Assembly: GCA_012517155.1 (NCBI GenBank)
Contig: JAAYVN010000118.1
Span: forward strand, 62,001-126,000
Source of the DNA: Ignavibacteriales bacterium
GTDB taxonomy: Bacteria > Bacteroidota > Ignavibacteria > Ignavibacteriales > Ignavibacteriaceae
DNA length: 64,000 nucleotides
Direction of reading: 5' to 3'
Part shown: piece after piece, positions 1 through 64,000 of the stretch
Numbering within the stretch: the first letter of the stretch is position 1
How the letters are laid out: each line of letters begins with the position of its first letter
The notes under the pieces: generated by a model
The model's database searches: none
What the model was told of the DNA's origin: nothing
Seen by the model: the letters and a program-made list of their open reading frames with translations, nothing else
Program-made: the position numbers and the translations under genes

Positions 1-294
1 CTTAATGATTAGATCAAAATCAATTTCTTTAATATCATTTATAAATTCAATTTTTACTATTCTGTTAATTGAAGGGATATGTTCAGAAACTCCCTTCGCC
101 AGATACTCGAAACTTTTTATATTATTCTCTTCAATATTAATATTACTGTAATCCTTAAATGGTCTTGAATCCCGGATCCTGTTTCCAATCTCGCTCTGAG
201 TAACTGTTTCCCTATATTTTAACAGATAAACTGACTGTGGATACAATGATATTGTAACATAAATCGAAAGGAGAATAATCAGCCTAAAATTCAT
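1..294 (-). CDS. Secreted protein of unknown function, N-terminal part only
   Basis: An open frame of 98 codons begins with ATG at 294 and runs off the left edge without a stop. The product starts MNFRLIILLSIYVTISLYPQ, which looks like a signal peptide with cleavage near residue 19-20. The following stretch (YLLKYRETVTQSEIGNRIRD, then a segment ending in INRIVKIEFIN) is weakly reminiscent of the pro-region of secreted subtilisin-like proteases, but no catalytic part lies inside the window, so this is only a guess. The start codon lies inside the last codons of purF (11-nt overlap), which suggests co-transcription and translational coupling with purF. Confidence 0.6.
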   Translation of the reverse strand, partial: MNFRLIILLSIYVTISLYPQSVYLLKYRETVTQSEIGNRIRDSRPFKDYSNINIEENNIKSFEYLAKGVSEHIPSINRIVKIEFINDIKEIDFDLIIK

Positions 295-1732
295 AGATAT
301 CCTTTGTAAAATTAGTGTCTATTGTTGTTGGGTAAACACCGGAAAAACATGTAGTGCAATAGTTATCTGCGATATCATCTTCAAGAATAGTGATCAGTTC
401 CGGTATTGTAAGATACTCTAATGAGTCAACTCCCACATATTTCCTGATCGCTTCAATATCTCCATTTAATCTGTGCGCAATTAATTCTTCCCTGGATGGA
501 AAATCCATACCATAATAACATGGATAAAGTATCGGAGGTGAGGAAATTCTGAGATGAATTGATTTTGGTTTAGCTTCTCTTATAAGATTGATCAATTGAA
601 AAGAAGTTGTACCTCTGACTATCGAATCGTCCACTACCACCACAGTTCTGTTTTCTAATACACCTTTTACCGTATTGAATTTTATTCTTACACCAATTTC
701 CCTCGACTGCTGGCCGGGTGAAATAAATGTCCTTCCAATATAATGACTTCGTATTAATCCTAATTCATACTTCGCTTCAATCCCCATCTTTACTAGCTCA
801 TTTTTATAACCGAGTGCTGTTGTGTTTGAACTGTCGGGCACGCTTATCACTGTTACCTTCCCCCCGTCCGGTTCAATTACCGGATGCTTCCTCGCCAGTA
901 CTTTACCTAACCTTCTCCTCATCTTGTCCACATTATGACCAAATATTTTACTGTCAGGTCGCGTAAAATAAATATACTCAAAAATACATTGTCGTAGTTT
1001 TGGTTTGGGTTTACTATACTCTATCGAGATTATTTCATCTGATGACTTAGCACCATCTGGAATAATTACTAATTCTCCCGGATTTACATCCCTTATATAC
1101 TCTGCATAGTTTATGTCAAGTGCACATGATTCAGATGTTATAATATAAGATCCGTTTTTCTTTCCTATACATAATGGTCGGAATCCAAATGGATCTCTGG
1201 CTCCGGCTAACATTGTGTCAGTTAATATAACCACCGAAAAAGCACCATCAATTTGAGACAACGCATCTATTATCTGTTTTTGTTGTTCATCAAATTCGCT
1301 CTTTGCTATTAGATGTAAAATGACCTCAGTATCACTTGTTGTTTGAAAAATAGCCCCTTCCTTACTCATTCTTTCTCTCAATACCGAGGCATTTGATAAA
1401 TTCCCATTGTGCGCCACCGCTAAATGACCCATATGATAATTCACTAAGAAAGGCTGTATATTCTTTCTGCTCCCCTCACCGCTCGTCGAGTATCTGTTGT
1501 GTCCAATACACGCATTCCCGTTCAACACCTTGCCCCATTCATCAAAGTCGCTGAAAACTTCCGAGACAAGCCCCTCCCCTTTAATAATGCTGAAAATCAT
1601 TTTACCATTAGCATCTTCTTTTCTTGAAACTATACCCGTGGCTTCCTGTCCTCTATGCTGCAATGCATGTAGAGCATAATAAGTTATCAGAGGAGCCTCA
1701 AATGAATTGGTTACGCCAACAATTCCACACAT
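284..1732 (-). CDS. purF: Amidophosphoribosyltransferase
   Basis: Catalyses the first committed step of purine synthesis: glutamine plus PRPP to 5-phosphoribosylamine, in the cytosol. The protein (482 aa) begins MCGIVGV, so Cys2 becomes the N-terminal nucleophile after methionine removal, without a propeptide. The glutaminase half holds GHNRYSTSG and AVAHNGN; the phosphoribosyltransferase half holds the PRPP loop VVVVDDSIVRGTT at about residues 363-375. Four cysteines (near 251, 405, 456 and 459; the last pair in CTTC) match the [4Fe-4S] cluster of the Bacillus-type enzyme. Length is normal for the family. It follows two tRNA genes and a terminator and overlaps the next gene by 11 nt. No other pur gene is nearby. 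Identification is secure. Confidence 0.97.
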   Translation of the reverse strand: MCGIVGVTNSFEAPLITYYALHALQHRGQEATGIVSRKEDANGKMIFSIIKGEGLVSEVFSDFDEWGKVLNGNACIGHNRYSTSGEGSRKNIQPFLVNYHMGHLAVAHNGNLSNASVLRERMSKEGAIFQTTSDTEVILHLIAKSEFDEQQKQIIDALSQIDGAFSVVILTDTMLAGARDPFGFRPLCIGKKNGSYIITSESCALDINYAEYIRDVNPGELVIIPDGAKSSDEIISIEYSKPKPKLRQCIFEYIYFTRPDSKIFGHNVDKMRRRLGKVLARKHPVIEPDGGKVTVISVPDSSNTTALGYKNELVKMGIEAKYELGLIRSHYIGRTFISPGQQSREIGVRIKFNTVKGVLENRTVVVVDDSIVRGTTSFQLINLIREAKPKSIHLRISSPPILYPCYYGMDFPSREELIAHRLNGDIEAIRKYVGVDSLEYLTIPELITILEDDIADNYCTTCFSGVYPTTIDTNFTKDIYEF

Positions 1733-1779
1733 ATCTTGATAAAAAATTTTTAGAAAAACATTTATTTAAATAATAAATG

Positions 1780-1787
1780 TAAAGATA
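1780..1787 (-). promoter_or_regulatory. Possible purF promoter -7 box
   Basis: On the minus strand this reads TATCTTTA, one base from the Bacteroidota -7 consensus TAnnTTTG, 47 nt upstream of the purF start codon and downstream of the tRNA terminator. No clear -33 TTTG box was seen. Inference only. Confidence 0.25.
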
Positions 1788-1830
1788 ATAATGGTAAAGT
1801 AAAAGAGGTAAATATGAATCTGAAAGGGGA

Positions 1831-1857
1831 AAAAAAATCCCGAATTTAATCGGGATT
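1831..1857 (-). terminator. Rho-independent terminator after the tRNA genes
   Basis: On the minus strand, immediately after tRNA-Cys, a perfect 7-bp stem AATCCCG / CGGGATT with an 8-nt loop is followed by a run of at least six T. This would end transcription of the tRNA-Gly/tRNA-Cys unit before purF. Confidence 0.75.
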
Positions 1858-1862
1858 AATCG

Positions 1863-1936
1863 AGGCGCCGGTCGGATTCGAACCGACGAATAAAGGTTTT
1901 GCAGACCTTCCCCTTAGACCGCTTGGGTACAGCGCC
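1863..1936 (-). tRNA. tRNA-Cys (GCA)
   Basis: A full cloverleaf can be folded on the minus strand: acceptor stem GGCGCTG / CGGCGCC (with one T-G pair), anticodon loop CTGCAAA giving anticodon GCA, and T-loop GGTTCGAATCC. The discriminator base is U, as expected for tRNA-Cys. CCA is not encoded. It lies 42 nt downstream of tRNA-Gly, probably in one transcript. Confidence 0.95.
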
Positions 1937-1978
1937 ATATAAAAAAACAAATCCACTCAATTTGAATGGATCTGCTAG

Positions 1979-2051
<73 letters not shown>

Positions 2052-2088
2052 ATAAAACATTGCTTATAATGAAGTATTTACCTTCATA

Positions 2089-2277
2089 CTATTGCAAAAA
2101 TATTAAAATTAAGAGTTGAAATATAATAGTTTGCTTCAAATTGTGCAAATAAAAAAATGCGGGATAAAATTCATTTTTCCCTTGTATCGTCCAAAGTATA
2201 ATCACTACAAGTAAAAGAAATAAAACGATTAAATCGTATTTATTAAATTTTGCTGTCTGCTCTACTTCAGTTTTCAT
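2089..2277 (-). CDS. Possible small two-helix membrane protein
   Basis: An ATG-started frame of 62 codons encodes a short polar N-terminus, a strongly hydrophobic stretch at about residues 16-35 (VLFLLLVVIILW), a short hydrophilic turn and a second hydrophobic stretch at about 44-62 that runs to the stop. It resembles no family I recognise. There is no clear ribosome binding site. It lies upstream of the tRNA-Gly gene, on the same strand, and downstream of a strong terminator, so it would need its own promoter. AT-rich DNA readily yields hydrophobic chance frames, so it may not be a gene. Confidence 0.3.
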   Translation of the reverse strand: MKTEVEQTAKFNKYDLIVLFLLLVVIILWTIQGKNEFYPAFFYLHNLKQTIIFQLLILIFLQ

Positions 2278-2348
2278 AAGATTTAATTGGTTTTTTATTT
2301 AGAGACCTTATTTATTCGATTATGAAATTTAAATAAATAAAAGGTACC

Positions 2349-2375
2349 AAAAAATGGGCGAATCGCCCATTTTTT
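2349..2375. terminator. Bidirectional hairpin terminator
   Basis: A perfect 12-bp inverted repeat, AAAAAATGGGCG / CGCCCATTTTTT, with a 3-nt loop AAT. The A and T tracts make it a Rho-independent terminator in either direction. It would stop transcripts arriving from the lipoprotein/transporter genes to its right on the minus strand. Confidence 0.8.
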
Positions 2376-2413
2376 CACTTTTCTACTCATTTCCTCCCCT
2401 TCTTCCTTCGATA

Positions 2414-2468
2414 TGAATACGTAGTGAATACGTACTGAATACGTACTAAAGCCGTGGTGAATACGTAC
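2414..2468. repeat. 11-bp tandem repeat
   Basis: Five exact 11-bp periods: TGAATACGTAG, TGAATACGTAC twice, one diverged unit TAAAGCCGTGG, then TGAATACGTAC. Each unit contains the self-complementary core TACGTA or GTAC. The array is non-coding and lies between two genes of the same strand. Function unknown. Confidence 0.85.
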
Positions 2469-2733
2469 TTACATCGATCTAAACTCACTTAACCTATGCT
2501 TTCTGTACAAATTATTCTTTTTAGAAATATGCTCTCTCTGAACCAAGATTTGAACTCTGAAACCGTCCTTAGCTGAAAAAATCCTTATGATCCGGACTCC
2601 TCGTTAACTAATTCACATTATAAATAGGAAGTTTCTCAGAAAGATTAAATAGCTTATCCGATCAATGAAGAACTAGTTTTTAGTAGTTTGAAGTTAATTC
2701 AATAAAATATAATATATCATTTTCTTTTTTTAC

Positions 2734-3777
2734 TTATTGCACAAATAAAAATGAAGCAGTCACAGGAAAATGATCACTGAATCCACCTAAGTAATTAGAA
2801 CCACCATAAGTAGGAAATGGAGTCCCTTTATATTTTCCACTATAAGTCTTCAACCATCCGGGATTAAATATTTCAAAACTTTCTTCAATATACTTAAACT
2901 TTCCTCTTATCATATTTGTCGATACAATAATCTGATCTAACATATTCCATTGATCTTGGTATTTATAGGTTCCCTTTCCCTGTTGATCTAGTTTAGTGGC
3001 AAGGTTAAATAATTGAGGATCATCATAAATATCCGTCTCTTCTTCCTCTCCAAAAAATGAAAGTGCATTTAAGTATTCTGTAATTGAGATATTGTCAGGT
3101 TCATCGTTAAAATCTCCCATAATTATTACGTTTGCTTCTTTGTTTTCCGAAAAAAGTTTATTGACATTCTTTCGCAATACCTTTGCGGCTTCAATACGGT
3201 ACAACTCCGTTTTATTATCTCCCCCTCTTCTTGAAGGCCAATGATTTACAAAAACATTTATAACCTCACTTGAAACAGAACGCTGAAGTTTCACATGTAA
3301 AATCATTCGTGTAGGGTACAAATCAGCAACAGGTGGTACTGTATCCCCTGACACAGATATCAATATCAACTTTTCAGGTTTATAAATCAATCCAACATCA
3401 ATGCCCCTGCCATCAGGCGATTCCTTATATGCTAATCGATACCTGTCCTTTCCGAAATATTCATCAACCCAACGCTGTGCTACAGCTTCATTTTCACTTT
3501 CACAAAATCCAAGAATATCGGGATCCTTTCCATTATTCATTTCACTAACCACCCTGGTAAGATTTGCCATTTTCTTTACAAGTCGCTCCTCTGACCATTC
3601 CTTTTTTCCTCCGGCAATATATTCTTCATCAATTTTTTCCGGATCATCGAAATTATCGAATAAATTTTCCAGATTATAAAAAGCCACGAATAAAGTATCT
3701 CCGCCTTTGAACGTTGTACAAGCTGGGATATTGATTACACATATTATAAAGAATAGCAACAACACTTTTACTTTCAT
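2734..3777 (-). CDS. Endonuclease/exonuclease/phosphatase-family lipoprotein
   Basis: A predicted exported member of the EEP (DNase I-like) hydrolase superfamily, which cleaves phosphodiester bonds in nucleic acids or phospholipids or removes phosphates; the substrate cannot be told. The start chosen at 3777 (MKVKVLLLFF) has AAAGGA eight bases upstream; the frame is open 12 codons further but without a better site. Residues 1-20 form a signal with lipobox IPAC and Cys20. Catalytic motifs are in order: NLENLFD, GFCESEN, DVGLIYKP, NHWPSRRGG, MGDFNDEPD near 220 and SDHFPV near 334. Length is 347 aa. It begins one base after the stop of the sodium symporter gene, whose last codons contain its ribosome binding site, so the two are translationally coupled. 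Confidence 0.85.
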   Translation of the reverse strand: MKVKVLLLFFIICVINIPACTTFKGGDTLFVAFYNLENLFDNFDDPEKIDEEYIAGGKKEWSEERLVKKMANLTRVVSEMNNGKDPDILGFCESENEAVAQRWVDEYFGKDRYRLAYKESPDGRGIDVGLIYKPEKLILISVSGDTVPPVADLYPTRMILHVKLQRSVSSEVINVFVNHWPSRRGGDNKTELYRIEAAKVLRKNVNKLFSENKEANVIIMGDFNDEPDNISITEYLNALSFFGEEEETDIYDDPQLFNLATKLDQQGKGTYKYQDQWNMLDQIIVSTNMIRGKFKYIEESFEIFNPGWLKTYSGKYKGTPFPTYGGSNYLGGFSDHFPVTASFLFVQ

Positions 3778-3778
3778 T

Positions 3779-5335
3779 TTAATTTCCTTTATTATAATTT
3801 TTTTTCCATGCATAATGTATGGTCAGAAATAGCGAGCCACAAAGAACCAGCATAAGTGCTCTTGCACCCCAGATATAAGGAACGTTTTCCGGTAAAACAT
3901 TTTTCATTAAAAGCGTGGGAAGTGCATTATCCACGAACCACCATATCATAATTATCAATAGAATAACTGGTGTTATAAATTTCATTATATAATAAAATAT
4001 CCTTGGTATTTTGATGTCTCCCCCTTCATTCATTTCCTCCCAGGCTAGATTGCTGTCGAAAATCCACATGAAGAGAATTGTCTCTAATAAAGCAAAAACA
4101 ACTAAACCAAATGTTCCTGCCCAGTAATCAAGTTCATCAAGAAAACCATACTTTAAATAAAATATTACGAATTGTACTGAGATAAAAACTACCGAAGCTA
4201 GAATTGCTACAGCTTTTTTTCTGTCGAATTTAAGCTCATCTTCAAGAAAAGCGATTACAGGCTGTCCCATGGCAACAGAACTTGTTATTCCCGCAAAAAA
4301 TAGTAGTAAGAACCATATAAAACCAAAAAAATGACCAAATGGGATTTGCTCAAAAATAAGTGGCATGGAAACAAAACCTAAGTCAAATGCTCCTCCCATG
4401 GCAATTTGAGTGGTCATTGTAATCCCGAAAAATGCAACTGCTGCTGGAATTGCAATTGACCCACCCAATACAACTTCCGCAAATTCATTTGTTGATGCCG
4501 TTGTTAAACCTGAAAGAGCAATATCATCTTTTGGTTTCAGATAGCTGGCATAGGCCTGGATTGTCCCCATCCCAACAGAGAGAGTAAAGAAAATCTGACC
4601 GGCAGCAGCCAGCCACACAGAGGGTTTTGCAAGCTCTGCGAAATTTGGATTCCACAAATATGCGAAGCCCGATGCAATGTTTCGGTCAGGAAAATTAGGA
4701 TCTGGTGTTCCTAATGTAATTACCCTTATTGCTAGAATAATAGCAAAGAAGAAAAGCAAAGGCATCGCTATTTTCGCTAATTTCTCTATCCCTTTGCTTA
4801 TTCCTCGATATAGAACCCAAAAATTAATAACAAAAGTAACTAAGAAAAAAATGTATGATATTCCAATACCCGAGAATAAATCAGTTACTTCCCTCCCTTG
4901 ATAACTATATAGATAGCTTTTCATACTCTCAAATGAAGTCTGATCAAAATAATGCTGAGTTAGTGAAAGAAAACTGAAACCCAGCGTCCATGATTCAATC
5001 AAAGTATAATAGATCATTATAACAATTGATATTAGTAGACCAATACTGCCAAAATATTTCGCCGCTTTATGTTTGCATATTACGTCAAACATTCCGGGTG
5101 CACTTCCATGTCCATATTTGCCTCCATGTCTTCCTATTCCCCACTCCATCCACATCAATGGAATACCAAGTAGTAAAAAGAAAAGAAAATATGGAATCAT
5201 AAATGCCCCTCCACCATTCTGAGCAGCTTGCACTGGAAATCGTAAAAAATTTCCTAATCCTACTGCATTACCCGCAACAGCCAGTATTAAACCTAGTTTA
5301 CTCCCCCATTGCTCTCTTTGTCTATCTGTACTCAT
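3779..5335 (-). CDS. Sodium-dependent transporter, NSS/SNF family
   Basis: Sodium-driven symporter of the neurotransmitter:sodium symporter family (LeuT-like fold), probably importing amino acids across the inner membrane; substrate unknown. The 518-residue protein shows the signature first helix with AGNAVGLGNFLRFP, where the Na+ and substrate sites lie, followed by the conserved NGGGAFMIPYF and the GIPLMWMEWGIGRHGG segment. About 12 membrane helices are expected. It is preceded by a DAACS carrier gene 18 nt upstream and followed directly by the EEP lipoprotein, all on the minus strand, suggesting one transcript. Length is at the upper end for bacterial members because of an extended C-terminal part. 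Confidence 0.92.
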   Translation of the reverse strand: MSTDRQREQWGSKLGLILAVAGNAVGLGNFLRFPVQAAQNGGGAFMIPYFLFFLLLGIPLMWMEWGIGRHGGKYGHGSAPGMFDVICKHKAAKYFGSIGLLISIVIMIYYTLIESWTLGFSFLSLTQHYFDQTSFESMKSYLYSYQGREVTDLFSGIGISYIFFLVTFVINFWVLYRGISKGIEKLAKIAMPLLFFFAIILAIRVITLGTPDPNFPDRNIASGFAYLWNPNFAELAKPSVWLAAAGQIFFTLSVGMGTIQAYASYLKPKDDIALSGLTTASTNEFAEVVLGGSIAIPAAVAFFGITMTTQIAMGGAFDLGFVSMPLIFEQIPFGHFFGFIWFLLLFFAGITSSVAMGQPVIAFLEDELKFDRKKAVAILASVVFISVQFVIFYLKYGFLDELDYWAGTFGLVVFALLETILFMWIFDSNLAWEEMNEGGDIKIPRIFYYIMKFITPVILLIIMIWWFVDNALPTLLMKNVLPENVPYIWGARALMLVLCGSLFLTIHYAWKKNYNKGN

Positions 5336-5353
5336 CTGCTCTCCATGTATAAA

Positions 5354-6871
5354 TTACAAAATCAATTCTTCTTTTTCAGCAGTAGCAATAACTGTTGTTG
5401 CTAATGCATCCCCCGTAACATTTGTTATTGTCCTGCACATATCCAGTATCCTGTCTACTCCTAAAATTAGTGCAATTCCCTCCTGTGGTATCCCAACTGA
5501 CTTCAGGATTATTATCAACATGATGATGCCAACCCCGGGTACTGGAGCAGTCCCAATAGAGGCAAGTACAGCTGTAAAAACTATTGTTACTTGTTGCATT
5601 ATATTCAAATCCATACCAAACACTTGAGCAATAAACACTGCTGCAACTCCTTGATATAGCGCCGTTCCATCCATATTGATCGTTGCTCCAAGAGGAAGCA
5701 CAAAACTTGTTATAGATTTTGAAACACCAAGGTTATCTTGGCAGCATTCCATTGTTACAGGAAGCGTTGCAGCACTCGAACTCGTGCTGAAACCTATCGT
5801 CATAGCCCTTCTTAGTCCCTTATAAAAAGTTCTGATTCTTATCTTAGTAAAGATTTTTAGCAGAATAGCATACGTTACAAATGTATGGATAAATAGTCCC
5901 AAAAGAACCGCTAAAGAATACCAAAGCAAAGTAGCTAATATTTCAAAACCAAATTCGCTTACAGTTGAAGCTATAAGTGCAAAAACACCGTATGGTGCAA
6001 TCTTCATAATAACCTCCACCATGCGGATCATTGTTTCACTCAAGCCGTCAAAAAAACTTATCACAGGTTCCGCTTTATCTCTTCTTATCATCGTCAGTAC
6101 TAACCCAACCATTACAGCAAAAAAAACTATTTGAAGCATATTGCTCCCTGCCATTGCCTCTATTGGATTCTTAGGTATTATGTTAACTATCTCTCTAGTA
6201 ATCTCGAAATCAAATTGTGTTTCAATTTTTTGCTTATAATCTTCTTGGTATACAGACATAAGGTTATCCCGTGTCTGAGTTGGCATCTGCTCACCTGGTT
6301 GTATTAAATTTGCTATCACAAGCCCTGTAGTAATTGCGAAAATTGTCGTTCCCATGTAAAAGCCAATCGTTCTTCCTCCTATTCTGGCAAATTTCTTAAC
6401 ATCCCCCAAACTTGCGGCTCCCACTATTAGTGAGGCTAATACAAGCGGTATGGCAATCATATTTAGAAGACGAATAAAAATATCGCCAATCCATTTAATC
6501 CAGGTTGCTATTGTAGTTTCCCGTGTAAGATTTGTAACATTATTTATAGAAATCTCTTTCGTGTTTTTTTTACTGTCGCAGTTATAGAAATCGGTAATAA
6601 CTACAGAAAATAGCTTCTCTTCTTTCTGATAATTCCTGCTTAAGTTGATAATCTGAGTCTGAGAATCCGATGTAAATGTTACCGAATCACTTCCTGAAAT
6701 TATTCTGAATTTATCCCAGTTCTTCACTGTTATGGAGTTATATCCGGAATCATTCTTATAATTAATTTTTAATTTATTCTGAGATACATTGAAAATAGCT
6801 CCGAATATTGCACCCAAAATAAGTGCAAGAACTATCTGAGTCTGGAGGGAAGGATATTTGAACTTCATCTG
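5354..6871 (-). CDS. Dicarboxylate/amino acid:cation symporter (DAACS), with insertion
   Basis: Glutamate/aspartate or dicarboxylate uptake carrier of the GltPh fold, driven by Na+ or H+. Diagnostic motifs are present: the HP1 serine-rich loop (GFSTSSSAATLPVTME) and the TM7 motif GATINMDGTALYQG, plus GTAPVPGVGI and the TM8 DRILDMCRTITNVTGDA with the substrate-binding Asp, Arg and Asn. The ATG at 6871 is taken as start; the frame is open up to a TTG at 6940 but neither has a good ribosome site. Between helix 1 and helix 2 (about residues 34-105) there is a hydrophilic segment roughly 65 residues longer than in GltPh, which should lie outside the membrane. The gene is divergent from the APC permease with only a short gap. 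Confidence 0.9.
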   Translation of the reverse strand, partial: QMKFKYPSLQTQIVLALILGAIFGAIFNVSQNKLKINYKNDSGYNSITVKNWDKFRIISGSDSVTFTSDSQTQIINLSRNYQKEEKLFSVVITDFYNCDSKKNTKEISINNVTNLTRETTIATWIKWIGDIFIRLLNMIAIPLVLASLIVGAASLGDVKKFARIGGRTIGFYMGTTIFAITTGLVIANLIQPGEQMPTQTRDNLMSVYQEDYKQKIETQFDFEITREIVNIIPKNPIEAMAGSNMLQIVFFAVMVGLVLTMIRRDKAEPVISFFDGLSETMIRMVEVIMKIAPYGVFALIASTVSEFGFEILATLLWYSLAVLLGLFIHTFVTYAILLKIFTKIRIRTFYKGLRRAMTIGFSTSSSAATLPVTMECCQDNLGVSKSITSFVLPLGATINMDGTALYQGVAAVFIAQVFGMDLNIMQQVTIVFTAVLASIGTAPVPGVGIIMLIIILKSVGIPQEGIALILGVDRILDMCRTITNVTGDALATTVIATAEKEELIL

Positions 6872-6958
6872 TTTCTTATTATGTGAGGACTTTATGTTAA
6901 TATTAATTGGTTTTATTTGCTCATTTTTATACTTTTGCAAAACTAATTTAATGAATTA

Positions 6959-8392
6959 ATGCAAAATAATAAAGAAAATATCAATACTGAACAAAAGAAT
7001 TCGAAAGAACTTGTCAGGGGACTTAGTCTCACAGCAGGTATTATGATTGTAGCAGGTTCTATGATTGGTTCCGGAATATTCAGAAAACCTGCAACAATGG
7101 CGGGTCAGCTCCTCTCCCCCGAACTTCTCATTATTGTTTGGATTGTTGCTGGATTGTTTACTTTTCTTGGAGCACTTGCTAATGCTGAAGTTGCAAGTAT
7201 GTATGATAAAACAGGAGGACAATATCTCTATTTTCGGGATATGTATGGTGATTTTACAGCTTATGCATTTGGTTGGGCAACCATTGCAGTCGTACTCTCC
7301 GGTAGTCAGGCCGCTATTGCCTATGTGTTCGCTGAATATGTAGGTTACTTCTTTGCTTTTCCCGAAACCCCTCAATCATTGGCTTCAATCACACTATATC
7401 TCCCTCTCGTGGGGTACATTCATCCCTTCTTTGATTTATCAACAAAACTAGTGGCCATTTCTTGTATTCTATTTATTACTTTCATAAACTATATAGGGGT
7501 TATTTTCGGTGGTGGTGTTCAAACAGTCATAACATTCATAAAAATAGCTACAATAATTGTACTTGCCTTTCTTCTGATTCTTCTGGGTAATGGAAGCATC
7601 TCAAACATATACAATAATTTTGAACTCAGCCCTGATTTTACAGGCAATTATATTGCACTATTTGGTCTTGCCCTTGCTGGAGCTTTTTGGGCTTATGACG
7701 GATGGAATAACGTGACTTATGTTTCCGGCGAAATGAAAAACCCTAAACGAAACGTTCCACTATCTCTTCTTTGGGGCACATTGATTGTAGTAGGTTTGTA
7801 CGTCTTTATCAATATTGCTTATCTCTACCTAATTCCTGTTGACGCTATGAAAAACTCTCCACTTGTTGCTGCAACGGCAATGGAGTTAATATTCGGAAAA
7901 TCTGGTGGAGCGATCGTTTCGTTGGCGGTAATTATTTCTACATTCGGAGCATTAAATGGAAGTATTCTGGGGGCTGCGAGAGTACAATATGCTATGGCTA
8001 AAACCGGCTTGTTCTTTCCTTTCCTTGGAAAAGTACACGGAAAGTATCGTACACCCCACACATCAATCGTAATGACAGGTGTTTGGTCTGCCATTTTAGT
8101 AATGTCTGGGACCTTCGACACTATATCGGATTATGTGGTTTTTGCTGCTTGGCTTTTTTATATGCTTGGTGCGCTTGGTGTTATAATATTACGTAAAAAA
8201 TATCCGCATAGAGAAAGACATTATAAAGTTTGGGGTTACCCCTTTACTCCTATTATTTTTGTTATTTTCAGCCTGCTATTTTTACTTAATACTATTATCT
8301 CGGATACACAAAACGCTAAAATGGGATTATTCCTTATATTGATTGGACTCCCTATTTATTTCTACAGAAAGTACGTAGATAGAAGAATTTAG
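6959..8392 (+). CDS. APC-family amino acid permease
   Basis: Amino acid/polyamine/organocation superfamily carrier with about 12 membrane helices, 477 aa. The first helix has the hallmark GSMIGSGIF backbone-binding motif, followed by FRKPATMAG; later segments include GAFWAYDGWNN and MKNPKRNVPLSL, typical of the LAT/APA subfamily of amino acid exchangers and uniporters. The substrate cannot be told. The ATG at 6959 has no Shine-Dalgarno sequence. It is transcribed divergently from the DAACS gene, making three amino-acid carriers of three families in a row. No terminator was seen before nuoA. Confidence 0.9.
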   Translation: MQNNKENINTEQKNSKELVRGLSLTAGIMIVAGSMIGSGIFRKPATMAGQLLSPELLIIVWIVAGLFTFLGALANAEVASMYDKTGGQYLYFRDMYGDFTAYAFGWATIAVVLSGSQAAIAYVFAEYVGYFFAFPETPQSLASITLYLPLVGYIHPFFDLSTKLVAISCILFITFINYIGVIFGGGVQTVITFIKIATIIVLAFLLILLGNGSISNIYNNFELSPDFTGNYIALFGLALAGAFWAYDGWNNVTYVSGEMKNPKRNVPLSLLWGTLIVVGLYVFINIAYLYLIPVDAMKNSPLVAATAMELIFGKSGGAIVSLAVIISTFGALNGSILGAARVQYAMAKTGLFFPFLGKVHGKYRTPHTSIVMTGVWSAILVMSGTFDTISDYVVFAAWLFYMLGALGVIILRKKYPHRERHYKVWGYPFTPIIFVIFSLLFLLNTIISDTQNAKMGLFLILIGLPIYFYRKYVDRRI

Positions 8393-8486
8393 TAAAGATT
8401 TTTAATTTGCCTTATTTGATGAAATTTCTTAAATTGATATGTTATTTTATTTTGTAATTAAGCATTTGAATTAAATAATAAATAGT

Positions 8487-8855
8487 ATGATTGAACAATA
8501 TATTCCACTTTTTCTGGTTCTTGCTACAGCTGTTTTAATTGCTGTCGGTATCGTTGCCTCCTCAACATTAATCGGTCCGCAAAGACCAAATGATGAGAAA
8601 AAATCGACTTATGAAAGCGGTGTTAAACCTTTTGGTAGTGCAAAGGAAAGAATATCCATTAAGTACTACGTTGTCGCCATGCTGTTCATAATATTTGATC
8701 TTGAAGTGATTTTCGTATATCCCTGGGCAGTTCAGTTCAAATCATTGTACTCAGTTTTTGGAATCCCTGTTTTTACTACAATGTTGGTATTTTTAGTAAT
8801 TTTTGAAATAGGTTATCTGTACGCTTATAAAAAAGGAGGATTTAATTGGGAATAG
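8487..8855 (+). CDS. nuoA: NADH-quinone oxidoreductase subunit A
   Basis: Small membrane subunit of complex I. The 122-residue protein has three hydrophobic segments (about 7-28, 66-88, 92-112) and the conserved loop between the first two with [35 protein letters not shown], which is the family signature around the quinone channel. First gene of a six-gene nuo run; its last codons carry the strong AAAGGAGG ribosome site of nuoB, with which it overlaps by 10 nt. Confidence 0.96.
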
Positions 8856-9334
8856 AAGCTCAATTAACTGGAGATGGTTTCTTTACTACTACAATTGATG
8901 CCCTTATTGCATGGGCTAGAAAGAATTCTGTCTGGCCGATGCCTATGGGGATTTCTTGTTGTGCTATTGAAATGATGGCTGTGGGTGGTGCAAAATATGA
9001 TATTGCACGATTTGGTTCAGAAGTTATGAGAATGACTCCTCGTCAGAGCGATTGCATGATTGTCGCTGGAACTGTTACTTACAAAATGGCACATGTCGTA
9101 AGAAAAATCTACGACCAGATGCCTGATCCAAAATGGGTTATTGCTATGGGAGCTTGTACTTCTTCTGGTGGGATGTATCGGTCATACTCAGTAGTGCAAG
9201 GTATTGATCAGTTTCTCCCTGTAGATATTTACACTGCAGGTTGTCCGCCCCGACCTGACAATCTCTTAAATGCTTTAATAGCTATTCAAGATAAAATTGG
9301 TAAAACCAGGGCTAAAGACTTTCCAAATTCATAA
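8846..9334 (+). CDS. nuoB: NADH-quinone oxidoreductase subunit B
   Basis: Peripheral-arm subunit that carries the terminal [4Fe-4S] cluster N2 next to the quinone site. Cluster ligands are visible as adjacent Cys38-Cys39, Cys104 and Cys133 in [11 protein letters not shown] and AGCPPRPD. The start is a TTG at 8846 (product MGIEAQ) because a strong AAAGGAGG sits seven bases upstream and the next in-frame ATG would remove the conserved N-terminal helix. 162 aa, usual length. It overlaps nuoA and precedes nuoC by 16 nt. Confidence 0.95.
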
Positions 9335-9350
9335 TAAATTGACGACCTTT

Positions 9351-9839
9351 ATGGAATTAAAAGAAAAAATATTACTGAAACTTAAAACACATTTTAAGGA
9401 TGTGGATTTCTCAACAGAGGAATTCCGTGGAGAGTATTGTATTACTATTCCAAATAAAATTATCGTTGATGCCTGTGAACTTCTAAAAAATGATGAAGAA
9501 CTTGCTTTTAACCTCTGTGAGGATATCACTGCTGTCGATTGGGGTAGGTTAAATAATCGATTTACAATGGTATATTTTATCTTCTCAATGAAAAACCGAT
9601 TTAGACTTAAAATTAAATGTGATCTTGGTGATGGAGTTGAAAAAATTGATTCAGTCACATCTGTCTGGAAATCAGCAAACTGGGCTGAGCGCGAAGTTTA
9701 TGATATGTACGGGATAGAATTTAATAATCACCCCGACCTGAGAAGAATGTATATGCCGGAATCATTTGAATATCACCCACTGAGAAAGGAATTCCCAGTT
9801 ATGGGTATTCCCGGCTCATTATCCTTGCCAAAAAAGTAA
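9351..9839 (+). CDS. nuoC: NADH-quinone oxidoreductase subunit C
   Basis: The 30-kDa peripheral subunit of complex I, which contacts NuoD and NuoB. The diagnostic C-terminal motif is present: WAEREVYDMYGIEF followed by NHPDLRRMYMPESF and HPLRKEFP. The ATG at 9351 (MELKEKILLK) is chosen because it lies just after the nuoB stop; the frame is also open further upstream, but that part overlaps nuoB and does not resemble the family. 162 aa. NuoC and NuoD are separate genes here, unlike the E. coli NuoCD fusion. Confidence 0.94.
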   Translation: MELKEKILLKLKTHFKDVDFSTEEFRGEYCITIPNKIIVDACELLKNDEELAFNLCEDITAVDWGRLNNRFTMVYFIFSMKNRFRLKIKCDLGDGVEKIDSVTSVWKSANWAEREVYDMYGIEFNNHPDLRRMYMPESFEYHPLRKEFPVMGIPGSLSLPKK

Positions 9840-9846
9840 AAATAAT

Positions 9847-11100
9847 ATGGACCGAGTTACAAAAGATGAACTAACCCCCAAAATTGTTTCAGCATTACTT
9901 AACTCTGATACTGATATCTCACTTGACGATGCTCTTGAAAATGACATGATTCTGAGTATGGGACCTCAGCATCCTGCTACTCATGGTGTACTTCGTCTTC
10001 TTCTTAGACTTGATGGTGAAACAATAATGGCATGTGTACCTGAAGTTGGCTATCTTCATAGAGGGTATGAGAAAATGGCTGAGAATATGTCCTTTACTGA
10101 GTATATTCCACACACTGACAGATTAGATTATCTTTCACCTCCTGCAAATAATTCTGCTTATGCATTAGCTGTAGAGAAACTCCTGGGAATTGAAGCTCCT
10201 CCTAGAGCTCAGTACATTCGAATGATGATGATGGAGTTTTCGAGGATATGTAGTCATCTGGTTGCGATTGGATCTCTTGCTATGGATATTGGAGCTTTGA
10301 CAGTATTTCTCTGGACGCTCCGAGAAAGGGAAAAAGTACTTAATTTTTATGACGAAATTTGTGGCGCAAGATTCACAACCAGTTATACCAGAATCGGTGG
10401 AGTTGCCCAGGACGTTAAACCAGAGACATTTAAAGGAATTAAACAATTTCTTGATGAATTCGAAAGTAATATTCACGAGTTTGAAAAACTTCTTAACACA
10501 AACAAAATCTTTATCCAAAGACTCGAGGGAATTGGACAAATATCTGCCGAAGATGCAATTGATATTGGTTTATCAGGTCCTAACTTAAGAGCTTGTGGAG
10601 TAGAGTTCGATTTACGACGTGCTACACCTTATTATTTCTACAATGATATAGATTTTAAAGTTGTTACATTCTCTGAAGGAGATGCCCTTGCCAGATATTT
10701 CGTTAGATGTGATGAACTCAGGGAAAGCAGAAAAATAATCTATCAGATTTTGGACAAAATGCCCAATGGTGAGATAATGCTAAATAGTCCAAAAAAAGTT
10801 ACTCCTCGGAAAGTTGAAATATACACCAAAATGGAGGAACTTATCCATGACTTTATGATTACCAACTTCGGGGTTAATCCCCCAATTGGAGAAATTTACT
10901 CGGCTGTTGAAAATCCTAAAGGAGAACTTGGATTTTATATCGTCAGTAATGGAGAAGGGCACCCATGGAAAATGAAAATCCGCAGCCCTTCATTTTGTAA
11001 CATCCAGTCTCTTCCCCTTCTAACGAAAGGCTACATGATTTCGGATGTTGTTGCGATAATTGGGAGTATTGATCCGGTAATGGGTGAAGCAGATAAATAA
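9847..11100 (+). CDS. nuoD: NADH-quinone oxidoreductase subunit D
   Basis: The 49-kDa subunit forming the quinone-binding cavity with NuoB, homologous to the large subunit of NiFe hydrogenases but without metal ligands. Signature segments are MGPQHPATHGVLRLLLRLDG near residue 38, GYLHRGYEKMAE, YTRIGGVAQDV and the C-terminal IGSIDPVMGEADK ending. 417 aa, normal. It starts 7 nt after nuoC and is followed by nuoE after 26 nt. The N-terminal 35 residues are more variable than the rest. Confidence 0.96.
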   Translation: MDRVTKDELTPKIVSALLNSDTDISLDDALENDMILSMGPQHPATHGVLRLLLRLDGETIMACVPEVGYLHRGYEKMAENMSFTEYIPHTDRLDYLSPPANNSAYALAVEKLLGIEAPPRAQYIRMMMMEFSRICSHLVAIGSLAMDIGALTVFLWTLREREKVLNFYDEICGARFTTSYTRIGGVAQDVKPETFKGIKQFLDEFESNIHEFEKLLNTNKIFIQRLEGIGQISAEDAIDIGLSGPNLRACGVEFDLRRATPYYFYNDIDFKVVTFSEGDALARYFVRCDELRESRKIIYQILDKMPNGEIMLNSPKKVTPRKVEIYTKMEELIHDFMITNFGVNPPIGEIYSAVENPKGELGFYIVSNGEGHPWKMKIRSPSFCNIQSLPLLTKGYMISDVVAIIGSIDPVMGEADK

Positions 11101-11126
11101 GTAATTATTAATATCAGTTTAATTAT

Positions 11127-11600
11127 ATGGAATTCAAATTTAGTGAAGAGAATCTTCAGAAAATAGCATCTGTTCAAAAAAACTATCCCGATAAAAGATC
11201 TTCCATTATGCCTGTTTTGTATATTGCTCAGGAACAGAATGGCTGGATATCTCACGAAGTTATGGCAGAAGTTGCTCACCTGCTGGAAATTACTGAAAGT
11301 GAAGTTTATGGTGTTGTGACATTCTACACAATGTATCATAAAAAACAAGTTGGTAAATTTCATCTTCAGGTCTGTACAAATGTCTCCTGTATGCTTCGAG
11401 GAGGTTATGACATCTGGAATAAGATAAAAGATAAATACAACCTCGAGGATGGTGGTGTTACTCAGGATGGAAAACTGAGCCTTGAGGAAGTTGAATGCAT
11501 GGGATCATGCGGCACTGCCCCTATGATCGCAATCAACGAAGATTATTTTGAAAATCTCACTCCCGAAAAGGTAATTGAGATCATTGATTCCTTAAAATAA
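11127..11600 (+). CDS. nuoE: NADH-quinone oxidoreductase subunit E
   Basis: The 24-kDa thioredoxin-like subunit of the NADH dehydrogenase module, holding the [2Fe-2S] cluster N1a. Ligands are Cys83, Cys88, Cys124 and Cys128, in CTNVSC and CMGSCGTAPM. The helical N-terminal region with EVMAEVAHLLEI and VYGVVTFYTMYH is typical. 157 aa. It stands between nuoD and nuoF with short gaps, and with NuoF forms the flavoprotein part that takes electrons from NADH. Confidence 0.96.
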   Translation: MEFKFSEENLQKIASVQKNYPDKRSSIMPVLYIAQEQNGWISHEVMAEVAHLLEITESEVYGVVTFYTMYHKKQVGKFHLQVCTNVSCMLRGGYDIWNKIKDKYNLEDGGVTQDGKLSLEEVECMGSCGTAPMIAINEDYFENLTPEKVIEIIDSLK

Positions 11601-11622
11601 TAAATTTTAAAAGTTATTAACA

Positions 11623-12948
11623 ATGCATAGAATAGTTTTACCTGATATAAAGAATTTGCAAGAGATTGATGTTTATCTTGCTAACCAAGGTTATTATGGA
11701 GCACGACTTGCTTTTCAAAAATCCCCTGATGATATAATAGAAATAGTAAAAAAATCAGGATTAAGAGGCCGAGGTGGAGCCGCATTTTTAACGGGTTTAA
11801 AATGGTCTTTTATGCCGAAAGTTACCAGCAAACCTAAATATCTTTGCGTTAATGGTGATGAAAGTGAACCTGGGAGTTTTAAGGATCGGCAGATTTTTGA
11901 ATTTAATCCTCATCAGTTAATCGAAGGAATTCTGATTACTTGTTATGCTATTGGAGCACAGACTGCATATATTTACATTAGAGGTGAATATCACAAGTGG
12001 ATTAAGCCCGTTCAAAAGGCGATAGATGAAGCATATAATAATGGCTTTATTGGTTCCAGAATGAAGGAGACGTTTGGAACACAATTTTCATGTGATATTT
12101 TCATCCATAAAGGCGCAGGAGCCTATATTTGTGGCGAAGAATCCTCTTTAATGAATTCTATTGAAGGACAAAGAGCTTATCCTCGAGTCAAACCTCCCTT
12201 CCCTGCTCAAAATGGCCTTTGGGGAAATCCTACAACAATCAATAATGTTGAAACAATAACTAACGTTCCTCCGATAATTAAAAATGGATCGGAATGGTTC
12301 TCTTCTATTGGTGAACCAAAACATCCGGGCACACTTCTTTTTGGAGTTAGTGGTCATGTTAATAAACCCGGAGTTTACGAACTTCCCACTGGAACGCTAC
12401 TTACTGACATCATTGAAAAGTATGCTGGTGGAGTAATCAACGCAAAGAGAATCAAATGTATTATCCCTGGGGGAACTTCAATGCCTCCTCTGAAAGGAGA
12501 TTCAATCGAAGGACTTAAGATGGATGCTGAATCCTTGCGTGCTGCTGGTTCAGCAATTGGTACCGGGGGAATTATTGTTATGGACGAAGATACAGATCTT
12601 GTTAAAGTTCTGGCGCGTATGACAAAATTTTACTATCACGAAAGCTGCGGTCAATGTACCCCATGCCGTGAAGGTACTGGATGGATGCTTAAAATTCTTA
12701 AACGCATTCTGGATGGAAAAGGAACTAAGAGTGACCTTGACCTTCTGATTAGCATTGCAAACAATATTGATGGAAATACTGTGTGTGCACTGGGTGAAGC
12801 AGCTGCTTGGCCTGTTAAATTTACTATAGCTAGATTTAGAGATGAATTTGAAAATAGAGTGAATGAATCAATTCAAATTCCTGTGAATAATAAAGTTCAC
12901 TCAATGAGAAAAACAAAAAATCCAATCGATAATATAGAAATACGGTAA
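11623..12948 (+). CDS. nuoF: NADH-quinone oxidoreductase subunit F
   Basis: NADH- and FMN-binding subunit of complex I, which starts electron flow. The glycine-rich nucleotide motif GLRGRGGAAF lies at about 46-55, the FMN segment YICGEESSLMNSIEG near 170, and the [4Fe-4S] N3 ligands are Cys342, Cys345, Cys348 (SCGQCTPCREG) and Cys388. 441 aa. It is the last gene of the run: the stop codon lies inside a hairpin, and the next genes are convergent and unrelated. NuoG and the membrane subunits H-N must be encoded elsewhere or be absent. Confidence 0.96.
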   Translation: MHRIVLPDIKNLQEIDVYLANQGYYGARLAFQKSPDDIIEIVKKSGLRGRGGAAFLTGLKWSFMPKVTSKPKYLCVNGDESEPGSFKDRQIFEFNPHQLIEGILITCYAIGAQTAYIYIRGEYHKWIKPVQKAIDEAYNNGFIGSRMKETFGTQFSCDIFIHKGAGAYICGEESSLMNSIEGQRAYPRVKPPFPAQNGLWGNPTTINNVETITNVPPIIKNGSEWFSSIGEPKHPGTLLFGVSGHVNKPGVYELPTGTLLTDIIEKYAGGVINAKRIKCIIPGGTSMPPLKGDSIEGLKMDAESLRAAGSAIGTGGIIVMDEDTDLVKVLARMTKFYYHESCGQCTPCREGTGWMLKILKRILDGKGTKSDLDLLISIANNIDGNTVCALGEAAAWPVKFTIARFRDEFENRVNESIQIPVNNKVHSMRKTKNPIDNIEIR

Positions 12949-12967
12949 AGGATTTTCTTTACCGTAT
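12940..12967. terminator. Hairpin terminator after nuoF
   Basis: An 11-bp perfect inverted repeat, ATACGGTAAAG / CTTTACCGTAT, with a 6-nt loop. Its left arm includes the nuoF stop codon and on the plus strand it is followed by CTTTT. It lies between convergent genes and may serve both. Confidence 0.65.
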
Positions 12968-13025
12968 CTTTTACTGAACTATTGAAATCTCCTGACTTAC
13001 AAAAAATATAAGTTTTCCTTGATAT

Positions 13026-13787
13026 CTATACTCCTTTGATTCTTTCTTTATACATTGCAAGTGCTTCAGATAATCTTTCACGAGCGGTTGTATCGCCGGG
13101 GACATTGTGAGAAGGATGAATATAGAGTTTAACCCCTCGGTCAGCAAGAATCTCGGCAACCGTTGTCACAGTCATCCATACAGCGGTCACAAAAGCCATA
13201 GTCGATACCGGACCGATCTTGTCATAATGATTTTTTAATTCTACACTGGCATCCTGTATTGGAACACATGTATCCACAATTATATCAGCTATTTCGAAAA
13301 TTGTCTTTCCGGAGCTATGTCTGGTTTGTTTTCCTTCGGCTTCTTTTGCACTCCCGAAAACAATAACTTTCATCCCTCTTTTCTTTGATTCAAGAGCTAT
13401 ATCAATATTAACTGCATTAATCCCTGTATGTGAGAAAATCCACATACAATCTTCCTTATCAAAATTCCAACCTTTCATTATTTCTTGTCCGTATCCTTCC
13501 ACTCTTTCAAGAAAAACAAACTCATGAACATTCATTCCTCCTACTATATTCGTAAAAAATGTTAAGGGGAGTTCAATCATTGGGTGAAATCCAACAAATC
13601 CACCGATTCTTGGGTACATTTCTTCAATAGGTAGTGTTGCATGACCACATCCAAATGTGTGTACCCATTTCCCCTTTTCTATAGAATCAGCCATTGCCAG
13701 GGCTGCATTCTTAATATTCTCAATTTGAGTCTTCTCTATTTTTTCCATAACGCTTCGTGCGTTCTCAATCCATTGTAATGCTAACAT
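13026..13787 (-). CDS. SIS-domain sugar isomerase-like protein (UPF0309 type)
   Basis: A 253-residue protein of the SIS (sugar isomerase) fold, which binds phosphorylated sugars; it resembles the uncharacterised UPF0309 group. Residues 1-35 form the usual N-terminal helix, followed by WVHTFGCGHATLPIEEMYPRI, the phosphosugar loop region, and a second half with IFSHTGINAVNIDIALESKKRG. It may be an isomerase, a phosphosugar lyase/etherase or a sensor; I cannot tell which. It is the last gene of a minus-strand run MFS carrier, ROK kinase, MFS carrier, SIS protein, starting 24 nt after the preceding gene, so it probably acts on the sugar phosphate made by the ROK kinase. Confidence 0.8.
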   Translation of the reverse strand: MLALQWIENARSVMEKIEKTQIENIKNAALAMADSIEKGKWVHTFGCGHATLPIEEMYPRIGGFVGFHPMIELPLTFFTNIVGGMNVHEFVFLERVEGYGQEIMKGWNFDKEDCMWIFSHTGINAVNIDIALESKKRGMKVIVFGSAKEAEGKQTRHSSGKTIFEIADIIVDTCVPIQDASVELKNHYDKIGPVSTMAFVTAVWMTVTTVAEILADRGVKLYIHPSHNVPGDTTARERLSEALAMYKERIKGV

Positions 13788-13811
13788 ATTATCATCCTAT
13801 TATTTTCTTGT

Positions 13812-14975
13812 TTATTCTTTTGTTAATGACTTTCTTTCAAGTATACTGAATATTAAAAACATTATAACCACACTAATTAAAATTATCACCGAATAATATT
13901 TAATTCCAATACTCTCTGCGACAAATCCTGTTAAATAATTAAGCACGGTATTGCCGGTTAGAGCAATAACAAAAACAAGACTGAATGCTGTTCCGGAGAT
14001 TGAGGCAAATTTATCTGCGACATAACTTAATATTATGGGGAAACCTGCCGCAAAACCAATTCCGAAAAATATCAATCCGATAATTGTAAAAAGATAATTC
14101 CCACCAAGAATCAGTATTAAAGATCCTAAAGCTACTATTATAAGACTCATATAGATGACATAAGACCTGGATAGGGATTTCAGTATGTAGCTAAGAACAA
14201 GTCTCATTGCAGTCAGTGCCAAAACTAAATAAGTTAATGCAAAAAGTGCCTGTTCAGGAGAAACCATCAGATATTTTTCCATATAAGTTGTTGTCCAGTT
14301 ATTCGCTATACCCTCAATACCACTCTGGAAGAAAAGAAAGAACCCGAACAACAATAAAATTGGATTATTAAAAAGCTTGATTCCCTGTTTAATCGGAAGT
14401 CCTTGGGGATGTTTGGGAGGCGGAAATTTTATTATTAGGTTATACAATAGCAAGATAAGTAGAAATACACAAACGGCTGCAACAATTTGTTGATACTGAT
14501 ATCTACCTGAAAAGAAACCTAAAATCACCGGAAGACCAAGAGCACCAAGGCCATAGAAAACTCCTAAGAAACTAAGTTTTGCACCTTTCGAATCTCCGGA
14601 AATATCTGCAACAAGAGCATTAGTTCCTCCATTGATTACTCCACCTCCTAACCCGATTAAAAGAATAGATAACTGCAATAGAGTAAAACTACTTGATTCA
14701 ACCATGCCGTATAAGCCGATTATAACAAAAAGTGAACAGATTGTTAGTAGGATTTTATAACCGTACTTGTCCACAATTGGTCCAAACGTTAATGAACCGA
14801 GTAGAATTCCGATGGGCAGTAATGCCACTACTGCTCCTGCTGAATAACCCGTTAGTGTAAACTTTTCAGTTAGATTTGGCAGCATAGCACCTATGCTTGT
14901 CATTGATATTCCAAATGTTAGCATACCTGTATATGCAGCAATAAAGACATAACTATTTTTATATTCTTTTTCCAT
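13812..14975 (-). CDS. MFS transporter, probable sugar carrier
   Basis: Major facilitator with about 12 helices, 387 aa. The MFS motif between helices 2 and 3 is seen as FGPIVDKYGYK, and each half begins with a typical helix (FTLTGYSAGAVVALLPIGI; FFQSGIEGIANNWTT). It is a close paralog of the carrier at 16020-17174: both share LTGYSAG, SGDSKGAKLSFLGVFYGLGALGLP versus the matching segment, and GTAFSLVFVIALTGN. It lies 2 nt downstream of the ROK kinase gene on the same strand, so import and phosphorylation of a sugar is the likely joint role. Substrate unknown. Confidence 0.85.
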   Translation of the reverse strand: MEKEYKNSYVFIAAYTGMLTFGISMTSIGAMLPNLTEKFTLTGYSAGAVVALLPIGILLGSLTFGPIVDKYGYKILLTICSLFVIIGLYGMVESSSFTLLQLSILLIGLGGGVINGGTNALVADISGDSKGAKLSFLGVFYGLGALGLPVILGFFSGRYQYQQIVAAVCVFLLILLLYNLIIKFPPPKHPQGLPIKQGIKLFNNPILLLFGFFLFFQSGIEGIANNWTTTYMEKYLMVSPEQALFALTYLVLALTAMRLVLSYILKSLSRSYVIYMSLIIVALGSLILILGGNYLFTIIGLIFFGIGFAAGFPIILSYVADKFASISGTAFSLVFVIALTGNTVLNYLTGFVAESIGIKYYSVIILISVVIMFLIFSILERKSLTKE

Positions 14976-14977
14976 GT

Positions 14978-15931
14978 TTAATTCTTTTTAAGTGGTAAGT
15001 ATCCGGCTCCATATAGCCCTGCATCACTCCCAAGAGCAGATTCCGTCAACTTGACAAGTTTTATCGACCAAGGTTGTGCCCATTTTACTGCCTCATTAAA
15101 TATTTCTGGGATAAATCTGTTTGCTGGCCCAAATATCCCTCCTCCCATAATGATTATTTCAGGATTAAAAAGACTTACATAATTGGCTATTGCCATTCCC
15201 CATAATTCAATTGCATTTTCTATAACTTTTATTGCAATAGGATCTTTGTTATCATATGCATGAAACACATCCTTTCCCGAAATCTCATCTGGATTTATTT
15301 CCTTAAAATAACCTGTATAAAATTTTTCAGCTTTCAATAAATCCGCTGCTTTTCGTCCTAATCCCGCTCCTGACGCAGAATACTCAAAACATCCACATGA
15401 AACATATTTTTTATCATATGGTCTTTCAAGAGCGAGCCATCCTGTTGCACCGGCAATATCATTAGCTCCTCTAAGTATTTCACCGTTGACTAATATTCCC
15501 AAACCTATCCCGGTTCCAACAGCCATGTAAATTGCATTCTTAGCTCCTGTTGCAGCTCCCTTCCACACTTCACCAAGAATATAACAAGCCCGATCGCTAT
15601 CTATGTGAACGGGAATTTGGTCCACTGATTTTATCCCTTTAACCTTATCATACAGAGGATAGTCATCCCATCCGTGAATATTGGGAGCCCATACTGTTTT
15701 CCTGTCAGACCAATAAATTCCGGGTATACAAATACCGATACCAGAAATCTGCTTTTCTTTATTTTTGACAAATTCGATTTGTTTTGTTAATATTTCTTCC
15801 ACTATTTCGAAAACTCCTTCACTCGTTTTTCCACTGATAGAGATTATCAGTCTATTTTCGGAAAAACCTTCCCTGTCGAAAACCGAAGATGAAATTTTTG
15901 TACCCCCTATGTCAATTCCAATTGAATTCAT
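14978..15931 (-). CDS. ROK-family sugar kinase with degenerate zinc site
   Basis: ATP-dependent hexose kinase of the ROK family (glucokinase, fructokinase, GlcNAc or ManNAc kinases). The N-terminal ATP motif GIDIGGTK and the second nucleotide motif VGTGIGLGILVNG are present, as is the catalytic Asp in HIDSDRACYILGE. The usual zinc-binding motif (GExGH...CxCGxxGCxE) is eroded: the His position reads GATGWLALE and the cysteines are reduced to SCGCFE. 317 aa, normal. No helix-turn-helix domain, so it is an enzyme rather than a ROK repressor. Flanked by two paralogous sugar carriers and followed by a SIS protein. A GlcNAc-type substrate would fit the nearby nagB but is inference. Confidence 0.85.
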   Translation of the reverse strand: MNSIGIDIGGTKISSSVFDREGFSENRLIISISGKTSEGVFEIVEEILTKQIEFVKNKEKQISGIGICIPGIYWSDRKTVWAPNIHGWDDYPLYDKVKGIKSVDQIPVHIDSDRACYILGEVWKGAATGAKNAIYMAVGTGIGLGILVNGEILRGANDIAGATGWLALERPYDKKYVSCGCFEYSASGAGLGRKAADLLKAEKFYTGYFKEINPDEISGKDVFHAYDNKDPIAIKVIENAIELWGMAIANYVSLFNPEIIIMGGGIFGPANRFIPEIFNEAVKWAQPWSIKLVKLTESALGSDAGLYGAGYLPLKKN

Positions 15932-16019
15932 GAAAACCTATTAAATTATTATTTAAATATAGTGAATATTGAACTCATTTTTATCCACATTATTTATTTT
16001 CAATAACCAAATTTATCCT

Positions 16020-17174
16020 TTACTTCATACTCATTTTACTATTCAGGTTATAAAGGAGGAAAAACATTATGAATACACATGCTATTATAAGTATTGAGAT
16101 ATATTGGATACCAAATGTATCACTTATCACTCCGGCTATTATATTCATAATCATACTCCCCGATAGAGCAATAACAAATATAAGACTAAAGGCTGTACCT
16201 GAGATACTCTGATAATTGTCCCCTACAAAACTAAGAATAATAGGGAATCCCCCCGCAAAACCAAATCCCATTAAAACCAATCCGGTAATCGTCGTGTAAT
16301 AATTATTGATAGAAAATATTATTACTGCACCAGAAATTACTATGATTAACCCCACTTGCAATAATCGAAAACGAGTAAAATGCTTAAGTAAAAAACTAAT
16401 AAGAAATCTTCCAATTGTTAGAGCTAAAATTAAAAAAAACAGTGCTGCGAGAGCGCTATTATAATTGTCGATTCTTGTTTTTTGGATTAAGGTAGTTATC
16501 CAGGTACCTGCAACTCCTTCCATACCGCTTTGAAAAAACAGAAAAAAAGCGAAAAGCAGAAGCAAAGGATTATTAATTAATTTCAGGATTTCACTTAAAG
16601 GAAGTCCCATATTCTTTTTGGCTACTGGAAATGTTATAAACACTAGTAGAAGTGCTAATAGAAATAAACTTATGGAAATAATCAGAAAGACTTCTCGAAT
16701 ACTTACAACTGATGAAAAAACACTAAGCATAAAAGGTAATCCAAGAGCACCAATGCCATAAAATGCATGTAAAAGACTAAGTCTTGATTTCTTTTTCTCC
16801 CCTGATATATCTGAAACAAGTGAATTTGCCGTACCATTAATTATTCCATTTCCAGCACCTATTAATAATACTGAAATTCTAAGAATATCAACTGATGAAG
16901 TTGATGACAATCCGTATAAACCTGTTATCACTGTAATTGATGCGACAAACATAAGGAGTTTATATCCGAATCTGTCAACTATAGGTCCAAAGATTATTGA
17001 TCCAATGGTAATCCCGAGCGGCATAATCGACGCTACTGTACCAGCTGAATAACCCGTTAGACGAAATTTATCAATCAACTGAGGGAGTATTGCTCCGATA
17101 ATTGTCGTTGAAATACCATATATAACCATAGCAAAGAAAGCCGCAAAATAAAAGAGCGATTTATTTCTGTTCAT
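16020..17174 (-). CDS. MFS transporter, paralog of the carrier at 13812
   Basis: Major facilitator of 384 aa with about 12 helices; motif FGPIVDRFGYK follows helix 2 and FFQSGMEGVAGTWITT begins the second half. The pattern of identities with the carrier at 13812-14975 along the full length points to a duplication; the ROK kinase lies between the copies. The gap of 88 nt before the ROK gene contains no terminator that I can see. Substrate unknown; two carriers for related sugars, or one for the free sugar and one for a derivative, would be plausible. Confidence 0.85.
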   Translation of the reverse strand: MNRNKSLFYFAAFFAMVIYGISTTIIGAILPQLIDKFRLTGYSAGTVASIMPLGITIGSIIFGPIVDRFGYKLLMFVASITVITGLYGLSSTSSVDILRISVLLIGAGNGIINGTANSLVSDISGEKKKSRLSLLHAFYGIGALGLPFMLSVFSSVVSIREVFLIISISLFLLALLLVFITFPVAKKNMGLPLSEILKLINNPLLLLFAFFLFFQSGMEGVAGTWITTLIQKTRIDNYNSALAALFFLILALTIGRFLISFLLKHFTRFRLLQVGLIIVISGAVIIFSINNYYTTITGLVLMGFGFAGGFPIILSFVGDNYQSISGTAFSLIFVIALSGSMIMNIIAGVISDTFGIQYISILIIACVFIMFFLLYNLNSKMSMK

Positions 17175-17316
17175 TCTGAAAAAATAATACTGATTTCAAT
17201 TTTAATAAAATGGTGAAAAAATAACCGCTAAATATAGTTAATGATCAAGAATAACTCATACTAATTCGGCAAATTCTAGTTAGATTATTATATTAAATAA
17301 TTAAAAATGAGGTTTT

Positions 17317-17772
17317 ATGAATTCGGACATTATAGCAAATAAAGAATATGATCCTGCGATGCATACTGCAGAGCATATCTTAAACCAGACCATGATTAGA
17401 ATGTTTAACTGTGGAAGGGCTTTCAGTGCACATATTGAAAAGAAAAAGTCTAAATGTGATTATCGGTTTGAGAGGGACTTAAGTGAAAATGAATTAAAAG
17501 AAATCGAACTTCGTGTAAATGAAGTAATTTCCGGAAACCATCCTGTGTATGAAGAATTTATATTACGCGATGAAGCAGCAAAACATTTTACACTCGACCG
17601 ACTGCCTGAGACCGCAGGAGAAAGACTGCGTATTATTAAAGTAGGCAATTACGACAGTTGTCTATGCAGCGGGAAACATGTTGCGAATACTTCGGAAATC
17701 CGAACTTTTAAGATTATTTCTTCGAGCTACGAGAACGGTAAACTGAGAATTCGCTTTAAACTCCTAGATTAA
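17317..17772 (+). CDS. AlaX-like tRNA editing protein
   Basis: Free-standing relative of the editing domain of alanyl- and threonyl-tRNA synthetases, expected to hydrolyse mischarged tRNA (for example Ser-tRNA-Ala). The four zinc ligands are visible: His16 and His20 in HTAEH, and Cys117 and His121 in CSGKH, followed by the conserved VANTSEI. At 151 aa it is a short form without the N-terminal glycine-rich beta-barrel. The ATG at 17317 has TGAGG five bases upstream. The gene stands alone on the plus strand, divergent from the MFS carrier, and its last 17 nt overlap tail to tail with the end of the STAS-kinase gene. Confidence 0.88.
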   Translation: MNSDIIANKEYDPAMHTAEHILNQTMIRMFNCGRAFSAHIEKKKSKCDYRFERDLSENELKEIELRVNEVISGNHPVYEEFILRDEAAKHFTLDRLPETAGERLRIIKVGNYDSCLCSGKHVANTSEIRTFKIISSSYENGKLRIRFKLLD

Positions 17773-20044
17773 TCAGATTCTCAATTTCCAAAATTTTTTC
17801 TGTTATCAGTGCACAACTAATCATAGAATATCTTTTCCTATGATTATTCAGACCATAGTATACAACTACCGGGAGGCTCCATTCCAACATAGCTATCAGG
17901 TATGGTACTATCGACTTCTCAAATAACGAAACTGTTGAGGCATATTCACGCATTTTTAATATCAACTTATAACCCTTTTCAACCTCAGGATCATTTCCGG
18001 TATAGCAGAATTCAGGTTTGTCTTTAATACTATCACACTTCATCAAAGCCGTTTCAAAATCAATAATGTGATTCATACTTTCTTTACTCTCAATATTAAA
18101 GTATTCAAATTTAATTATGGGTTCAAGACGCGAAAAATCTGATACTGCATTTCTGTATTTAGTTTCTGAGAAATCAATTATATAAATATTCTCTTTTTCA
18201 TCTAGAAGAATATTTTGCAGATTTAAATCACCGTGGCAAATCCCCTTGTAACAAGTGAAAGATATTTTTTCCCTCTCCGCATAACCATATTTGAGAAAAT
18301 AGTAAGGGTTTGTTATTTCTCTTTTTAATTCTTCTACATAAATTTTTGGATCGTCCGCTGAGATTCCTAATTCTTCCTTTGCTTTGTCATAAATTATTGG
18401 AAAAAAATTAATAGGATTTTGTTCCTTAAAAAGATTGATATTGTCAAGTTTCGGTTGACCATACCATGGTTTTAGAATTCCTGTATAAACTTTTTCAAAA
18501 AGTGGCAATACTTCATCAAATGTTCTTTCATTATATAACTTTCTGAGCCATTTCAATTTTGTGCTCCCGGTTATTCCAAGAAAGTTATACCTGATTCCTC
18601 CGAAATCACTATAGTAAAATGCTCCCATTACTGTGGATGCGTTATTAAGAATAAATTTCTTAACGTACATCTCAAAATTATCTTCCTCCCGTTTAATTAT
18701 AGCAGAGTTACTTAATTTAAGCACAGTAGGGAGTATTTTAGCTCCATTTTTATCCTCACCGAATACCTGAAATGTTCTAGCTGAAAATCCCCCAAACAAA
18801 GGAGTCATCTGTATTCTGGAACAATCTGAGTATATACGTCTTACGATTATTTCGAATTCATCAGTCAGATCATATTCTTTAAGATTCTCAATTTCAAGAG
18901 ATTGCAGTAATGGCTTTATTTCCTTATGATTAAAGAAATATACTCTCCCTGATTGAAACTCGTTGTTTTCACTTCCTTGTTCAACACCTTTTACATTTTG
19001 AAAAGTTAAAAGATTTTTTAAGTCATTTGATATTTTATGCTGTGGAGAAAGCTCTTTACTGAATTTAAGCAGGACATCTATTTGTCCTGCACAAAGATAT
19101 TCGGTACAGTTAAAGAAATGAAATATTTCTTTTAGTTGTTTTAAGTTTTCTATCTGAGTTTCGGACAAAGTCGTTTTGTTAATCAACATCCCGGTTCCAA
19201 TAATCCATTCTTCTTCACTTTCCTCTTCCGTTTTAGTTGTTTTGCCAAAAAAAACGTATGAAACGAATGAGGATTCCGGAGTGATTTCATCGCCCACAAT
19301 ATTATTCATATTTGTTAGAATATTCTTAAGGGGAATGCTACTTTTGGCAAAAAAATCTATACAATAATTTGGTTCTGTCGAAAAACTAACAACTTCTTTC
19401 AGGAATAAAAAAACATCCTCTTTTTTCTCAATAAAAAGATAGTCGGATTCAGTATCTCCATTAGATTTCTGGATTCCTAGGAAATCCCCAATCGTGAAAA
19501 TCAAGTTATTGTTCTCTATTTCCGATTTATTTAATCCTAGTCCCCCTCTTCCTAAAGAAAACTTTAGTTCTTCAATTGAAAAAACTTTAAATTCATCATT
19601 ATTATCTTCCGGGAGCATTACTTTGAGAGGTGAAAAAGAATCGGAAAGTTTAAAGGAATGATACTGACAGTCATTTATCTCAACCGATTTGTTTTTAACT
19701 TCAAACTTCAAGTGTTTACTTATTACTTCTCTTGATTCCGTTAGGTCCCTGGCTATTGTTAAAGCACTTTTTAATCCGGTCATAGTAAAAACTTGATTTA
19801 CTGATTGGTTAAGGGAACAAAGTACAATAATACCACCCGATATTTTGGAATCCTTTTCAAGTTTCAAAATATCACGAATTCCAGCACTTGAGAGATACTT
19901 AACATCTGAAAAGTCAATAATTATGTGTTTTTGTCCTGAATATTTAACCATTGATTTTTCGAATTCAATTGATCCGAGCGAATCAAATTTTCCACTAAGT
20001 TTAATAACTAATACTTCATTTGAAAATTCAAAGTCTATCTGCAT
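17756..20044 (-). CDS. STAS domain fused to an APH-like phosphotransferase
   Basis: A 762-residue multidomain protein I cannot assign to a described system. Residues 1-100 form a STAS domain (anti-anti-sigma type) with YLSSAGIRDIL near 50-60, where Ser53 aligns with the phosphorylatable Ser of SpoIIAA. Residues about 105-390 are an unrecognised region that includes FSLGRGGLGLN and IGDFLGIQ. Residues about 400-762 look like an aminoglycoside/choline phosphotransferase fold: FGGFSARTFQVFG, VLKL with a candidate ATP Lys near 442, catalytic loop ICHGDLNLQNILL (His604, Asp606, Asn611) and metal Asp624 in YIIDFSE. No signal peptide or membrane segment. GGAGG precedes the ATG. Small-molecule phosphorylation controlled through STAS, or a protein kinase-like role, is inference. 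Confidence 0.8.
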   Translation of the reverse strand: MQIDFEFSNEVLVIKLSGKFDSLGSIEFEKSMVKYSGQKHIIIDFSDVKYLSSAGIRDILKLEKDSKISGGIIVLCSLNQSVNQVFTMTGLKSALTIARDLTESREVISKHLKFEVKNKSVEINDCQYHSFKLSDSFSPLKVMLPEDNNDEFKVFSIEELKFSLGRGGLGLNKSEIENNNLIFTIGDFLGIQKSNGDTESDYLFIEKKEDVFLFLKEVVSFSTEPNYCIDFFAKSSIPLKNILTNMNNIVGDEITPESSFVSYVFFGKTTKTEEESEEEWIIGTGMLINKTTLSETQIENLKQLKEIFHFFNCTEYLCAGQIDVLLKFSKELSPQHKISNDLKNLLTFQNVKGVEQGSENNEFQSGRVYFFNHKEIKPLLQSLEIENLKEYDLTDEFEIIVRRIYSDCSRIQMTPLFGGFSARTFQVFGEDKNGAKILPTVLKLSNSAIIKREEDNFEMYVKKFILNNASTVMGAFYYSDFGGIRYNFLGITGSTKLKWLRKLYNERTFDEVLPLFEKVYTGILKPWYGQPKLDNINLFKEQNPINFFPIIYDKAKEELGISADDPKIYVEELKREITNPYYFLKYGYAEREKISFTCYKGICHGDLNLQNILLDEKENIYIIDFSETKYRNAVSDFSRLEPIIKFEYFNIESKESMNHIIDFETALMKCDSIKDKPEFCYTGNDPEVEKGYKLILKMREYASTVSLFEKSIVPYLIAMLEWSLPVVVYYGLNNHRKRYSMISCALITEKILEIENLINLGV

Positions 20045-20106
20045 AATGCCTCCGGTAAATATTTCAGTGATTTGAACATAAATATATTAAAAAAGTATTT
20101 GTGATA

Positions 20107-20114
20107 CAAAGATA
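20107..20114 (-). promoter_or_regulatory. Possible -7 promoter box of the STAS-kinase gene
   Basis: Reads TATCTTTG on the minus strand, an exact match to the Bacteroidota -7 consensus TAnnTTTG, 62 nt upstream of the ATG. It lies inside a small palindrome (AAAGATATCTTT). No good -33 TTTG was found, so this is tentative. Confidence 0.3.
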
Positions 20115-20227
20115 TCTTTTAAAAAAGAAAAAATTCTATTATCCTTTATTTGTACAGAATAATAATTTTCATATTTTAACAATCGGTGTTTATAAATAAA
20201 TAAATTATCTATTAAAATTTAATTAAT

Positions 20228-21493
20228 ATGGTCGATAGCATTTGTATTTTTGAAGGTATTTATTACTCGCGTCTTCTTCCACTGGTATATCTGCGTCCGG
20301 AATATGATCTTCGCTCGGGTATTCTTTCCTTGCGGGAAAAAGTGTTAAAACGCTTTCCAAAAATCCCGACTACTTTGCACTGTAGAAGCTATTTGTCAGA
20401 ACTCGTGAAACTTAAGAATCCCGATTTGTTGGTTAATGAAATTAATGGGAATCACTGTCTTTTCATTAATGGTAGAGTCTTAATGGATGATGACCTAGCA
20501 AAAATTCTTGTTGAAGATACTATTGATACCTTATATGTAAAGGGAGACTCAATAATTGCTGCAAAGGTCTCGGGATTAAAACTTGAGCAATTAAAGAAAG
20601 GTCTTTATGATTTGTATACATTATCAGATTTTGGAGATTTATTTATAAAAGAAATTGAAGCAAGGATTATAAATTATCCTTGGGAATTAGTGCATTTTAA
20701 TGGTGAAGAAATAATAAATGATTTTAATCTCCTCACAAAGGATAAAGTGGATTGCATGATAAGGGGAAATGTTTATGAAGGAGCATACTTGATTGCTAAA
20801 GAAAATATTTATATTGATGAAGGCACAAAAATAATGCCAGGAGCTGTTTTGGATGCAGAGAAAGGACCTATTTATATTGGTAAAGACTCCGTTATACAAC
20901 CAAATGCTACAATTGTTGGTCCTTCATATATTGGTAATAGGACTTATATAAGAGCATCAACCAGCATTTATGAAAGAACCAGTATCGGAGATGTTTGCAA
21001 AATAGGTGGTGAGGTAGAAGATTCTGTAATCCATAGTTACACTAACAAACAACACGGCGGATTTCTTGGTCATGCTTATCTTGGAAGTTGGGTTAATCTT
21101 GGTGCAGATACTAATAACAGTAACCTTAAAAACAACTATGGGAGCATTCGCGTTACGATTAATGATCAACTTGTTGATTCCGGGCTTCAGTTTGTTGGAT
21201 TAATGATGGGTGATCATTCCAAAACTTCCATTAATACAATGTTTAATACTGCTACTGTAGTGGGTGTGGGGAGTAATGTTTTTGGAGCTGGTTTTCCTCC
21301 AAAATATATACCTTCATTTTGTTGGGGCGGGGCGGAATCTCTTACTACTTATGACATTGAACGGAGTCTTGAAGTAGCTCAACGTGTTATGACTCGTCGA
21401 GATGTTAAATTCACTTCTCTTGATGAAAAACTTCTGAGAAAAGTTTTTGATTTAACAAAGGAAGAAAGACGTAGACGAGGCATGCCAAGTTAA
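20228..21493 (+). CDS. Alternative GlmU-type sugar nucleotidyltransferase/acetyltransferase
   Basis: Member of the Bacteroidota-type alternative GlmU family (putative UDP-GlcNAc diphosphorylase/glucosamine-1-phosphate acetyltransferase), which replaces classical GlmU in cell-wall sugar nucleotide synthesis; the activity is assigned by family and genome context, not by chemistry. The 421-residue protein lacks the usual GxGTRM nucleotidyltransferase motif; its N-terminal third has RPEYDLRSGILSLREK. From about residue 185 it shows hexapeptide repeats of a left-handed beta-helix (IYIDEGTKIMPGAVLD, PIYIGKDSVIQPNATIVGP). The C-terminus is basic (KEERRRRGMPS). It is followed after 50 nt by nagB, which interconverts the precursor amino sugar phosphates. 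Confidence 0.85.
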   Translation: MVDSICIFEGIYYSRLLPLVYLRPEYDLRSGILSLREKVLKRFPKIPTTLHCRSYLSELVKLKNPDLLVNEINGNHCLFINGRVLMDDDLAKILVEDTIDTLYVKGDSIIAAKVSGLKLEQLKKGLYDLYTLSDFGDLFIKEIEARIINYPWELVHFNGEEIINDFNLLTKDKVDCMIRGNVYEGAYLIAKENIYIDEGTKIMPGAVLDAEKGPIYIGKDSVIQPNATIVGPSYIGNRTYIRASTSIYERTSIGDVCKIGGEVEDSVIHSYTNKQHGGFLGHAYLGSWVNLGADTNNSNLKNNYGSIRVTINDQLVDSGLQFVGLMMGDHSKTSINTMFNTATVVGVGSNVFGAGFPPKYIPSFCWGGAESLTTYDIERSLEVAQRVMTRRDVKFTSLDEKLLRKVFDLTKEERRRRGMPS

Positions 21494-21543
21494 GTTTTGT
21501 AATAATTTATTCAATTATATTTAATTAATTATGGAGTATTTAT

Positions 21544-22335
21544 ATGAGGTTAATAATTCAACCAAGTTATGACAAGGTTTCAAAATGGGCAGCGAATTAC
21601 GTCGCCTCAAGAATCAATGAGTTTCACCCTAATGCAAGGAAGAGGTTTGTTCTTGGCCTCCCTACCGGTTCTTCACCTATCGGTATGTATGCCGAACTGA
21701 TAAAAATCTATAAAGCAAAAAAGGTTTCGTTCAAATATGTTACCACTTTCAATATGGACGAATATGTGAATCTCCCTGAGAACCATTCCGAGAGCTACCA
21801 TTCTTTTATGTGGAGCAATTTCTTCTCTCATATTGATATAGATAAAAAATTCGTTAATATCTTAAACGGTAATGCCGGAGACCTTGAAAAAGAATGTATT
21901 AACTACGAAAAGAAAATTAAGGCAGCCGGAGGAATTAATCTATTTGTTGGCGGAATAGGTCCGGATGGTCATATCGCTTTCAATGAACCCGCATCTTCTC
22001 TTGGTTCGCTAACACGCGTTAAGACTCTTACTATGGACACAATAATAGCTAATTCCAGATTCTTTGATAACGATATTAATAAAGTCCCCAAACAGGCTCT
22101 TACTGTTGGAGTTAAGACTGTTCTGGATGCTCAGGAAGTCCTGATTATTATTAGCGGACATAATAAAGCCCGCGCGCTCGCAAAAGTTGTCGAGGAAGGT
22201 GTAAATCACATGTGGACAGTCAGTGCATTGCAGCTGCACCCAAAGGGAATTATCGTGTGTGATGATGCCGCAACCGTGGAATTAAAAGTCGGAACGGTCA
22301 ATTATTTCAAAGATATCGAAGCCCAGAACCTCTAA
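21544..22335 (+). CDS. nagB: Glucosamine-6-phosphate deaminase
   Basis: Converts glucosamine 6-phosphate to fructose 6-phosphate and ammonia. The 263-residue protein is of NagB length and keeps the family motifs: phosphate loop [11 protein letters not shown], the catalytic Asp in FNMDEYV near residue 72, and [16 protein letters not shown] with the ring-opening His. A GGAG sequence lies eight bases before the ATG. Together with the preceding alternative GlmU it links amino-sugar breakdown and cell-wall sugar nucleotide supply. It is last in its transcript and convergent with the acyl-CoA ligase gene. Confidence 0.94.
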
Positions 22336-22351
22336 ACCACCCGGTATAGCC

Positions 22352-22416
22352 TTTCCCCCCTTTAGCAAAGTAATTTTTTCCCCCCTTTAATTAAAGGGGG
22401 GATTAAGGGGGGTTTT
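22352..22416. repeat. Palindromic G/C-tract repeat between convergent genes
   Basis: Contains a perfect 22-bp palindrome at 22380-22401 (six C, TTTAATTAAA, six G), flanked by a further TTTCCCCCCTTTA copy at 22352-22364 and a TTAAGGGGGGTTTT at 22404-22417, so several nested hairpins are possible. It lies between the stop codons of nagB and the acyl-CoA ligase and could terminate both; similar C6/G6 hairpins are often dispersed in related genomes, which is recollection, not a search result. Confidence 0.7.
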
Positions 22417-22462
22417 ATAATTCTTAATTAACCAATTGCTCTTCTTCACGTTACAAACGCTC

Positions 22463-24274
22463 TTACTCGTACATTCCTTCAATAAGGTTCTTGTACCTCT
22501 CTTCAATAACATTTCTGCGAATCTTAAGAGTCGGAGTAATTTCTCCCCCTTCTAAAGTCAGAGGTTTATCGAGTAGGGCAAATTTCCGAACCCTCTCATA
22601 ATTTGCCAGATTCTTCTGGAACTGAGCAAGTTCTTTCTCCATCATATCGTATATTTCCTTTTTCTCAACCAATTCAGTTTCGTCTTTATAAGGAATATTG
22701 TTTGAATCCGCATACTCTTTAATTGCTTCATAATCTGGAACTATCAGAGCACTGAGGAACATCCTTCTGTCACCAATAAGAATAAACTGCTCAATGAATT
22801 TACTTGCAAGAAAGAGGTTTTCGATTGGTGTAGGGGCAATATACTTCCCTGCCGACGTCTTAAACAGATGTTTTTTTCTATCTGTAATGATTAGGAAACC
22901 CTCTGCGTCAAAAACACCGATATCACCCGTATGCAGCCATCCGTCAATTATTGTTGCATCAGTCTCTTTCTTGTTCTTATAATACCCCTGCATGATATTC
23001 GGACCGCGTGCAAGTATCTCCCCGTCATGGGCAATTTTTACTTCAACGCTTGAAAATGGTTTCCCGACAGATCCGAATTTATAATTATCGATTCTGTTTG
23101 CTGAAATAACCGGTGAGGATTCCGTCAAGCCGTATCCTTCAAGAATAAGAATTCCAACTGCCTCAAAGAACTCTCCAAGATCACGTGAGAGAGCTGCTCC
23201 TCCTGAAATAAAGAAACGGATGTTCCCCCCTGTTTTTTCCCGAAGTTTTGAAAAAACAAGTTTGTTTGCTACTGCATGTTTCAGGCTAAGAGATACGGGG
23301 ATATTTTTTCGTTTCTTTGCCTGCGCATACTGCCTGCCGGTTTCTAGTGACCAGTTTATTATCTTCTGCTTTTTAGCCGGCTGACTTTCAAAATTCTTGA
23401 TAACCTTTGAGTGAATTCTCTCAAAGAGCCTTGGAACAGCCGTCATCAGGGTGGGTTTAATCTCAAGAAGATCGCTGGACACGCTGTCAATTGTTTCCGC
23501 ATAACAGATCATTGCCCCGCTCGCAAACGCTGTGTAATATCCCGCCATTCTTTCAAAAATGTGGCAGAGCGGAAGAAACGAGAGAAACACGTCAGTTTTA
23601 TCTATCGGGAAAGAAAGAAGCGCATCTCTTACGTTGGAAACAATATTGTCGTGTGTCAGCATCACCCCTTTAGGCTCCCCAGTTGTTCCGGATGTGTAAA
23701 TAATCGTGCAGAGATCACTCGGTTTTGCTAATTTCATCTCTTCTTTGAAATAGTAAGGATTGTTCTTTCCAAAGTCAGCTCCTCTCTCCTGAACTTCCTT
23801 AATAGTAAACAGATTTTTATTCCCCGGGATAAAATCCTTTTCATTCAGAATGATAATGTTCTTTAAGAATCTGCAATTATTTCTGATTTTCAGAAGTTTG
23901 TTAAGCTGGAATTTGTTTGACACTATTATTGTCGTGGATTCTGAATTATTCAGGATAAACTCTACGTTATCTGCCGTCAGGGAGGGATAAAGTGGAACAT
24001 CAATTGCTCCGAGCCCGAGAATCGCCATGTCGGCATAAACCCATTCAGGTCTGTTTTCAGATATTATCGCAACTCTGTCTCCCCGCTTAACGCCAAGAGA
24101 TGCAAGGCCCAGAGCAATGTTTTCTGTTTCTTTTCGAAATTGTGAATAGGAAATTCCGACCCACTCTTTATTCACTTTGTGTTTTAAGAGCGGTCTCTCA
24201 AGATTTTTTCCATACTCCTCAGTAAGGAAGATAAAGAGTTCCTGAATTGTGTTAAAGTTTTTCAGTAAAGCCAC
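22463..24274 (-). CDS. Long-chain acyl-CoA synthetase (AMP-forming)
   Basis: Activates fatty acids to acyl-CoA through an acyl-adenylate, at the inner face of the membrane. The 603-residue protein has the ANL-family motifs: P-loop YTSGTTGEPKGVMLTH near 191-206, GYGLTESSPV, GWLHTGDIG, and DRKKHLFKTSAGKYIAPTPIE, with a C-terminal Lys in TPTLKIRR. It resembles the FadD/FAA1 long-chain group, which commonly lacks a leader. The start is GTG at 24274, supported by CGGAGG seven bases upstream. It lies 84 nt after the DUF5009-type acyltransferase on the same strand. Confidence 0.92.
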   Translation of the reverse strand: MALLKNFNTIQELFIFLTEEYGKNLERPLLKHKVNKEWVGISYSQFRKETENIALGLASLGVKRGDRVAIISENRPEWVYADMAILGLGAIDVPLYPSLTADNVEFILNNSESTTIIVSNKFQLNKLLKIRNNCRFLKNIIILNEKDFIPGNKNLFTIKEVQERGADFGKNNPYYFKEEMKLAKPSDLCTIIYTSGTTGEPKGVMLTHDNIVSNVRDALLSFPIDKTDVFLSFLPLCHIFERMAGYYTAFASGAMICYAETIDSVSSDLLEIKPTLMTAVPRLFERIHSKVIKNFESQPAKKQKIINWSLETGRQYAQAKKRKNIPVSLSLKHAVANKLVFSKLREKTGGNIRFFISGGAALSRDLGEFFEAVGILILEGYGLTESSPVISANRIDNYKFGSVGKPFSSVEVKIAHDGEILARGPNIMQGYYKNKKETDATIIDGWLHTGDIGVFDAEGFLIITDRKKHLFKTSAGKYIAPTPIENLFLASKFIEQFILIGDRRMFLSALIVPDYEAIKEYADSNNIPYKDETELVEKKEIYDMMEKELAQFQKNLANYERVRKFALLDKPLTLEGGEITPTLKIRRNVIEERYKNLIEGMYE

Positions 24275-24358
24275 TTAGCCTCCGTTATTTATTGATTAAT
24301 TAAAAACAAAAAATTAAAAATTCACCTAATAAACTCTTAATTACTCATTTTTAACTTA

Positions 24359-25798
24359 TCAGCTTCTCCAGAAGATTTTCCGTTTGGTAAAGAAACTTAC
24401 AGCCAAAGCCAGCAGAGTTGTCAGAATAATCCCCTTAAGAACACCAAGCCAGGGGGTCGCCAGCATCTGTCCGAGAAAGTATTCGATGTAAAGCAGTGTG
24501 GCAATGGGTGTCAGAAGATTTGTCCCCCCTGCATAAGCAAGCATCGGATTCTGACCGTTATCAATTAATAATTGTACCCATTTTGCCTTGCGAAGATAAT
24601 CAATAATTATTGAAAAACCAATTAGCATAAACATGGCAAGACCGTTTGTGACAAAATAATAACTCATCGTTGAAACGTCTTTCTTGATACCCCCCTCAAA
24701 AGGTTCAGCAAGCAATCCCAGCATTAACCAGAAAAATCCCCACTGAAATAAACTTAGCACCATTTTGCTGAAACTGTCGTCCGTTTTCCTGACGGACAGA
24801 TATGCCAGAGAAAGGGCGATCGCCGAAATTATCGTTGTCAGCATCACCATTCTCGTGTACATTCCAGCAAGGAGAAGGAGAATCATGGCAAACATAAGAA
24901 TTGCAAATGGGATATATTTCTTCGAATTATCATGGGTTTTTACCGTCTCATCCGTCGAATTCATCCACTGGAGAATGATTTCCCCGGCTATCGTTCCCGG
25001 GAGCACAATAAATAAATATTTTAAAAAATTAAAATTAAACAGGTACAGGGGATGAAAACCTGATGCCACTTGAGTGTATGCTTTATTAATTTCATTAATC
25101 CAGCTGCCATCAACAGAATTTGAAAGACGTATTGCAAGACAAATCGCAATAAAACCAATCCGGAGCATGATATTCTTTTCAGTTATCAGCCATATTGCAG
25201 ACCCAACCACTGCCACATTGGAAAGAACAAGAATAATGATGTCAAATCTTTTTATCGAGAAACCGCTTCCGTCGGAATAGGATATAATATATAAAAACAT
25301 TATAATCCCTATGTAGCCAACTCCTTTTAATATAATTTGATAATTTCTTTTAATTGATTTTGGATATCGGTAGAAGATCAGAAAAAGAAAACCAAAAGTT
25401 AGGAGTGCCAAGAGATTTGCCGAAATCGGTAAAGAGGGATCTATAGTATGCGGACGGATATGCTGTATAACAACAGCAAAGAATGCCAGGAGCAATCCTC
25501 GTCGAAACATGAATCCGGTAAGTTTGAGTTTTGAATCCCCGGCTTCCCTTCTTCGGGTAAGCGCAAACGGGAATGCTGCCCCCATGGAGAAAAGAAAGAA
25601 CGGGAATACGAGATCCACCCATGAAATCCCCGGAATTGAAGGATCGAATTTATGCAGTGGCGGTGGTACCTGAACGTGATACATCCAGCCCGGGAGCACT
25701 CCAAAAGGGACTCTTCCGGACAGAATCATGGTAAGTATTGCAAATCCTCTCAATGCGTCTAGTGCTAATGCTCTTTTTTCTGTTACCTTTTGTTCCAT
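24359..25798 (-). CDS. DUF5009-type membrane acyltransferase-like protein
   Basis: A polytopic membrane protein of 479 aa with about 11 helices, related to the heparan-alpha-glucosaminide N-acetyltransferase/DUF5009 group of the acyltransferase-3-like superfamily. The N-terminal signature ALALDALRGFAILTMILSGR is clear, and WVDLVFPFFLFSMGAAFPFAL follows. Family members are thought to move acyl groups onto sugars across the membrane; no activity can be assigned here. Its start overlaps the end of the RND pump gene by 16 nt, so it is probably translated in step with the pump, an unusual pairing. Upstream ATG has no strong ribosome site. Confidence 0.8.
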   Translation of the reverse strand: MEQKVTEKRALALDALRGFAILTMILSGRVPFGVLPGWMYHVQVPPPLHKFDPSIPGISWVDLVFPFFLFSMGAAFPFALTRRREAGDSKLKLTGFMFRRGLLLAFFAVVIQHIRPHTIDPSLPISANLLALLTFGFLFLIFYRYPKSIKRNYQIILKGVGYIGIIMFLYIISYSDGSGFSIKRFDIIILVLSNVAVVGSAIWLITEKNIMLRIGFIAICLAIRLSNSVDGSWINEINKAYTQVASGFHPLYLFNFNFLKYLFIVLPGTIAGEIILQWMNSTDETVKTHDNSKKYIPFAILMFAMILLLLAGMYTRMVMLTTIISAIALSLAYLSVRKTDDSFSKMVLSLFQWGFFWLMLGLLAEPFEGGIKKDVSTMSYYFVTNGLAMFMLIGFSIIIDYLRKAKWVQLLIDNGQNPMLAYAGGTNLLTPIATLLYIEYFLGQMLATPWLGVLKGIILTTLLALAVSFFTKRKIFWRS

Positions 25799-28700
25799 AA
25801 CTTATATATTTCAAATTGCTTAGAATCCTTCTTCGCAATAAAAGTATAGAGAGCCGGGATCACGAAAAGTGTTAAAAATGTTGAGAGCATCAACCCTCCT
25901 ATTACGGCAATACCCATGGATGATCGGCTTTCTGATCCTGCCCCCAATGAGAGAGCAATCGGGAGGATACCAAGAATGGTAGATAAGCTGGTCATTAGGA
26001 TTGGTCTGAGTCTTGCGACTGCTGCTCCTTTTACTGCTTCAATTATATCAAGCCCTTGCTCCCGTCTCTGGTTAGCAAACTCCACTATCAGAATTCCGTT
26101 CTTTGTAACCAATCCAATCAGCATTATCATCCCTATCTCACTGAATATATTCAGCGTTTGATTGAAATACCAGAGAGTAAAAAGAGCTCCTGATATTGCC
26201 AGTGGAACGGTAAACATAATTATAAACGGCGACCTGAATGACTCAAACTGCGCAGCCAGAACAAGATAAATTAGTACAAGCGCAAGCATGAAAATAAAAT
26301 AGAGATTTGATGTAGATTCCTGAAAGTCCTTGCTTGCTCCGTCAAGGGATGTTGCAAATGATTCATCAAGTACCTGATCAGCAATTTTTTCCATTTCTTC
26401 AATTCCTTCGCCGATTGTTTTTCCTGGAATAAGACCTGCAGAAACTGTTGCGGCTACATACCTGTTAAATCTGTAAAGCTGCGGCGGATTGCTCCTCTCT
26501 TTTAAGGACACTATGTTATCGAGCTGTATCATATCCCCTCTCGAGTTTTTCACATAAAGTGATTTCAGATCAAGCGGAGCGGCTCTGTCAACTCTCTGAA
26601 CCTGCCCGATCACCTCATACTGCTTCCCGTTCATTATAAAATATCCCATTCTGCGGCCGCTGTATGTCAATTGAAGGGTTCTGGAAATGTCGAGAATTGA
26701 AATCCCTAGATCCTTTGCTTTCTCCCTGTTGACCTCAACAACTATCTCGGGCTTGGTGAATTTAAGGTTAACATCAAAGAACTGGAAATTTGGATTAGCT
26801 CCCACTTTTTCCATGAATGCAGGCAATACTTTTCTTAGTCTTTCGAGATCCGGTGCCTGAATGACAAATTGTACAGGAAGCCCTCGCCCGCGCGTAGAGA
26901 CTGCCTGATCCTCTATTATCACGCTTCTGGCGTTTGGCAATATGTTTATTTTCTTCGATAAATCAAGATAAATATCATGCTGCGAACGTTCCCTCTCAGG
27001 GGGCGAAACTAACTGAATACGGATAAATCCTGAATTTCCGCTTCCCCCGGTCCCGGTTCGGGATACTACCGCAAGTGCCTCCGGAACACTCTCTTCCACC
27101 ATATCGTATAGCAGATTCATATAATTATCCATATTTTCAAATGATGAACCCTCTGCTCCCGTTGACTGGATCCTCATTCCGCTCCTGTCTTCCATTGGGG
27201 CAAGCTCACTCTGAAGAATTGAGCCAAAATAGAATAAAGCCGCGAATGCTACAACAACAACGATAAAAGCCATCCACCTCTTTGCCATAAATGAATCAAG
27301 AGTACTTTTATAAATCGAATTCAACTTTTCAAAAAATGGTTCAGAGAAATAATAAAACTTACTGTGTCCTTTCTTCCCGCCAAGAAATCTTGTGGAAACC
27401 ATTGGGGTCAGTGTCAGAGCCACAAACGATGATATAATTACGGAGGCTGCGATAGTCACACCAAATTCCCTGAAAAGCCTTCCGGTAAAGCCCTGAAGGA
27501 ACATAAGAGGAAGAAATACCGAAACTAGGGCTACTGTGGTCGCAAGCACTGCAAAGAATATTTCTTTTACTCCCTCCATCCCCGCCTTTAACGGTTCCAT
27601 CCCTAATTCTATCTTCTTGTAGATGTTTTCAAGAACTATTATTGCATCGTCCACCACTATTCCTATCGCCAGCACAACCCCTAATAGCGTGAGAACGTTT
27701 ATGGAGTACTCTACAAGGTAAAGAACAAAAAATGTGGCTATTAGAGAAATTGGAATTACTATAATCGGTATAAAAGTCGAACGCCAGTCTCTCAGGAAAA
27801 GAAATATAATAATTATGACGAGGACAAATGCAATAAAAATTGACTGAATAACTTCGCTTATGGATTCTTTAATATATTTCGTTGTGTCGAAATTAGGCTC
27901 AACCAGTATGTCCTTTGGGAGGTCCTTTTTTATCTGCTCTAATCTTTTGTAGAAATCGTTTGCAATATTTATATGGTTTGATCCTGGCTGAGGAACCAGT
28001 ACTACTCCAATAGCTGGAATTCCGTTCCTTTTAAGTACCGTTCTTTCGTCAAGCGGTCCAAGCTTTGCATATCCTATGTCTTTTAGACGGATAAAACTTC
28101 CTCCGGTCTCCTTCACGATCAGATTATTGAACTCCTCCTCTGTAGTCAGTAGTCCTCTCGTTCGGATTGTAAGCTCGGACTTCTGTCCCTCAATCCTCCC
28201 AGATGGCAGTTCGATATTCTCACTTGAGAGGGCACTCGACACTTCGAGCGGTGTAAGCTTATATGAGGCCAGCCGAACAGGATCAATCCAAATCCTCATT
28301 GAATATCTTTTTTCGCCCCATAGTTCAATCGCACTCACTCCAGGTATGGTCTGAAGCCTTTCCTTGAAAATCCTGTTCCCCATATCCGATAGTTCGAGCA
28401 GGTTCCGCGTAGGACTTGAAATAGATACTGATAATATTGGATTCGCGTCCGCGTCCGCTTTATAAACCACTGGTGGATCAACATCCGGAGGCAGACTGTT
28501 GATAGCCTGTGAAACACGGTCCCTGACGTCATTTGCTGCGTCCTCTATGTCGATATTCAGACCAAATTCAATTTTGATATTGCTTCTGCCGTCGCGGCTT
28601 GTGGATGTTATCGATTTTATCCCTGCAACACCGTTTATGGATTCTTCAAGCGGTTCTGTGATTTGTGATTCTATAATTTCAGCATTCGCTCCCGTAAAAG

Positions 28701-28848
28701 AGCAACTCACTGTGATAATCGGCGGATCAATATTCGGATATTCACGGACACCGAGAAAGCTCGCTCCGATAAATCCGAATATAACTAGGACAACTGACAT
28801 TACTATTGCCAGTACAGGGCGTTGAATACTTATGGATGATAAACTCAT
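25783..28848 (-). CDS. RND efflux pump, AcrB/HAE1 type
   Basis: Proton-driven inner-membrane component of a tripartite multidrug or lipid exporter. The 1021-residue protein begins MSLSSISIQRPVLAIVMSVV, and has the duplicated six-helix plus periplasmic domain layout. Proton-relay residues are seen as IGIVVDDAIIVLENIYKK in helix 4 (near 395-412) and as the helix 10 Lys in GLVTKNGILIVEFANQRRE (near 913). GFTGRLFREFGVTIAASVIIS is also typical. It follows the adaptor gene by 27 nt. No TolC-like outer membrane gene is adjacent; instead the next gene is the DUF5009-type protein. Confidence 0.94.
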   Translation of the reverse strand: MSLSSISIQRPVLAIVMSVVLVIFGFIGASFLGVREYPNIDPPIITVSCSFTGANAEIIESQITEPLEESINGVAGIKSITSTSRDGRSNIKIEFGLNIDIEDAANDVRDRVSQAINSLPPDVDPPVVYKADADANPILSVSISSPTRNLLELSDMGNRIFKERLQTIPGVSAIELWGEKRYSMRIWIDPVRLASYKLTPLEVSSALSSENIELPSGRIEGQKSELTIRTRGLLTTEEEFNNLIVKETGGSFIRLKDIGYAKLGPLDERTVLKRNGIPAIGVVLVPQPGSNHINIANDFYKRLEQIKKDLPKDILVEPNFDTTKYIKESISEVIQSIFIAFVLVIIIIFLFLRDWRSTFIPIIVIPISLIATFFVLYLVEYSINVLTLLGVVLAIGIVVDDAIIVLENIYKKIELGMEPLKAGMEGVKEIFFAVLATTVALVSVFLPLMFLQGFTGRLFREFGVTIAASVIISSFVALTLTPMVSTRFLGGKKGHSKFYYFSEPFFEKLNSIYKSTLDSFMAKRWMAFIVVVVAFAALFYFGSILQSELAPMEDRSGMRIQSTGAEGSSFENMDNYMNLLYDMVEESVPEALAVVSRTGTGGSGNSGFIRIQLVSPPERERSQHDIYLDLSKKINILPNARSVIIEDQAVSTRGRGLPVQFVIQAPDLERLRKVLPAFMEKVGANPNFQFFDVNLKFTKPEIVVEVNREKAKDLGISILDISRTLQLTYSGRRMGYFIMNGKQYEVIGQVQRVDRAAPLDLKSLYVKNSRGDMIQLDNIVSLKERSNPPQLYRFNRYVAATVSAGLIPGKTIGEGIEEMEKIADQVLDESFATSLDGASKDFQESTSNLYFIFMLALVLIYLVLAAQFESFRSPFIIMFTVPLAISGALFTLWYFNQTLNIFSEIGMIMLIGLVTKNGILIVEFANQRREQGLDIIEAVKGAAVARLRPILMTSLSTILGILPIALSLGAGSESRSSMGIAVIGGLMLSTFLTLFVIPALYTFIAKKDSKQFEIYKLWNKR

Positions 28849-28875
28849 GATTTTCTATTTGCTAATTCTCAATAA

Positions 28876-29940
28876 TCAGTTAATTTGGGTCGGCTTTATA
28901 TTTACTCCCGGTCTTAGTCGGATTAAACTCGAAACAATAACCGTGTCCCCTTCTTTTAGTCCTGCAGAAATTCGAACATTGGATACGTCTCGGTCTAATA
29001 TCTCCACAAACTCCGGAACCGCAAGCCCGTTTCTGTATAACCAAACTATGTTTCCTTTCACATCTGCCAAAATTGCATCAGCCGGAATTGAAAAAGTTTT
29101 CACATTTTCACTCAGCGTTATCTCCACACTTGCAAAGGCCCCCGCGGGTATTATCCTGTTACTGTTCGCACCAACTGAACGGATCGTGACTGTCCTTGAG
29201 GTCTGGTCAAGCTTTTGTTCAATCGCGGCAATTACCGCCGGATATTTTGTGTTATTTCCTGATATTGTGTAAGTTATCCTGTCCCCTATTTTTACAGAAT
29301 TAAAATACTTTCCCGGAATGCTGAAATCAATTTTTATTTTATCAATTTGCTGAAAAAGCGCAATCTTTGAGGATGAGTTCACTATCCCCCCTTCACTCAC
29401 ATATCGTATTCCCACAATTCCGTTGAAAGGAGCTTTTATTTCTGTCTTGTCAATCTGTGCATGGAGTAGTTCTATGTCGGATATTATCGACTGAAGGTCG
29501 TTAAGCGCTGCATCATAAACTTCCTGCGCGGTAGCTTTCTTCTCGAGCAGCATTCTCTGGCGATATTCTCTGTCCTCTAGAATCTTTTTTCGTGCCTCTG
29601 CTTTTTTTAGCTGAGCCTGGAGTTCTGCATCATTAATTTTAACAAGCAATTTCCCTTTATTGCAATACTCCCCTTCCTTAAAAAAGATACCCGTTATCCT
29701 TCCCGATATTTCAGGGCGTAACTCCACTTCCTCTGCAGCCAGCACCGATCCGTTAGTTACTATTTTTCTGCTAAAAGCAGAACTCTTCAAAATCATAAGA
29801 TTCGCAGGAACAACTTTTTCAGTATTCCTGGATCGTGGGCTCCCTTCTGCTTCGCTACCGCTGTAGAAAAATATTTTTATGAGGGCAAGACAGACAATCA
29901 CTGCTATAATTATTAAAATAGTGATTCTTTTTTTCATCAA
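28876..29940 (-). CDS. RND periplasmic adaptor (membrane fusion protein)
   Basis: Links the RND pump to an outer-membrane channel. The 354-residue protein has one N-terminal membrane anchor (about 6-27), then a barrel-sandwich half motif VELRPEISGRITGIFFKEGEYCNKGKLLVKI, a coiled-coil hairpin (about 110-165, rich in Lys, Glu, Gln), the second lipoyl half APFNGIVGIRYVSEGGIV, and beta-barrel and membrane-proximal domains. The ATG has CCGGAG about ten bases upstream. First gene of the pump operon, divergent from the M24 peptidase gene. Confidence 0.92.
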   Translation of the reverse strand: MMKKRITILIIIAVIVCLALIKIFFYSGSEAEGSPRSRNTEKVVPANLMILKSSAFSRKIVTNGSVLAAEEVELRPEISGRITGIFFKEGEYCNKGKLLVKINDAELQAQLKKAEARKKILEDREYRQRMLLEKKATAQEVYDAALNDLQSIISDIELLHAQIDKTEIKAPFNGIVGIRYVSEGGIVNSSSKIALFQQIDKIKIDFSIPGKYFNSVKIGDRITYTISGNNTKYPAVIAAIEQKLDQTSRTVTIRSVGANSNRIIPAGAFASVEITLSENVKTFSIPADAILADVKGNIVWLYRNGLAVPEFVEILDRDVSNVRISAGLKEGDTVIVSSLIRLRPGVNIKPTQIN

Positions 29941-29990
29941 AAACTCCGGAAATAATTCAATAAATCAAAATAAAATTAGTAAATTAATAA

Positions 29991-29998
29991 CAAAGATA
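29991..29998 (-). promoter_or_regulatory. Possible -7 promoter box of the efflux operon
   Basis: Minus-strand TATCTTTG, an exact TAnnTTTG match, 50 nt upstream of the adaptor start codon, in the 91-bp divergent gap. No -33 TTTG partner was identified. Confidence 0.3.
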
Positions 29999-30031
29999 TA
30001 ACATTTTTTTTAAATTATTTAGGATAAAGAG

Positions 30032-31225
30032 ATGGCAAATTTCAATTTAAGTAAAGTTCAGGAATTACTTCTAAAACAAAAAGTAGATGGATGGCTTTTA
30101 TTTGATTTCAGAGGGAGTAATGAACTCGCTTTGAACATTCTTGATATCGGACCACATGCCCATCTTACCAGAAGATTCTTCTATTTCATCCCTGCTATCG
30201 GGGAGCCACAAAAGATTGTTAACGGAATAGAAGCCCATAACCTGGCTCACCTTCCCGGAAAAGAAAGAAAATACTCAAGCTTCATTTCATTAAAGGAAAA
30301 TCTAACCGAAGTCCTCGCCGGCGTAAACAAAGTAGCTATGGAATATTCTCCTCTCAACGCAATCCCTTATCTCTCCAAAGTAGATGCCGGTACTCTCGAA
30401 TTCTTAAAGACATTCAACATTGAAATAGTTAGCAGTGGCGACCTGATCACCCTCTTCGACGCAATCTGGACAAAAGAGCAATATGAAGAAAATATCCCTG
30501 TCGGTAAAGCCCTTACAGATATTGTTGAAGAATGCTGGAAACTAATCCGGAAAGAAATCACCACTGGAAACAAGATCACTGAATATGACGTTCAGCAGTT
30601 CATCCTCAATGAATTCACTAAGAGAAATTACATAACTGATTCCGATCCGATCGTAGCAGTCAATGAAAACAGTGCTAATCCTCACTACTCACCGGATAGC
30701 ACTACATTCAAAGAAATCAAGAAAGATGATTTTGTCCTTATTGATCTTTGGGCAAAACCTAACAAACCAAGCGGTGTTTGGAGTGACATCACATGGGTCG
30801 GATATGTGGGCGGGGAAATTCCGGAGAAATATATTAAGATATTTAATATAGTAAAAGAATCTCGTGATGCCGGATTCGATTTTGTTTCAAATAGATTTGA
30901 CGCTAAACAACCGGTAATGGCTTTTGAGGTTGACGACATTTCCCGCGGTGTCATCGAAAAAGCTGGTTACGGAAAGTGGTTTATTCACAGGACAGGACAC
31001 AGCATCACAACCGGACTTCACGGAAGCGGTCCTCACTTGGATAACTTTGAAACCCATGACGAAAGGCTCCTTCTTCCAAGCACATCTTTCTCGATTGAAC
31101 CGGGCATTTACTTGACCGGAGATTTCGGAGTGAGAAGTGAAATCGACGTATATATCCATCCAGATGGAACAGTTGAGCAGACCGGCGGTCCCCGTCAGCA
31201 GGAAATAAAAGCTATCCTGAAATAG
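30032..31225 (+). CDS. M24-family metallopeptidase (Xaa-Pro aminopeptidase-like)
   Basis: Pita-bread fold peptidase that probably removes N-terminal residues next to proline or cleaves Xaa-Pro dipeptides in the cytosol. All five metal ligands can be placed: Asp238 (LIDLWA), Asp252 (SDITW), His323 (RTGHSITTG), Glu356 (SIEPGIY) and Glu370 (SEIDVY). Residues 1-150 form the creatinase-like N-terminal domain. 397 aa, no signal peptide. AGGATAAAGAG precedes the ATG. Single-gene unit followed by a hairpin terminator. It fits an organism that takes up peptides and amino acids, as the transporters in this window suggest. Confidence 0.92.
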   Translation: MANFNLSKVQELLLKQKVDGWLLFDFRGSNELALNILDIGPHAHLTRRFFYFIPAIGEPQKIVNGIEAHNLAHLPGKERKYSSFISLKENLTEVLAGVNKVAMEYSPLNAIPYLSKVDAGTLEFLKTFNIEIVSSGDLITLFDAIWTKEQYEENIPVGKALTDIVEECWKLIRKEITTGNKITEYDVQQFILNEFTKRNYITDSDPIVAVNENSANPHYSPDSTTFKEIKKDDFVLIDLWAKPNKPSGVWSDITWVGYVGGEIPEKYIKIFNIVKESRDAGFDFVSNRFDAKQPVMAFEVDDISRGVIEKAGYGKWFIHRTGHSITTGLHGSGPHLDNFETHDERLLLPSTSFSIEPGIYLTGDFGVRSEIDVYIHPDGTVEQTGGPRQQEIKAILK

Positions 31226-31250
31226 CTGAATTCTTCTCCCTGAATATTTT

Positions 31251-31287
31251 GGGGAATTGCAAACTCTGTAATTCCCCCTTATTTTTA
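31251..31287 (+). terminator. Terminator of the M24 peptidase gene
   Basis: An 8-bp stem GGGGAATT / AATTCCCC, extendable by three pairs into the loop, followed by CTTATTTTT, beginning 26 nt after the stop codon. Confidence 0.75.
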
Positions 31288-31312
31288 AACTTTTTTCTTT
31301 TTCCGGGAATTT

Positions 31313-31456
31313 GGTTACTACACTGACTACGTTACTACATTTGCTGTTTTTAGTCCAAATTCACGGAATATTTGTAGTAACATTCAGAATTCTCAGGTTA
31401 CTACAGTTACTACATTCCTAAAACCTACCCTGACTCCTCCTTCGATCCTCCCTCGA
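31313..31456 (+). repeat. Dispersed intergenic repeat, copy A (~144 bp)
   Basis: Three blocks match the inverted copy B at 57561-57703 with almost equal overall length (144 versus 143 bp): a 27-bp block at 31313-31339 containing TACTACACTGACTACG (25 of 27 bases shared), a block at 31396-31414 containing TTACTACAGTTACTA, and a block at 31437-31456 containing CCTTCGATCCTCCCTCGA. The spacers differ. The TGTAGTAAC/GTTACTACA motif is repeated several times in both orientations, so the RNA or single strand could fold. Confidence 0.8.
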
Positions 31457-31580
31457 TTAAAGTTCATTAGGACTGACTCAAAGTCAGTCGGTTAAGGCAA
31501 TAAATTTTTGCTAAAAAATGACCAAAAATGCTAAATAAATGGTTAGAAATCTAAATTTTGAGGCGATTTTGGATAGTTTT

Positions 31581-32285
31581 TTACTCTTTTATCTGCTCCA
31601 TTTTTTTCTCGATCATTGCATCCTTAGGACTGAGCATCGGAATTCCCAGATTCAGTCCTCGTAAAATAAATACCGCACCAAGTATAAACAACAAAACAGG
31701 AATCCACTTTCTGATCTTTACTCTTTTCTTTTCTCCCAAAATTGCCGGAAACATAGATGTCAGAAACATTACTGGTATAGTCCCCAGCCCAAACAGAAAC
31801 ATGTAGATCACCGCATTCATTAAACTTCCCGTTACAAGGGCACCTGCAATTCCAACATAAACAAAACCACACGGAAGAAAACCGTTTAATATACCTATCA
31901 GGAAGAAAGATTCTGCAGATTGTTTTGAAATCAGCTTCGAAAATCCCTTCTTTAATAATCCGTTTGCAGAAGAAACAACGCTCACCCTGCTTATTGAATT
32001 CTTGATCTTCGAAGGAGTGATCACAACAAGTATCATTACTGCTCCAAATACAATGCTCGTTATCTGTTGGAGTCCCAGAATGTTCAGATTCTTGCCAAGA
32101 ATTCCAAATAGCAATCCAAGAAACGAATACGTTATTACCCGTCCAATATTATACAAAAGTCTCGTAATTATTAACCGGAACGTTGAAAAACCTTTTACCG
32201 GCAATGCAACAACTATGGGTCCGCACATCCCTATGCAGTGAAGTGAACCAACCAAACCGATTATAAATCCTGAAAATAAAAACAC
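31581..32285 (-). CDS. SafE/TauE-like membrane protein of the cbb3 cluster
   Basis: A six-helix membrane protein (234 aa) of the sulfite exporter TauE/SafE superfamily, heavy-metal/cytochrome-oxidase-associated branch. It has two repeat motifs typical of that branch: SLHCIGMCGPIVVALP at about residues 14-29 and NGFLPCGFVYVGIAGAL near 134-150, each with cysteines able to bind copper. Genes of this kind end cco clusters in Bacteroidota and are thought to supply copper to, or help mature, the cbb3 oxidase. It begins 7 nt after fixH and is the last gene of the respiratory run. Confidence 0.85.
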   Translation of the reverse strand: MFLFSGFIIGLVGSLHCIGMCGPIVVALPVKGFSTFRLIITRLLYNIGRVITYSFLGLLFGILGKNLNILGLQQITSIVFGAVMILVVITPSKIKNSISRVSVVSSANGLLKKGFSKLISKQSAESFFLIGILNGFLPCGFVYVGIAGALVTGSLMNAVIYMFLFGLGTIPVMFLTSMFPAILGEKKRVKIRKWIPVLLFILGAVFILRGLNLGIPMLSPKDAMIEKKMEQIKE

Positions 32286-32292
32286 TTCTGCC

Positions 32293-32739
32293 TCATAAAG
32301 TTATTTCTTTACTTATTTTATAATTCAAATCATTTTTAGAGAATGTAATAAATATCTTCCACCTTCCTTTTGAAAATTTCCCGCCGGTAATATTTTGTAC
32401 GTTCCCTTCGCCTGGCTCAAATGGAACTGTGAAATCCTTCTTCGCATCGTTTGGCTTATAAAAACTTATAGCCCCCTTTGCCCCCTTAAAATCAAAAGCC
32501 TTCGGAAATTTTATAACAACATCAGGACTTTCATAAATTACAAAAGTCTCATTAGCAATAGTGATTGAATTCGTCTCACTGCTTATTTCATCCTGATAAC
32601 GCAATTCCCTTTCATAGTAATTATCGTGAACCAGTTCAACATTCTGTGAGTAACTGAAAATTATTAATGTCGCTACTGCAACAAGAAATAGGGCAATCGC
32701 TGCCGCCACTCCAGTTCCCCAGTTTATTTCTCTCTTCAT
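32293..32739 (-). CDS. CcoH/FixH-family cbb3 assembly protein
   Basis: A 148-residue protein with one N-terminal membrane helix (about 9-29, VAAAIALFLVAVATLIIFSY) and a periplasmic beta-rich domain, matching FixH/CcoH in size and layout. The family helps assemble cbb3 oxidase. Its ATG overlaps the ccoG stop by four bases (ATGA). Assignment rests on topology, the NYYERELRYQDEI segment and position; sequence conservation of this family is low. Confidence 0.8.
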   Translation of the reverse strand: MKREINWGTGVAAAIALFLVAVATLIIFSYSQNVELVHDNYYERELRYQDEISSETNSITIANETFVIYESPDVVIKFPKAFDFKGAKGAISFYKPNDAKKDFTVPFEPGEGNVQNITGGKFSKGRWKIFITFSKNDLNYKISKEITL

Positions 32740-34127
32740 TTAGTCATTCCTACATGTGATAAAAATGAAGTTTTAATTTTCTTAATTTCCTTTCCATCTT
32801 CAAATACACCAAACTCAACTGGTGTATTGATTTTACTTAGAGAGGATTTTTCCAGAATAAGCATGAACTTGCTTTCGTTCTTTTCCTGTGGTTTAAGATA
32901 CATATCGCTTCCTATAAACTTGATTTCACCTTCCATACTCAATAATCTTATTTCGACTTTTAGAGAATCAAATGTTTTATTTACTATATTAAGATTATAG
33001 AGGTTACTTATTTTATCTCCGGGTTGATCCTGGTAAAGCATTCCCGGAGTTCTGAGGATTTTAATGTCAATATCGGTTCTGTTCGCAATAAGTACTCCAA
33101 AAACCGAAAGGAGAATTGTTAAAACAATAGTATATACAATTATACGACCCGATATTTTGAATCTGGTTCTATCTTTAATACCTTTAAGTGAATCATAACG
33201 AATTAATCCCCGAGGCTTATTAATTTTCTCCATAACCTCATCACAAGCATCAATACATGCAGTACAATTCACGCATTCAAGCTGAATTCCATTACGGATG
33301 TCAATTCCGGTAGGACAAACCTGAACGCAGAGCTTACAGTCAATACAATCCCCTTTTGAATCAGAAGAATCATCTTTTCTTATTTTACCTCGTGGTTCTC
33401 CTCTTACGAAATCATATGCAACAGCAAGTGAGTTTTCATCAAGAAGAACACCCTGAAGCCTTCCATAAGGACAGACTATTACACAAGCTTGCTCTCTAAA
33501 TCTGGCGAAGATAAAATAAAACAATAGTGAGAAAGCGATAACCGCAATAAATGAAGTTAAATGTTTATTCGGAGATGCGGAAATATATCCAACAGCATTC
33601 TCAGTTCCCGCAATGTATGCCAGAAACAGATTTGCAACTATGAAAGCCACAAGAAAAAAAATAAAATGTTTAAGACCTTTTTTAAGAACTTTTTTCGCAG
33701 AAACCGGAGCTTGATCCAGAGCAATCTGTTGACGAAAATCTCCTTCAATCAGATACTCAATTTTTCGAAAAACTGATTCCATGAATATCGTCTGAGGACA
33801 AACCCACCCGCAGAAGAGCCTTCCATAGATAGCTGTGAAAAGAATAATAAAAACAATGAATGCGATAAATCCTATTACAAAAATATAAAAATCATGCGGT
33901 CCAAATGGAAGACCGAAAAGAATAAACTTCCTTTCTAGAATATTAAAAAGAAGCATTTGATGCCCGTTAATTTTTACAAATGGAGCCAGAATGAAAAAGA
34001 GAAGCAGAAACACCGCCACGAAAACTCGCGCCATATGATATCTACCCTTTGGTTTTTTAGGATAAATCCAGTTTCGTTTCCCTTTTTCATTTATTGTTGC
34101 TATAGAATCCCTGAATTGCTCGTCCAT
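32736..34127 (-). CDS. ccoG: CcoG-type cytochrome c oxidase accessory ferredoxin
   Basis: Membrane ferredoxin (463 aa) of the CcoG/RdxA/FixG family, a cupric reductase that prepares Cu(I) for cbb3 assembly. It has five or so helices and cysteine motifs GWVCPQTIFMES and CVIVCPYGRLQ, then two [4Fe-4S] ferredoxin motifs, CIDCKLCVQVCPTGID and CVNCTACIDACDEVM, and a C-terminal periplasmic Ig-like domain. It starts 25 nt after ccoP and overlaps fixH. Confidence 0.94.
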   Translation of the reverse strand: MDEQFRDSIATINEKGKRNWIYPKKPKGRYHMARVFVAVFLLLFFILAPFVKINGHQMLLFNILERKFILFGLPFGPHDFYIFVIGFIAFIVFIILFTAIYGRLFCGWVCPQTIFMESVFRKIEYLIEGDFRQQIALDQAPVSAKKVLKKGLKHFIFFLVAFIVANLFLAYIAGTENAVGYISASPNKHLTSFIAVIAFSLLFYFIFARFREQACVIVCPYGRLQGVLLDENSLAVAYDFVRGEPRGKIRKDDSSDSKGDCIDCKLCVQVCPTGIDIRNGIQLECVNCTACIDACDEVMEKINKPRGLIRYDSLKGIKDRTRFKISGRIIVYTIVLTILLSVFGVLIANRTDIDIKILRTPGMLYQDQPGDKISNLYNLNIVNKTFDSLKVEIRLLSMEGEIKFIGSDMYLKPQEKNESKFMLILEKSSLSKINTPVEFGVFEDGKEIKKIKTSFLSHVGMTK

Positions 34128-34152
34128 AATCTTAAAAGAAATAATTTAGTTG

Positions 34153-34962
34153 TCAATTAAAATTCACCATAACACCTTCAGGTGGTTTTTGATTTGGCGG
34201 ATTAGAACCACGAAGACTAAGAATGTAACTAGATACTTCCTGCATAGCTACAGGGTTTAATTGAGACTTCCAACTAATCATTCCTTTTTCCGGCACACCA
34301 TTTTTAACAATAAGGAAAACCTGTTTAATATCCGCACCATGAATCCAATAATCATCAGTCAGATTAGGACCAACAAGTCCCTCACCCCCACGACCATGGC
34401 AGGCAGCACAATGTTTAAGAAAAGTTTCTTTACCTGTGGATAGTGCAATTGGATCAGTGAGTTTAGTTACATTATTCTCGTCTATTGCACCTGGGCCCAA
34501 GAGCGCTGCTTTTTCAATTTCAGCAATCCGAACTTCCTCTGTGTATTCCGCATCCTGAAGATTACCTACTTGAAATACGTGGAACCATAGGAGATAAATT
34601 GCTCCCCAAACTATGGTTACATAAAAAAGTGCTTTCCACCAAGGAGGAAGATTATTATCAAGTTCCAGAATACCATCATAGTCATGGTCAAGCAGAATGT
34701 CTTTTTCTTTTTCAACCGGTTTAGCATCAGTTAGTCTATCCTTGAGCCATAATAGTTGTGGCATTAAATTAAGGATACTTCTTCCTTCACTTTGTGATTC
34801 GAGAAGAAACAGAACTCCGGTAACCGCAATAAGAAGAAGCAGAATTATAAAAGAAGTCTCAATATAGCCGCTGAATTCCGAGTCAACTTTTTGTGCATAA
34901 CCGGTTGTAATGATACTTATCAACAGCATTATAATCATTTTAGGTTTAGTTAATTTTTCCAT
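34153..34962 (-). CDS. ccoP: cbb3 oxidase subunit III, single-heme CcoP
   Basis: Membrane-bound cytochrome c subunit that passes electrons to CcoO/CcoN. The ATG at 34962 (MEKLTKPKMI) is preferred because GAGG lies nine bases upstream; the frame is open to a TTG 12 codons earlier. Residues 1-23 look like a signal or first helix, helices follow at about 33-52 and 108-127 (WWKALFYVTIVWGAIYLLWF, the CcoP N-terminal signature). Only one heme site is present, CAACH at 185-189, with a later Met (KGMISWKSQL) as axial ligand. Classical proteobacterial CcoP has two heme sites; single-heme forms occur in Bacteroidota. 269 aa. Confidence 0.9.
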   Translation of the reverse strand: MEKLTKPKMIIMLLISIITTGYAQKVDSEFSGYIETSFIILLLLIAVTGVLFLLESQSEGRSILNLMPQLLWLKDRLTDAKPVEKEKDILLDHDYDGILELDNNLPPWWKALFYVTIVWGAIYLLWFHVFQVGNLQDAEYTEEVRIAEIEKAALLGPGAIDENNVTKLTDPIALSTGKETFLKHCAACHGRGGEGLVGPNLTDDYWIHGADIKQVFLIVKNGVPEKGMISWKSQLNPVAMQEVSSYILSLRGSNPPNQKPPEGVMVNFN

Positions 34963-34972
34963 CTTAAAACCT

Positions 34973-35146
34973 CTAATTATTTTGTGAATTATTATCAAGA
35001 GGCAAATTTTCCATCTCTTTAAGATAATCTTTCTTGCGGGTGAAAGCCCATGCGAATGTACTTATAAAAAAGATGAAGAAGAAAATTAGTGCAATAATTG
35101 CGTAGACTTCCACTCCCTCGATAGTTGCAATATACTTAGAAAACAT
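34973..35146 (-). CDS. ccoQ: cbb3 oxidase subunit IV (CcoQ-like)
   Basis: A 57-residue one-helix membrane protein (MFSKYIATIEGVEVYAIIAL) with a charged tail, in the position and of the size of CcoQ, which stabilises the oxidase. The start at 35146 is fixed by a strong AAGGAGGAG immediately upstream; the frame is open further but inside ccoNO. It is 10 nt from ccoNO and 10 nt from ccoP. Confidence 0.85.
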   Translation of the reverse strand: MFSKYIATIEGVEVYAIIALIFFFIFFISTFAWAFTRKKDYLKEMENLPLDNNSQNN

Positions 35147-35156
35147 TATCTCCTCC

Positions 35157-37268
35157 TTATTTCTGAGTTTTAACTTTAATATCAGTACCAAGACGCTGCA
35201 TATAAGCAATCATAGCGATAATCTCTTTATTGGCATCAACCGGAATGCCTGCTTTTTGCAAGTCAAGAGCAATTAACTGTGCTTGTTCACGCAAGTCTTT
35301 CAGAGCCGTGGTTTCATATCCATCCGCATAAGGAACACCGATGCTCCTCATTGCTGATATTCTTGAAGCGAGATAGGAAAGATCCAAAATATTTTCCGCA
35401 AGCCAGGGATATGCAGGCATGATAGAACCCGGGGACATCAATGGCGGATCTACAAAATGATGATAATGCCAACTATTAGGATACTTACCCCCTACTCTTA
35501 ATAAGTCAGGACCGGTACGTTTTGATCCCCACAGGAAGGGATGGTCGTAAACATACTCTCCGGCTTTTGAATATTCACCGTAACGTTCCGTTTCGGATCT
35601 GAAAGGTCTGATTAATTGAGAGTGACAATTGTTACATCCTTCACGAATATATAAATCACGTCCTTCAAGTTCCAAGGGTGAATAAGGTTTAACAGAACTT
35701 ATAGTAGGGACATTTGTTTTTATTAAATAAAGAGGAACAGCTTCAATAAGACCACCTATCAAAATGGCAATCGTTGCAAGTATAGTGAACTGTACCGGTC
35801 TGCTCTCCAGCCATCTATGTCCTTTTTCCTTTACTGGTTCTATATTCATCGGAGCTGCCTGAGCTTCCTCATCATTTTCAAATGAACCAGATTTAGCTGT
35901 TTTAGCAAGGTTGTATATCATTATCACAACGCCGGTAAGATAAAGAAGTCCACCAATTGATCGAATGACGTACATAGGAATAATCTGAAGAACAGTTTCA
36001 AGGAAGTTAGGATACTGAAGCAAACCGTCCGGAGTAAACTGTTTCCACATAAGTGACTGAGTTAAAGCCGCCCAATATAGTGAAGCCGCATAGAATACTA
36101 TACCCATGAAACCAATCCAGAAGTGGTAATTCGCAAGTTTCTTTGAATAGAGATCAGTTTTCCACAGACGCGGAATCAACCAGTAGAGAACCGCAAAAGT
36201 AAGAAAACCATTCCAACCAAGAGCGCCAATGTGAACGTGAGCAATTATCCAATCAGTGAAGTGAGCGATAGCGTTAACGCTCTTAAGTGATAGCATAGGA
36301 CCTTCAAGAGTAGCCATTCCGTATGCTGTAACAGCTACAACCATAAATTTTAGTACCGGTTCCTCCCTAACCTTATCCCATGCACCACGCAGAGTTAAGA
36401 GACCATTAATCATACCCCCCCAACTAGGAGCAATAAGCATAAGAGAGAAGACAGTTCCTAAAGACTGTGCCCAATCCGGTAAAGAAGAATAGAGAAGGTG
36501 GTGAGGTCCTGCCCATATATAAATAAATATCAAAGCCCAGAAGTGGATTATCGAGAGCCTGTAAGAATAAACCGGCCTATTAGCTGCTTTGGGCATATAA
36601 TAATACATAAGTCCAAGGTAAGGAGTTGTAAGGAAGAAAGCCACAGCATTATGTCCATACCACCACTGAACAAGTGCATCTTGAACACCTGCATAAACAG
36701 GATAGCTCTTCCAGAAACTTACCGGAACTTCTATGGAGTTAGCAATATGAAGTACAGCAACTGTAACAACTGTTGCAATGTAAAACCAAATTGCTACATA
36801 CATATGTTTTTCTCGTCTTTTTATTATAGTACCAAACATATTAATAGCAAAAACGACCCATATAAGAGTAATAAGAATGTCCAGAGGCCACTCGAGCTCA
36901 GCATATTCCTTACTTGTTGTATATCCTGCCGCAAGGGTAACAGCCGCGAGCAAAATAATAAGCTGCCAACCCCAAAAGTGGATTTTACTTAATAAGTCGC
37001 TAAACATTCTAGCTTTGCAAAGACGTTGCAATGAGTAATAGATTCCCATAAAAATTCCGTTGCCTACAAAAGCAAAAATCACAGCATTAGTATGGATAGG
37101 ACGAAGTCTGCTGAATGTCGTATATGGTATTCCAAAATTAAGCTCAGGAAGATATAGCAGAATTGCAATCCACAAGCCTACTGTCATACCGACAACACCC
37201 CACACCACAGTTGCCATTATGAAATAGCGTACGATTTTATTATCGTACTTGAAAGTTTCAAGTTGCAT
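35157..37268 (-). CDS. ccoNO: cbb3 oxidase fused subunits I and II (CcoN-CcoO)
   Basis: Oxygen-reducing core of the high-affinity cbb3 oxidase. Residues 1-480 are CcoN: heme b His in LRPIHTNAVIF, CuB ligands in WWYGHNAVAFF and AGPHHLLYSSLPDW, and heme ligands in HFTDWIIAHVHIG. After a linker, residues about 495-703 are CcoO with a membrane anchor, the heme c site CNNCH at 545-549, and the Met ligand region in SPGSIMPAYPWL. Separate ccoN and ccoO genes are usual in proteobacteria; the fusion (703 aa) is known from Bacteroidota relatives. The ribosome site GGAG lies in the end of ccoS. Confidence 0.96.
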   Translation of the reverse strand: MQLETFKYDNKIVRYFIMATVVWGVVGMTVGLWIAILLYLPELNFGIPYTTFSRLRPIHTNAVIFAFVGNGIFMGIYYSLQRLCKARMFSDLLSKIHFWGWQLIILLAAVTLAAGYTTSKEYAELEWPLDILITLIWVVFAINMFGTIIKRREKHMYVAIWFYIATVVTVAVLHIANSIEVPVSFWKSYPVYAGVQDALVQWWYGHNAVAFFLTTPYLGLMYYYMPKAANRPVYSYRLSIIHFWALIFIYIWAGPHHLLYSSLPDWAQSLGTVFSLMLIAPSWGGMINGLLTLRGAWDKVREEPVLKFMVVAVTAYGMATLEGPMLSLKSVNAIAHFTDWIIAHVHIGALGWNGFLTFAVLYWLIPRLWKTDLYSKKLANYHFWIGFMGIVFYAASLYWAALTQSLMWKQFTPDGLLQYPNFLETVLQIIPMYVIRSIGGLLYLTGVVIMIYNLAKTAKSGSFENDEEAQAAPMNIEPVKEKGHRWLESRPVQFTILATIAILIGGLIEAVPLYLIKTNVPTISSVKPYSPLELEGRDLYIREGCNNCHSQLIRPFRSETERYGEYSKAGEYVYDHPFLWGSKRTGPDLLRVGGKYPNSWHYHHFVDPPLMSPGSIMPAYPWLAENILDLSYLASRISAMRSIGVPYADGYETTALKDLREQAQLIALDLQKAGIPVDANKEIIAMIAYMQRLGTDIKVKTQK

Positions 37269-37271
37269 TAT

Positions 37272-37469
37272 TTATTCTCCGTTATTTTGTAAACTTTTTT
37301 CATTCTTTTTCTTATCCTTTTTTTTCTCCTTCAAGTCATCGAATAGAATTCGTACTGAAGGAGTGTATTTATCATCATACTGTCCTGACTTTACTGCCCA
37401 TAGGAATGCTATCAGAAATCCTCCGGCTACTACAAGACTAAAAATAATAAGCATTGCGATCACACTCAT
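37272..37469 (-). CDS. ccoS: CcoS cbb3 maturation protein
   Basis: A 65-residue protein with one N-terminal helix (ALLIIFSLVVAGG-type, about 3-25) and the CcoS signature FLWAVKSGQYDDKYTPSVRI followed by a lysine-rich tail. CcoS is needed for cofactor insertion in cbb3 oxidase. Its ATG overlaps the ccoI stop by four bases (ATGA), and it precedes ccoNO by 3 nt. Confidence 0.93.
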   Translation of the reverse strand: MSVIAMLIIFSLVVAGGFLIAFLWAVKSGQYDDKYTPSVRILFDDLKEKKKDKKKNEKSLQNNGE

Positions 37470-39868
37470 TGTAATCTTAGTCTCGCCATTAGGTTTGTAG
37501 ATGTAACAGTAAATACGACTACAGTAATTGAACTAAGGGGCATCAGGATAGCCGACATAAGCGGCGTAACAATATTATTAAAAGCTAAAACCACTCCAAT
37601 GCTATTATATATAGCTGAAATAATAAAACTTGTATAAATAATATTTTCAGCAGTGCGTGAAAATGCTAGAAATTTATCAACATAATTAAAACTATCTGCA
37701 TCAAGAATTGCATCAGATGAGGGGGTAAAAAAAGCCTTGTCCTCAGAAATAGCAACTCCAACACTACTTGCCTTCAACGCTCCGGCATCGTTAAGACCAT
37801 CTCCAATCATTAACGTCTCATGACCTGAATTATGAAGGGATTTAATGTATTCAATTTTGGCTATTGGAGACATATTAAAATGAAGGTTATCTTCTTTTTG
37901 AAAGTAAGTCAGTAAAGTCCCTTTTTCTCCGTCATTATCTCCGGTCATCAACAGAAGTTTGTATTTATCGGACAGACTATCAATAAGCGACCTTAAACCT
38001 TTTCTATACGAATTATCAATAGAATAATTGCCACGAAGTATGCCATCAATTGACAAAAATACTACCGTAATATTTTCTGTTTCCTTATCATAAGCTTCCT
38101 GATAAACAAAAGATCGTTTCCCAAGTTTCACATATCTTCCGCTAATTTTTCCTTCAATCCCCTCACCCGGTATTTCATTATAATCTTCAACATCTAACAA
38201 AGGGATTTCCGGATTAAATGTATGGTAAATTCTTAAACTCAATGGATGAGTTGAATTCTTTAATAAAGATTTTACAAGAATAGATTCTTCGTTGTTTAAG
38301 GAAGTATTGAATTTTACTCCTGAAGATCCGGGGTTCACACTCTTCTGAGTGATTGTTCCGGTCTTATCAAAAACAATCGTGTCAATTTTAGTCATACGCT
38401 CTATAACTGAGGTATTCTTCAAATAAAATCCCATTTTTCCAAATATTCTTAAAGTATTGCCAAGAGTAAATGGTGAAGTAAGTGCAAGTCCACAAGGACA
38501 TGCTATTATAAGCAAAGAAGTTGCCGAATTCATTGCCGCTTCAAAAGAAACATTAAGCCAGAAAAGAAATGTGGCAGCTGAAAGAATTAAAATAGCAGGA
38601 GTAAAATAATAACTAACTTTATTGGCAAAAGAATGACCGGCAGATTCTTTGCTTTTCTTAAACGCATCATTGTTCCATAACTGACTCAAATAACTTGCAG
38701 AAACTTCTTTTACTACCTCAATTTCAATTTTCCCTTTATTTTGTTTACCTCCCGCGTAAAGAATCTCCCCTTTATTTTTCTTTACGGGATCCCACTCGCC
38801 GGTTATAAAACTATAATCTATCTCAGCATCACCTTTGTAAAGAATTCCATCAGCGGGGATCAACTCACCATTTCGGATAACCAGTTTATCTCCTGTCTTA
38901 ACCCGGGTAAGAGGAATAACCTTTTCGATTCCTTTGTCAAACTGTGTAACTGACAATGGGAAAAAACTCTTGTAATCTCGCTCAAAATTAAAGCGCTCAT
39001 ACACCTTATTCTGGTAGAGTCGTCCAACAAGAAGAAGGAAAACCAGACCGGTGAGGGTATCCATATAACCAGGCCCAATACCTGTTGAGATGTCGTAGAG
39101 TGATTTAAAATAAATCGTTATAATACCAAGCGAAACAGGTACATCCAAATTAAGATACTTTTTACGTATCCCTTTGAATGCCGAGATAAAGTAATCGCTT
39201 GCGGAATAAAAGAAAACAGGAAGCGAAATAATTACATTGAGCACAGTAAAAACCTTTTGCAGAGCAATACTTGAAGCATCAATCGAGAGATACTCAGGGA
39301 AACTAAACAACATAATATTACCAAGACAAAATCCTGTAATACCAACTTTATAGTATAACTTTTTATTAGTATCCTCAATTTTCTTTTTTTCAAGGTTTTC
39401 ATACTTTAAGGAAGGCCCATAACCAATTGATGCGAGCAACTCAACAACTTGTCTTAAAGAAATTTCTTTATTACGAAATGTTATTACTGCCCTTTTACTT
39501 ATAAAATTAACCTGAGATTTCACGACTGATTTATGGATCCGATAAAGATTCTCTAGAAGCCATATGCATGAACTGCAATGCATCTGAGGAATGTTAAAGG
39601 TTACAACAGAAATATCATCATTACTAAAATCAAGTAACTGCCGAATAATAGTTTCGTCATCCAGATACTCGTATTTCTTCTTGCCAACAGGTGCAGTTTT
39701 AATTCCCGGGTTTGAATTTATATCGTAATAATTGCACAGGTTGTTTTCGTTGAGAATTTCATAAACAAGTTTACACCCTTCACAGCAGAAATAGTTCTCC
39801 CCGATTCTTATATTTTTTGAATCACAGACATCACCGCAGTGAACACATATTATTTTGTTTTCTACCAT
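37466..39868 (-). CDS. ccoI: Copper-transporting P-type ATPase, CcoI/FixI type
   Basis: P1B ATPase thought to export copper to the periplasm for the cbb3 oxidase. The start at 39868 (MVENKIICVHCGD) has AAAGG six bases upstream. The N-terminus has a cysteine-rich region typical of FixI (CVHCGDVCD, FCCEGCKLVYEIL), then an HMA domain with HCSSCIW near 96-102, helices including the ion site IIACPCGLALTSPF near 455, the phosphorylation motif DKTGTIT near 500, and GDGLNDAGAL. 800 aa. It starts 30 nt after the preceding membrane protein gene and overlaps ccoS. Confidence 0.94.
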   Translation of the reverse strand: MVENKIICVHCGDVCDSKNIRIGENYFCCEGCKLVYEILNENNLCNYYDINSNPGIKTAPVGKKKYEYLDDETIIRQLLDFSNDDISVVTFNIPQMHCSSCIWLLENLYRIHKSVVKSQVNFISKRAVITFRNKEISLRQVVELLASIGYGPSLKYENLEKKKIEDTNKKLYYKVGITGFCLGNIMLFSFPEYLSIDASSIALQKVFTVLNVIISLPVFFYSASDYFISAFKGIRKKYLNLDVPVSLGIITIYFKSLYDISTGIGPGYMDTLTGLVFLLLVGRLYQNKVYERFNFERDYKSFFPLSVTQFDKGIEKVIPLTRVKTGDKLVIRNGELIPADGILYKGDAEIDYSFITGEWDPVKKNKGEILYAGGKQNKGKIEIEVVKEVSASYLSQLWNNDAFKKSKESAGHSFANKVSYYFTPAILILSAATFLFWLNVSFEAAMNSATSLLIIACPCGLALTSPFTLGNTLRIFGKMGFYLKNTSVIERMTKIDTIVFDKTGTITQKSVNPGSSGVKFNTSLNNEESILVKSLLKNSTHPLSLRIYHTFNPEIPLLDVEDYNEIPGEGIEGKISGRYVKLGKRSFVYQEAYDKETENITVVFLSIDGILRGNYSIDNSYRKGLRSLIDSLSDKYKLLLMTGDNDGEKGTLLTYFQKEDNLHFNMSPIAKIEYIKSLHNSGHETLMIGDGLNDAGALKASSVGVAISEDKAFFTPSSDAILDADSFNYVDKFLAFSRTAENIIYTSFIISAIYNSIGVVLAFNNIVTPLMSAILMPLSSITVVVFTVTSTNLMARLRLQ

Positions 39869-39898
39869 TATGCCTTTAATAAGCAAATACCATAACAA

Positions 39899-40927
39899 TT
39901 ATTTTATAACCTGCAGCACTAATTCCTTTTCGGCCGCAATGAAAATAACTGTTATTTCGCCAAATGTAAGAAGAAACATTGCTAAAAGCACAAGCACAAA
40001 TATCCAGCCGGATTTATTTAAGGAAGCTCCGCTAAACACCCGGAAGATTAAACTCAGCACAGCCAACACAATAAATACTGCTAAGAAAGAAATCCCAAAT
40101 AGTCCAGTAGTCAGCACTCCATCAGGAAGAGTATAAAGATTTATTAGTACAAATAATGGAATTATCATCATAGTAATATAAATCAACTTCAAAATAATTC
40201 CTGAAAAATATTTAATTTCTTCATTTGCAAGATTTTTATTTCCTCCTTCCCAGAAGAAGTTCATAAACAAGAGATAAGCCCCAGCAACCGAAAGCGCACA
40301 TAGAATGAAATAAATCCACTTAAAAATAACAAGCCCAGATACAAATAATCCGGAGGCAAACGACATACCATCCCAGTGGTTTGGATAATATGCTTGAGTA
40401 ATCCCAGCAACGTAAAAGAACGATGCAAAGAGAAGGAATAAAATACCCCATAGTCCACTTTTATTTGAAAGGATTACTGATGCATTGTGCAAATCCTTCA
40501 ATTCTCCTTCAGCACCTATTCCTTCCGCCGCAGCAGAGAAAGATAGGGAATACCGATAAGTATAAACAAAAGCAATACCTGCAATAAACAAAAGAAATGA
40601 CAAAATCAGAAAAGTTACAGTAGGAAGAGGTAAACTAAATAACAAGTTTTCAAATACGATAATCAGGCCGGCTAAGGGAATAATACCAAGTGCGAAAGCA
40701 GCTCCCTTACTTATTGTAGCATGAACAATTACATCCTTAGAAAGGTTAATAAATATCCGGTCATTCTCCCTCTCCCCTTTTTTCTTAAAGTGTAGTGAAA
40801 GGAAAGTGCCACCTATCAAAATACCAAAGAAGGGCACGAAGAAAAATTGAACAATTGTAGCAAGGTACTGCAACAGAGCAAGTCTGTTATCAAATGATTT
40901 TAAGATCACATTTTCTATTAAATTCAT
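39899..40927 (-). CDS. Uncharacterised polytopic membrane protein of the respiratory operon
   Basis: I do not recognise this family. The 342-residue protein has about nine hydrophobic segments and begins with LALLQYLATIVQFFFVPFFG, faintly like the first helix of CydA-type quinol oxidases, but the other CydA landmarks are missing. Histidines at or near helix ends (LSLHFKKKG, DVIVHATISKG, YYPNHWDGM) could bind heme or metal, which is speculation. It stands exactly between the oxidase subunit IV gene and ccoI, with gaps of 15 and 30 nt, joining the alternative complex III part and the cbb3 part of the operon. A role in electron transfer or assembly is inferred from position only. Confidence 0.8.
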   Translation of the reverse strand: MNLIENVILKSFDNRLALLQYLATIVQFFFVPFFGILIGGTFLSLHFKKKGERENDRIFINLSKDVIVHATISKGAAFALGIIPLAGLIIVFENLLFSLPLPTVTFLILSFLLFIAGIAFVYTYRYSLSFSAAAEGIGAEGELKDLHNASVILSNKSGLWGILFLLFASFFYVAGITQAYYPNHWDGMSFASGLFVSGLVIFKWIYFILCALSVAGAYLLFMNFFWEGGNKNLANEEIKYFSGIILKLIYITMMIIPLFVLINLYTLPDGVLTTGLFGISFLAVFIVLAVLSLIFRVFSGASLNKSGWIFVLVLLAMFLLTFGEITVIFIAAEKELVLQVIK

Positions 40928-40942
40928 AGTCTGCCCTTTACA

Positions 40943-41230
40943 TTAAATAAAAAGAAGTATAAATGAAATTGAAGTTACAACGATTCCAAGAGCAACAAAT
41001 ATATTATAGAGTATTTTCTCAGTACCTGCAAACTTAAGAAATCCACGAGTAATAAAAATTCTGAAAATTAACGATCCCTGAATAAGAGAAATAAGTATGG
41101 CAAGAATAAAAACAGGTTTGCCAGATTTAAAAGAGGCTAATGCGATCATCAACACCGATAAACCAACAAGAGCAAACCATACAGTTATAATTGTTCCATA
41201 TCCTACAATATTTTCTTTTAAATTATTCAT
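40943..41230 (-). CDS. Cytochrome c oxidase subunit IV-like protein
   Basis: A 95-residue protein with three membrane helices (about 13-33, 39-58, 75-94), matching the prokaryotic oxidase subunit IV (CoxD/CtaF-like, COX4_pro) family in size and pattern (GKPVFILAILISLIQGSLIF). It starts 10 nt after the subunit III gene. Subunits I and II, normally upstream, are not in the window. The family is weakly conserved, so assignment depends partly on context. Confidence 0.75.
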   Translation of the reverse strand: MNNLKENIVGYGTIITVWFALVGLSVLMIALASFKSGKPVFILAILISLIQGSLIFRIFITRGFLKFAGTEKILYNIFVALGIVVTSISFILLFI

Positions 41231-41240
41231 ATTCGCCTCA

Positions 41241-41861
41241 TCACGCTAGTAGATAAAATAAAGGGTAGAAAAAAAGCCACATTATCGTCACTATATGATA
41301 AAAAACCCCGGCTCCCTGAATTTTGTCATAACTCTCAGAAGTTATCCTATTTCGAATAATCTGGAATGATGCAAGTTTGACAATTAAAACAGTTGCAAAA
41401 ACATGAACGATATGAACCAGATTCATCGCATAAAAAAACTTAAAGAAAAGAATTTCTCCCGGAACTTTCTGCAGAAACTTTTCATCACTCAAAGAAAAAC
41501 CAGCAAGCCATAGTGAATTAAGTTCAAGCCATCTGTTCAATAAAAACCAAACAGCAAAGATAATTGCAAGGAACTGAAGAAAGATTGAGAGATATTTTTT
41601 CTCCTTTTTCAAGCTAATAACAGAGAGAGCAAACATTGATGTCCCTGTTATTAACAAAAAAGTATTAAAAGCTCCTAAAATAGGAGATAGTTGGAGTGAT
41701 TCCGTTCGGAATTCTGCAGTAAAATCCAGCTTATTTAAGGCAAAGACTATAAGCATACCTCCGATAAGAAGGAGTTCACAAAAAAGAAACAACCAGAATC
41801 CTAGCCGAACGGATTTTGAAGATTCTATTGTTTTAACACCCGTATTCTCAGTTGAAGTCAA
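41241..41861 (-). CDS. Heme-copper oxidase subunit III
   Basis: Subunit III of a caa3/aa3-type oxidase, a cofactor-free membrane subunit of 206 aa with five helices. RLGFWLFLFCELLLIGGMLI at about 19-38 and FYAMNLVHIVHVFATVLIV are typical. The start is TTG at 41861, supported by GGAGG six bases upstream; no in-frame ATG precedes the first helix. In relatives this gene follows coxA and coxB after the alternative complex III genes; here both are missing and a monoheme cytochrome gene precedes it. Confidence 0.88.
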   Translation of the reverse strand: MTSTENTGVKTIESSKSVRLGFWLFLFCELLLIGGMLIVFALNKLDFTAEFRTESLQLSPILGAFNTFLLITGTSMFALSVISLKKEKKYLSIFLQFLAIIFAVWFLLNRWLELNSLWLAGFSLSDEKFLQKVPGEILFFKFFYAMNLVHIVHVFATVLIVKLASFQIIRNRITSESYDKIQGAGVFYHIVTIMWLFFYPLFYLLA

Positions 41862-41889
41862 AATTCCTCCGTGAATTATTTATCATTAA

Positions 41890-42546
41890 TTACTTACCTT
41901 GAAGTAAAAGATTTTCAGCCTCGGGAATGGGAATTTGTCCCGGTTGAACAGTACCTGCAGTAAGATTATAAATTTTATCAAGTGTTTGCAATTCAGTATC
42001 AGTATCGGTCGCAGGATTTGTCATAAATTCTTGTCTTATAAAGTGGATAATAGCGAGCCTATCATTAGCAGAGAGGAAATCGTAAGCGGCCATACCAGAC
42101 CCCGGAATGCCCTTTTGAAGAGTAAGATACATACCTGAAACCTTAGGTCCATTTTTCCATCCATCCTGATTATAAAAATTTCTGGGTTTGGGATTAAGGG
42201 CAACACCAGCAACACCATCACCCTTACCATCGTTTCCGTGACAGGATCCACAGGAGGAAATAAATAATTCTTTTCCTTTATCCAGCATTTCGGAAGTGGG
42301 AGTTTTGAGCATCGCAAACTCAATAGCTTTTATTGTTTTAGGTTCCTGTAAAGAAAGCTCTGTTGAATACAGAACTGAATCCGGTGGAACAAGTGGTATT
42401 TTGTTTTCAGTAATTGGGTTTAATTTACTTATATACAATAACCCCATAAGAATTAAAACCACAACTAAATATGGGAAAACCGGGGCATAGAGAAGTAGTG
42501 GTTTTTCAAATATATTTTTCAGGCAATTACATTTTAGTATTTTCAT
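41890..42546 (-). CDS. Monoheme cytochrome c, ActE-like
   Basis: A membrane-anchored cytochrome c of 218 aa: one N-terminal helix (about 19-40) and one heme site CGSCH at 99-103 with the typical HGNDGKGDGVAG stretch and a later Met ligand (PGSGMAAYDFLS). This is the size and layout of ActE, the monoheme subunit of alternative complex III, although a second cytochrome domain is fused to ActD in this operon. It could also be an electron carrier to the oxidase. It lies 10 nt after actF and 28 nt before the subunit III gene. Confidence 0.85.
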   Translation of the reverse strand: MKILKCNCLKNIFEKPLLLYAPVFPYLVVVLILMGLLYISKLNPITENKIPLVPPDSVLYSTELSLQEPKTIKAIEFAMLKTPTSEMLDKGKELFISSCGSCHGNDGKGDGVAGVALNPKPRNFYNQDGWKNGPKVSGMYLTLQKGIPGSGMAAYDFLSANDRLAIIHFIRQEFMTNPATDTDTELQTLDKIYNLTAGTVQPGQIPIPEAENLLLQGK

Positions 42547-42556
42547 AGATTTCCAA

Positions 42557-43744
42557 TTAAAGTCTGAAATTAAGTCCTCTTTTCAATTTCGGATCGCCAA
42601 CAGGAAGAATATTATGCTTACGAGAATTTAGATAAAATATTAAGACAATAAACCCAACAGCGGCAACCGGAAATGCCAAGTCAATAAAAACATAAAGAAT
42701 TCCAGTAGATTCCGTATGCATTTGAGGCATTATTAACCAATAAAGATCAATAAAATGCGCCACGAGAATCCAGATGCTTACAAATTTCAATCTACTGATT
42801 TTCATTTTAGATGGTTGAGATAAAAGCAGAGCGTATGGAATAACAAAGTGAACAAAAATTAGCAAGACTGAACCGTAAATCCATCCATCCTGCCATCTAT
42901 TCAGGAACCAGAAAGTCTCTTCAGGCAAATTTGCATACCAAATCAACATATACTGGGAAAAGGCAATGTAGCCCCAGAAATTTATAAACGTAAATAAGAG
43001 AGAACCAAAATTATGGAAGTGTTCTTCATTAATTTTAGGATTGAGCATTTTCTTTTCTTTTAAGAGAGTACCTGCGAGAGTAACAGCAGCAAATGAAGCA
43101 ACTACTGCCCCAGCAAAGAAATAGATGCCAAATATTGTTGAAAACCAATGAGGTTCCAGAGACATCATCCAGTCTATGGATGCAAGTGTAACGGTAATGG
43201 CAAAAACAGGAATAAATCCGGCTGCCAATTTAATATTAACCCTGGTGTGTTTTTGGTCAGCATCTATATCCTGCTTTCTCGAATTTCTTACCATCAAAAA
43301 GTAAAAAAGTGACCAGATAAGGATGAAAGCAATATTTCTAATTATGAAAAATGATTCATTCAGGTAAGGTGCTTTTCCTTGCAAAATCCGGTCGGTCTCA
43401 ACCGCATCGGCATGAGTCCAATGATAGAGTGTGTGGAGAGAGAAAAACAAAGGGATTACAAGTATAATAAGATAGGGAAGCATGGAAGAATAGAATTCAT
43501 TCATTCTTCTAAACGGAACTGACCAATCTGCACCAACAATATATTCAAGTGCAACAAGGAAAAGAGCTCCAATTGCCAATGAGAGAATAAAAACAAAAGC
43601 CAGCAGATAATTATATATTGCATGAGTAAAATCAACCACTATCCCAATTGCACCGAGTATCAAGCCAATTGCAATCAGGACGTATGCAATGTTCCGAACT
43701 TTTAACGGAAGATTCAATTTAGTATGGGTTAACTCATTTTGCAT
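42557..43744 (-). CDS. actF: Alternative complex III subunit ActF
   Basis: NrfD/PsrC-like integral membrane subunit (395 aa, about 10 helices) of the quinol:electron-acceptor oxidoreductase. Recognisable by ADWSVPFRRMNEFYSSMLP and by TLASIDWMMSLEPHWFSTIFGIYFF, both typical of ActF and distinct from the ActC form. It overlaps the actD-E gene by 11 nt. Confidence 0.92.
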   Translation of the reverse strand: MQNELTHTKLNLPLKVRNIAYVLIAIGLILGAIGIVVDFTHAIYNYLLAFVFILSLAIGALFLVALEYIVGADWSVPFRRMNEFYSSMLPYLIILVIPLFFSLHTLYHWTHADAVETDRILQGKAPYLNESFFIIRNIAFILIWSLFYFLMVRNSRKQDIDADQKHTRVNIKLAAGFIPVFAITVTLASIDWMMSLEPHWFSTIFGIYFFAGAVVASFAAVTLAGTLLKEKKMLNPKINEEHFHNFGSLLFTFINFWGYIAFSQYMLIWYANLPEETFWFLNRWQDGWIYGSVLLIFVHFVIPYALLLSQPSKMKISRLKFVSIWILVAHFIDLYWLIMPQMHTESTGILYVFIDLAFPVAAVGFIVLIFYLNSRKHNILPVGDPKLKRGLNFRL

Positions 43745-44915
43745 TTGTAGTATCCTCCTTTAGTATTGGAACACTTCCCGATTTAACAATGCTGATCTCT
43801 TCATCTGTCGGATTTTTTGCCTTCTGCAAAACTCTAACATAATGAACTACCGCCCAGCGTTCCTGCTCAGTCATTTGGGAAGCATATGAAGGCATTACAT
43901 TCTGTCCCATCATAATAACATGATAGATATTCCCATCCTTCCACTCTCTTGCTTTTGAGGAATGCAGCGAAGGAGGTTTGGGGAATTGATCCCCAAGCCG
44001 GCTGTCTCCATCTCCAAAATTGCCATGACAAGGTGAGCAGAAAGTAAGGAATTTCTTTTTACCAAGCGCAAAAATCTGTTTAGAAGGGGGAATAGGATTT
44101 GATAATGGTTCAGCCGGTTGTTCAAGAGAAGTGAACTCATAAGGAATATGTCCCCGGGAAATAGTCCCCTCAACGGGAGTTCTCATACCAAATTCATCCT
44201 TGAAAAACTTACAGGGAGACTGGGCATTTATTCGCTCCTGTTTCATCATCCAGTCGAATGGAACCATGAAAGTAACCTTATTAAGGACAATATAGATACC
44301 GGCAGATGTAACGATAAATATGAGAAAAAGCAGTAAAATGAATTTAGGTTCCAATACTGTATGCTTTTCCTCAACCGGAAAATATTCCTCTGTAATGAAG
44401 TTACCGCTCATTCCACTAAATAATTCCTTAACTTTGAAAGAATCAAAGAGAGGATCCTCAGCTTCGATGCAAACTCCATACTTATCGAGAGATACTTTCT
44501 TCATAAAATCAGTAGAATGAAGAGGATGATTATTATACGGATAATTGAAAAAGAAAGTTATCATTCCGATAACCGTAGCAAGAGTTGCAAGCAGGACGGT
44601 CAACTCAAATGTTACAGGAACGAATGCCGGGAGAGCGAAGAAAGGTTTACCGCCAATAATCATAGGATACTCAATTGACATAGCCCAGAACATAAACATC
44701 ATTGCAAACGCAGCGCCCGAGAGACCAAAAATCAAGGTCAAATAACCAAGCTTTGAGGGCTTAAGCTTCATAGCTTTGTCCAAACCATGAACAGGATAAG
44801 GAGTGTATACATCATACTTTGTATATCCCGCATCGCTTATTTTTTTTGCAGCATTGACTATATCATCAGGGCTGTTAAAAATAGCCGAAATACCAAAGAG
44901 CTTTTCGGATCTCAT
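43734..44915 (-). CDS. actD: Alternative complex III subunit ActD fused to cytochrome c
   Basis: Residues 1-170 are the DUF3341 domain of ActD (start [20 protein letters not shown]) with two helices at about 57-80 and 98-120; a third helix lies near 193-212. The C-terminal part (about 275-380) is a cytochrome c domain with one heme site CSPCH at 293-297 and a Met ligand in [13 protein letters not shown]. In Rhodothermus and Flavobacterium complexes ActD and the monoheme ActE are separate, so this is an ActD-ActE-type fusion. Its ATG overlaps the actC stop (ATGA) and its end overlaps actF. Confidence 0.9.
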
Positions 44916-46294
44916 TTAGCACCTCCTTCTTCATGATCGTGGTGCGAGGGTTGCGCATTATCCGCAACAGCTTTAATTTCAGCAATTGAAACTAAAGGAA
45001 GTCCCTTAGTAAAAAGAAGTACAAGAGTAAAGAACAAACCGAAACTTCCGATCAGGGTACCGAAGTCAACTAAAGTAGGGACAAAATATCCCCAGCTTGA
45101 AGGAAGAAAATCCCTATGCAGAGATGTAACTGTGATTACAAAACGCTCAAACCACATTCCCACATTGACAAAGATAACAACCACAAGCATAACAGGGATT
45201 GATCTTCGAAGCTTTTTAAACCAGAAAAGTTGCGGGAAAATAACGTTACATGAGACCATAATCCAGTAGGCCCATACATAAGGACCAAATGCCCTATTTA
45301 TAAATACGAATGACTCAAACGGATTTCCACCATACCATGCAATGAAAAATTCCATAGCATAAGCATAACCAACCATCATTCCCGTTGCAAGAATCACTTT
45401 ATTCATTTTTTCGAGATGATTCAAAGTAATTATATTCTCAATGTCGAATATCTTTCGAACGAAAATCATAACTGTAACAACCATTGCGAAACCGCTAAAG
45501 ATTGCACCCGCAACAAAGTAAGGAGGGAAAATAGTTGCATGCCAACCGGGCATTATTGATACTGCAAAATCGAAGCTAACAATAGTGTGAACAGAAAGCA
45601 CAAGAGGTGTGGCAAATCCGGCAAGAAGCATATATGCTTTTTCGTAATGCTGCCAGTTCCTGTGACTATGTCGCCACCCTAAACTAAAAATAGAATAAAT
45701 ATATTTTTTTATTTTAGAAGCGGTTCTGTCTCTTAAAGAAGCAAAATCCGGGACTAACCCGACATACCAAAAAACAAGCGAAACCGTGAAATAGGTCGAC
45801 ACTGCAAAAACATCCCAAACAAGCGGAGATGTAAAATTAACCCAAAGACTATGCTGATTTGGATATGGCAACAGGTATCCAGCCAGCCAGGGTCTACCAG
45901 TATGAATTACTGGAAAAATACCGGCGCACATTACGGCAAATATTGTCATAGCTTCAGCAAAGCGGGCAATACCCATTCTCCATTTTTGCCTTAAAAGATA
46001 AAGGATTGCTGAAATTAGAGTTCCAGCGTGACCAATTCCAACCCAAAAAACAAAGTTGGTTATATCAAAAGCCCAACCTACCGGCTGGTTTAACCCCCAG
46101 ACACCTGTTCCATAAAAGAAAAGATAACTAACGCTAATTACTCCGATAAAAAGGAGGGTAAGAGAAAAACCAAGCGCCATAAAGTATTTCTTGTTTGGTT
46201 TTTCATCCAGGGGTTTAGCAATTAAATCTTCAATTTGAGCTATTGTAAGTCGTCCTTCAACAACAGGCAGTTCTTGTGAGTAATCTATATTCAC
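44912..46294 (-). CDS. actC: Alternative complex III subunit ActC
   Basis: NrfD-family membrane subunit (460 aa, about 10 helices) that forms the main quinol-binding core with ActB. Signature segments are [28 protein letters not shown] (near 78-105) and [21 protein letters not shown]. The start is GTG at 46294, whose G is the last base of the actB TAG stop; GAGGAGG lies immediately upstream. The C-terminus is His-rich (SHHDHEEGG). Confidence 0.94.
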
Positions 46295-49200
46295 TATACC
46301 TCCTCACTCTCAATATTTTTTAGTTTTGCAATATAAGTGATATTAGGATTAACATTCAATTCTTCGAGTAGTTTATACCCAAGTTCGTGTTTTATAAGTT
46401 TACTAACATCTGATTTCGTATCGTTCATATCGCCAAAAACAATTGCGTTTGCGGGACATGCTTCCATACAGGCAGTTTTTAATTCATAGTCTTTTATTTT
46501 TTTACCTTCGGCAGTTGCTAAAGTTCTGACATCCATAATTCTCTGAATACAGAATGTACATTTTTCCATTACTCCTCTTGAACGAACTGTTACCTCGGGA
46601 TTATGAGCTAAGGAAACCGAGTCAGCCAGGTAATAACCATCGGCAAAATTATCTCTGAAATTCAGGAAGTTAAACCTTCTAACTTTATAGGGACAGTTAT
46701 TAGAACAATAACGGGTACCAACGCATCTGTTGTATACCATTTGATTTAGTCCATCATTACTATGAGTAGTGGCAACAACCGGGCATACATTTTCGCAAGG
46801 GGCATGATCGCAATGCTGACACATCATGGGCTGAAATACAGGAACCGGTTCATCTATTGTTCCGCTGTAATATCTGTCAATTCTTAGCCAGTGCATTTCC
46901 CTTCCCTTCTGCACTTGATCGCGACCAACCACCGGAATATTATTCTCCACATTACAAGCAGATACACATTCTGCGCATCCAAGGCATTTATTGAGATCAA
47001 TTGCCATTGCCCATTTTTCATTTGGATACTTATGGTCCTCATACATGGACAAATGATGTGCAACTTTGTTATGCTGAATAAATTTAGGATCTTTTTTGTA
47101 CTGTTCAAGAGTTACTTCTTTGAAAAGATGTCTTTTCAGATGAGCATCTTTTGTCAGATTATCATTAAAATTGTAGTGTTCTTGAGTGGATACCAGATGA
47201 TGAGTTGAGCCAGTTTTCGAAATTGTAACATCTTCCAGGATATATGGAGATAACCGAGCAAGATGGTTCATAGCAGGGACTGGATTAAAACCTACTTCTA
47301 ATCCAACAACAGCAACGTCTTTACGTCCATATCCGATCTCAATATTAAGCAAATCATCAGCAAGACCGGTTTGAATAAAGACTGGTATTTCAATTTTTTT
47401 TCCGTCCTTTGTTTTTATCAAAACGATATGGTCATTCTCCAGACCTAACTTTTTTGCAGTATTTGAACTAATGGCAGCGTAGTTATCCCAGGTAATTTTA
47501 CTAACAGGATGTGGCATTTCCTGAAGCCAACCATTATTGGAAAATCTTCCGTCACCGAGGAAATAATTTCCTGTTAGTTGAACAGAGATGCCATTAATAT
47601 TAATGGGTAATACAGGAAGGTCATTTATCGCAGTTCCGGTAATTGCAAAACTACGGTTAGTAAAATCGTTAACGGAAGCGATACCGTCATGCAACGAAAG
47701 ATTCCAGAACTTTTCAAAACTGAGGGATTGAATTGCTTTTGGGAATACCACAGTTTGCCATTGCTTCTTGATATAATCGAGGTAGAGCTTTTCAGTGTAC
47801 TTTTCACCACTCACCCAGGATAGTAATAAACCTTCTTTTTGTCTGGTATTGTAAATCGGTGAAATAACAGGCTGTTGAAGCGAATAGAAACCAGTTCTTG
47901 TTTGATAATCCCCCCAGCTCTCAAAGTTATGATGAATCGGAAGGATATATCCGGAGAGTGCGGAAGTTTCGTTGGTCATTTCCGTCATTGTAACTACCAA
48001 CGGAACTTTCTTAAGCGCATCAGCATAAGCAAGACTTCCGGGAAACTGATAAACCGGATTAGAATCAAAATGGATTATTCCTTTAATTATGCCATTTTTC
48101 ATCTTCCTTAATAATTCGGAAAGATCATCAGGAGTAGTTATGGCATTTTGAGATAAGTTAGCGTTGTTTTTATTATAAAGAATGGTGTTACCAAGAACTT
48201 CATTCAGTAAATTGATTGCTACATGTGTATGTACCGGAAGGGTTTTTCCACCAAAAACAATCCCCTTTCCTTTATTCTTTCCCAGGTCACTAATAATTGA
48301 TTTTACGATTTTGAGTTTCAGAGAATACTTATTTGCAACTGACTCAGGAGTAAATGAAGCTATCAGGTTGTTTGCCTTGGCATCAAGTGCAGTAGCGCTA
48401 CCATATTCTTTTGTAATTCCATTAAGCAGAGCCATTACGAATTCATACTGTGCCTCAGGTCGTAAACGCATTCGATAATCAGCATTCATTCCGGTAAGAG
48501 ACATATTCCCTTCCACAGCATAAAGTCTGTTAAAAGTATTTAGATTCTCTACATTTCTGCCTGAAGAATATCCAAGCATATTTTCAATTTTATGCCCATC
48601 ACAGCCAAAGATATCAGCTTCGAGGGTAACGATGACCTTGGCATCTTCGAAAGAAATCACAGGGGGATCAGTTACACCATAACATTTATGAAAAGCAGTT
48701 TTTCTATTAGTATCGTCAAACAATTCATGATAGTAAACCTTACTACCCGTGAATGCAGACTCGAATTCGTTAAAGAGTTTTGCAACAGTGGGAGAAACAA
48801 CCGGCGGAGCAATTACAGCAATTTCCCCACCAGCATTTTTAAGTTTTTGTATAATCTCGCTTTCGGCTTGATCCCAACTGATTTGAGTGAATCCGAATCT
48901 ATCTTTCTTAAGAGGTCCGGTAATTCTTGCAGGATCATAGAGATTCATAATATTAGCTTCACCCATCGAACAGATTTTTCCCTTGTTTACGGGGTGATCA
49001 GGATTGCCAATAATTTTAATAGGTCTTCCTTCCCTGGTCTTAATAAGTATACCGCACGCCAGGGAGCAACCGTTGCAAGTTGAAGCGTAATAATTAGGTT
49101 TTCCGATTTCAACTTCTTCTGGTTTTTTAGTATATGGAACAATTTCACCTTTATCATGATAATCATTGCAGCCCACAGTAACCAAAGCAGCCGAAGCACC

Positions 49201-49338
49201 CATTAAAGCGAGAAATCTTCTACGAGATAAACCCTCGGGAATTTCTTCAATCGAAAAATTATCCGTTACACCTTTTAAGAACTCATCATTTTGAGAGGAT
49301 TCCGGTTTAAGGTTATTCATGTTCTTCAATTCATCCAT
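46294..49338 (-). CDS. actB: Alternative complex III iron-sulfur subunit ActB
   Basis: Large periplasmic subunit (1014 aa) made of a molybdopterin-oxidoreductase-like N-terminal domain and a ferredoxin-like C-terminal domain. A Tat motif SRRRFLAL lies at 38-45 and is followed by a lipobox-like VTVGC with Cys57. Cys88, Cys91, Cys95 and Cys123 form a further cluster motif in the N-terminal domain. The C-terminal part has [39 protein letters not shown] and [10 protein letters not shown] with CMEACP, i.e. four clusters. Family knowledge says the complex holds no molybdenum. It overlaps the small gene upstream by 8 nt and actC by 1 nt. Confidence 0.95.
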
Positions 49339-49510
49339 TATTTGTTCCTTTTGATTCTCGTTTTACGGCTAAAGGATTAATACTAATAGAAATTTTATTT
49401 TGAGTTTTGTTTGCTAAAGTGAAGGATTTCCCTTTTTGTTTAATTAGCACAAATCCGAGTAAACCTGAACCCAGCGTTCCAAAAAAAAGTTTTCTGCCAA
49501 TCTTCTTCAT
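49331..49510 (-). CDS. Small membrane-anchored protein between actA and actB
   Basis: A 59-codon frame found by reading the gap: it starts MKKIGRKLFFGTLGSGLLGF and continues with a short hydrophobic stretch (residues 8-23), then a Lys/Asn/Ser-rich tail. It has AAAGG nine bases before the ATG, begins 40 nt after actA, and its last eight bases (TGA stop included) overlap the actB start (ATGGATGA), a coupling arrangement as tight as those of the other act genes. I know no named family. It may be a small subunit or assembly factor of alternative complex III; chance is possible but the start, ribosome site and overlap argue for a real gene. Confidence 0.65.
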   Translation of the reverse strand: MKKIGRKLFFGTLGSGLLGFVLIKQKGKSFTLANKTQNKISISINPLAVKRESKGTNNG

Positions 49511-49550
49511 TTTTTACCTTTAATTTACAAGCTATATATTAAATTACGAA

Positions 49551-50120
49551 TTACCTGTGGCAAGCCCAACAGTGTTCAGGACCTTCATTTACATTTTTAA
49601 GATAAGGTAATTTATCGTGTGCATTTCTATGACAATCAAGACAGGCACCCATTGTAAAACTGGCAACCTGTGTTACCTTATCCATAGTTTCAACTTTACC
49701 ATGACAACTTGCGCAATCAATTCCTTTATTAACATGAACACTATGATTAAAGTAGGCGTAATCAGGTACTTTATGAATCCTTACCCATTTAATTGCCTTT
49801 CCAGATTTATAATAGTCAGTAAGCTTAATGATCTCCGGTTTGTCTTTACGGGCGACTGAATGACAATTCATACAAACTGAAGCAGCAGGAACAGTTGCAT
49901 GGCGTCCTTTCTCTACAGAAGTATGGCAGTATTGACAATCAATCTTCATAGTACCCGCATGCAATTTATGCGAAAAATTAATCGGTTGATCAGGCTGATA
50001 TCCTATACCGTCGCGTTCGCCTCTAGACAGAAAGTACGTTAGAGCAAAAGCAACGACGACAACGAATAATATCAGCGGAAGTCTTATTCGCAACAAATAA
50101 TCTATTGAACTATTTGACAT
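49551..50120 (-). CDS. actA: Alternative complex III pentaheme cytochrome ActA
   Basis: Periplasmic multiheme subunit (189 aa) anchored by one N-terminal helix (about 13-32, LPLILFVVVVAFALTYFL). Five heme sites are visible: CQYCH, CMNCH, CASCH, CLDCH and CWACH, with extra His residues (NFSHKLHAG, YFNHSVHVN) as distal ligands. This is the exact heme count of ActA. First gene of the run of 18 minus-strand genes; the 127-bp gap upstream would hold the promoter, though I see no confident box. Confidence 0.95.
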   Translation of the reverse strand: MSNSSIDYLLRIRLPLILFVVVVAFALTYFLSRGERDGIGYQPDQPINFSHKLHAGTMKIDCQYCHTSVEKGRHATVPAASVCMNCHSVARKDKPEIIKLTDYYKSGKAIKWVRIHKVPDYAYFNHSVHVNKGIDCASCHGKVETMDKVTQVASFTMGACLDCHRNAHDKLPYLKNVNEGPEHCWACHR

Positions 50121-50247
50121 TAATAACCCGTCTTTTTGGTGGATGGTATAAAAACATATTGTTTAAAATTAACCCTTTCGGAGTAAAAAAAAAAATCAAT
50201 TTATCAAAATAATTAAACCTTAAAATACTGTTACGTCCATTGAATTT

Positions 50248-52299
50248 CTATTTCATTAAAAGCATTTTTCGTGAAAGGATTCTATCTCCAACCTTTAAAG
50301 TATAGGTATAAATTCCGGAAGATAAATTTTTCCCATTAAAGCGAACAGAGTGAGTTCCTGGATCATAAACACCATTTACCGGAACAGAAACTTCTCTGCC
50401 TAAAATATCGCAGATAGTTATAACAGCATTTTCTTTTGATTTCATGCTCCAGGTTATCACTGTTTCCGGATTAAAGGGATTGGGGAAATTTTGAACTAGT
50501 TCGTAGTCTTTTACCTGATTGACCTTTTCTCCGGTTTCAAGAGTTGGATCAGAGACAATTCGTCCTTCTCCCCCCTCTGGATATTGTGAGGATGATATCA
50601 AACCTGACAAACCTTGCTGAATATAATTTGCGAGCGACTGTTGATCAGTTGAACCAAGAATTGAAAATTGAGCACCCCTGAATGGATATTGATCACCACC
50701 TTTTGCCAGAAAGTCACTGATGGAAATATTAAGCAGTGGTGCGGAAAGATTGACTTCACCATTCTGAACAATGAATTCACCATTATTCAACTTAATTTCC
50801 CAAATTCGTTTTCCAGGTATCAAAATATTACCATTATTATCTAGCATTTGTGCCTGAGCGTTGGGATTAAACTTGAGTTTGAAGCCTGAAATTTGCGCAA
50901 ATCTTCCTTCCACATTTTCAACCCTGGAAACTGCATTCTCAAGAATCTCTTTAAGTTGAGATGGTGATATCCCTTCTACGATTGAGGTAAAGTTTCCGAA
51001 CGGAAGAATAGAGAAGGTAGTAAGTTCTGAGAGATTTCCTGATGGTATGATATTGTTATTACGGATTCCTCCCCCATTTTGTAATGAAATATCCGGTTGA
51101 GGAGCTCCAAAAACAGATGCCAGTTGTTTTGCCTCCCACAATAATGCATCCGCAGCAAGATTCCCAAGATTTGTTTCCCGAGTCCGTATATGTCCAATCA
51201 AACCATCCAATTCTACCTGGCTAGTACCAATAACATTTCCGGCAAGTGCATTTAATGAGTTCTGGAGAGGAGTGATAATACTCGTTTCAATATTTTGATT
51301 TTTCATAACGCCATCAGGATAAGTATCAGAAGCAACCCTAATAAGGTCAGTTCCATTGCCAATCTGAACGACATCTCCCAATGAATTAAATTCAAGTTCA
51401 AGTTTTCCAACGTATTTATATTCGGGACCGGTTTTTACCAGATAGACGGTTTCATTTTCTGAATTCAACAACGTCAGGGGATAACCTGCAACAACAAAAG
51501 CGGAGTCACCCGGAACGAGTAGCGTACCAGGATTAGCGAGCAGATCATAATCATGTGCAGAAACCACCACGTCAATCCCACGAGTATTTCGTATTAAAAC
51601 AGAATCCTGTTTAACTCCCTGGTAATTTGAAATAAGTATAATTTTATTAACCCCAAGATTTGTTAAAGTATCGACGTAATTATTAATGATATCGACCACA
51701 TTAGGATCTACAGTAACTCTTCTGGGGCTTGAGAGAGTTTTCAACTCAGGAGAGATCACGGCAAGAATTCCAATTTTTTCTCCCCCTTCCTGAATAATTT
51801 TATATTTTCGAATTTTTCCTGATGATATCAAATTATTAAGCGAGTCTTCCTGGGAAAAATCTAAATTAGATGATATAAAATTAGTATTTTGATTTAGAAA
51901 ACCGCCGATAAATCTTGCAGTTACATCCGGACCGAAATCAAATTCATGATTTCCGAAACTGACAGCATCAAAATTAATCATGTTAAGGGCTCTGGAGTCA
52001 TAATAATCCTGTCCTTCTGGAAGCTGCTGACTAATAAAAAACTCAGGGCTTGCTAATAAATTGTTTCCCGCTGAGAGATTAATTACATTGAATCCATTTC
52101 TTTGTGCTCTCGATATAAGAGTGTTATAAAGAGTCTTCATTCGTGATACAGAACCAAAATCCGATTGACCTGCCTGACCCGGTTTAATTAATTTAGATTT
52201 GGCATCATTACTGTGTAATATTGTAAGTTTATAACTTTGAGCATTTATAGTGCTAGTTAACAGAGCAATTAAAATTAAAAATAACTTTATTATATACAT
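50248..52299 (-). CDS. Secreted 5'-nucleotidase/metallophosphatase-like protein with T9SS domain
   Basis: A 683-residue exported protein. The ATG at 52299 (MYIIKLFLIL) has CGGAG ten bases upstream; residues 1-20 are a signal peptide. Residues about 25-290 resemble the calcineurin-like phosphatase domain (LTILHSNDAKSKL, FGNHEFDFGPD) and about 330-560 the 5'-nucleotidase C-terminal domain (NLAADALLWEA, LQNGGGIRNN, LPFGNF). The last 85 residues (QNFPNPFNPETVITW ... GIYTYTLKVG) form a type A type IX secretion sorting domain. Several metal ligands differ from active enzymes: the UshA positions H43, D84 and H217 read Lys, Asn and Asn. Cell-surface or secreted; activity uncertain. Confidence 0.85.
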   Translation of the reverse strand: MYIIKLFLILIALLTSTINAQSYKLTILHSNDAKSKLIKPGQAGQSDFGSVSRMKTLYNTLISRAQRNGFNVINLSAGNNLLASPEFFISQQLPEGQDYYDSRALNMINFDAVSFGNHEFDFGPDVTARFIGGFLNQNTNFISSNLDFSQEDSLNNLISSGKIRKYKIIQEGGEKIGILAVISPELKTLSSPRRVTVDPNVVDIINNYVDTLTNLGVNKIILISNYQGVKQDSVLIRNTRGIDVVVSAHDYDLLANPGTLLVPGDSAFVVAGYPLTLLNSENETVYLVKTGPEYKYVGKLELEFNSLGDVVQIGNGTDLIRVASDTYPDGVMKNQNIETSIITPLQNSLNALAGNVIGTSQVELDGLIGHIRTRETNLGNLAADALLWEAKQLASVFGAPQPDISLQNGGGIRNNNIIPSGNLSELTTFSILPFGNFTSIVEGISPSQLKEILENAVSRVENVEGRFAQISGFKLKFNPNAQAQMLDNNGNILIPGKRIWEIKLNNGEFIVQNGEVNLSAPLLNISISDFLAKGGDQYPFRGAQFSILGSTDQQSLANYIQQGLSGLISSSQYPEGGEGRIVSDPTLETGEKVNQVKDYELVQNFPNPFNPETVITWSMKSKENAVITICDILGREVSVPVNGVYDPGTHSVRFNGKNLSSGIYTYTLKVGDRILSRKMLLMK

Positions 52300-52864
52300 A
52301 CCATAACTCCGATAAATTTGAAAACTTGAATACATTTCTATCCACTGATTAATTGTTTCTTAAATTAAATAAACATTAGCAAAAATTAGCGCATGGACTT
52401 TTAGTAATATTGATTTATTAAATAAATAAACTTAAATAATATTAATGTAATTATCAAAAGATTTTTTCACCTCTTCGAATGAATTTTGACTTTACTAAGT
52501 GTGATATTCATTATAGGAATGGGAAAATTAAACATCAATATTAGTGACTTGATTCTTAAACTTATTCAGAAATATTATCGATCATTCCATTGTTCTTATG
52601 CAACTTTTGTAATTAGGCAGGTTACTTAAAAAAATGACGACAAAAAGAAAATGGATATTCTCATTTATGAGTAAAAGAATGGGCAGAAGAGGTTCGAAAG
52701 GGAAGCAGAAGGGAAGGCTTTTAAGAAAAATCCGAATTATAGGAGTAAGATTTCAAAAAATCCATGGAAATTTTAATACATATTCCAACTTTTACCACCA
52801 GAAAGTATCGTTAGTTTTTCCTAAAATCAGTCAATTTTCAAGACATGTATTTTAGTGCTTCCAA
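52300..52864. other. Intergenic region, no recognisable gene
   Basis: About 565 bp of very AT-rich DNA upstream of the metallophosphatase-like gene. A plus-strand frame of 73 codons (52634-52855) is rich in Lys and Arg, lacks a placed ribosome site and resembles nothing known. No repeat or strong hairpin was seen. It probably contains the promoter of the 50248 gene. Confidence 0.5.
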
Positions 52865-53956
52865 TCAATTAATCTTTAAAATCTCTTTAATAATCCTTAA
52901 AAATTCTTCCGTGTGTCTCATAAAGCCAAGATCGTTTGGGTGAACACCATCAATTGTGCCTTCCCAATCTTTTCCAAGCAAGTTTTGAGCACCAAGGAAA
53001 TAAATTTCTTTCATTTGTTCCTTTTGCAGTTTATCGAAGATCCCGATTAAGATTTTTCCACGTTCGCTTGGAGAAGAATAATTGTACTTGCTATCCTCAA
53101 CAAGGAGAATAGGAGTATCCGGCTTTCTCTCTCTCAGAAATCTTATAAAGTGTTCGGTTCTTTCTTTAACCAGGTCATCAGTCATATTCCACAAACAATC
53201 AAGTACATACACGGAAGCATCTATTTCAGAAATGAGCTGAGCCATTTCAATTTCCATTTTTCCGCTTCCCGAAAAACCGAGATTTACTATTTTGGCATTA
53301 AGCTGTCTTTGAATGAGTGCAGTATGCACAAGTCCTGGCCTGCTTGCACTTCCACCCTGAGTAATAGAAGTGCCATAGAAGACGATTGGTTTTAAATTAT
53401 TATCAAAGACATTAGCCGGAGTTATTTCGTTACCTTTAAGAATGCCGATTTCCATTTTGGCAATCCCATTATAAAGTGGGAGATAGAGCAAATAATCAGT
53501 TTTGTCCGGATATTCATCCGCTGCGGAAAAAACTGCAATGGATGAAAAAGTAGGGCTCGGTCTCCCCGTTCCTGCGTATTTCCAACTATTATCACTTGCA
53601 CGATAATAGAGATCAATACCACTAACGCTGATAGCCGGCATATTCGGCAAAGCGTACGTGTTGTTGTTATTTTTCCATTTGACAAAGATATTTTTAGAAT
53701 TAGTGGAAAAGGAAACAGTAATTCCGGCGCTGTTTTTTGAAAGGCGCCAAACTCTTTCGGGAATTATTTCTTTCGCTTTGAGCGGTAAACGATCGAATGT
53801 AGAATCTGTATCTACCCAACCTTTTCCCTCTATAGTAAGAGATCGTGCATCAAACCAAATGGTATCTCCTTCAACCCGAGTGAGAGAATCAGGGAACTGA
53901 GCGGATAATTCAATTACCGAAAAAACAAAAAACAGAACAAGCAATTTCTTTTTCAT
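52865..53956 (-). CDS. Secreted SGNH/GDSL hydrolase
   Basis: Predicted exported esterase, probably a carbohydrate deacetylase or lipase-like enzyme. The ATG at 53956 (MKKKLLVLFFVFS) has AGGA about seven bases upstream and gives a signal peptide ending near ELSAQ (residue 20). Residues 25-160 form a beta-rich N-terminal domain. The SGNH blocks follow: nucleophile Ser in FYGTSITQGG, Gly in NLGFSGSGKME, Asn in LDCLWNMTDD and the Asp-His pair in DGVHPNDLGF near 340. 363 aa. It lies downstream of the POT transporter but behind a terminator. Confidence 0.87.
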   Translation of the reverse strand: MKKKLLVLFFVFSVIELSAQFPDSLTRVEGDTIWFDARSLTIEGKGWVDTDSTFDRLPLKAKEIIPERVWRLSKNSAGITVSFSTNSKNIFVKWKNNNNTYALPNMPAISVSGIDLYYRASDNSWKYAGTGRPSPTFSSIAVFSAADEYPDKTDYLLYLPLYNGIAKMEIGILKGNEITPANVFDNNLKPIVFYGTSITQGGSASRPGLVHTALIQRQLNAKIVNLGFSGSGKMEIEMAQLISEIDASVYVLDCLWNMTDDLVKERTEHFIRFLRERKPDTPILLVEDSKYNYSSPSERGKILIGIFDKLQKEQMKEIYFLGAQNLLGKDWEGTIDGVHPNDLGFMRHTEEFLRIIKEILKIN

Positions 53957-53970
53957 ACAATATCCTAAAA

Positions 53971-54006
53971 ATAAAAAGTGGAATCTGATATTATCAGATT
54001 CCACTT
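53971..54006 (-). terminator. Rho-independent terminator of the POT transporter gene
   Basis: A perfect 15-bp inverted repeat (AAGTGGAATCTGATA and its complement, centre at 53991) followed on the minus strand by TTTTATTTTT. It starts 19 nt after the transporter stop and ends before the SGNH hydrolase start, separating the two units. Confidence 0.85.
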
Positions 54007-54025
54007 GTGTTCTCACAATAGTTTA

Positions 54026-55669
54026 TTAAGAGGTAGCCTTTTCAAGTTTCTTCATAATGGAGAAAATGAAAGCAGCTGAGAGTAAACAGCAGACAACAAA
54101 TACTGCCCAAACCTGCCATACTGCAATAGCAACCCAGAGAGAACTTCCTACGAAGAGAAGTTGATTACCCAGGGCTGTAGCACCAAGCCAACCTCCCTGC
54201 ATTAAACCCTGGAAGCGTGGAGGAGCGACTTTTGATACGAAAGATAATCCCATAGGACTTAAGAATAATTCAGCAACAGTAAGAATAAAATAGGTTCCTA
54301 TTAACCAGTTTGCGGATACTCTGTCCGGTGACGGTTCTCCGTTTAATTCATAAGGATCCATGATATTCAGTGATCCCAAAATCATAATTACAAATCCAAC
54401 TGCTGCAAGGATCATTCCGATACCGATTTTTCTTGGAGTTGATGGTTCGATGTTCTTTTCCCTAAGCATAGCAAAGAGCTTAACCACTACAGGAGTTAAG
54501 ACGACAATAAAAATGGGATTGAACTGTTGAAATATCTCAGGCTCAATAGGATTTGCAGCTGTAAATGTTGAATTAAAGTAGTAAACCAAATAAGCACCAG
54601 CAAGGACTAAAAATCCACCAATTGCCTTGGTCACACCGGAGGATTTTTTGCCGATCAAGAATACCAGACCATATATTACCGCAAGAATTGACAGGAACGA
54701 CCATAGGTTGAAGAAATTATTAGTCAATGCATCAACTGCTTTTACCGTATAATCACGTGCAAAATAAGTAAGTGTTAATCCGTTTTGATGGAAAGACATC
54801 CAGAAGAAAATCACTACGAGGAATACTAAACCAAGCGCAGTAAGCCTTGATTTTTCTTCCTCTTTGGTCATAGTTTGCACTTTAGAATCTGATGTTGCGG
54901 CAAGTTTTTTACGATCAGGAAGATAACCTTTAAAGAAGACATAAGCAGCAAGGGAAATGAGCATTGCGATTGCTGCGATTCCGAATGCATAATTGTAACC
55001 TGTAGAAAATACATCAATATAATTTTGAGCCCAAATTTTGAGATCCGTAATCGGGGCGCTAGAGACAGTTGAAGCAAGTTCCTGCAGCTTTGTAGTATCG
55101 GTAAGCTGCCCGCTAAGCATCTGGTTACAGAGTGATGGCAGATCTGCATCGTATTTTAGTCCGTGAGTACTTAGATACCATGATCTTATTCCGCGTGCAG
55201 CGTTAGGAGCGAAGAAAGCTCCGACATTGATACCCATATAAAAGATTGAGAAAGCAGTGTCCCTTAGTTTTGAGTACTCGGGGGCATCATACATTTGTCC
55301 TACAAGCGCCTGAAGGTTACCTTTAAAAAGTCCATTTCCAAACGCAATTGTAAAAAGACCGATCAGGGCTATTGTTAATCCCAAACCGGGAATAGCCATA
55401 AGAATGTATCCGGCAAACATAACTACGATACCAATCATTATTATACCCTTGTAATTTTGGGTTCTGTCTGCCAAAAACCCACCAAGTAGAGCTAGGGCAT
55501 AGATTGAGAAGTAGAAGATAGAATAAATTACTCCTGCCTTATCTGCCGGAAGATTGAATTTTGCCTGAAGGAACATCACAAGTATTGCCATCATAGTGTA
55601 GAATCCGAATCTTTCACCCATATTGGCAAAAAATGCTACGTAAAGTCCTTTTGGGTGTCCTTTAAACAT
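54026..55669 (-). CDS. Proton-dependent oligopeptide transporter (POT/PTR family)
   Basis: Proton-coupled di/tripeptide importer of the MFS, 547 aa with about 14 helices. Signature motifs are present: GERFGFYTMMAILVMF in helix 1 (ExxER/F-type proton site), LGGFLADR after helix 2, and the PTR2 pattern FYMGINVGAFFAPNAAR in helix 5. A loop of about 45 residues (near 170-215) separates helices in the first half. The ATG has AAAGGAAATC upstream. Single-gene unit; peptides brought in would be substrates for the M24 peptidase elsewhere in the window. Confidence 0.93.
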   Translation of the reverse strand: MFKGHPKGLYVAFFANMGERFGFYTMMAILVMFLQAKFNLPADKAGVIYSIFYFSIYALALLGGFLADRTQNYKGIIMIGIVVMFAGYILMAIPGLGLTIALIGLFTIAFGNGLFKGNLQALVGQMYDAPEYSKLRDTAFSIFYMGINVGAFFAPNAARGIRSWYLSTHGLKYDADLPSLCNQMLSGQLTDTTKLQELASTVSSAPITDLKIWAQNYIDVFSTGYNYAFGIAAIAMLISLAAYVFFKGYLPDRKKLAATSDSKVQTMTKEEEKSRLTALGLVFLVVIFFWMSFHQNGLTLTYFARDYTVKAVDALTNNFFNLWSFLSILAVIYGLVFLIGKKSSGVTKAIGGFLVLAGAYLVYYFNSTFTAANPIEPEIFQQFNPIFIVVLTPVVVKLFAMLREKNIEPSTPRKIGIGMILAAVGFVIMILGSLNIMDPYELNGEPSPDRVSANWLIGTYFILTVAELFLSPMGLSFVSKVAPPRFQGLMQGGWLGATALGNQLLFVGSSLWVAIAVWQVWAVFVVCCLLSAAFIFSIMKKLEKATS

Positions 55670-55718
55670 AGATTTCCTTTTTTAGTTGATAGATTATTAT
55701 TTGTATTAAAATTTGTTC

Positions 55719-55726
55719 CAAATATA
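55719..55726 (-). promoter_or_regulatory. Possible -7 box of the POT transporter promoter
   Basis: Minus-strand TATATTTG matches TAnnTTTG, 49 nt before the ATG, with ATTGG about 20 nt further upstream where a -33 box would be expected. Confidence 0.35.
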
Positions 55727-55776
55727 TCAAACAACAGTTATATTACCAATTAAAAATAATAAGTTTTTAATCTCAG

Positions 55777-57411
55777 ATGTTTAACAATTATCTCGTTTTG
55801 GGGAAGCTTATCCGTGAGTATGCAGAAGAATTGCACGGATATAGTCTGTACGAAGTTTTCTCCCAGGAAAAGAATCAACTGGTACTTTCTTTTGGAAAAT
55901 ACGACGATAAGGAAAGCAAAGGCTTTCATTTAATTGTTAATGTCCACCCTGTTAAGCCATATTTATATAAAAGAGAGATATTCAACAGAGCAAGAAAGAA
56001 CAGTGTCAGTTTTTTTAACGATTATTTCCCCTCCCCTGTTGTTTCCATTGAGATTGCCAATTATGAAAGAATTATCCGTCTGTCTTTTCAAAACTTTAGT
56101 CTATTTATTGTCTTTAGAGGACCTCTTAGCAATGTTATTCTGATAGCTGAAGGGAAAGAACCGCTTTTTTTCAAGGGAGAAAAGAATAATATTTTTCAAC
56201 AACTAATAGCCGATCTTGAGAATGCATCATTTAGCAAGGATTTACAAGTTCTGAACATTCCCGAGAATACAACCATTGAGGGTTTAAGAAAAACCGTACC
56301 GTTTTTCAAGGGAGAGATTATCCAGGAAATCTTGCATAGAAGAGTTAATATCAATTCTGAAACCATTAATAATCTTACATCGGAAATCCTAAGTACTTCC
56401 TTATCAGTGTTTCGAAATAGTAACAGACAAGAAGTATTTTTAATCCCCACTTGCTTTACTTATCTGAGGCATGGTAATATAGAATATGAAGAAAAGATAT
56501 TTGATACTGAAAATGAAGCAGTAAGGTACTACTTAACAAATATAAGTAAACTCACATCCTATTCCATTCTTTACAGAAGAATTGAAAAAGAAATGATTAT
56601 CCAATTACAGCAGTTATCTGATAAACTTAATCGTCAGCAGAATCGGTTGTCAACTCCTTCCAGGGAAGAAGAATACTTGAAACTTGGAAATCTGCTTTTA
56701 ATTAATCTGGATAAAATTAAAAAGGGAGATTCCACAGTGGTCGTTGAAGATGTTTATGAAAATAATCTGCCGATAAATGTATCCTTAAAGCCAACGCTGG
56801 AACCGCGCAAGAATGCAGAGTATTATTTTGAGAAAGCAAAATCGGAGAAAATTTCTATTGCGAAAACCCAAAATCTTTATAGAAATAACCTAAACAGGTA
56901 CAATCTTTTAAGAGAACTTCAAACGAAACTTGAAAGATCAACAAAATTTGAGGAACTTGTGGAACTTAAGAAGGAACTTGGAATGGAAGAGAAAGAGTTA
57001 ACTACGGAAGAAAGCGAACTTACAAAGAAGTTCAGGCACTATATTCTTGCGGATAAATACCATGTTTATGTCGGGAAGGATTCTGCAGCAAATGATTTGC
57101 TCACACTCAGTTTTGCAAAACCAAACGATCTCTGGTTCCATGCAAGGGGATATGCCGGTTCCCATACGGTACTTCGGGTTGAAAACACAAAAGAAGGTGT
57201 TCCAAAGGATGTTATTAAAAAAGCAGCTTCAATAGCCGCTTTTTACAGCAAAGGAAAAACCTCAAAACTGGTACCTGTTAGTTATACATTCAAAAAATAT
57301 GTATCGAAAAGAAAAGGGCTTGAAGTTGGACAGGTAATGCTTACCCGGGAACAAGTGGTAATGGTTCCTCCCTTACTCCCCTCTTTACCGGAAGAAGATT
57401 TGTCAAACTAA
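55777..57411 (+). CDS. rqcH: NFACT-family protein, RqcH/Rqc2 homolog
   Basis: Ribosome quality-control factor that binds stalled 50S subunits and, in RqcH-type bacteria, directs alanine tailing of the nascent chain. Residues 1-200 fit the NFACT-N domain (YAEELHGYSLYEVFSQEKN, FNRARKNSV), about 255-430 are long helices forming the coiled-coil middle, and about 435-535 the NFACT-R domain with YHVYVGKDSAANDLLT and NDLWFHARGYAGSHTVLR. 544 aa, normal. A few bacterial homologs act in adhesion (FbpA name), but the RqcH role is the general one. Divergent from the POT gene and convergent with lipA. Confidence 0.88.
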   Translation: MFNNYLVLGKLIREYAEELHGYSLYEVFSQEKNQLVLSFGKYDDKESKGFHLIVNVHPVKPYLYKREIFNRARKNSVSFFNDYFPSPVVSIEIANYERIIRLSFQNFSLFIVFRGPLSNVILIAEGKEPLFFKGEKNNIFQQLIADLENASFSKDLQVLNIPENTTIEGLRKTVPFFKGEIIQEILHRRVNINSETINNLTSEILSTSLSVFRNSNRQEVFLIPTCFTYLRHGNIEYEEKIFDTENEAVRYYLTNISKLTSYSILYRRIEKEMIIQLQQLSDKLNRQQNRLSTPSREEEYLKLGNLLLINLDKIKKGDSTVVVEDVYENNLPINVSLKPTLEPRKNAEYYFEKAKSEKISIAKTQNLYRNNLNRYNLLRELQTKLERSTKFEELVELKKELGMEEKELTTEESELTKKFRHYILADKYHVYVGKDSAANDLLTLSFAKPNDLWFHARGYAGSHTVLRVENTKEGVPKDVIKKAASIAAFYSKGKTSKLVPVSYTFKKYVSKRKGLEVGQVMLTREQVVMVPPLLPSLPEEDLSN

Positions 57412-57797
57412 AGGTCAATGACGAAAAATTTGGATAATTAACAGGGAAATGGGGAAAAACGAGGTGGTTATTCTGATACTCAGAGGTCTTTTTTGTTAAA
57501 TAATGACAGTTTTTGTAAGTTTTGAGATGCTTTCCGACGGACACTGCAGAAGAGGATTACTCGAGGGAGGATCGAAGGAGAAGCGAGGGGGGAGAAAATT
57601 TTATAGTAACTGTAGTAAGGTTGGACGGGGAGTACCTGACTATAAAAACCCCTGAAAATAGCCCAAATTCGTAATTTGTAGTTGCGTAGTCAGTGTAGTA
57701 ACCTAAATATACAAATAGTAATAAATAAATACATTTTATATATATGTTTAAAACAGCTGACTACGTGACTACGTTACTACAATTTATGATTTTGGGA
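57412..57797. other. Intergenic region between convergent genes, repeat-bearing
   Basis: A 386-bp gap. It holds a weak hairpin TCTGA/TCAGA followed by TTTTTT at 57472-57494 (possible rqcH terminator), repeat copy B (57561-57703) and, at 57757-57781, a further CTGACTACGTGACTACG...TACTACA stretch inverted relative to the end of copy B, so the two could pair over about 50 bp of AT-rich DNA. No gene seen. Confidence 0.7.
57561..57703 (-). repeat. Dispersed intergenic repeat, copy B (~143 bp)
   Basis: Inverted relative to copy A at 31313-31456. It carries, in the reverse order, TCGAGGGAGGATCGAAGG at 57561-57578, TAGTAACTGTAGTAA at 57604-57618, and a 27-bp block at 57677-57703 containing CGTAGTCAGTGTAGTAACC, with 25 of 27 bases shared with copy A. 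Overall length is within one base of copy A although the spacers have diverged. Like copy A it sits between convergent genes. Confidence 0.8.
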
Positions 57798-58751
57798 TCA
57801 GATAATAGTCCCACTTAAAAGGTTAACTTTCCTCGCCTGCTCATCCGCATGATAGGAACTCCGTACCAATGGACCGCTCTCCACAATTTTAAAACCCATT
57901 TTCAATCCTTCGGTTTTATACATTGCGAACTCATCGGGTTTAACGAATCTGTCCACAGGCAGATGATTCTTAGTCGGTTGAAGGTATTGTCCGATTGTTA
58001 GTATATCACAATTGTGGCTGACCAGATCCCTCATGGTTTTAATTACCTCTTCAGTAGTCTCCCCAATACCGACCATTATCCCGCTTTTTGTTGCAAGCCC
58101 ACGTTTCTTAAACCACTGAATAAGTTCCAGAGAGCGTATATATTTTGCTTGTGGTCTAACAGCATGATAAAGCCTTTCCACGGTTTCGAGATTATGGTTA
58201 AGAATATGGGGGGGATTCTGCATTATAATGTTAAAGGCGTTTACGTCTCCTTTGAAATCAGGAATAAGTATTTCAACAGTGCAATCGGGCATATCTCTGT
58301 TTATGAGATGAACAAGTTCAGAGAATATTGATGATCCACCATCGGCAAGTTCATCCCTGTTAACAGATGTGATTACAACATGCCGGAGCTGAAGTTTTTT
58401 CACAGCATCAGCTACACGTCGGGGTTCATCAAGATCAAGTTCATTAGGCAAGCCTAACTTGACATTGCAAAATCCACAGCTTCTTGTACATGTATCCCCA
58501 AGAATCATAAAAGTAGCCGTTCTGTGATTCCAGCATTCCCCCATATTTGGACAGCGAGCTTCTTCGCAGACAGTGTTCAATCTATTTTCCCTCATCAGGT
58601 TACGAACTTCCGAATAGTTTTGACCAATCGGGAGTTTAACCTTGAGCCAATCAGGTCTGCGGATCGATTCCCCTCTTTCCTTTTCTTTTTCTTCTTTAAA
58701 TGCTTTTTGATGTTTATTTATTTTCAAAACAATGCCTTGAGATTTACTCAT
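57798..58751 (-). CDS. lipA: Lipoyl synthase
   Basis: Radical-SAM enzyme that inserts two sulfurs into octanoyl groups on E2 and GcvH proteins. The auxiliary cluster motif is Cys62, Cys67, Cys73 (CEEARCPNMGEC) and the SAM cluster motif Cys88, Cys92, Cys95 (CTRSCGFC). The C-terminal VRSSYHAD supplies the Ser ligand. 317 aa. Its ATG lies in the last codons of the E2 gene (8-nt overlap), so it is the final gene of the lpdA-lipB-E1-E2-lipA operon. Confidence 0.97.
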   Translation of the reverse strand: MSKSQGIVLKINKHQKAFKEEKEKERGESIRRPDWLKVKLPIGQNYSEVRNLMRENRLNTVCEEARCPNMGECWNHRTATFMILGDTCTRSCGFCNVKLGLPNELDLDEPRRVADAVKKLQLRHVVITSVNRDELADGGSSIFSELVHLINRDMPDCTVEILIPDFKGDVNAFNIIMQNPPHILNHNLETVERLYHAVRPQAKYIRSLELIQWFKKRGLATKSGIMVGIGETTEEVIKTMRDLVSHNCDILTIGQYLQPTKNHLPVDRFVKPDEFAMYKTEGLKMGFKIVESGPLVRSSYHADEQARKVNLLSGTII

Positions 58752-60369
58752 AAAAATTTTCTATAAATTCTTTAACAGAGGTCAGGAACCTTCCTCCCAG
58801 CATACCGTCAACAAGTCTATGATCATGAGACAAAGAGAGATACATCATTGGCTTAATTGTAATGGACTCAACTCCTTCAATTTCAAGCACAACAGGTTTT
58901 TTAACGACTGCTCCAACTCCAAGTATCGCAACTTCCGGCTGGTTGATTATTGGCGTACCGAACAATGATCCAAAAACCCCGTAATTAGTAATCGTAAAAG
59001 TACCCCCTGTAATCTCGTCAACTGTTAGCTTTTTTGTTCTTGCTCTATCAGCCAGATCCTTAATGGATTTTGTAAGTCCAATAAGATTTTTCTCATCCGC
59101 AGCTTTGATGTTTGGTACGATCAAGCCGTTTGGTTCCACAGCTACAGCTATACCAAGATTAATAAATTTCTTAACTACTATTGAAGTCTCCTCAATTGTA
59201 GCATTAACAAGTGGATAGTCCTTTAAGGCTTTTACAACTCCCATCGCTATGAAGGGAAGGTATGTCAATTTAATTCCTTCATCACGTAGATACTTTTCCT
59301 TATTAATTTTAATGAAGTTATGCACTTTGGTTACGTCAACTTCTACTACTCCGGTAACATGCACAGAGGTATCCCTGCTATTAACCATGTGTTGCATGAT
59401 TTTCGAACGGATATTATCCATTGGAATCCTTTCGATTTTTCCAGCGGGAGTTTCGTAGTTAACTGATGGAGAAACCGGTATAGATTTTTTCGTATGATGC
59501 GTCTTGGGCGAGAGACTCCTGACTTCGATATATTTAAGGATATCCTGCTTGGTAATTCTTCCGCCAATTCCGGTTCCTTTTATGTTCTCAAGTTCTTCTA
59601 CCGGAATTCTCTCTGCATTTGCTATGCTCATAACAAGTGGAGAAAAAAATCTTGATGACTTATCGCTAGATTTAGATTCAATTTTGGGCTTATCCGGAAC
59701 AGACCCGGACATTGTATTTCTTGCCACCACATCATGCATTGAGACTTCTTCGATTGACTCCTGTTTCGGGGTCGTTAGTTGAACCTGACCATCGCCGGAA
59801 GAGATTTTTGCAACAATCGTTCCGATGGAAACAGTTTCCTGTTCCTTAACGAACACTTCGATCAATGTGCCTGCAACAGGAGCCGGTACTTCAGTGTCAA
59901 CTTTATCGGTACTTATTTCGAATAATGTTTCCTCAGCCTTAACGATGTCACCAACTTTTTTATACCATTTTATTACAGTACCCTCCATGATTGATTCGCC
60001 CATCTTTGGCATCACAACTTCGGTTATTGAAGTACTGGAAGGATTAATATCAGATTGAATATTGGAGGCGATTGCAGTATTTGCCAAAACAACATCAGCA
60101 GAAGTCTCGCTTACATGGGAATCCTGAGAATTTGAAGTATCAATTATAGCGACAATTTTTCCTACTTCAATCGTCTCGTTCACATTTACAAAAATTTTTG
60201 TCAGCACACCTTCAGCGAGAGAAGGTACTTCTGTATCGACTTTGTCGGTACTTATTTCAAACAGCGTTTCATCTTTCTTAACAAAATCACCAACGTTCTT
60301 GTACCATTTTATAACAGTACCTTCCATAATTGATTCACCCATTTTGGGCATTGGAACTTCAACAAACAT
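58744..60369 (-). CDS. 2-oxoacid dehydrogenase E2 acyltransferase with two lipoyl domains
   Basis: Dihydrolipoamide acyltransferase core of a pyruvate or branched-chain 2-oxoacid dehydrogenase complex. Two nearly identical lipoyl domains lie at about 1-77 and 115-192 with lipoylated Lys43 and Lys156 in EISTDKVDTEVP. A peripheral subunit-binding domain (SPLVMSIANAERIPVEELEN, about 240-280) and the catalytic domain with SLSHDHRLVDGMLGG near 515 follow, joined by Ser/Thr/Pro-rich linkers. 541 aa. The near identity of the lipoyl repeats suggests recent duplication or gene conversion. Starts 17 nt after the E1 gene. Confidence 0.93.
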   Translation of the reverse strand: MFVEVPMPKMGESIMEGTVIKWYKNVGDFVKKDETLFEISTDKVDTEVPSLAEGVLTKIFVNVNETIEVGKIVAIIDTSNSQDSHVSETSADVVLANTAIASNIQSDINPSSTSITEVVMPKMGESIMEGTVIKWYKKVGDIVKAEETLFEISTDKVDTEVPAPVAGTLIEVFVKEQETVSIGTIVAKISSGDGQVQLTTPKQESIEEVSMHDVVARNTMSGSVPDKPKIESKSSDKSSRFFSPLVMSIANAERIPVEELENIKGTGIGGRITKQDILKYIEVRSLSPKTHHTKKSIPVSPSVNYETPAGKIERIPMDNIRSKIMQHMVNSRDTSVHVTGVVEVDVTKVHNFIKINKEKYLRDEGIKLTYLPFIAMGVVKALKDYPLVNATIEETSIVVKKFINLGIAVAVEPNGLIVPNIKAADEKNLIGLTKSIKDLADRARTKKLTVDEITGGTFTITNYGVFGSLFGTPIINQPEVAILGVGAVVKKPVVLEIEGVESITIKPMMYLSLSHDHRLVDGMLGGRFLTSVKEFIENFYE

Positions 60370-60386
60370 ATTATACCTTAAATTTT

Positions 60387-62468
60387 TTAATACTCTAACA
60401 ATGATTTTAGTGAATTATAAATTGAACTTCTTGTAGGAAGAACATCATTTTCCAACACAGGAGCATACGGAATGTGAGTGTCTTTCGCAGCAAATCTTCT
60501 AACGGGTCCATCAAGATGTTCAAAGCAATTCTCGCTGATTCTGGCTGCGATTTCAGCTCCAAAACCTTGTGTAAGAGTATCTTCATGAATCACGATTGCT
60601 TTATTGGTTTTCTTTACAGAGTCGTAAATTGTTTGTATATCCAGAGGAATGATGGTTCGGATGTCGATAATTTCAATCGAATAACCTTCTTCTTCAAGTT
60701 TTTTCGCTGCAAAAACGGATTCCCAAACAGTTGCTCCATAAGTTATAACAGTAAGATCATTTCCTTGCTTTACAACTTTTGCCTGTCCAAAAGGTACTAA
60801 ATAATCCTTACCTGGTTCAGGAGACATTGCAAAACTTTGTCTGTATAGTCCTTTATGTTCGCAAAAGAGTACAGGATCATTAATTCTGATTGCAGTTTTA
60901 AGCAGTCCTTTTGCATCTGCAGAGTTTGAGGGATAAGCGATATACAGCCCGGGTATATGCGCAAAAATGGATTCAATATTCTGACTGTGGTAAAGTCCTC
61001 CGTGAATATAACCACCGACTGCAACTCTTATAACAACAGGTGTCTGCCAGGCATTATTTGTTCTATACCTAAAAGTAGCAATTTCATTTTTTATTTGCAT
61101 GAAAGCAGGGTATATATAATCTCCAAACTGTATTTCCACAACTGGCTTCATTCCTGCAAGTGCAAGTCCTGTTGCTACTCCGGCAATGCTGGCTTCTGCT
61201 AAAGGTGAGTTAAAAATCCTTTTCTCGCCGAATTTCTGGGTTAAACCTTTAGTCGCAGTGAATACTCCTCCTTTTTTATCTGCCACATCCTCCCCAAAGA
61301 GATATGTTTTTTCATTTCTTTCCATTTCCTCATGAAGAGCATGGTTTATTGCATCAACCATAACAATTGGTGCACTCTCTCCTTCATTATCATAATATGA
61401 AAAACCTTCTTTTAAACCGCTCTCATCGAAGACAAAAGTTGTCGAATCCTCAGGGCGGGGATCAGGCGCTTTAAGGGCACTTTCAACTGCCTCTGCAATT
61501 TCTTTATCAGCATCAGCTTTTAAGGCATTTATTTCCTCCAGAGTAAAAATACCATCCTTAAGCACAACCTTAATAAACTTTTCAATTGGATCATTCTTTA
61601 GATCTTCTTCTATCTCCTCGGGATTTCTATATTTTTTCTGATCATCTGATGATGAATGACTCAATAATCTGACTACATTAGCCTCAATTAAAACCGGTCC
61701 CTTGTGCGCCCTTGCATAGTTAACCGCTCCCTTAGCAGCATCGAATGATTTAAAGAAATCAGTTCCGTCAACTTTAATTCTTTTTAGATTATGATACCCC
61801 TTCATCATTTCTGCGATTGAATTATCAAGTCCCCCGGACTGTCTTGTGACAGGCACAGAAATGGCATAACCATTATTCTGGATAACAAAAATAACAGGAA
61901 GTTTTTCCCTGGCAGCCCAGTTGACAGCTTCATGGAATTCCCCCTGACTTGTTGTTCCTTCTCCTGAACTTACATAGCTAACAGAATCACTACCTAATCT
62001 TTGAGTTGCTAATGCAGTTCCAACGGCCTGTAGAAATTGAGTTCCCGTTGGACTTGACTGACACGGGATATTCAATTCCTTGGAACCATAATGCCCGGGC
62101 ATCATTCTTCCACCGCTGGCGGTATCATCTATCTTTCCGAATGATTGAAGAAAGAAATCATGAGGAGTGATTCCTGCAGTAAATGAAAGAGCCAGATCTC
62201 TATAGTAAGGGTGAAGCCAATCTTTCTTAGGATCAAGTTGCATAGAGACTGCTACCTGGATTGCTTCATGACCGGACCCTGCTATATGAAAAAAAGTCTT
62301 TCCCTGCTTTAACAGACTTAAAGCTTTCAGGTCGGTCTGGCGTGCCAGATACATAGTTCTGAAGACTTTTGTCAACTCTTCTTTTGAAAGAATATTTTCT
62401 TTATGAAGCGTATCTTGTCCATTATTATTTGAGGTATTTTCGTTTAACTTACTCGCTTTTTTAGACAT
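60387..62468 (-). CDS. 2-oxoacid dehydrogenase E1, fused alpha and beta subunits
   Basis: Thiamine-diphosphate decarboxylase of the complex. Residues about 25-345 are the alpha part: HPYYRDLALSF, the TPP motif beginning SSGEGTTSQGEFHEAVNW near 166 and ending IQNNGYAIS, and HSSSDDQKKYR. Residues about 365-693 are the beta part: EKTYLFGEDVADKKGGVF, FNSPLAEASIAGVATGLAL, GGYIHGGLYHSQNIES and HEDTLTQGFGAEIAA. The fusion is most like branched-chain 2-oxoacid dehydrogenases; pyruvate or 2-oxoisovalerate cannot be separated by eye. 693 aa. Nine bases after lipB. Confidence 0.92.
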   Translation of the reverse strand: MSKKASKLNENTSNNNGQDTLHKENILSKEELTKVFRTMYLARQTDLKALSLLKQGKTFFHIAGSGHEAIQVAVSMQLDPKKDWLHPYYRDLALSFTAGITPHDFFLQSFGKIDDTASGGRMMPGHYGSKELNIPCQSSPTGTQFLQAVGTALATQRLGSDSVSYVSSGEGTTSQGEFHEAVNWAAREKLPVIFVIQNNGYAISVPVTRQSGGLDNSIAEMMKGYHNLKRIKVDGTDFFKSFDAAKGAVNYARAHKGPVLIEANVVRLLSHSSSDDQKKYRNPEEIEEDLKNDPIEKFIKVVLKDGIFTLEEINALKADADKEIAEAVESALKAPDPRPEDSTTFVFDESGLKEGFSYYDNEGESAPIVMVDAINHALHEEMERNEKTYLFGEDVADKKGGVFTATKGLTQKFGEKRIFNSPLAEASIAGVATGLALAGMKPVVEIQFGDYIYPAFMQIKNEIATFRYRTNNAWQTPVVIRVAVGGYIHGGLYHSQNIESIFAHIPGLYIAYPSNSADAKGLLKTAIRINDPVLFCEHKGLYRQSFAMSPEPGKDYLVPFGQAKVVKQGNDLTVITYGATVWESVFAAKKLEEEGYSIEIIDIRTIIPLDIQTIYDSVKKTNKAIVIHEDTLTQGFGAEIAARISENCFEHLDGPVRRFAAKDTHIPYAPVLENDVLPTRSSIYNSLKSLLEY

Positions 62469-62477
62469 TTGAATACT

Positions 62478-63164
62478 CTAACTCCGGGTTTTTAATAAAT
62501 TCGACAAATTAATTTCCTTAACGGAATCATAATTAAATACTTTCCTAAAATTCTTTAAGATAAGATTTTTCACTTCCTCGATATCTACTTCTTTAGTCCC
62601 AAGAAGTTTGCTCAAAGAAGTAACTCCTTTATCCTGAATACCACATGGTATGATGCCATTAAAGAGTTGAAGATTCGTATTTATATTAAAGGCAAAACCA
62701 TGCATTGTAATCCAACGGGATATTTTGATACCAATTGCTGCTAGCTTGCTATCCCCTACCCAAACTCCTGTATGTTTTTCATTCCTGCCAGCTTCTATCC
62801 CGAAAGCCTTACAAACCAGAATAATTACTTCTTCAAGTGCCCGCAAATATTTGTGGGAATCCTTTTCCCAATCAGTCAAAGAAATAATTGGATAACCCAC
62901 TATCTGTCCGGGACCGTGATAAGTAATATCTCCTCCCCTATCAATTTCATAAACTGAAATCCCTTTTTCAGATAAGAAATCCTCAGAACCAATTAGGTGT
63001 TCTTTTTTTGCTACTTTCCCAAGAGTGTAAGTGTTAGGATGTTCGAGTAAAAAAAGAAAATCCGCAATTTTGTTTTCTCGCCTTTTTGTGTGAATAAAAC
63101 TTTGAAGATCCCACGCTTCCTTATAATCAACAGTTCCCGGGTTACAATACAAAAGTTCTCTCAT
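62478..63164 (-). CDS. lipB: Octanoyltransferase
   Basis: Moves octanoate from acyl carrier protein onto lipoyl domains, the first step of lipoate assembly completed by LipA. Motifs: DRGGDITYHGPGQIVGYPI near 75-93, the catalytic Lys in SKLAAIGIKI near 143, and the acyl-enzyme Cys in GIIPCGI near 174. 228 aa. Placed 18 nt after lpdA and 9 nt before the E1 gene, so substrate proteins and their modifying enzymes are co-transcribed. Confidence 0.95.
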   Translation of the reverse strand: MRELLYCNPGTVDYKEAWDLQSFIHTKRRENKIADFLFLLEHPNTYTLGKVAKKEHLIGSEDFLSEKGISVYEIDRGGDITYHGPGQIVGYPIISLTDWEKDSHKYLRALEEVIILVCKAFGIEAGRNEKHTGVWVGDSKLAAIGIKISRWITMHGFAFNINTNLQLFNGIIPCGIQDKGVTSLSKLLGTKEVDIEEVKNLILKNFRKVFNYDSVKEINLSNLLKTRS

Positions 63165-63182
63165 TACATTTCAGTTTTCATA

Positions 63183-64000
63183 TTAAATATGAATAGCTTC
63201 CCCGTATGCATTGGCAGCTGCCTCCATTATTGACTCAGACAATGTTGGATGTGCATGAATTGTCTTCAATATGGAATGCCCGGTACCTTCAAGTGACTTA
63301 ACCATTCCAAGCTCAGCAATTAATTCAGTTGCTTCTGCTCCAATAATATGAGCTCCCAAAAGTTCTCCGTACTTTGCATCAAATATTAATTTGACGAACC
63401 CATCTCTTTCTCCAACAGCGAATGCTTTACCGCTTGCCATAAATGGGAACTTTCCAATTTTTAATTCATACCCTGCTTGCCTGGCTTTATCCTCTGTCAA
63501 ACCAATACTCGCTACCTGAGGGAGACAATAAGTACAACCCGGAATTGAATCATAATTAATTGGTTGTATATCTATTCCTTTTATACCTTCAACACAATTT
63601 ATCCCTTCAGCTGATGCAACGTGGGCAAGCCAAGGGGGTCCTATGACGTCCCCAACAGCATAAATATTCTCAATGTTTGTTCTGTAAGTTCGTTTATCCA
63701 CTTTTATATGATTTTTTTCCGTAACAATACCAAGTTGTTCTAATCCTATATTCTCGATGTTGCCAACAACACCTATTGAATTTAAAACTACGTCTGCAAA
63801 AATCTCTTTTGTTTTACTCTCAGATTGTATCTTAAGCAATACCTTATCCCCTTTGACTTCAGCTTTTTCGACACTAGACTTTGTAAGAATCTCTATTCCC
63901 TTCTTTTTAAATATCTTCTCTAAGGTCTGGGAAACTTCTTTGTCCTCGACAGGGAGAATATTTTCAAGCATCTCGACAACGGTTACTTTGGTTCCAAATA
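63183..64000 (-). CDS. lpdA: Dihydrolipoyl dehydrogenase E3, C-terminal part
   Basis: Flavoprotein that reoxidises lipoyl groups with NAD+. The frame continues past the right edge: reading from 64000 gives FGTKVTVVEMLENILPVEDK, the NAD-binding domain of the family, so the N-terminal FAD half and redox disulfide are outside the window. Visible parts are the FAD motif NIYAVGDVIGPPWLAHVA, the TYCLPQVASIGLTE segment and the dimerisation domain ending in HAHPTLSESIMEAA with the catalytic His-Glu pair. First gene of the operon visible here. Confidence 0.95.
   Translation of the reverse strand, partial: FGTKVTVVEMLENILPVEDKEVSQTLEKIFKKKGIEILTKSSVEKAEVKGDKVLLKIQSESKTKEIFADVVLNSIGVVGNIENIGLEQLGIVTEKNHIKVDKRTYRTNIENIYAVGDVIGPPWLAHVASAEGINCVEGIKGIDIQPINYDSIPGCTYCLPQVASIGLTEDKARQAGYELKIGKFPFMASGKAFAVGERDGFVKLIFDAKYGELLGAHIIGAEATELIAELGMVKSLEGTGHSILKTIHAHPTLSESIMEAAANAYGEAIHI

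Follow-up and report, generated by a model that had tools for sequence, protein, structure and literature searches.

The best-known role of partner switching is the control of sigma factors, and the majority of the known kinases of the APH superfamily use small-molecule substrates. MlaB is a STAS protein that acts on the ABC ATPase MlaF (PMC7367683). TCAD9 stands for ternary complex associated domain 9 (legend in PMC10910872), a name that comes from NTP-dependent ternary conflict systems. Kaur et al. 2020 noted that APH-like kinases of the active kind occur in conflict systems that depend on NTP, and that certain kinase domains of conflict systems have lost catalysis (PMC7159879). The gene analysed here lies in a 64,000-nucleotide stretch of Ignavibacteriales DNA (the window), and it joins a STAS domain, a middle region and a kinase domain in one chain. 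The three-part fusion of 762 residues claimed in the earlier note was confirmed by the open reading frame and the profile matches, and the same domain order occurs in a second genome.

The gene is a single intact open reading frame on the minus strand, and its ATG is preceded by a good ribosome-binding site (Table 1). At its 3' side lies a convergent gene with a tRNA-editing domain (17317–17772), and the two 3' ends overlap by 17 bases. This neighbour encodes a 151-residue protein with the tRNA_SAD domain. At the 5' side the gene diverges from a sugar-nucleotidyltransferase-like gene (20228). With one convergent and one divergent neighbour, it is therefore transcribed alone. Pfam assigned the seven flanking genes to SIS, MFS (two genes), ROK, tRNA_SAD, sugar nucleotidyltransferase and NagB-type families. 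Neither RsbW, SpoIIE nor sigma genes were found among the flanking genes (Pfam, and open frames by eye), in agreement with the earlier statement that no sigma or anti-sigma gene is adjacent. Nor were vWA, MoxR or VMAP genes found beside it (Pfam on the seven flanking genes, other open frames of positions 1–36000 by eye). Between 13026 and 17174, two similar MFS transporters flank a ROK kinase and a SIS-domain sugar isomerase, with the NagB-type gene at 21544; the stretch 13026–17174 is likely a sugar or amino-sugar uptake cluster. These MFS, ROK, SIS and NagB-type genes lie outside the transcription unit of the 762-residue gene.

Table 1. Positions in the window of the gene and of its domains and key residues.
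Feature	Position	Strand	Basis
Whole gene, STAS / ALDC-like / TCAD9 kinase, 762 residues	17756..20044	-	Open reading frame, profiles, G016 homologue over residues 3–759
Shine-Dalgarno-like GGAGG	20049..20053	-	4 bases before the ATG (20044)
STAS domain, residues 1–104, RsbV/SpoIIAA type	19733..20044	-	PF01740, TIGR00377, Foldseek
Ser53 codon, candidate phospho-acceptor	19886..19888	-	Alignments
Middle, residues 105–390, putative degenerate ALDC-fold (X) domain	18875..19732	-	hhalign to 12 STAS-X proteins; ALDC match of the X model
His309, sole kept position of the HxH pair of X (second His replaced by Phe)	19118..19120	-	Alignment
TCAD9 / APH-superfamily kinase, residues 391–762	17759..18874	-	PF19974, PF01636, Foldseek
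Lys443, ATP-site lysine (VLKL)	18716..18718	-	Conserved in 7/7
Catalytic loop H604-G-D606-LNLQ-N611	18212..18235	-	Conserved in 7/7
Asp624, metal-binding Asp of the DFS motif	18173..18175	-	Conserved in 7/7

A single other full-length copy was found, in genome G016. It is 37% identical over residues 3–759 and keeps the domain order, and on this comparison the 762-residue frame is a real gene. The architecture occurs in two of the 164 genomes of the order. A contig scan by two-sequence alignment, whose patterns were poor, returned the G016 genome alone. There were no matches in viral contigs and phages, and a search of plasmids returned STAS domains only. The architecture belongs to no named family and is very rare, and the catalytic residues of the kinase are kept in all the homologues compared; neither of the outcomes that the earlier note listed as refuting its proposal was thus seen. 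In G016 the gene closes an operon that also contains MalEF-like, MalG-like and sugar symporter (GPH-sucrose-type) genes, with gaps of around 20–40 bases between them. Identity between the two proteins is 51% in the kinase, 39% in the STAS domain and 17% in the middle. These values point to a constrained output and a fast-evolving sensor.

The STAS assignment comes from profiles and from structure comparison. PF01740 matches residues 3–101 (E 5e-13), and TIGR00377 matches the domain with 57 bits against a cut-off of 53.45. The predicted model of the whole protein is of moderate quality (pLDDT 63), and its STAS part matched SpoIIAA (1til_B, E 7e-8) and RsbV (6m36_B, TM 0.90) in Foldseek. Ser53 aligns with the SpoIIAA position occupied by Ser in 1th8 and by Ala in 1tid and 1til. 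The residue is Ser in the G016 homologue as well, and in all 11 of the STAS-X proteins (described below) in which the STAS domain is covered. Judged from its sequence, this is a STAS domain of the RsbV/SpoIIAA type with Ser53 as a candidate phosphoserine, as had been proposed (PF01740, TIGR00377 and the SpoIIAA alignment agree).

The two ends matched Pfam families (STAS, PF01740, and APH, PF01636), and residues 105–390 had no Pfam match. Searches for close relatives retrieved kinase-free STAS proteins of approximately 400 residues with a further domain, called X here, and 12 of these (STAS-X) were collected. Over 216 columns, the X profile built from the 12 proteins aligned end to end with the middles of both full-length proteins (hhalign, P 8.4e-5), and none of 150 column shuffles did as well. 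An earlier profile of four STAS-X sequences had matched the window middle weakly (P 0.025, 3 of 200 shuffles). By these profiles the middle is akin to the X domain and colinear with it after the STAS domain. A PP2C/SpoIIE fold was first suspected for this region; the fold search gave alpha-acetolactate decarboxylase (ALDC). The AlphaFold model of X from the G046 protein (pLDDT 76, pTM 0.79) had six Foldseek matches below 0.001, all of them to ALDCs, the best being 1xv2_C (E 2e-7, TM 0.60 by target). A profile of 19 ALDC-family sequences matched that of the 12 X domains at the expected place (P 0.0015, 0 of 150 shuffles), and one STAS-X protein (G271) matched the ALDC profile directly (0 of 200 shuffles). 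We therefore predict an ALDC fold for X.

Compared directly with the ALDC profile, the window's own middle showed no signal, since 99 of 200 shuffles scored at least as well, and the result was the same with A4 alone, so the link to ALDC runs via the STAS-X family. In the comparison of A7 with ALDC, 1 of 100 column shuffles scored 136, unlike all the others and unexplained, and A7 was given no weight. The model of the window protein has the same strand order as X; it is of low confidence there and shared alignment rows with STAS-X proteins. The fold match belongs to the X of a relative, and the window's own middle has a low-confidence model. X keeps the Glu of the GE motif and the HxH pair, and the third metal His of ALDC is absent from its place. 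In the window and G016 middles the Glu is replaced by Asp and the second His is lost (HxF/HxK). Degenerate as it is at the metal and catalytic positions, the window middle is probably a pseudo-enzyme serving sensing or docking. The earlier description of about 280 residues as an unknown region holds as far as Pfam is concerned, but an undescribed region was not supported, the middle being related to STAS-X proteins with a predicted decarboxylase fold. Elsewhere in the phylum, ALDC-family proteins at L144, L146, L151 and L152 are over-long (open frames of 520 and 438 residues) or carry HLHF without the GH of true ALDCs, and are possible further non-enzymatic ALDC-like proteins.

The surroundings of the STAS-X genes were identified with tblastn and Pfam/NCBIfam. 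An ABC permease of one family (BPD_transp_2 type) adjoins STAS-X in all 12 loci, and a substrate-binding protein is likewise encoded in 12 of 12, either as part of the permease chain or by its own gene. The ABC ATPase was seen in ten; the contigs of the remaining two loci stop short. A receiver-SpoIIE phosphatase gene lies near nine of the 12, and an RsbW-like gene is present in five. The STAS-X operon has the look of an importer equipped with a partner switch of its own. The conserved operon of STAS-decarboxylase-like protein, permease, substrate-binding protein and ATPase can be seen at L036:12000-16872 (source genome, G000:C58), L034, L035, L107 and L166-L173. The SpoIIE/ABC importer cluster of L034 also encodes, at 15848-17092, a protein of 414 residues that has a Schlafen AlbA_2 domain and matches the KaiA N-terminal domain weakly. 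The source genome has this one STAS-X operon, on a contig other than that of the window and with no SpoIIE gene beside it. It also has eight SpoIIE genes or domains and several RsbW-like genes, and on contigs C154 and C155 STAS, SpoIIE and RsbW-like genes lie close together. BPD_transp_2-type permease, SpoIIE and RsbW-like genes are absent from the window and G016 loci, and the G016 locus has a different ABC type.

The kinase domain belongs to a family that Pfam already names. PF19974 (TCAD9) matches the C-terminus in two stretches (E 1.3e-33) with 117.2 bits against a curated cut-off of 40, and PF01636 (APH) also exceeds its cut-off (E 1e-5). In Foldseek the kinase model matched APH(3')-Ia (2e-5) and choline kinase (1.2e-4). 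Residues K443, E453, H604, D606, N611, D624 and D636 do not vary among the seven TCAD9 proteins compared, and the glycine pair 418–419 is present in six, the seventh being gapped there. The intact APH-like catalytic loop of the earlier note (His604, Asp606, Asn611, Asp624) is thereby confirmed. Its suggestion of an undescribed system survives for the full-length architecture, which is unnamed, but not for the kinase. TCAD9 matches above the cut-off occur in six of 396 genomes of the phylum; within the order, relatives of the kinase domain were found in the source genome and G016 only (164 genomes).

All the TCAD9 relatives compared (window, G016 and L071–L075) exceed the PF19974 cut-off and have the full catalytic set, and they differ in the inputs that are fused to the kinase or lie beside it. 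The L071 protein has a receiver domain as input (PF00072, 5e-6, just below its cut-off). Those of L073 and L074 have a receiver-like stretch, recognised by eye, and are coupled to SMC-like ATPase genes. The L072 protein has a long N-terminal region, isochorismatase-like by eye, and lies amid an Rsb-type cluster, and at L075 a stand-alone TCAD9 gene adjoins a cytidylyltransferase-NB-ARC protein. One kinase with many inputs is the pattern of an output domain.

Several of these loci have features of their own. L072:8767-19399 holds the TCAD9 kinase within a large SpoIIE/RsbW-like/STAS cluster, followed by an inositol-monophosphatase-family gene. L073:3423-7315 and L074:9411-13273 are two-gene units of an approximately 640-residue SMC/AAA-type ATPase and the TCAD9 protein, and these ATPases match several defence-system ATPases in PADLOC. 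The cytidylyltransferase protein of L075:9181-13582 also has NB-ARC and TPR parts, and with the adjoining kinase the locus looks like a conflict system. The L071 relative adjoins type I restriction genes. A plasmid search with the other TCAD9 proteins gave either no match or, for the C-terminal tail of the L072 protein, partial matches annotated as NUDIX.

The reading that we prefer, tentatively and with a probability of roughly 45%, is a cytosolic sensor-gated TCAD9 kinase whose STAS-pseudodecarboxylase input is under the control of RsbW-type kinases and SpoIIE phosphatases acting in trans. The output would be catalytically active, an ATP-dependent APH-superfamily phosphotransferase whose substrate is most likely a small molecule. 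At the input, Ser53 would be phosphorylated by RsbW-type kinases and dephosphorylated by SpoIIE-type phosphatases. The state of Ser53 and the binding of a ligand or partner to the degenerate ALDC-like middle may jointly switch the kinase or determine its location. The STAS-X half would derive from, or share ancestry with, the family serving importers with their own partner switch. Through this kinship a link between the kinase and nutrient uptake is probable, and a sugar as the kinase's substrate is a guess. The occurrence of TCAD9 mostly without STAS, and of STAS-X mostly without a kinase and beside SpoIIE/RsbW-type genes, fits an input-plus-output protein with trans control of the STAS domain. 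Against this reading, conservation of context rests on two full-length proteins, the window gene stands by itself on its strand and has neither an RsbW nor a SpoIIE gene nearby, and TCAD9 was named from conflict systems, with several relatives adjoining defence-like genes.

The main rival, which we consider unlikely, is a kinase coupled to transport, in which the docking site of the STAS domain is a transporter, as MlaF is for MlaB, rather than an RsbW-type partner, and the incoming sugar is the substrate of the kinase. The MlaB precedent (PMC7367683), the ABC permease beside every STAS-X gene, the importer and symporter operon of G016, and the MFS, ROK, SIS and NagB neighbours in the window all fit it. 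However, the transcription unit of the window gene has no transporter gene, the sugar genes nearby already include a ROK kinase, and TCAD9 relatives elsewhere do not adjoin sugar transporters.

The self-contained switch named first in the earlier note, with the APH-like domain phosphorylating Ser53 of its own STAS domain, was not supported, and we consider it improbable. Both domains look functional and share one chain, but the two halves mostly live apart, with STAS-X beside SpoIIE/RsbW-type genes, so a cis switch is possible but not needed; the small-molecule substrates of most known APH-superfamily kinases also speak against it. Of the two readings offered there, a small-molecule phosphotransferase is the better guess. 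Equally improbable is a conflict or immunity effector, in which TCAD9 would be an activated toxin-like kinase and STAS-X its trigger. The origin of the TCAD9 name in conflict systems (PMC10910872), the APH-type kinases noted in such systems (PMC7159879), and the restriction, SMC-like ATPase and NB-ARC neighbours of L071, L073, L074 and L075 point in this direction; the metabolic neighbourhood of the window gene, the vWA, MoxR and VMAP genes not seen beside it, and PADLOC matches that are short, weak and limited to the catalytic loop point away from it. A pseudokinase scaffold that only binds a nucleotide or partner has a precedent in the conflict-system kinase domains without catalysis (PMC7159879) and is very improbable, given that none of the seven TCAD9 proteins compared lacks any of the Lys, Glu, HGD, Asn and DF/W/M motifs.

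Under the sensor-gated kinase reading, the window gene couples to a kinase the STAS-decarboxylase-like input module that relatives place in ABC importer operons together with a SpoIIE phosphatase and, in some cases, an RsbW-type kinase. If this is true, partner switching reaches nutrient uptake and small-molecule kinases, and TCAD9 gains a testable activity with a defined input, making its phosphorylation targets directly approachable. It is conceivable, though we hold it with more doubt than the reading itself, that the STAS and pseudo-decarboxylase sensor is a new signalling part, acting as a partner-switch subunit of importers or as the gate of a TCAD9 small-molecule kinase, so that partner switching directly controls transport and metabolite phosphorylation. 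No description of the three-part fusion or of the STAS-X importer family was found in the literature searched, which lies outside most subscription journals. The parts are of kinds that are known or can be recognised; what appears new is how they are combined, and the importer family of STAS-X.

Compared with the anti-sigma factor antagonists SpoIIAA and RsbV, the window protein has the same STAS fold and phospho-acceptor serine position, but it lacks an adjacent cognate RsbW or sigma gene and adds two domains. MlaB sets a precedent for the control of an ABC transporter by a STAS protein, but it consists of a minimal STAS domain and has no enzyme fused to it. The STAS-X proteins, a family unnamed in the libraries searched, have the STAS domain and the related colinear middle in common with the window protein; unlike it they lack the kinase, keep the Glu and HxH, and adjoin an ABC permease. 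With ALDC (PF03306; 1xv2, 5xne, 6j3d), X shares the predicted fold, the GxG...GE strand pair and the HxH; it differs in having no Pfam match and no third metal His (GGH), and the window middle also replaces the Glu and the second His. The kinase resembles APH(3')-Ia and choline kinase in its fold and catalytic loop, but identity in the fold search was 12–14%, and nothing points to an aminoglycoside or choline substrate. The C-terminal 370 residues exceed the curated cut-off of TCAD9 (PF19974) with a complete catalytic set; what distinguishes this kinase from the described family is its fusion to a STAS and an ALDC-like domain, in a metabolic neighbourhood rather than beside vWA-MoxR-VMAP genes.

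Follow-up and report, generated by a model that had tools for sequence, protein, structure and literature searches.

Copies A and B, the two occurrences of a noncoding repeat in the 64-kb window (the whole 64,000-nucleotide stretch of DNA analyzed here), are probably replication origins of the VapE helicase type that stand alone, without their replicon. The identification of the repeat as a putative origin is well supported, and within that reading A is best taken as keeping half an origin and B as a whole but eroded one. The initial annotation, which had compared the repeat to a miniature mobile element, a REP/BIME-like element, or a structured RNA, missed the iteron-like character of its 9-mers and the fact that arrays of the same kind adjoin VapE helicase-primase genes.

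Copies A and B in the 64-kb window

Both copies were confirmed in the sequence, A at 31313-31456 and B at 57561-57703 on the opposite strand. A BLAST search within the home genome with A as the query matched B at 67% identity over query positions 11 to 161 (151 bp; E = 2.1e-5), and three blocks, GGTTACTACACTGACTACG..ACTACA, TTACTACAGTTACTA, and CTCCTTCGATCCTCCCTCGA, are common to both copies in the same order, as originally described. A begins on the + strand with three direct TACTAC-type boxes (GTTACTACA CT GACTAC GTTACTACA; 31313-31339), a triplet that recurs at the arrays on contigs C5, C111, C125, and C126. It continues with a lone inverted box, TGTAGTAAC (31373-31381, - strand), conserved across the alignment of all eight copies described below, and a tandem box pair, GTTACTACA GTTACTACA (31397-31414, + strand). 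It is followed by a separate module of 11-bp period, CTCCTTCGATCCTCCCTCGAT (31437-31457, + strand; C33:93437-93457). B carries the counterparts on the - strand: the separate 11-bp-period module with one mismatch (57560-57580; C33:119560-119580), an eroded tandem box pair with one mismatch in each box (57602-57619), and three direct boxes (GGTTACTACACTGACTACGCAACTACA; 57677-57703) that match at one mismatch. B had been cut too short; its origin-like layout runs on past 57703 as far as 57781. This extension consists of an AT-rich stretch between the box sets (57704-57755; GC content of 12% in 57700-57749), which is a candidate melting region, and a second, inverted box set on the + strand (GACTAC..GACTAC GTTACTACA; 57759-57781), recognized by its inverted repeats and including an exact + strand box at 57773.

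Exact GTTACTACA occurs seven times in the window, and all seven matches lie at A and B. At one mismatch, the window as a whole contains 16 matches against 10.2 expected, a number reached by 8 of 100 shuffles and thus not significant, so it is the clustering of the boxes that counts. Both copies lie between convergent genes, A between an M24 peptidase gene and a DsbD-like gene and B between genes for an NFACT protein and a lipoyl synthase-like protein.

REP/BIME elements are short imperfect hairpins with a GTAG foot, found in tens to hundreds of copies and with a RAYT gene, and MITEs have terminal inverted repeats and a target-site duplication. The presence of a GTAG-containing 9-mer in direct and inverted copies is what speaks for a structured RNA or a REP/BIME-like repeat, but we regard such an identity as scarcely credible. 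On both strands the 143-bp copies fold no better than shuffled sequences, at or above the shuffle level (z scores of -0.38, -0.37, +1.87, and +1.89), A contains no short imperfect hairpin unit, the genome holds only eight copies, and no Rfam family matches the repeat, two tRNAs being the only Rfam hits in the window. Extended B, with its inverted box sets, does fold well (z of about -4.5 for each strand), an outcome that inverted sets of iterons are bound to give. The comparison with a mobile element was right in spirit, the repeat being dispersed and related to mobile elements, but a classical MITE is not supported: A has no terminal inverted repeats, and no inverted pairs were found in the surrounding region (31230-31580), those of B being the box sets themselves.

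Eight related arrays in the home genome

A search of the home genome (3.29 Mb in 160 contigs) found eight intergenic arrays where only two copies had been described: A and B, both on C33, and one each on C19, C111, C125, C126, C134, and C5, the last running to the contig edge. None lies inside a convincing gene. The convergent setting is true of A and B only and is no rule among the eight copies; the arrays on C134 and C126 lie between divergent genes, and those on C19, C111, and C125 lie between codirectional genes. The core of the array consists of boxes reading TACTAC or GACTAC and their complements (GTAGTA). In the right half, three boxes are followed, after about 33 bp, by one inverted box and, after a further 15 to 25 bp or so, by two boxes. 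On the left side, five arrays (B, C125, C5, C126, and C134) extend through an AT-rich stretch into another box set of inverted orientation; A, C19, and C111 have neither. The arrangement of PICI-type origins, with two box sets flanking an AT-rich region, is accordingly present in five of the eight arrays, including B (57560-57781).

In the right half, boxes are 84% identical between copies, compared with 47% for spacers and 30% for shuffled spacers (standard deviation of 1.6; 25 repeats), with pairs among the near-identical C125, C5, and C126 arrays excluded and with box columns defined on the C125 copy, a choice that somewhat favors the boxes. The copies are thus related by descent, and the boxes are the part retained. 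A and C125 are identical at all 36 box columns, while their spacers are 44% identical. Judged by eye from the eight-copy alignment, A consists of the right half only, with all six boxes kept, whereas in B the layout is complete but three of the six right-half boxes are altered. The boxes of C19 and C134 are eroded like those of B, and the right halves of C5, C126, and C111 are intact. Such a spread of ages fits a history in which elements sharing one specificity arrived time after time and then decayed.

Alternatively, the arrays could be sites kept by the host, either as decoys that would titrate the initiator of an invading VapE phage or lead it astray, or as boxes used by a host protein. 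The conservation of boxes over spacers, well above the shuffled null, and the agreement of A with C125 at every box column both favor this proposal, but boxes are eroded in three of the seven solitary arrays, which speaks for serial deposition and decay, and a DNA search of the 80 genomes of the family found nothing similar in the 79 besides the home genome. We consider kept host sites distinctly unlikely. Two weak matches from that search (L065, 23 bp; L066, 42 bp) were rejected, both lacking TACTAC boxes. Searches of phage and plasmid records with the array gave no match. No tRNA that might serve as an integration site was found in the stretches examined near A, B, C19, C125, C134, and C126, and the tRNAs in the C5 and C111 stretches lie kilobases from the array.

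A separate module, composed of two 11-bp repeats of CTCCTTCGATC, stands beside all eight arrays, inverted relative to the array in three of them (C5, C126, and C111). At no more than one mismatch it occurs at 12 sites in the home genome, 8 at arrays and 4 alone, and the reversed control gave none; the four strong sites at which the CTCCTTCGATYCTCCYTCGAT module stands alone are G000 C14:9963, C109:62528, C138:2721, and C143:1283. Its presence without an array at these four sites makes it a repeat family in its own right. The third of the blocks described as shared by A and B is thus indeed present in both, but it belongs to this separate module rather than to the array. No copy of the module was found in viral contigs. 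In another repeat of the home genome (G000:C38:44489-44517; L224, about 1470-1540), TTACTAC/TTACCAC boxes follow one another as direct repeats every 11 bp (GGCTTTACTAC) near a AATCGAAG stretch; it has no inverted set and is distinct from the arrays.

The VapE gene of contig C125

The VapE family (PF05272) has a single match in the home genome, on C125, and no matches to PF08800 or PF13148 were found there. The C125 protein combines Prim-Pol, VapE, and DUF5906 domains. The contig, of 6,062 bp, carries an N6/N4 DNA methylase gene, a small open reading frame (ORF), the PrimPol-VapE gene, and two ORFs that could not be assigned to a family with confidence, then the array and the terminal part of a further gene. 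A terminase identity considered for this last gene was dropped, its 26-residue tail having no family match. The array is upstream of the operon, 302 bp from its first listed ORF, orf183, and 2.1 kb from the VapE gene; nothing array-like was found 3′ of the latter. No array in the home genome thus occupies the position of a PICI-type origin, immediately 3′ of the initiator gene, and seven of the eight have no detected initiator gene. Because the C125 array lies 5′ of the operon and none lies 3′ of VapE, the pairing of the two is one of proximity and box type only; we estimate the chance that one of eight random sites would fall less than 4 kb from the sole VapE gene at about 2%.

Relative to the gene set of phage-inducible chromosomal islands (an integrase, excision or regulatory genes, pri-rep, and often terS), PrimPol-VapE and a DNA methylase are present on this 6,062-bp contig, together with three ORFs in all that lack a confident family, and no integrase or terminase was found in its 6 kb. 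The C125 VapE protein was matched by 514 of 50,697 phage records in a tblastn search, and a viral scan with this protein confirmed no relative. Over 172 to 190 bp, the arrays of C126 and C5 match the C125 array at 96% and 97% identity, respectively, and C125 and C126 also have in common a 62-bp block on the right side of the array that is 95% identical. No remains of C125 genes or proteins were found beside the other arrays, which makes a poor fit to a simple decay of whole elements. C126 also contains a 600-bp intergenic mosaic of small repeats (L112, 600-1190), in which the 62-bp block common to C125 is joined by a 110-bp block common to C47.

The arrays might themselves be the mobile units, as origin-only parasites that VapE replicons copy and disperse in trans, with an integrase encoded elsewhere or none; they would then parallel MITEs but depend on replication. 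C126, with the array and the adjacent block of C125 and no C125 gene, is in line with this proposal, as are three Cyclobacterium arrays (L074, L083, and L084) with no VapE gene in the stretch, two of them (L074 and L083) with an integrase. The arrays, however, lack terminal inverted repeats, defined ends, or an established target duplication, three of the eight are missing half the origin, and no integrase was recognized near A or B. On balance, we think it unlikely that the arrays spread in this way.

TACTAC arrays beside VapE genes in other genomes

An exact triple-box pattern found 21 loci in other named species among GTDB genomes, mostly Cyclobacterium and other Cytophagales with two Bacteroidales, many of them from related species and so not independent. 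Each of the 21 has numerous boxes, some in either orientation. When VapE genes were located with a VapE protein profile, 15 of these 21 arrays proved to stand immediately 3′ of one, 86 to 179 bp away. At L068 the VapE gene is 5.1 kb from the array, and no VapE was found in the stretches examined of L069, L074, L076, L083, and L084, the array of L076 adjoining a BT4734/PriCT_2 primase gene instead. The same pattern matched 18 stretches of viral contigs, several of them near-duplicates of each other; 10 were array-like, and 5 were directly 3′ of VapE. The distance from array to VapE over the GTDB and viral cases is 28 to 224 bp. With the reversed pattern, viral contigs gave 24 stretches, of which 1 was array-like, compared with 10 of 18 for the true pattern; the raw match count is therefore no higher than in the control, and the difference lies in clustering and gene context.

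These positions bear on whether the boxes could instead be an operator array that binds a phage-type transcriptional regulator, in which case the closeness to VapE would reflect control of the replication operon. The location of the C125 array upstream of its operon suits an operator, but the arrays are downstream of VapE in the 15 GTDB and 5 viral cases, and an AT-rich core between inverted sets is the layout described for origins (PMC6092414). We regard an operator function as highly improbable.

The lone array-like locus of the reversed control, L245, combines a VapE gene with boxes that face both ways and is perhaps a VapE array with another box sequence. TACTAC arrays also lie beside 911-residue BT4734-like/PriCT_2 primases without a VapE match (L076, 4157-6892; L100, 9122-11857), and boxes of this kind may therefore act with helicases of different families. 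Two Cyclobacterium loci (L083, 4109-6483; L074, 951-3310) combine an array with a tyrosine integrase and no VapE in the stretch and look like mini-elements. At L083, where aroQ and aminotransferase genes lie to the left, a ParE-like toxin gene separates the array from the integrase.

Repeats at VapE loci collected independently of arrays

A set of 39 VapE loci was assembled without reference to arrays, from 80 genomes of the family (7 positive) and 392 genomes of the phylum (28 positive, including the home genome and two of the family). At the 38 loci whose sequence extends downstream, a 900-bp strip at the VapE 3′ end was compared with other segments. This downstream strip was strictly the richest in one repeated 7-mer at 19 loci; at the other 19 it was not the top segment, and nothing stands out there. 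At least five copies of one 7-mer were present in 10 of the 38 segments just 3′ of VapE, compared with 2 of the 433 others, one of these two being the C125 array. The box type varies by locus and is often TTAC based (TTACTAC, TTACCAC, TTACCC, TTACCTA, TTACTGC, and TTACAGA), with CTATCAC also found. TACTAC arrays (at least four boxes in 250 bp) lie near only 4 of the 39 VapE genes, so the link at the level of the class draws on these varied box sequences. Boxes that are locus specific and 3′ of VapE are the behavior expected of iterons with an initiator-specific sequence. The densest array seen, at about 7472 of L194 (G400:C2:126400-139200), has 18 copies of a AAATGTGTAA-type word in 250 bp and lies about 0.5 kb 3′ of a VapE gene.

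Orphan arrays were sought in 20 VapE genomes with two-box patterns. The TTACCAC pattern matched in 5 of the 20. Arrays with multiple matches were confined to G393 and G285, in each case at the VapE locus; G069 had one match at its VapE locus, G057 and G065 had single matches, and G025 had none. The TTACTAC pattern matched in 9 of the 20, with multiple matches only in the home genome (G000) and G350. These patterns are insensitive, recovering only A and C111 of the eight home arrays, so orphan arrays in other genomes may have escaped them.

A model for the arrays and its significance

Overall, we favor a model in which the arrays are VapE-type iteron origins. In the complete form, two opposed sets of TACTAC boxes flank an AT-rich stretch, followed by the inverted box, the box pair, and the CTCCTTCGATC module. 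If it acts as SaPI Rep and SCCmec Cch2 do, a VapE-type initiator would bind the boxes, probably through its C-terminal domain, gather at either edge of the AT-rich stretch, and melt it, and melting would start replication of a phage-like or satellite element. The binding of an initiator, origin activity, and the way in which the solitary copies arose are all inferred. C125, with its PrimPol-VapE gene, would represent one element of this type in the home genome, and the other seven arrays were most likely left from, or shed by, such elements; the seven solitary copies may have arisen by element deletion, as origin-only parasites, or as kept decoys. There is also some slight chance that the solitary arrays are not dead but are origin-only elements or host-kept decoys that answer the initiators of VapE phages or satellites; VapE would then either fire at scattered chromosomal sites or be sequestered there.

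VapE genes are common in phages and satellites. A full-text search of open-license papers in PMC returned no paper in which VapE occurs together with iteron and none giving origins for VapE. Further literature searches, chiefly of open-license papers, brought up papers on origins but none that, judged by its listing, is on solitary arrays. An inverted iteron set just 3′ of VapE, often TTAC based and with a locus-specific sequence, offers a handle for searches, and the link between VapE and the arrays makes initiator-origin specificity testable across the Bacteroidota. Solitary arrays would mark past visits by elements or, if active, would be extra chromosomal origins that a phage enzyme can fire.

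Comparison with known origins

Among the closest parallels are the origins of SaPIs and other PICIs, in which an AT-rich region with an iteron set on each side lies 3′ of the gene for the initiator (PMC6092414). The arrays resemble them in having short iterons, in two sets around an AT-rich region, beside a helicase/primase initiator gene (PMC6092414), but differ, as far as can be told, in box sequence and helicase family. The home arrays differ further, seven of the eight having no initiator gene and the eighth being upstream of its operon. SaPI Rep and SCCmec Cch2 recognize iterons just downstream of their own genes, and for Cch2 recognition has been shown to occur via the C-terminal domain (PMC7581432). 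The putative SCCmec cch2 origin therefore shares with the arrays direct-repeat iterons directly 3′ of the gene for a self-loading helicase, whose C-terminal domain binds them, but it has only three iterons, and Cch2 is of the D5/Primase_Cterm type (PMC7581432); the term VapE has no occurrences in the text of that source. Like REP/BIME elements and MITEs, the arrays are small, noncoding, intergenic, and present in several copies, but they have no REP hairpin, no terminal inverted repeats, and few copies, and it is the boxes rather than the whole unit that are conserved. The RepA/origin system of the Vibrio cholerae PLE differs in its RepA_N initiator and iterons of about 30 bp, but it too is a satellite origin with iterons, and one in which initiator specificity and origin vary together (PMC8263062).
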